DNA of 16,673 bases from Candidatus Eiseniibacteriota bacterium (GTDB lineage: Bacteria; JAFGKV01), in assembly GCA_025453925.1 (NCBI GenBank), contig JALOPK010000032.1, forward strand, positions 1 to 16,673, in the 5' to 3' direction. Numbering within the stretch: position 1 is the stretch's first letter; each line of letters starts with the position of its first letter. The notes under the pieces are model-generated. The model did no database searches and was not told where the DNA came from. It saw only the letters and a list, made by a program, of their open reading frames with translations. Made by a program: the position numbers and the translations under genes. Below, one piece after another: positions 1 to 16,673 of this stretch.

Positions 1-2249
1 AGAAGCATAAGAAGCACACCATCGAGGTCGTGGTCGATCGGATCACGGTCAACGCCGACGTGCGATCCAGGCTCATCGAGTCGCTGGAGACTGCGGCGAA
101 CCTGGGGGAAGGGCTGGCCATCGTCGCGCCGGAGCGTGGTGAGGACGTGCTGTTCAGCCGCAACAACGCCTGTCCGGTGTGCGAGCTGTCCTTCGAGGAG
201 CTTCAGCCCCGCTTGTTCAGCTTCAACAGCCCCTACGGCGCATGCGAGACGTGCAGCGGTCTGGGGGTCACCACCGAGATCGACGCCCGGCTGGTCGTGC
301 CGGACCAGGGTCTCTCGCTGGCACAGGGCGCTTTGGCGCCGTGGCGTATCAAAGACGGCGGGATGGATCGGTTCCGCAGCCAGATGCTGGGGACCCTGGC
401 GGCCACCATGAAGTTCAGCCTCGCCACTCCTTTCGCAGAACTCCCCGAGGAGGTGCGGCAGGTGATTCTCCAGGGCAGCACCACCGCCATCAGGTTCGCC
501 CTCGCCGCGGAGAACGGCAGACAGCGTTGGGAGTGGACCGCGCCCTTCGAAGGCATCATGCCCTTCCTCGCCCGGCGGTACCAGCAGTCATCGCCCCGGC
601 GCCGCGTGCTGCTGGAGAAGTACATGAGCATGCTTCCGTGCGCTTCCTGCGGCGGGACGCGGCTGCGCGCGCAGAGCCGTGCCGTGCTGCTGCGGGACGT
701 TCCCATCCATCGGTTGTCCGGCTGGAGCATCTCCCAGACCAGGGGGTTCTTCGCGGACTTTCATCCCGACGGGAGGGAGACCGCCATCGGCGGGCGGCTT
801 CTGGCCGAGATCCAGCGCCGGCTGCGATTCCTCGATGAGCTGGGCATCGGCTACCTCACGCTGGATCGGACGACGGGCACGCTGGCGGGCGGCGAGGCGC
901 AGCGGATCAGGCTGGCCAGCCAGCTCGGGTCGGGGCTCGTCGGGGTCCTCTATGTGCTCGATGAGCCGTCGATCGGCCTGCACGCCAGGGATCAGGAACG
1001 GCTCCTGGCGGCCCTGTGCAGCCTCCGCGACCTGGGCAACTCGGTGCTGGTGGTCGAGCATGACCGGCAGACCATGTTGATCAGTGACTGGGTCGTGGAC
1101 CTGGGGCCCGGCGCGGGAACCCACGGCGGAGAGGTCGTCTACTCCGGGCCGCCGGCGGGGTTGGTGAAGCGCCGCGGTTCACTCACGGGCGACTACCTCG
1201 CCGGACGCCGAGCGATCCACACCCCGTCCACCCGCCGCGAGGGCACGGGACACGCCATCGAGGTCGTGGGCGCCGCCGCGCACAACCTCAAGGGCATCTC
1301 CGTGCGCTTCCCTCTTGGGTGTTTCATCTGCGTGACCGGCGTCTCGGGCTCGGGAAAGAGCACCTTGGTGCATGAAATCCTCCACAAGGCCCTAGCCCGG
1401 CGGCTTCACGGCGCCCGATCGGTTCCGGGAAACCATCACACGGTGCGCGGGGTGGACCATATCGATCAGGTGGTGCTGGTCGATCAGGATCCCATTGGGC
1501 GCACTCCGCGGTCGAACCCCGCCACCTATACCGGTGCGTTCGGTCCGATCCGCGACCTGTTCGCACGGCTGCCCGAGGCACGGGCCCGGGGCTATCTGCC
1601 GGGCCGGTTCAGCTTCAATGTGGCGGGAGGACGCTGCGAGGGCTGCGAGGGCGCGGGGGTCGTCAAGATCGAGATGCACTTCCTGCCCGACGTCTACGTC
1701 ACCTGTGAGCAATGCGGCGGCCGGCGCTTCGGCGAGGAGACTCTCGCGGTGAAGTTCAAGGGGCTCTCCATCGCCGACGTGCTCCGCGCCACGGTGGAGG
1801 ACTCGGTGGCCCTGTTCGGCGCCTTTCCCGCCATCGCGAAGAAACTCGCCGCGCTCCGGGATGTGGGCCTGGGCTATCTCGCCCTGGGGCAGCCGGCGAC
1901 GACGCTCTCCGGGGGCGAGGCCCAACGGGTCAAGCTGGCGTCCGAGCTCTGCAAGGGCGGCGGCGGGCGTACGCTCTACATCCTTGACGAACCCACCACC
2001 GGCCTTCACTTCGAGGACATCCGAGTGCTGCTCCAGGTCCTGTTCAGGCTGGTCTCACGGGGGGACACCGTGGTGGTCATCGAACATAGCCTGGACGTAA
2101 TCAAATGCGCCGATTGGGTCATCGATCTGGGGCCCGAGGCGGGAGAGCGTGGCGGGGACGTCGTCGCGGTTGGCACCCCCGAAACCGTGGCGGCCTGTCC
2201 CGGAAGCTGGACGGGGAGTTTCCTCAAAGCGGAACTCAGCGCGACTTGA
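1..2249 (+). CDS. uvrA: UvrABC excinuclease subunit A (UvrA), 5' end missing
   Basis: UvrA is the DNA-damage-sensing ATPase of nucleotide excision repair; it loads UvrB onto lesions in the cytoplasm. The reading frame is open to the window edge (first full codon at base 3, reading [13 protein letters not shown], a typical internal UvrA stretch), so the GTG at 30 is not the true start. Roughly the first 200 residues, with the first Walker A motif, lie upstream. Visible in order are a CPVC...CETC zinc-binding pair, a CASCGG element, the first ABC signature (LAGGEAQR) with Walker B ([11 protein letters not shown]), the second Walker A (GVSGSGKST), a CEGC...CEQC zinc finger, the second signature (LSGGEAQR) and the second Walker B ([11 protein letters not shown]). 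All elements look intact to a natural TGA stop. A 108-base gap separates it from gcvT. Identity is essentially certain. Confidence 0.97.
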
Positions 2250-2317
2250 GCGGGAAAGAGTGGCCTCCGGCGCCCCTGGTTATTAGTTTGCGCGCCTCAG
2301 CAACCCATATGTCTTGT

Positions 2318-2341
2318 CGCGACCGCCTCGTCGGCGGAGCG
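2318..2341 (+). promoter_or_regulatory. Small hairpin just upstream of the gcvT ribosome binding site
   Basis: In the 108-base gap between uvrA and gcvT, CCGCC (2323-2327) can pair with GGCGG (2333-2337) around a 5-base loop. Three further pairs (CGC 2318-2320 with GCG 2339-2341) are possible beyond a small internal loop. It ends about 6 bases before the Shine-Dalgarno sequence, so it could affect translation or end uvrA transcription, but no T-tract follows. I see no match to the glycine riboswitch core. The gcv promoter probably lies in this gap, but no convincing -35/-10 pair can be named. Confidence 0.25.
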
Positions 2342-2347
2342 CATACG

Positions 2348-2352
2348 GGAGG
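2348..2352 (+). promoter_or_regulatory. Ribosome binding site of gcvT
   Basis: GGAGG lies 5 bases before the ATG at 2358 and only 2 bases before an in-frame GTG at 2355. The spacing favours the ATG as the true start. Confidence 0.7.
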
Positions 2353-2357
2353 ATGTG

Positions 2358-3461
2358 ATGCCTGAGATCAAGAGGACACAGCTTGCCGCCGAACATGAAC
2401 GGCTTGGCGGCAAGATGGTGGAGTTCGGGGGCTGGTGGATGCCGGTCCGCTTTGCCGGAATCGTGAACGAGCACCTGGCGGTGAGATCGAGCGCAGGGCT
2501 CTTCGACGTGTCGCACATGGGTGAAATCCTGGTCACCGGCCCCGATGCCCTGCGGTTCACCAACAAGCTCGTGACCAATAATGTCGAACGGCTGGAGCCG
2601 GATCAGGCGCAGTACACCTGCATGTGCTACCCGACCGGCGGCATCGTGGATGACCTCCTCGTGTATCGCCTCGAGGACGGATACCTCCTGGTCGTGAACG
2701 CGGCCAACATCGAGAAAGATCATGCCTGGATCCTGAAGAACGCTGAAGGCGACATCCAGATTCGCAACGAAAGCGCCGACTACATCCAGGTGGCGCTGCA
2801 GGGGCCGAGAGCCGCGGAGATCCTGGCGCCGCTTACGGATGCGCGCCTCGAAACCATCGGATTTTACCACTACGCACTGGGCACGGTGGTTGGGATGCCC
2901 GCCATTGTCTCCCGCACGGGCTACACCGGTGAGGACGGATTCGAGATCTACATGAAGGGCGGCGAATCTGAGGCCTCGAAGCTGTGGCGCGCCATCATGG
3001 AGCGCGGGGCGGCGTTCGGCCTTGTCCCCGTTGGCCTTGGTGCACGCGATACGTTGCGTCTCGAAATGGGGTACATGCTCTACGGGAACGACATCACGCA
3101 AGACACCACACCTCTGGAAGCGGGACTGGGGTGGGTTACCAAGCTGAAGAAAGGGCCATTCATCGGCCGTGACGTCCTGCTGGAGCAGAAGGAACGAGGG
3201 CTGCAACGGAGCCTGATCGCCTTTGCCGTGGAGGGCCGCAGCTCACCGCGTCACGGCTACCCGCTGCTCTTCAATGGAGTGCCGCGAGGAGAAGTCACCT
3301 CAGGAGGGTTCTCCCCGTCGCTGGAGCGCGGCATCGGCATGGGGTATCTCTCCGCCGAGGCGCAGGCAGTCGAGGGTCAGCTCGCGGTCGACGTGCGAGG
3401 AAAACCGATTTCTGCTTCGAGGGTCTCATTGCCCTTCTACAAGCAGGGATCTCATCTGTAG
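2358..3461 (+). CDS. gcvT: Aminomethyltransferase, glycine cleavage T-protein
   Basis: GcvT takes the aminomethyl group from the lipoyl arm of GcvH and passes the one-carbon unit to tetrahydrofolate, giving methylene-THF and ammonia. The 367-residue length is normal for the family. Recognisable segments are GLFDVSHMGE (48-56), the GGIVDDLLVY stretch with the conserved Asp pair at 98-99 near the folate site, NAANIEKDH (114-122) and RTGYTGEDGFE (186-196). The start is the ATG at 2358, placed by GGAGG at 2348-2352. It is the first gene of the glycine cleavage operon, with gcvH 41 bases downstream. Low similarity to YgfZ-type paralogues can be set aside because the neighbours are all glycine cleavage genes. 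Confidence 0.96.
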   Translation: MPEIKRTQLAAEHERLGGKMVEFGGWWMPVRFAGIVNEHLAVRSSAGLFDVSHMGEILVTGPDALRFTNKLVTNNVERLEPDQAQYTCMCYPTGGIVDDLLVYRLEDGYLLVVNAANIEKDHAWILKNAEGDIQIRNESADYIQVALQGPRAAEILAPLTDARLETIGFYHYALGTVVGMPAIVSRTGYTGEDGFEIYMKGGESEASKLWRAIMERGAAFGLVPVGLGARDTLRLEMGYMLYGNDITQDTTPLEAGLGWVTKLKKGPFIGRDVLLEQKERGLQRSLIAFAVEGRSSPRHGYPLLFNGVPRGEVTSGGFSPSLERGIGMGYLSAEAQAVEGQLAVDVRGKPISASRVSLPFYKQGSHL

Positions 3462-3471
3462 GACTGTGTCG

Positions 3472-3489
3472 GTACCGTCAGTACCATCA
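3472..3489 (+). repeat. Imperfect tandem 9-base repeat between gcvT and gcvH
   Basis: GTACCGTCA is followed directly by GTACCATCA, one base different. It fills part of the 41-base gcvT-gcvH gap just before the gcvH ribosome binding site. It may be chance. Confidence 0.3.
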
Positions 3490-3495
3490 AGGAGG
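3489..3495 (+). promoter_or_regulatory. Strong ribosome binding site of gcvH
   Basis: AAGGAGG, a full match to the anti-Shine-Dalgarno, ends 7 bases before the gcvH ATG at 3503. It fits the high H-protein level usually needed relative to the other subunits. Confidence 0.75.
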
Positions 3496-3502
3496 AAGCG
3501 TC

Positions 3503-3889
3503 ATGGACGAAGCAATCCGCTGCACCAGTGAGCACGAATGGGTCCGCGCGGAGGAGGGGCTCGCGGTGGTGGGGCTCACCGATTATGCGCAGAGTGAACT
3601 CGGGGACATCGTGTATGTCGAGTTGCCGGAAGTCGGCGCGCGGTTCGAGAAGGGCGAGGTGTTCGGGACCATCGAGTCGGTGAAATCCGTGAGTGACATC
3701 TACTCACCGGTCTCAGGGGAGGTGAAGGCGGTCAATACCGAATTGGAGCCCCATCCCGAATTCGTCAATCAGGACTGCTACCATCAGGGCTGGATCGTCA
3801 AGCTTGAGATGTCCGACCCGTCCGAACTCGACGACCTCATGACCGATGCCGAATACGAGGAGTTCATCTCTGGAGGCGCCGAGGAGTGA
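3503..3889 (+). CDS. gcvH: Glycine cleavage H-protein (lipoyl carrier)
   Basis: GcvH is the small lipoylated shuttle of the glycine cleavage system, carrying the methylamine intermediate from the P-protein to the T-protein and then the dihydrolipoyl group to the L-protein. The 128-residue product has the expected fold signature: the SEHEW start (9-13), VGLTDYAQSELGDIVYVELP (23-42), and the lipoyl hairpin ESVKSVSDIYSP with the acceptor Lys61. The C-terminal DLMTDAEYEEFI is typical. A near-perfect ribosome binding site precedes the ATG. The stop codon overlaps the GTG of gcvPA. The lipM gene further down the operon probably encodes the enzyme that octanoylates Lys61. Confidence 0.98.
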   Translation: MDEAIRCTSEHEWVRAEEGLAVVGLTDYAQSELGDIVYVELPEVGARFEKGEVFGTIESVKSVSDIYSPVSGEVKAVNTELEPHPEFVNQDCYHQGWIVKLEMSDPSELDDLMTDAEYEEFISGGAEE

Positions 3890-5217
3890 GCAGGCTGCCG
3901 CTCACCGCACACGACAGGGAGGTGATGCTGTCCCGGATCGGCGCGGGCAACTTCGAGGAACTGCTGCGTCCGATCCCCACCGATATCCGGCTGTCGCGGG
4001 CGCTCGATCTGCCGCCTCCTCTGGCTGAGGCGGCGCTGGTCGCCCACGTGAGCGCGCTGGCGGGCGCCAACACACCCGTGCTCAGCTTCGTGGGGGCCGG
4101 TTCATACCAGCACTTTCGGCCCGCGGTGGTGGACTACCTCTGTGGGCGGCCCGAATTCAGAACAGCCTACACCCCCTATCAACCGGAAGTCAGCCAGGGC
4201 ACGCTTCAGACCATCTATGAGTTCCAGACTGCGATCGTCGAACTCACGGGCATGGATGTGGCCAACGCGTCCATGTACGAGGGGGGCAGCGCGGCCGCCG
4301 AAGCAGTGTTCATGGCGGTCGCGGCAACCGGCCGGCCTTGCATTCTGGTAAGCGACGGCGTGCATCCTCTGGTGCGACGCGTGGTGGAAACATATGCCCA
4401 CCCCAACGGAATCGCGGTCAGGCGCGTGCCGCTTCTCGGCGGCACCACATCGATGGCAGCGCTCCGTGAGGTCGTTTCCGATGCCGCGGGGCTCATCTAC
4501 CAGCAGCCGAACTTCTTCGGCTGCATCGAAGACCAGCCCGGGCTCATCGAGGCGTCCCACGGGGCGGGCGGGCTGGCCATCGCCAGCGTAGACCCGCTCT
4601 CGCTGGCCATTCTCGAGAGTCCCGGAGCCCTGGGGGCGGACATCGCCGCCGGTGAAGGGCAGGCCCTGGCCGCTCCGATGTCGTTCGGAGGCCCGGGCGT
4701 CGGCTTTCTGGCCTGCAAGCAGAGCCTGATCCGGCGCCTGCCGGGCCGACTTGTCGGCGCCACCGCGGATTCCCAGGGAAGGCCGGGCTTCGTGCTGACG
4801 CTCCAGGCCCGTGAGCAACACATTCGACGGCAGAAGGCTACCAGCAACATCTGCACCAACCAGGCGCTGGTTGCTCTGGCCTTTCTCGTCACGGTCTCCG
4901 CCCTCGGCCCCCGCGGGCTCGAGGACATGGCAACCCAAGCCGTGGAGAAAGCTCACTATCTGCAGCGAAACCTCGAGGCGAGAGGGCTTCCGTCCGCCTT
5001 TGACTCGCCGTTTCTGTGGGAGTTCACCGTGCGCACCAAAGGGCCGGCCTCGGCCTATGTCGATGCGCTGCTCCCGCGGGGCATCATGCCGGGTCTCGAT
5101 CTCGGCACCATCGATCCGCCGATGACCGATGGACTCCTGGTGTATGTGTCGGAGCTCCGCACGCGCCAGGAACTGGATCAAGCGGCCGCGCTCATGGAGG
5201 AGGTGCGCCATGGCTGA
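3886..5217 (+). CDS. gcvPA: Glycine dehydrogenase (decarboxylating) subunit 1
   Basis: GcvPA is the N-terminal-half subunit of the split P-protein, which decarboxylates glycine with pyridoxal phosphate and moves the aminomethyl group to lipoyl-GcvH. At 443 residues it matches the usual length of about 440-450. Characteristic stretches are SFVGAGSYQHFRPAVVDYL (67-85), RTAYTPYQPEVSQGTLQ (92-108) and NASMYEGGSAAAEA (127-140). Like its family it lacks the PLP lysine, which lies in subunit 2. The start is the GTG at 3886, overlapping the gcvH stop as GTGA, with GGAGG at 3872-3876. The 3' end overlaps gcvPB by 8 bases, which suits the 1:1 synthesis of the two subunits. Confidence 0.96.
   Translation: MSRLPLTAHDREVMLSRIGAGNFEELLRPIPTDIRLSRALDLPPPLAEAALVAHVSALAGANTPVLSFVGAGSYQHFRPAVVDYLCGRPEFRTAYTPYQPEVSQGTLQTIYEFQTAIVELTGMDVANASMYEGGSAAAEAVFMAVAATGRPCILVSDGVHPLVRRVVETYAHPNGIAVRRVPLLGGTTSMAALREVVSDAAGLIYQQPNFFGCIEDQPGLIEASHGAGGLAIASVDPLSLAILESPGALGADIAAGEGQALAAPMSFGGPGVGFLACKQSLIRRLPGRLVGATADSQGRPGFVLTLQAREQHIRRQKATSNICTNQALVALAFLVTVSALGPRGLEDMATQAVEKAHYLQRNLEARGLPSAFDSPFLWEFTVRTKGPASAYVDALLPRGIMPGLDLGTIDPPMTDGLLVYVSELRTRQELDQAAALMEEVRHG
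5196..5203 (+). promoter_or_regulatory. Ribosome binding site fixing the gcvPB start
   Basis: GGAGGAGG inside the 3' end of gcvPA ends 6 bases before the ATG at 5210. The frame is also open upstream from an ATG at 5129, but the conserved protein starts at MAERIIYELG, so 5210 is used. Confidence 0.7.
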
Positions 5218-6667
5218 GCGGATCATCTATGAGCTTGGCTCGAAGGGCCGGAGGGCCGTGGATCTCCCGGAACTGGACGTTCCCGGAGGCAATCTCGATG
5301 CCATTCTGCCGGCGGGCGCGCGCCGCAGGACCGTGCCAATGCTGCCGGAGGTGGACGAACTGGAGCTGATCCGCCACTTCGTGCGGCTCTCCGCGCTCAA
5401 CCACCATGTGGAGAAAGGGTTCTACCCGCTGGGCTCCTGCACGATGAAGGCAAATCCGCCGGTGAATGAAGTCCTCGCATCCCTGCCGGGCTTCACCGGA
5501 GCCCATCCCCTGTGGCCGGCCAGGCTGATCCAGGGGTCATTGCGCCTCATGGCGGAGCTGGAGTGTATGCTCGCGGAGATCTGCGGCCTCCACGCCGTAA
5601 CGCTCCAGCCTGCGGCCGGAGCCCACGGTGAGCTTACCGGGCTCATGGTCGTTCGGGCATATCACGAGAACCGCGGGAACCCGCGGAAACGGGTGATAAT
5701 CCCCGACTCCGCGCACGGCACCAACCCTGCCAGCGCCTCGCTGGTGGGCTACGAGACCGTGGAGATCAAGTCGGATCCGGACGGGCTGGTGGATCTGGCC
5801 GCGCTGGAGAGAGTGCTCGATGAGGACACGGCGGTGTTCATGCTCACCAACCCGAACACCCTTGGGTTGTTCGAGCGGCGCATCTGCCAGATTCAGAAGA
5901 TGGTCCACGCCAAGGGCGCGCTGCTCTACATGGACGGCGCGAACATGAACGCCCTACTGGGCATTGTCCGTCCAGGGGATACCGGTTTCGACCTTGTCCA
6001 TCTGAACTTGCACAAGACGTTCTCGACCCCCCATGGCGGAGGAGGTCCCGGCTCCGGGCCGCTGGTGGTCTCGAAGCGACTGGAACCGTTCCTCCCCGTG
6101 CCCAGGATCGCGTGCCGGCAGGACGGGACCTACGAATGGGACTGGGACCGGCCGCAGTCCATCGGCAAGGTAATGACATGGTGGGGGAACTTCGCGGTTC
6201 TGGTGCGCGCGTACGCCTACATTCGGGCCCTTGGCGGCGCGGGACTCGCCGAAGTGAGCGAGGGCGCCATACTGAACGCAAACTACCTGTTGGCGTTGGT
6301 GGGCGACCGGTTCGACCTGCCGTACTCCGGGCCCTGCATGCACGAATTCGTGCTGAGCGGCGACCGGCAGAAGAAGCGAGGGATTCGCACGCTGGACATG
6401 GCGAAACGGCTGCTGGACAAGGGAGTGCACGCCCCCACGGTGTACTTCCCCATTATCGTCTCGGAAGGGATGATGATCGAACCCACGGAAACCGAGTCCC
6501 GAGAGAGCGTCGAAAGCTTCGCCCGGGCATTGCTGGAGGTGGCGGACGAGGTGGAGCACGACCCCGACTTGGTCCATGGGGCTCCTTACACGACTCCCGT
6601 GAGCCGCCTGGACGAGACCCGGGCCGCGCGCCAACCGGACTTGGCCTACAAGCGCCGGGGTGCATGA
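5210..6667 (+). CDS. gcvPB: Glycine dehydrogenase (decarboxylating) subunit 2
   Basis: GcvPB is the PLP-binding C-terminal-half subunit of the split P-protein and pairs with GcvPA. The 485-residue product matches the family length. Key elements are YPLGSCTMKANP, close to the canonical glycine-site motif; the substrate loop DSAHGTNPASA; the MDGANMNA stretch; and NLHKTFSTPHGGGGPGSGP, in which Lys269 is the expected PLP Schiff-base lysine. The ATG at 5210 overlaps the gcvPA stop by 8 bases. The stop overlaps the lipM start as ATGA. The two-gene P-protein is common in Bacillota, Thermus, archaea and several uncultured lineages, whereas Proteobacteria such as E. coli have a single fused gcvP. Confidence 0.96.
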   Translation: MAERIIYELGSKGRRAVDLPELDVPGGNLDAILPAGARRRTVPMLPEVDELELIRHFVRLSALNHHVEKGFYPLGSCTMKANPPVNEVLASLPGFTGAHPLWPARLIQGSLRLMAELECMLAEICGLHAVTLQPAAGAHGELTGLMVVRAYHENRGNPRKRVIIPDSAHGTNPASASLVGYETVEIKSDPDGLVDLAALERVLDEDTAVFMLTNPNTLGLFERRICQIQKMVHAKGALLYMDGANMNALLGIVRPGDTGFDLVHLNLHKTFSTPHGGGGPGSGPLVVSKRLEPFLPVPRIACRQDGTYEWDWDRPQSIGKVMTWWGNFAVLVRAYAYIRALGGAGLAEVSEGAILNANYLLALVGDRFDLPYSGPCMHEFVLSGDRQKKRGIRTLDMAKRLLDKGVHAPTVYFPIIVSEGMMIEPTETESRESVESFARALLEVADEVEHDPDLVHGAPYTTPVSRLDETRAARQPDLAYKRRGA

Positions 6668-7509
6668 CCTTCGTGGGGGGAGAGGGTGCCCGGCACCAGA
6701 GTGGACGAGGGTGGCCGACAGACCAGAAGCGGCCCCCCTCTATTCTCCCTCAGGGCTGGCGTGTCATCCTCGATGGCGAGCGTCCGCCCGAGTTCAATAT
6801 GGCGCTGGACGAGGCGATCCTCGCCAGAGTCGTGGCCGCAGAGGCGCCTCCCACGCTCCGCTTCTATGGATGGGACCGGCCAGCGGTTTCACTGGGGTAC
6901 CACCAGGTGCCCGAGAAGGTGCTTGACCTCGAATTGGTGCGAAGCCATGGCATCGCCGTCGTGAGACGCCCCACGGGCGGGAGAGCGGTATTGCACGGTG
7001 ACGATCTCACGTACTCCGTGTCGCTTCCCGCCGCAACACCTTGGGCCACCAGCGTCACGGAGGCATATCGGGTCCTCAGCGAAGCGCTCCAGTGGGGCTT
7101 CCGGTGTGCCGGGTATGATGTGTCGCTGGCCCGCGGTCACACTGGGGAGCAGAGACCCGGGCCTCTGCCGTGCTTCGCGAGCACCGCGCGGTACGAATTG
7201 GTGTGGAACGGGAGGAAGCTGGTGGGAAGCGCCCAGCGCCGCCTCAGGGGAGGAGTGCTCCAGCAGGGCAGCATTCCGCTCAGGCGAGGACGAGTGAGCC
7301 CGGAGGATCTCCTTCCGGTCGGGCAGCCCGTCGGCGCCCGGGCCCGCTGGGCTACCGTCGAGGAGATCGCGGGTGGCCCCGTGAACGCGGACCGGCTTGC
7401 CCGCTCTCTGGCCGAGGGGTTCACCCAGCATCTCGGCGTGGGACTGTGCTTCGCCGCTCTGGATGCCTCTGATCTGGACGCGGCGCGTCTCATCGAGGCA
7501 GGTCAATGA
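6664..7509 (+). CDS. lipM: LipM-type octanoyltransferase (BPL/LplA/LipB fold)
   Basis: Enzymes of this type move octanoate from octanoyl-ACP to GcvH as the first step of lipoyl cofactor assembly; LipA then adds the sulfurs. The 281-residue protein has FNMALDEAIL (44-53), the RRPTGGRAVLH substrate loop (101-111), and the PCFASTARYEL segment with Cys170 where LipM carries its catalytic cysteine. This is followed by GRKLVGSAQRR with Lys185, the conserved lysine. A free-lipoate ligase (LplA) or an amidotransferase (LipL) are alternatives, but the CF...YEL...GSAQ block fits LipM best. The frame is open far upstream; the ATG at 6664 overlaps the gcvPB stop. The first 30 or so residues, rich in Gly, Arg and Pro, exceed what LipM normally has. 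The position directly after the gcv genes suggests it serves GcvH. Confidence 0.85.
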   Translation: MTFVGGEGARHQSGRGWPTDQKRPPSILPQGWRVILDGERPPEFNMALDEAILARVVAAEAPPTLRFYGWDRPAVSLGYHQVPEKVLDLELVRSHGIAVVRRPTGGRAVLHGDDLTYSVSLPAATPWATSVTEAYRVLSEALQWGFRCAGYDVSLARGHTGEQRPGPLPCFASTARYELVWNGRKLVGSAQRRLRGGVLQQGSIPLRRGRVSPEDLLPVGQPVGARARWATVEEIAGGPVNADRLARSLAEGFTQHLGVGLCFAALDASDLDAARLIEAGQ

Positions 7510-7883
7510 GCGATACGCAGCAGACGAAGGCCCAGGCTTCGCCCCTGCTCACCCGCCTCGCCAAGGAGATCGTCGACCGGAGCCTCACCGCTCCGGCGAT
7601 TATGTTCCTGGAGTCAACCAAGCCCTTGAGTTTCCTGGGCAGTCAGATTATGGTATTCTTCTCACCGTTCGTGAAGGCGTTCTGGGATGGTGCAAGCTAT
7701 GACCAGCTTTCCGCCCTCCTGGAAGACCGGGAGAATATCGAGCTGCTGCTCGGGGAGATCGAGCGCCTCGAAGCAGAGCGCGCGACGGCTCGCAAGGAGG
7801 AGAAGGCACGGCGCAAAGCCGAGAAAGCCCTCATGAAGGCTCAGAAGAAGGAGAGACGGTTATGGCCGAAGAAACGCAACTGA
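7506..7883 (+). CDS. Conserved-looking small protein of unknown function
   Basis: I do not recognise a family for this 125-residue protein. The N-terminal part (about 1-28) is polar. A moderately hydrophobic segment follows, APAIMFLESTKPLSFLGSQ (29-47) running into IMVFFSPFVKAFW, which looks like a membrane-associated or amphipathic hairpin rather than a clean transmembrane helix. From about residue 70 the chain becomes a charged coiled-coil-like helix (EIERLEAE...), ending in a Lys/Arg-rich tail. The start ATG overlaps the lipM stop as ATGA, and its 3' end overlaps the MutL-like gene by 22 bases. Tight coupling on both sides indicates a real gene made with its neighbours. A role as an adaptor for the downstream ATPase is only a guess. 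Confidence 0.8.
   Translation: MSDTQQTKAQASPLLTRLAKEIVDRSLTAPAIMFLESTKPLSFLGSQIMVFFSPFVKAFWDGASYDQLSALLEDRENIELLLGEIERLEAERATARKEEKARRKAEKALMKAQKKERRLWPKKRN
7848..7853 (+). promoter_or_regulatory. Ribosome binding site of the MutL-like gene
   Basis: AAGGAG inside the end of the preceding gene lies 8 bases before the ATG at 7862, supporting this start within the 22-base overlap. Confidence 0.6.
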
Positions 7884-9694
7884 ACCTTACTGAGCTCACG
7901 AGCATTCTCGCCACGGATTGTGGCAGCACGACGACCAAGGCGATCCTCATCGAGAGGGAGGCCGGCGAGTACCGCCTCAAGGTGCGCGGCGAGGCCCCCA
8001 CCACGGTGGAAAGGCCCGCCGAGGACGTGACCCGGGGGGTGCTCAATGCAGTCGGCGAAGTGGAGGAACTCACCAACCGATCCATCCTCGACGGAGAGGT
8101 TATCGTGAAGCCTTTCTCCAAGGACAAGGGCGTCGACATCTACATTTCCACGTCCAGCGCGGGTGGCGGACTGCAAATGATGGTGGCGGGAGTGGTCAAG
8201 AGCATGACGGGCGAGAGCGCCCAGCGAGCGGCGCTGGGTGCAGGCGCCATCGTGATGGATGTGCTGGCCTCCAATGACGGCCGGCTTCCTCATCAGCAGA
8301 TCGAACGAATCCGGAACCTCCGTCCGGACATGATTCTGCTCTCCGGCGGGATTGACGGAGGCACGACCACGCACGTGGCGGAGCTGGCCGAGATCATTTC
8401 CGCCGCAGACCCCAAGCCGCGGCTGGGGCACGGGTTCAAGCTGCCGGTGATCTATGCCGGGAACAAGAATGCCCGTGAGATCGTGCAGAACATCCTCGGA
8501 GACAAGGTCGACCTCTTCGTCGTCGACAATCTCCGTCCGGTGCTGGAACGCGAGAACCTTGGACCGGCGCGGGAGAAGATCCACGAGCTGTTCATGGAAC
8601 ACGTCATGCAGCAGGCGCCCGGGTATGCCAAACTCATGCAGTGGACGGATGTCCCTATCATGCCGACGCCCGGCGCGGTCGGCCTGATCATCCAGACCAT
8701 CGCTGCCCAGCATGGCATCGACGTGGTGGGAGTCGACATCGGCGGGGCCACGACCGACGTGTTCAGCGTGTTCTCGGGGACGTTTAACCGCACCGTGAGC
8801 GCCAACCTCGGCATGAGCTACTCGGTGTCCAATGTCCTCGCCGAGACCGGGCTGGACAATGTCATGCGATGGGTGCCGTTCGACATGGACGAGCTGGATC
8901 TCCGCAACCGCATTAAGAACAAGATGATCCGGCCCACCACGATACCGCAGCTCATGGAGGAGCTGATCGTGGAGCAGGCCATCTCCCGGGAGGCCCTCCG
9001 GCTCGCATTCGTCCAGCACAAATCGTTCGCCGTCGGCCTGAAGGGAATCCAGCAGGAGCGGACGATCTCCGACACCTTCGAGCAGAAGTCCACCGGCGAA
9101 ACGCTGGTCAACATGATGAGTCTGAAGCTGCTGGTGGGTTCGGGAGGCGTGCTCTCCCATGCCCCCCGCAGAAACCAGGCTGCCATGATGCTGATCGATT
9201 CATTCCTTCCCGAGGGATTCACCCACCTCGCCGTTGACTCGATCTTCATGATGCCGCAACTGGGCGTCCTCTCCACTGTCCATCCCGAAGCGGCGACCGA
9301 GGTATTCGAACGGGACTGCTTGATCCACCTGGGGACCTGCATCGCTCCGGTCGGCCCCGCGAGACCAGGCAAGCCTATCCTCGAACTGGATATCGAGCTG
9401 CCGCAGGGCACCGAGCACGTTGCCATGGAGTTCGGCCAGCTCCGGCTCCTGCCGCTGGGGGTCGGGGAGAAGGCCCGGGTGCGGGCACGGCCCGCCAAGG
9501 GACTGGATCTGGGCGGCGGCAAAGGCGCCGAGGTCAGCGAGGAGGTCGAGGGCGGCGTGGTGGGCATCATCATCGATACCCGCGGGAGGAATCCCTTCGT
9601 GCTGCCCGTCGATGCCAGGGAGCGTGTGCCGAAGCTCGTGGAATGGATCAAGGCCCTTGATGCCTACCCGGTTGAAGCCCTGTCCCACCGGTAG
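7862..9694 (+). CDS. MutL/GlmL-type ASKHA ATPase (glutamate mutase accessory family)
   Basis: The protein belongs to the MutL (GlmL) family, named after a clostridial gene next to glutamate mutase and thought to act as a reactivating ATPase for B12 enzymes; it is unrelated to mismatch-repair MutL. The actin/Hsp70 nucleotide site is visible: phosphate-1 TDCGSTTTKA (18-27), SGGIDGGTTTH (161-171) and phosphate-2 VDIGGATTDVF (about 291-301). At 610 residues it is longer than the roughly 460-residue clostridial GlmL; the extra length includes a C-terminal region of beta-rich character (from about 500) containing LDLGGGKGAEVSEEVEGG. No B12-binding mutase subunit is encoded nearby, so the partner is unknown. 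It lies between two proteins of unknown function in the glycine cleavage transcript. The family call is firm; the role is open. Confidence 0.85.
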   Translation: MAEETQLNLTELTSILATDCGSTTTKAILIEREAGEYRLKVRGEAPTTVERPAEDVTRGVLNAVGEVEELTNRSILDGEVIVKPFSKDKGVDIYISTSSAGGGLQMMVAGVVKSMTGESAQRAALGAGAIVMDVLASNDGRLPHQQIERIRNLRPDMILLSGGIDGGTTTHVAELAEIISAADPKPRLGHGFKLPVIYAGNKNAREIVQNILGDKVDLFVVDNLRPVLERENLGPAREKIHELFMEHVMQQAPGYAKLMQWTDVPIMPTPGAVGLIIQTIAAQHGIDVVGVDIGGATTDVFSVFSGTFNRTVSANLGMSYSVSNVLAETGLDNVMRWVPFDMDELDLRNRIKNKMIRPTTIPQLMEELIVEQAISREALRLAFVQHKSFAVGLKGIQQERTISDTFEQKSTGETLVNMMSLKLLVGSGGVLSHAPRRNQAAMMLIDSFLPEGFTHLAVDSIFMMPQLGVLSTVHPEAATEVFERDCLIHLGTCIAPVGPARPGKPILELDIELPQGTEHVAMEFGQLRLLPLGVGEKARVRARPAKGLDLGGGKGAEVSEEVEGGVVGIIIDTRGRNPFVLPVDARERVPKLVEWIKALDAYPVEALSHR

Positions 9695-9739
9695 CCGAGA
9701 GAACGACACATGAACCAGATCACTGGCGACCGCATCGAT

Positions 9740-9745
9740 AGGAGG
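9740..9745 (+). promoter_or_regulatory. Ribosome binding site deciding the barrel-KOW gene start
   Basis: AGGAGG ends 6 bases before the ATG at 9752. The longer in-frame ATG at 9710 has only a weak GAGAG upstream, so 9752 is preferred. Confidence 0.75.
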
Positions 9746-9751
9746 CAGGTC

Positions 9752-10876
9752 ATGGCTCACGCATACACACCAGGTTTGAGGGTGGCCGAGCTCACCGTCG
9801 TGCGCAAGGAGCGCCGGCTGCCGCTGCCCGGCGAAGTGCTGGTCAAACTGGGCGCCCACGTGAAGGCGGCACAGGTCGTCGCCCGCACCGAACTCCCGGG
9901 AAACGTGGAAAGCGTCAATGTCGCGAATCGGCTGGGCGTGCCCCCCGAGGACGTGCCCCAGTGCATGCTCAAGAAGGAGGGAGACTCCATCGAGAAGGGC
10001 GAGGTGATCGCCCAGAGCAAGAGCTTCTTCGGTCTCTTCAAGTCTTCCTGCCAGGCCACGGTCACCGGCACGGTGGAGACCGTGTCCTCCGTGACGGGCC
10101 AGGTCTTGCTTCGAGAGCCGCCGCTCCCCGTGGAAGTACGGGCGTACGTCGACGGCATAGTCGCCGATGTGCTTCCCGGGGAAGGAGTCGTGGTGGAGAC
10201 CCCGGCCACCTTCATTCAGGGCATCTTCGGCATCGGCGGAGAGATCCAGGGCCAATTGGTCATGGTCGTGGCAAGTGCCGATGAGATCCTGGACGCCGAC
10301 CGTCTCACCGAGGCGGTACGGGGCAAGGTAGCGGTGGGGGGATCCCTGGTGACCGCCGCGGCGATCCGCAAGGCCATCGCCGTCGGTGCGAAGGGAATTC
10401 TGGCGGGGGGGCTGCACGACAAAGACCTCCGGGAGTTCCTGGGCTATGATCTCGGCGTGGCCATCACCGGGAACGAGGACAAGGGCGTCACCCTTATCGT
10501 GACGGAAGGATTCGGCAAGATCCGGATGGCCGAAGCCACATTCAACCTGCTGAAGCGCTGCGAAGGCATGGAATGCTCGATGAACGGGGCCACACAGATT
10601 CGCGCCGGCGTCATCCGGCCGGAAGTGGTCATCCCCCGGCAGGACAAGCAACCCACCAACGAGGAGGCTGGGGAAGGCGCGGGCAACATGGTGGTCGGCA
10701 GCCAGGTCCGCGTCATCCGCGAGCCCTACTTCGGGCGCCTTGGCACGGTGAGCCTGCTCCCCTCCGAGCTGCAGCGCATCGAGAGCGAAACCATGGTGCG
10801 CGTACTCGAGGTGCGATTCGGCGACGGAACGCAGGCAATCATCCCACGCGCCAACGTCGAACTAATCGAGAAGTAG
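9752..10876 (+). CDS. Hybrid-barrel and KOW-like domain protein, unknown function
   Basis: The 374-residue protein has no named family that I recognise. Residues about 23-57 and 73-120 look like barrel-sandwich-hybrid repeats of the biotinyl/lipoyl/RnfC type: LPGEVLVKLGAHVKAAQVV, and KKEGDSIEKGEVIAQ followed by ATVTGTVETV. Neither hairpin shows a modifiable lysine at its tip. A Gly/Ala-rich alpha/beta segment (about 165-300) contains AVGAKGILAGGL and ITGNEDKGVTLIVTEGFG. From Gly316, VGSQVRVIREPYFGRLGTV matches the KOW motif of NusG and ribosomal proteins and runs on to the C-terminus. There is no signal peptide, so it is probably cytoplasmic. It follows the MutL-like gene by 57 bases. A scaffold or nucleic-acid-binding role is possible but unproven. 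Confidence 0.8.
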   Translation: MAHAYTPGLRVAELTVVRKERRLPLPGEVLVKLGAHVKAAQVVARTELPGNVESVNVANRLGVPPEDVPQCMLKKEGDSIEKGEVIAQSKSFFGLFKSSCQATVTGTVETVSSVTGQVLLREPPLPVEVRAYVDGIVADVLPGEGVVVETPATFIQGIFGIGGEIQGQLVMVVASADEILDADRLTEAVRGKVAVGGSLVTAAAIRKAIAVGAKGILAGGLHDKDLREFLGYDLGVAITGNEDKGVTLIVTEGFGKIRMAEATFNLLKRCEGMECSMNGATQIRAGVIRPEVVIPRQDKQPTNEEAGEGAGNMVVGSQVRVIREPYFGRLGTVSLLPSELQRIESETMVRVLEVRFGDGTQAIIPRANVELIEK

Positions 10877-10923
10877 GGGGATCGCCTAGGCATCGGGACA
10901 ACGACGCCGCCATAGGGTGGCCT

Positions 10924-10929
10924 GGAGGG
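10924..10929 (+). promoter_or_regulatory. Ribosome binding site deciding the histidine kinase start
   Basis: GGAGGG lies 5 bases before the GTG at 10935. An upstream in-frame GTG at 10917 has no such site, so the kinase is started at 10935. The 58-base gap after the barrel-KOW gene has no terminator that I can see. Confidence 0.65.
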
Positions 10930-10934
10930 ATGCG

Positions 10935-12170
10935 GTGAATCCGACGCTCGTCACCAGCGTTCTGGCCGGCTTCATGGTCGGCGTGGTCATTGCGCTGATC
11001 CTCGTGCGTCTCACTCCGCCGAGACGTTCCGGACTTGCCGCGCGCGCCAACGACGCCGCGGCCTGGGCAGGGGTACTCAGCCAGGCGCTACGGGAGCTCA
11101 AGACCCGCCAGGCCGTTGCCGATTCGCAGCGGGAGGACGCGGAGAGCCGTGCGGTCCAGGCGGAACTGCTGTACCGGGTGATCCTAGATTCGGTGCCTAA
11201 CGGTGTCGTGACCTTCGATGGAGCCGGTGCGCTGGTGACGGTCAATCCGGTCGCGCGAAGGCTGCTGGGAACGGGCGCGGCGGGGACGGACCTTCCCTTT
11301 CCACTCGCGACGCAGCTTCAGACGGCGCTCAGCGGGGGCACGCCCCCGTATCTTGAGACCGATCTGATGGTTGGCAGCGCGGCGATCCCGGTCGGAGTCC
11401 AGACCCGGCCTCTGGCCGTGGGCGGCAGTACCGCCGGCGCCGTCATGGTGCTCGTAGAACTCGCCGAGTTGCGACGGCTGCAGACCCGGGCCCGCCTCGT
11501 GGAGGAGCTGGCCGATCTGGGCCAGCTCACGGCGGGCATCGCCCACGAGTTCCGCAATGCCTCGGGAACCCTTCGCGCGGCTGCTCAGTTCCTGGCGGGG
11601 AAGGTGGAGGGGCCTGCCCGCGAGGCAGTCGACGACCTCCTTCAGGAAACCGACCGGCTCGCCAGGGTGACGACCGACCTGCTGGACTTCGCCAGACCCT
11701 GGGAGCGGGGTATCGAAAGCGTCGAACTGGACGCGGTGGTTCAGGAGGTTGCGCAGCACCTGCAGGCCGCGTTCCCGGCCTACCGGGCCGAACTCACACT
11801 CTCTTGCCCCGGGAGGACCGTTCTGGGAAAGGGCACGCTTCTGGCCCGCGTGGTCGACAATCTCGTGCGGAATGCCATCGAGGCCGGACCGCAGGGCGGC
11901 TCCGTGCTGCTGCGGACATCCGAGATCGCCGACGAAAGCGGCCGATGGCTGACCCTCCAGGTCATGGACCGCGGGGCGGGGCTGACCGTCCAAGACGAGG
12001 AAGAGGCGTTCTTCCCCTTTCGGAGCACAAAGGCGGGCGGCACGGGCATGGGGCTGACCCTGGCGCGGAAGATCGCCCGGCTGCACGGAGGCACGGTGAC
12101 TCTTGCGAACCGGGACGGCGGCGGTGCCGTCGCGACCCTGAAGCTCCCTCCGGGAGAGGCCGTCGCGTGA
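10935..12170 (+). CDS. Membrane-anchored PAS histidine kinase
   Basis: This 411-residue sensor kinase would autophosphorylate and pass phosphate to the response regulator encoded next. It has one N-terminal transmembrane helix (about 4-24, LVTSVLAGFMVGVVIALIL), a helical linker (about 45-80), a PAS-like domain (about 76-170, ILDSVPNGVVTFDG) and a HisKA dimerisation helix with the phospho-acceptor His204 in IAHEFRN. The ATPase domain follows, with the N box (Asn313 in LVRNAIEAG), the G1 box DRGAGL (345-350) and the G2 box GGTGMGL (368-374). With no sizeable extracytoplasmic loop, it likely senses a cytoplasmic or membrane signal through PAS. The architecture resembles NtrB-like partners of NtrC-type regulators. 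Its stop overlaps the regulator start as GTGA. Confidence 0.92.
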   Translation: MNPTLVTSVLAGFMVGVVIALILVRLTPPRRSGLAARANDAAAWAGVLSQALRELKTRQAVADSQREDAESRAVQAELLYRVILDSVPNGVVTFDGAGALVTVNPVARRLLGTGAAGTDLPFPLATQLQTALSGGTPPYLETDLMVGSAAIPVGVQTRPLAVGGSTAGAVMVLVELAELRRLQTRARLVEELADLGQLTAGIAHEFRNASGTLRAAAQFLAGKVEGPAREAVDDLLQETDRLARVTTDLLDFARPWERGIESVELDAVVQEVAQHLQAAFPAYRAELTLSCPGRTVLGKGTLLARVVDNLVRNAIEAGPQGGSVLLRTSEIADESGRWLTLQVMDRGAGLTVQDEEEAFFPFRSTKAGGTGMGLTLARKIARLHGGTVTLANRDGGGAVATLKLPPGEAVA

Positions 12171-13603
12171 GCAATGCCCCCGCTTTCAAGGCCGCCCGCC
12201 CTCACGACGTTCGGGCGTGCGTGCTGCTGCTCGAGGACCGCGAGACCCTGAGACGGTCGCTGGCGAGGTTGCTGTCGGAGCGGCAGTATGTCGTGCGGGA
12301 AGCGCCGAATCTGGCTCATGCCAGGGAGGAACTGGCGAACCATCCGCCCGACATCATCGTCGCAGATTTGAAACTCCCCGATGGCGAGGGTACGGAACTA
12401 CTCGTTCTCGCCCAGCAACTGCCCAAGCCTCCCCCCGTGGTGCTTCTGACGGCCTACGGTTCCGTGGAAACCGCTGTCTCGGCCATGAAGCAGGGCGCCT
12501 ACGACTTCCTTACCAAACCGGTGGACTCGGAGCACCTCATTCTTGTGCTGCAGCGGGCGCTGGAAGAGTCCCGGCGGCGGTGGCGGTTCGAAGCACTGTC
12601 GCAGTCACAGGGTGGGGAGCCCGATCTGGTCGGCTCCAATAGGGCGTTCCTTGAGGTAATCGCCCGGGGACGCGCCGTGGCCCCGACGGAGACCACCGTG
12701 CTCGTCCTTGGTGAGAGCGGCACGGGAAAGGAGTTGTTGGCACGACTCATTCACCGGCACAGCACGCGCCGCGACAGCGTCTTTGTCCCGGTCAACTGCG
12801 CCGCCATTTCCGCGTCCCTGGCGGAAAGCGCCCTGTTCGGACACGAGCGGGGGGCGTTCACGGGAGCGCGGGATCGCCACCGCGGGTGGTTCGAGCTCGC
12901 GCACGGGGGGACCCTCTTCCTGGACGAAGTGGGCGACCTCGATCCCTCGCTTCAGGGCAAGTTCCTCAGAATCCTCGAGGATGGCACCCTTCAGCGTGTC
13001 GGCGGCTCCCAGTGGGTGAAAGTTGATGTCCGGGTGATCGCGGCAAGCAACCGCGACCTCAGCGCCGACGTGGCGTCGGGCCGATTCCGGGGTGATCTCT
13101 ACTATCGTCTGGCGGTGTTCCCGCTTGCCCTCCCGCCATTGCGGGACCGGCTGGACGACATTCCGCCGCTGGCCAATCATCTCTTGAACCGACACGCGGC
13201 CATGCTGGGGCGGGGATCGCTCGCCCTGAGCGATGGCGCGCTGGACCTGCTGACACGGTATCACTGGCCCGGGAATGTGCGGGAGCTGGCTAACGTCCTG
13301 GAGCGAACCGCAATCCTCTCCCGTGGACCCGTGATCACGCCGGAGATGCTGCCTGCCCTCCAACCGCTGGTCGCCATGGCAGCCACCACCAGGCGGGACG
13401 AGGACCTCCCGTCGCAGGTCGCCGCGGTAGTGGAACGGGTCGAGCGGGAGGCCATCCTTCGCGCATTGGAGAGAACCTCGGGACGGCGGAACGAGGCCGC
13501 ACGGCTCCTGGGGATCACCTACCGGACTCTGCTCAACAAACTCAACGCATATGGCATGGACCCCCAGAAGGGTTCCCCAGGCTTTCGTGGAGGTGAATCA
13601 TGA
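12167..13603 (+). CDS. NtrC-family sigma-54-dependent response regulator
   Basis: The 478-residue protein is a transcription activator that remodels sigma-54 RNA polymerase. The receiver domain (about 17-130) has the acidic pair Glu23/Asp24, phospho-acceptor Asp67, Thr95 and Lys117. The AAA+ domain (about 150-385) carries Walker A GESGTGKE (182-189), the sigma-54-contacting GAFTGA loop (229-234), the Walker B region GGTLFLDEVGDL, and the arginine-rich segment ending in HWPGNVREL. A Fis-type helix-turn-helix (GRRNEAARLLGITYRTLLNKL) closes the protein. The frame is open far upstream, but the GTG at 12167, overlapping the kinase stop, gives the correct N-terminus. The downstream carbamoyltransferase ATG overlaps its stop. 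The targets are unknown; the adjacent genes are the obvious candidates. Confidence 0.95.
   Translation: MSNAPAFKAARPHDVRACVLLLEDRETLRRSLARLLSERQYVVREAPNLAHAREELANHPPDIIVADLKLPDGEGTELLVLAQQLPKPPPVVLLTAYGSVETAVSAMKQGAYDFLTKPVDSEHLILVLQRALEESRRRWRFEALSQSQGGEPDLVGSNRAFLEVIARGRAVAPTETTVLVLGESGTGKELLARLIHRHSTRRDSVFVPVNCAAISASLAESALFGHERGAFTGARDRHRGWFELAHGGTLFLDEVGDLDPSLQGKFLRILEDGTLQRVGGSQWVKVDVRVIAASNRDLSADVASGRFRGDLYYRLAVFPLALPPLRDRLDDIPPLANHLLNRHAAMLGRGSLALSDGALDLLTRYHWPGNVRELANVLERTAILSRGPVITPEMLPALQPLVAMAATTRRDEDLPSQVAAVVERVEREAILRALERTSGRRNEAARLLGITYRTLLNKLNAYGMDPQKGSPGFRGGES
13589..13593 (+). promoter_or_regulatory. Ribosome binding site of the carbamoyltransferase gene
   Basis: GGAGG within the end of the regulator gene lies 6 bases before the ATG at 13600, which overlaps the regulator stop as ATGA. 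Confidence 0.7.
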
Positions 13604-14589
13604 CCGTTGATCCCGCGACCCTCAAGGGCCGAGACTTCCTGCTGACCGCCGACTGGGCCCGGCCCGAACTGGAGGTCGCGCTGGACTGGTCCGCCCGGCT
13701 CAAGGAAACCCGCCGGCTGGGGATGCCCCACCGGATGTTGGAGTCGAAGACCGTGTTCCTGGTGTTCTTCGATAAGTCGACGCGAACCAGGAACTCCTTC
13801 GAGGCGGGGATCACGCAACTGGGAGGCCACGCCCACTTCATCGCCGCGGAGACCTCCCAGATCGCGCATGGCGAGAGCCCCAAGGACATGGGGATCATTC
13901 TGTCCACCTATGGTGAAGCCATCGCCATACGGCACGACCTCTTTCCCGGCGAAGGCCAGTCGTACATGCGCGAGGTCGCGCACCACGCATCCGTTCCAGT
14001 CCTGAACATGCAGTGCGACGTGGATCATCCCTTCCAGATGCTGGCCGACCTCATGACCATCCAGGAGCAGTTCGGGCGCGACGTCCGGGGATTGAAGGTT
14101 GCGGTGAGCTGGGCATACGCGCCATCCTACGCCAAACCCCTGAGCGTGCCGCAGGGTCTGCTCATGCTCCTGCCGCGCTTCGGCATCGATGTCGTTCTCG
14201 CCCACCCGCCCGAATACACGCTGCTGCCTGAGGCTTTGGAGCTGGCGCACAGGGGCGCCGCGGAAGGCGGAGGCCGCATCACCGTCGCCTCTTCGATGGA
14301 GGAGGCTGCGGAGGGTGCCCACGTCGTGTATGCCAAGAGCTGGGGCGTCGCGGACCTGATGAAGAAGCCCGAGGAGGCGCTGGCGCTGTCGAGGAAGTAT
14401 GCGCACTGGATCTGCGACGAGCGCATCATGCGCATCGCGGGCCCCGAGTCGAAGTACATGCACTGCCTGCCGGCGGACCGGGGCAACGAGGTCAGTGATG
14501 AGGTGCTCGACGGGCCGCGCTCGATCGTCTACCCGGAGGCCGAAAACCGCCTCCACACCTGTAAGGCCATCATGGCGCTGGTGATGTAG
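13600..14589 (+). CDS. YgeW/acetylornithine-type carbamoyltransferase, substrate unknown
   Basis: The 329-residue protein is an aspartate/ornithine carbamoyltransferase superfamily enzyme. Carbamoyl phosphate contacts are present: STRTR (60-64), HPFQ (143-146) and HCLP (288-291). The second-substrate side is not that of ordinary ornithine carbamoyltransferase: where ArgF has a D-W-SMG loop, this protein reads YAKSWG (244-249), as in N-acetylornithine carbamoyltransferase and YgeW. The SQIAHGES loop, the NMQCDVDHP segment and WAYAPSYAKPLSVPQG closely follow YgeW as I remember it, while the C-terminal EAENRLHTCKAIMA follows the acetylornithine enzymes. Such proteins have a knotted fold. The substrate cannot be read from the sequence, and automatic labels of argF would be misleading. 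It is translationally coupled to the sigma-54 regulator. Confidence 0.88.
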   Translation: MTVDPATLKGRDFLLTADWARPELEVALDWSARLKETRRLGMPHRMLESKTVFLVFFDKSTRTRNSFEAGITQLGGHAHFIAAETSQIAHGESPKDMGIILSTYGEAIAIRHDLFPGEGQSYMREVAHHASVPVLNMQCDVDHPFQMLADLMTIQEQFGRDVRGLKVAVSWAYAPSYAKPLSVPQGLLMLLPRFGIDVVLAHPPEYTLLPEALELAHRGAAEGGGRITVASSMEEAAEGAHVVYAKSWGVADLMKKPEEALALSRKYAHWICDERIMRIAGPESKYMHCLPADRGNEVSDEVLDGPRSIVYPEAENRLHTCKAIMALVM

Positions 14590-14611
14590 ACAGGGTACAG
14601 ATCCATTGAAA

Positions 14612-14643
14612 CGGGCTCGCCTGCCCGGTGGCAGGCGAGCCCG
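14612..14643. terminator. Strong hairpin between convergent genes, probable bidirectional terminator
   Basis: A perfect 14-base-pair stem (14612-14625 with 14630-14643) closes a CGGT tetraloop, 22 bases after the carbamoyltransferase stop and 16 bases past the stop of the minus-strand PLD-like gene. There is no T-run on the plus side; on the minus strand a short TTTC follows the stem. Its placement between converging genes supports a terminator for both, although it is not a textbook U-tract type. Confidence 0.65.
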
Positions 14644-14659
14644 GCATGTTCGCGGCGAG

Positions 14660-15997
14660 TCACTCTCCGATGCGAGGCGGAAGGTAGTCCGCGCAGGGAT
14701 CTACCGGCTCGGCGAACGGACTCTGCCAGCCCGTCTCGAAGTAGTTGCCCACCGTGGCAGGAAGGCGGCCTCCCGAGATGAACACGCTGAGGTTGCGCGA
14801 TCCGTGAAACCCCTCGCCGGTCCAGTTCGACGTGCCGATCCAGCAGAACTCGTCATCAGCCACCGCATACTTCGGATGCTCGACCCGCGCATACGGAATG
14901 AAGCCGCCCGACCACTCCGGAAGGTTGCTGAACCGCACCTCGATGCCGGGTGTGGCGGCCAGGCTCTTCACATAGGGCAGAGAGCCGGAACGCTTGTTCC
15001 AGTTCGACAGCATCAGGCGCACGCGGACGCCCCGGGCGGCCGCACGCTTCAGGGCGCCCTCCAGCGCTTCGTGATACTGCCTCCCGCTGACGGGGTCGAA
15101 CGTGAGGACCTGGGCGCAGAGGGTTTTCGATGCCGAGTCGATGAGCGCGACCAGCAGGGGCTCATCCCACGGGATGCCTGGCGGCAACGCCTGGGGCGGA
15201 CTGGCGGCAAGCCTCACGACGGCCGTGTCGCCCCGCGAAACCCCAATCCTGAACGGACCGGCTCCCAGAGGAGCTGTCGACGTGACCGAGGCATCGTCCC
15301 TCTGACTGCTGGGAGACTCGGCTGCCGTGGTATCCAGCGGACGCCCCAGGGACCAGTCCATCATCAGGATCGACCCGATGGCGGCGGTCATCCCGGGGTG
15401 TCGGATCCGGATACCCAGCTCCCTGACGTGCTCCAGGGACCGCCAGTCCCAGTTCTGGGATCCGACGAATAACTCATCCCGGTCGATGGCCATGCACTTG
15501 GCGTGGAGGACCCCTCCCCAGAGCCGCTTCACGTCCAGGAGCCGCACCTCTGCGTGCTTCAGCGAAGCAACATGCGCGAGCATCTCGGGGTAGGTTCTCG
15601 CGAACCCCGCATCCGCCAGCATGCGAATGGTCACGCCCCGCCGCGTTGCCGATTCCAGCTCCCCGATGACCCCGTCGAGCAGTTCTTCGGCGGTATCCGC
15701 GCTGACGTAGAATGTCTCGATCTCAATCAGGGAGTCCGCATGGGCGATCATCTCCCGCCATACCTCGGGGGTGTTCCGTATCAGGGGGTTGTCCAGGGGA
15801 GTCTCCACGGGAACACTCTCCACCAGCTCGATGGCGGCTCCGGCAAGGCCGGGCAGTTCAAGTGCCGAGAGGGGCTGGCCGGGAAGGGTGACGAGGAAGG
15901 ATAGAGCTCCCAGTGGCGCGGCTCCTTGAAGCCGCAGCAGCCTCGGGAGCACCCCGGGACGACCGCCCCACCATCGCGAGGCCTTCCCACGCGTCAC
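14660..15997 (-). CDS. PLD3/PLD4-like phospholipase D superfamily protein
   Basis: The 445-residue protein has two HKD catalytic motifs: LHAKCMAID with His165, Lys167 and Asp172, and EHPKYAVAD with His374, Lys376 and Asp381. The flanking sequences GSQNWDWRSLEHVRELG and YARVEHPKYAV...IGTSNWTGEGF closely resemble the animal PLD3/PLD4 and poxvirus group (GSANMDWRS, GTSNWSG), and the domain starts with a matching LVESVP. That group includes 5' exonucleases and lipid transphosphatidylases, so the substrate is open. A weakly hydrophobic stretch (about 28-47) after a basic N-terminus could be a signal or anchor. The start is a GTG overlapping the upstream gene's stop as GTGA, with AAGGAGG 6 bases before it. 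The two HKD motifs make the fold certain. Confidence 0.9.
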   Translation of the reverse strand: MTRGKASRWWGGRPGVLPRLLRLQGAAPLGALSFLVTLPGQPLSALELPGLAGAAIELVESVPVETPLDNPLIRNTPEVWREMIAHADSLIEIETFYVSADTAEELLDGVIGELESATRRGVTIRMLADAGFARTYPEMLAHVASLKHAEVRLLDVKRLWGGVLHAKCMAIDRDELFVGSQNWDWRSLEHVRELGIRIRHPGMTAAIGSILMMDWSLGRPLDTTAAESPSSQRDDASVTSTAPLGAGPFRIGVSRGDTAVVRLAASPPQALPPGIPWDEPLLVALIDSASKTLCAQVLTFDPVSGRQYHEALEGALKRAAARGVRVRLMLSNWNKRSGSLPYVKSLAATPGIEVRFSNLPEWSGGFIPYARVEHPKYAVADDEFCWIGTSNWTGEGFHGSRNLSVFISGGRLPATVGNYFETGWQSPFAEPVDPCADYLPPRIGE

Positions 15998-16673
15998 TGG
16001 GCACCTCCTTCAGGAAACATCACATCGAGAAGCCCCATGCGCCACAATCGCCTCATCAGCACGCGCGCCGATTCCACCAGGTGAGTTGCATCCGCCTGAA
16101 GTCCTGCCAGGCGGAGGCACTCCGCCACGCTGCGACGCCCATCCATGAATCTGAACAGGCTGGACTCCAGCGGGTTCAGTGTATCCAGGAACCGAAGCCC
16201 CCGGGAGCGGAGCCGCATCCGGTCGATGATGGGGACTGCCTGGCTGAAGTCGGCGGACTCGAAGTCGATGCCATACTGCCCCGGACTCCGGTCATCCCGG
16301 CACGCGACGACATAGTGCTGGGTAATGGCGTGGAAGAGCTCCATCGCGCCCCAGACGGCCGGTTCGGGCAGATGACTGATGGCGTCGAAAAGCGGGTTCG
16401 CCGGCGAGATGTGGCTATCAGGGTAGTACCACTCGTTGTTGGCCCACCGCTGGAAACGCAGGCCCGCCGACTCGATGAGCCTCAGCAGCCCGTCGACGGT
16501 GTAGTCGACATCGCGCCGGTTCAGGAAGGTATCGACGAATGCGGCGTCGTGGGTCAGCCCGTACGCCGAGAGAAACCGATGGGCCGGGTGGTGAGGGCCC
16601 AGCGCGGCAGTGGCGCCACGCACCGCGGCCAGCCCGTGATCATCCTGCTCGATGCCTAGCACCCGGAACAGGG
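15994..16673 (-). CDS. C-terminal part of a probable SAM-dependent methyltransferase, 5' end missing
   Basis: The minus-strand frame runs open to the window edge (LFRVLGIEQDDHG...), so the GTG at 16662 is not the real start. About 225 residues are visible and contain no SAM-binding motif. The pattern AVRGATAALGPHHP, then FLNRRDVDYTVDGLLRLIESAGLRFQRW, and later LRFLDTLNP and FRFMDGRRSVAECL resembles the C-terminal half of a group of class I methyltransferases whose Rossmann domain lies N-terminal, here outside the window. That assignment rests on remembered family patterns and is tentative. Its 3' end overlaps the PLD3/4-like gene as GTGA, so the two are translationally coupled and probably share a function. 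Confidence 0.6.
   Translation of the reverse strand, partial: LFRVLGIEQDDHGLAAVRGATAALGPHHPAHRFLSAYGLTHDAAFVDTFLNRRDVDYTVDGLLRLIESAGLRFQRWANNEWYYPDSHISPANPLFDAISHLPEPAVWGAMELFHAITQHYVVACRDDRSPGQYGIDFESADFSQAVPIIDRMRLRSRGLRFLDTLNPLESSLFRFMDGRRSVAECLRLAGLQADATHLVESARVLMRRLWRMGLLDVMFPEGGAQ
16004..16010 (-). promoter_or_regulatory. Ribosome binding site of the PLD-like gene
   Basis: On the minus strand AAGGAGG lies 6 bases before the GTG at 15997, within the 3' end of the upstream gene. It supports the chosen PLD-like start. Confidence 0.75.

Follow-up and report, generated by a model that had tools for sequence, protein, structure and literature searches.

Co-inheritance links a MutL-type ATPase module next to glycine cleavage genes with a DUF6754 membrane cassette

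Three adjoining genes of a Candidatus Eiseniibacteriota bacterium encode a small hydrophobic protein (u125), a MutL-type ASKHA ATPase (here the 'MutL610' subfamily) and a barrel–swivel–KOW protein. With a probability that we put at roughly 0.7, this trio serves as the ATPase module, on the cytoplasmic side, of an apparently undescribed system whose membrane part is the DUF6754 cassette. That the trio and the cassette make up one functional unit is very likely. More broadly, we lean towards a widespread and deeply conserved ATP-driven machine, carried by roughly one in four of 241 genomes, mostly from uncultured lineages, in which the MutL-type ATPase and its KOW partner power or assemble an FN3–DUF6754 complex. 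At least four unknown families are joined in one unit by a co-occurrence of 60/60, so that genes so far scattered as 'hypothetical' can be tested as one system.

The window, i.e. the whole stretch of 16,673 nucleotides that we analysed, belongs to a metagenome-assembled genome (82% complete, 502 contigs) with a close relative, L047, that was deposited as Candidatus Fermentibacteria. On its + strand the order is uvrA, gcvT, gcvH, gcvPA, gcvPB, lipM, u125, the MutL-type gene, the KOW protein gene, a histidine kinase, an NtrC-type regulator and a carbamoyltransferase. The gcvT to gcvPB genes (2355..6667) and lipM (6664..7509), coding for an LplA-type octanoyl/lipoyl transferase, are the context of u125 (125 aa, 7506..7883), MutL610 (610 aa, 7862..9694) and the KOW protein (374 aa, 9752..10876), all on the + strand. 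The original prediction had described a trio chained to lipM, and this is what the window contains: the end of lipM and the start of u125 share an ATGA, a 4-base overlap, the u125 and MutL610 genes overlap by exactly 22 bases, and the ATG of the KOW protein gene at 9752 is preceded by AGGAGG. The word 'fused' was a loose one, since the genes overlap but are separate. L027 and L028, the nearest relatives within the genus and the family, keep this gene order, including the downstream pair of histidine kinase and NtrC-type response regulator (10917..13603, + strand). Since the trio is retained in these relatives and each of its proteins is conserved in many phyla, its arrangement is not due to chance. 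A scan for promoters and terminators gave a signal no higher than in shuffled sequences. At the far end of the window, the carbamoyltransferase (13600-14589) has YgeW, ornithine and N-acetylornithine carbamoyltransferase as its best models, all below cut-off. On the - strand lie a tandem PLD-domain protein with a weak DrmC-like match (14660-15997) and a 222-aa protein without a Pfam match (15994-16662), whose genes overlap by 4 bases.

How consistently are these genes inherited together? Our sample consisted of 241 diverse genomes, mostly one or two per family, that were chosen irrespective of the genes in question. DUF6754 occurs in 63 of them. The KOW protein is found in 60/241, a count that leaves out a marginal match in G210 (E 1e-4), and DUF6754 is present in all 60. 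MutL610 was scored in 56/241, although some genomes scored as negative carry a divergent homologue (e.g. G032, G062); DUF6754 accompanies it in 55 of the 56, and likewise accompanies u125 in 56 of 57 genomes. The Fisher values, which ignore phylogeny, are p=1e-53 for the KOW protein, 2e-44 for MutL610 and 9e-46 for u125. As there are few genomes per family, the conclusion that these genes are co-inherited is unlikely to hinge on phylogeny. SolB, another member of the cassette, also occurs in 63 genomes, 61 of which are DUF6754 genomes. The exceptions are three DUF6754 genomes without the KOW protein and one genome (G089) with MutL and u125 and without DUF6754; incomplete assemblies may be the cause of both. 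The window's own genome holds the cassette, u125, MutL610 and the KOW protein together. The proposal that the trio is a co-occurring unit, and that no other part of the window is a better candidate for an undescribed system, is borne out, with the DUF6754 membrane cassette as the missing partner. In two related genomes we saw a SolB-like protein without the other proteins of the system (G095, contig C20, 39791-40537; G233, contig C25, 25321-26076), possibly an outgroup family.

DUF6754 is the most striking recurrent neighbour of MutL and KOW loci. It is encoded in a cassette of four genes, DUF6754-TMA-SolB-TMC, often repeated in tandem. TMA (about 210 aa) and TMC (about 215 aa) have multiple transmembrane (TM) helices, and SolB (about 280 aa) carries an anchoring TM helix at both ends. 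The DUF6754 gene product has an FN3-TM-DUF6754 architecture, with the FN3 domain found both by sequence and by model (Z of about 13 to titin and neogenin FN3 domains). The model has a mean pLDDT of 84.7 and a pTM of 0.63, and predicts an alpha/beta DUF6754 domain with a pLDDT mostly of 84-96. Fold searches with this model are dominated by FN3 and left the DUF6754 domain unmatched, which is not evidence of a new fold. Hydropathy gives a signal or TM segment, about 105 aa, a TM segment, about 200 aa and a further TM segment; read in this way, the FN3 domain is probably exported, with the DUF6754 domain of about 200 aa in the cytoplasm and a C-terminal TM helix. The window genome has DUF6754 on four contigs (C45, C195, C207 and C485), with full cassettes on C207 and C485, and there is none at the gcv–lipM site itself. 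Some variations on the cassette were seen. In a Planctomycetota genome an FHA domain is inserted in TMA (L097, 4594-5856), hinting at phosphothreonine-dependent control. A metallo-beta-lactamase-fold hydrolase follows cassettes of the window genome and its relatives (L161, L166, L168), and in L161 it is followed by a Ser/Thr kinase–FGE fusion.

The members of the system are also often neighbours in the genome. MutL and KOW genes lie within 3 kb of each other in 41 genomes, and most of the loci that we analysed have a KOW gene near MutL, usually with a u125-like gene just upstream. DUF6754 is at most 8 kb from MutL or KOW in 28 genomes. In about half of the genomes the cassette lies away from both genes; contig breaks account for some of these cases. 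In two loci, L169 and L179, u125, MutL and KOW run directly into one or more cassettes. Other contexts of MutL are gcv operons, rpsR-rplI-like clusters (named from sequence inspection) and Tol/ExbBD-type genes, among which the identity of ExbB and ExbD was confirmed. Two Bacillota loci (L089, L101) have two adjoining MutL610–KOW pairs each. Finally, MutL and KOW are joined in single-chain paralogues of about 950-1030 aa in three genomes (G000, G001, G002), with further probable fusions in G083 and G117. These natural fusions support a physical association between the two proteins. In four loci with such paralogues (L039, from contig C148 of G000, with the gene at 3597-6686 of the locus, and L040, L041 and L042) the match to the KOW protein ends before the C-terminal KOW domain. 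No DUF6754 cassette lies near these genes, whose neighbours include those for an asparaginase, a D-aminopeptidase, an M3 peptidase and a protein of the metallo-beta-lactamase fold.

MutL610 belongs to a known superfamily. It scores 427 bits against PF13941 (E 8e-128, cut-off 27) and carries the ATP-site motifs of the ASKHA fold: phosphate-1 (DCGSTTTK, residues 19-26, 7916..7939), phosphate-2 (VDIGGATTD, residues 291-299, 8732..8758) and adenosine (GSGGVLSH, residues 426-433, 9137..9160). In our alignment these motifs are near-invariant among MutL610 homologues, and two cysteines, C20 and C486, are conserved. We predict an ATP-binding enzyme, presumably with ATPase activity. The alignment also shows a C-terminal extension (residues ~486-610, 9317..9691, GGVVGIIIDTRGR) that is missing from the classical Or-4 and GlmL proteins compared. 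Judged by these sequence features, MutL610 is a distinct, new subfamily. A PDB sequence search found no match for it, and a weak match to the MutL C terminus in G050 led to no recognisable relative. In a quick tree the classical and fusion sequences sit on very long branches, so their placement was set aside. Outside the group to which the window belongs, the ATPase is about 67-74% identical in the 80 best loci, and homologues occur in Zixibacteria, Eisenbacteria, Cloacimonadota, Planctomycetota, Poribacteria, WOR-3, Marinimicrobia and Bacillota. Such strong conservation across phyla suggests an important role in the cell.

By the names of the NCBIfam models, GlmL serves B12 mutases. MutL610 is in the same Pfam superfamily; could it have the role ascribed to GlmL and reactivate or chaperone a B12-dependent mutase? 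We consider this very improbable. Against the curated models NF040745, NF040744 and TIGR01319 the protein falls below every cut-off (229.7 against 475 for GlmL, 216.8 against 600 for Or-4 and 178.7 against 204 for the GlmL family), whereas a classical copy (L044) passes the Or-4 model with 692. Counting matches over the cut-offs of PF06368 (glutamate mutase E) and PF09043 (aminomutase), we found the former in 1/56 and the latter in 3/56 MutL610 genomes; neither is present in G000-G002, nor in the window's own genome. B12-binding domains (PF02310) are present in 230/241 genomes, in keeping with a B12 role, but are too widespread to serve as a phyletic partner. One genome, G121, provides an internal control: of its two classical MutLs, one has glutamate mutase E as its neighbour (contig C25) and the other an aminomutase (contig C15), whereas its MutL610 (contig C19) adjoins KOW and DUF6754. 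Another, G153 (97% complete), has MutL, KOW, u125, SolB and DUF6754 with a single marginal B12-binding match (E 3e-4), and a scan of the fetched loci for B12 motifs gave only spurious-looking matches. The original prediction had stated that the window encodes no mutase or B12-binding protein, and none was found among the window proteins searched; its view that this is not a standard mutase accessory is supported, while its suggestion of an unlinked B12 enzyme as the target is disfavoured by the same counts. The labels 'MutL' and 'glutamate mutase L' are therefore probably wrong for this subfamily in many uncultured phyla, as it is not paired with B12 mutases.

The third protein had been described as a barrel–KOW protein, and a weak RnfC_N barrel-sandwich profile match at its N terminus agrees with an AF2 model (mean pLDDT 87.6) on this point. 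In the model the barrel-sandwich is followed by a swivelling alpha/beta domain, and a KOW/Tudor domain forms the C terminus. Residues 129-296 match RraA and phosphohistidine-type swivel domains among PDB folds (Z up to 9.4). Residues 310-374 (10679..10873) match NusG, Spt5 and ribosomal KOW/Tudor domains with a Z of about 8, which is near background, yet many of the KOW rows span the whole domain. A PDB sequence search found no match of note. An iron-sulfur role was rejected, as no cysteine is conserved.

The genomic position of the trio raises another explanation, in which it would use ATP to assist glycine cleavage or the transfer of lipoyl groups to GcvH. A gcvPB gene lies within 6 kb of MutL610 in 11/56 genomes from 8 families, much more often than expected by chance (roughly estimated at 6e-11). 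The genes of L169 run gcvT-gcvH-gcvPA-gcvPB-u125-MutL-KOW, two cassettes and LplA, and those of L177 are arranged similarly, though with a single cassette and a PH-like gene; in both, the module and cassettes are flanked by gcvPB and, at the far end, an LplA-family gene. Moreover, the N-terminal fold of the KOW protein is of the barrel-sandwich type, like lipoyl domains. However, its hairpin lacks an invariant lysine (K90 is found in 23/37 sequences and K97 is mostly K or R), hence it is no canonical lipoyl carrier, and a lipoyl or biotinyl carrier role was rejected. Furthermore, 45/56 MutL610 genomes have no gcvPB nearby, one genome (G010) has MutL, KOW and DUF6754 with no gcvPB match, and gcvPB-type sequences occur in 224/241 genomes, mostly without the trio, so that this profile is too widespread to discriminate as a phyletic partner. 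DUF6754 is a far tighter partner, and the glycine cleavage explanation is quite unlikely. Of the coupling to gcv and lipM that had been proposed, the linkage itself exceeds chance, but most homologues have no gcv neighbour. It is best explained as a site that some phyla have conserved, and not as a general partnership.

A soluble role could also be imagined, with MutL610 and the KOW protein forming a metabolic enzyme and the DUF6754 cassette acting as a substrate transporter or sensor, the ATPase not acting on the complex. This is unlikely, if a little less so than a role in glycine cleavage. PF13941 is distantly related to the hydantoinase/oxoprolinase ASKHA enzymes, to which MutL610 has a weak match, mobile catalytic or carrier domains are similar to the swivelling part of the KOW protein, and asparaginase and peptidase genes lie near the fusion paralogues. 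On the other hand, no metabolic gene recurs with the cassette among the neighbours examined, and in five genomes (G018, G107, G138, G139, G153) KOW stays near DUF6754 where MutL is elsewhere on the genome. The small protein u125 points the same way. Its hydrophobic segment, PAIMFLESTKPLSFLGSQIMVFFSPFV, is conserved and its C-terminal tail is charged; homologues range from Fermentibacteria to Cloacimonadota, Marinimicrobia and Firmicutes, and in several genomes u125 adjoins DUF6754. It is a candidate membrane adaptor.

We therefore prefer a cytoplasmic ATPase module that serves the DUF6754 membrane complex, and propose the following model. MutL610, as an ATP-binding ASKHA enzyme, would work with the KOW protein in the cytoplasm, and u125 would dock both on the membrane beside the predicted cytoplasmic domain of DUF6754, where contact between the parts may take place. 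By binding or turning over ATP, the module might then make the membrane complex assemble, disassemble or cycle between conformations. The ATPase probably does act on this complex; that it does so by assembly or conformational cycling in particular is a more tentative suggestion, at somewhat less than even odds.

The system as a whole appears to be new, a provisional judgement from literature coverage without most subscription journals, in which no paper mentioned DUF6754, PF13941 or PF20539. Its membrane partner has a Pfam family, DUF6754 (PF20539), a domain of unknown function; in that literature we found no account of the four-gene cassette or of a link between it and a MutL-type ATPase. The domain folds of the KOW protein are known from NusG and Spt5 (a barrel-sandwich insert plus KOW) and from the RraA and phosphohistidine swivel domains, but are combined differently here and have no transcription or RNA context. 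The barrel-sandwich of the RnfC N terminus and biotinyl/lipoyl domains give weak profile matches, below cut-off, and the KOW protein differs from these in lacking conserved cysteines and an invariant carrier lysine. A further comparison is with GlmL/MutL, the accessory of the B12-dependent methylaspartate (glutamate) mutase, and Or-4 of ornithine degradation, which have the same PF13941 core and the same three motifs as MutL610. MutL610 differs in a C terminus that is about 120 aa longer, in scores below every GlmL cut-off and in having no mutase nearby nor, usually, in the genome; its partners are instead the KOW protein, u125 and DUF6754.
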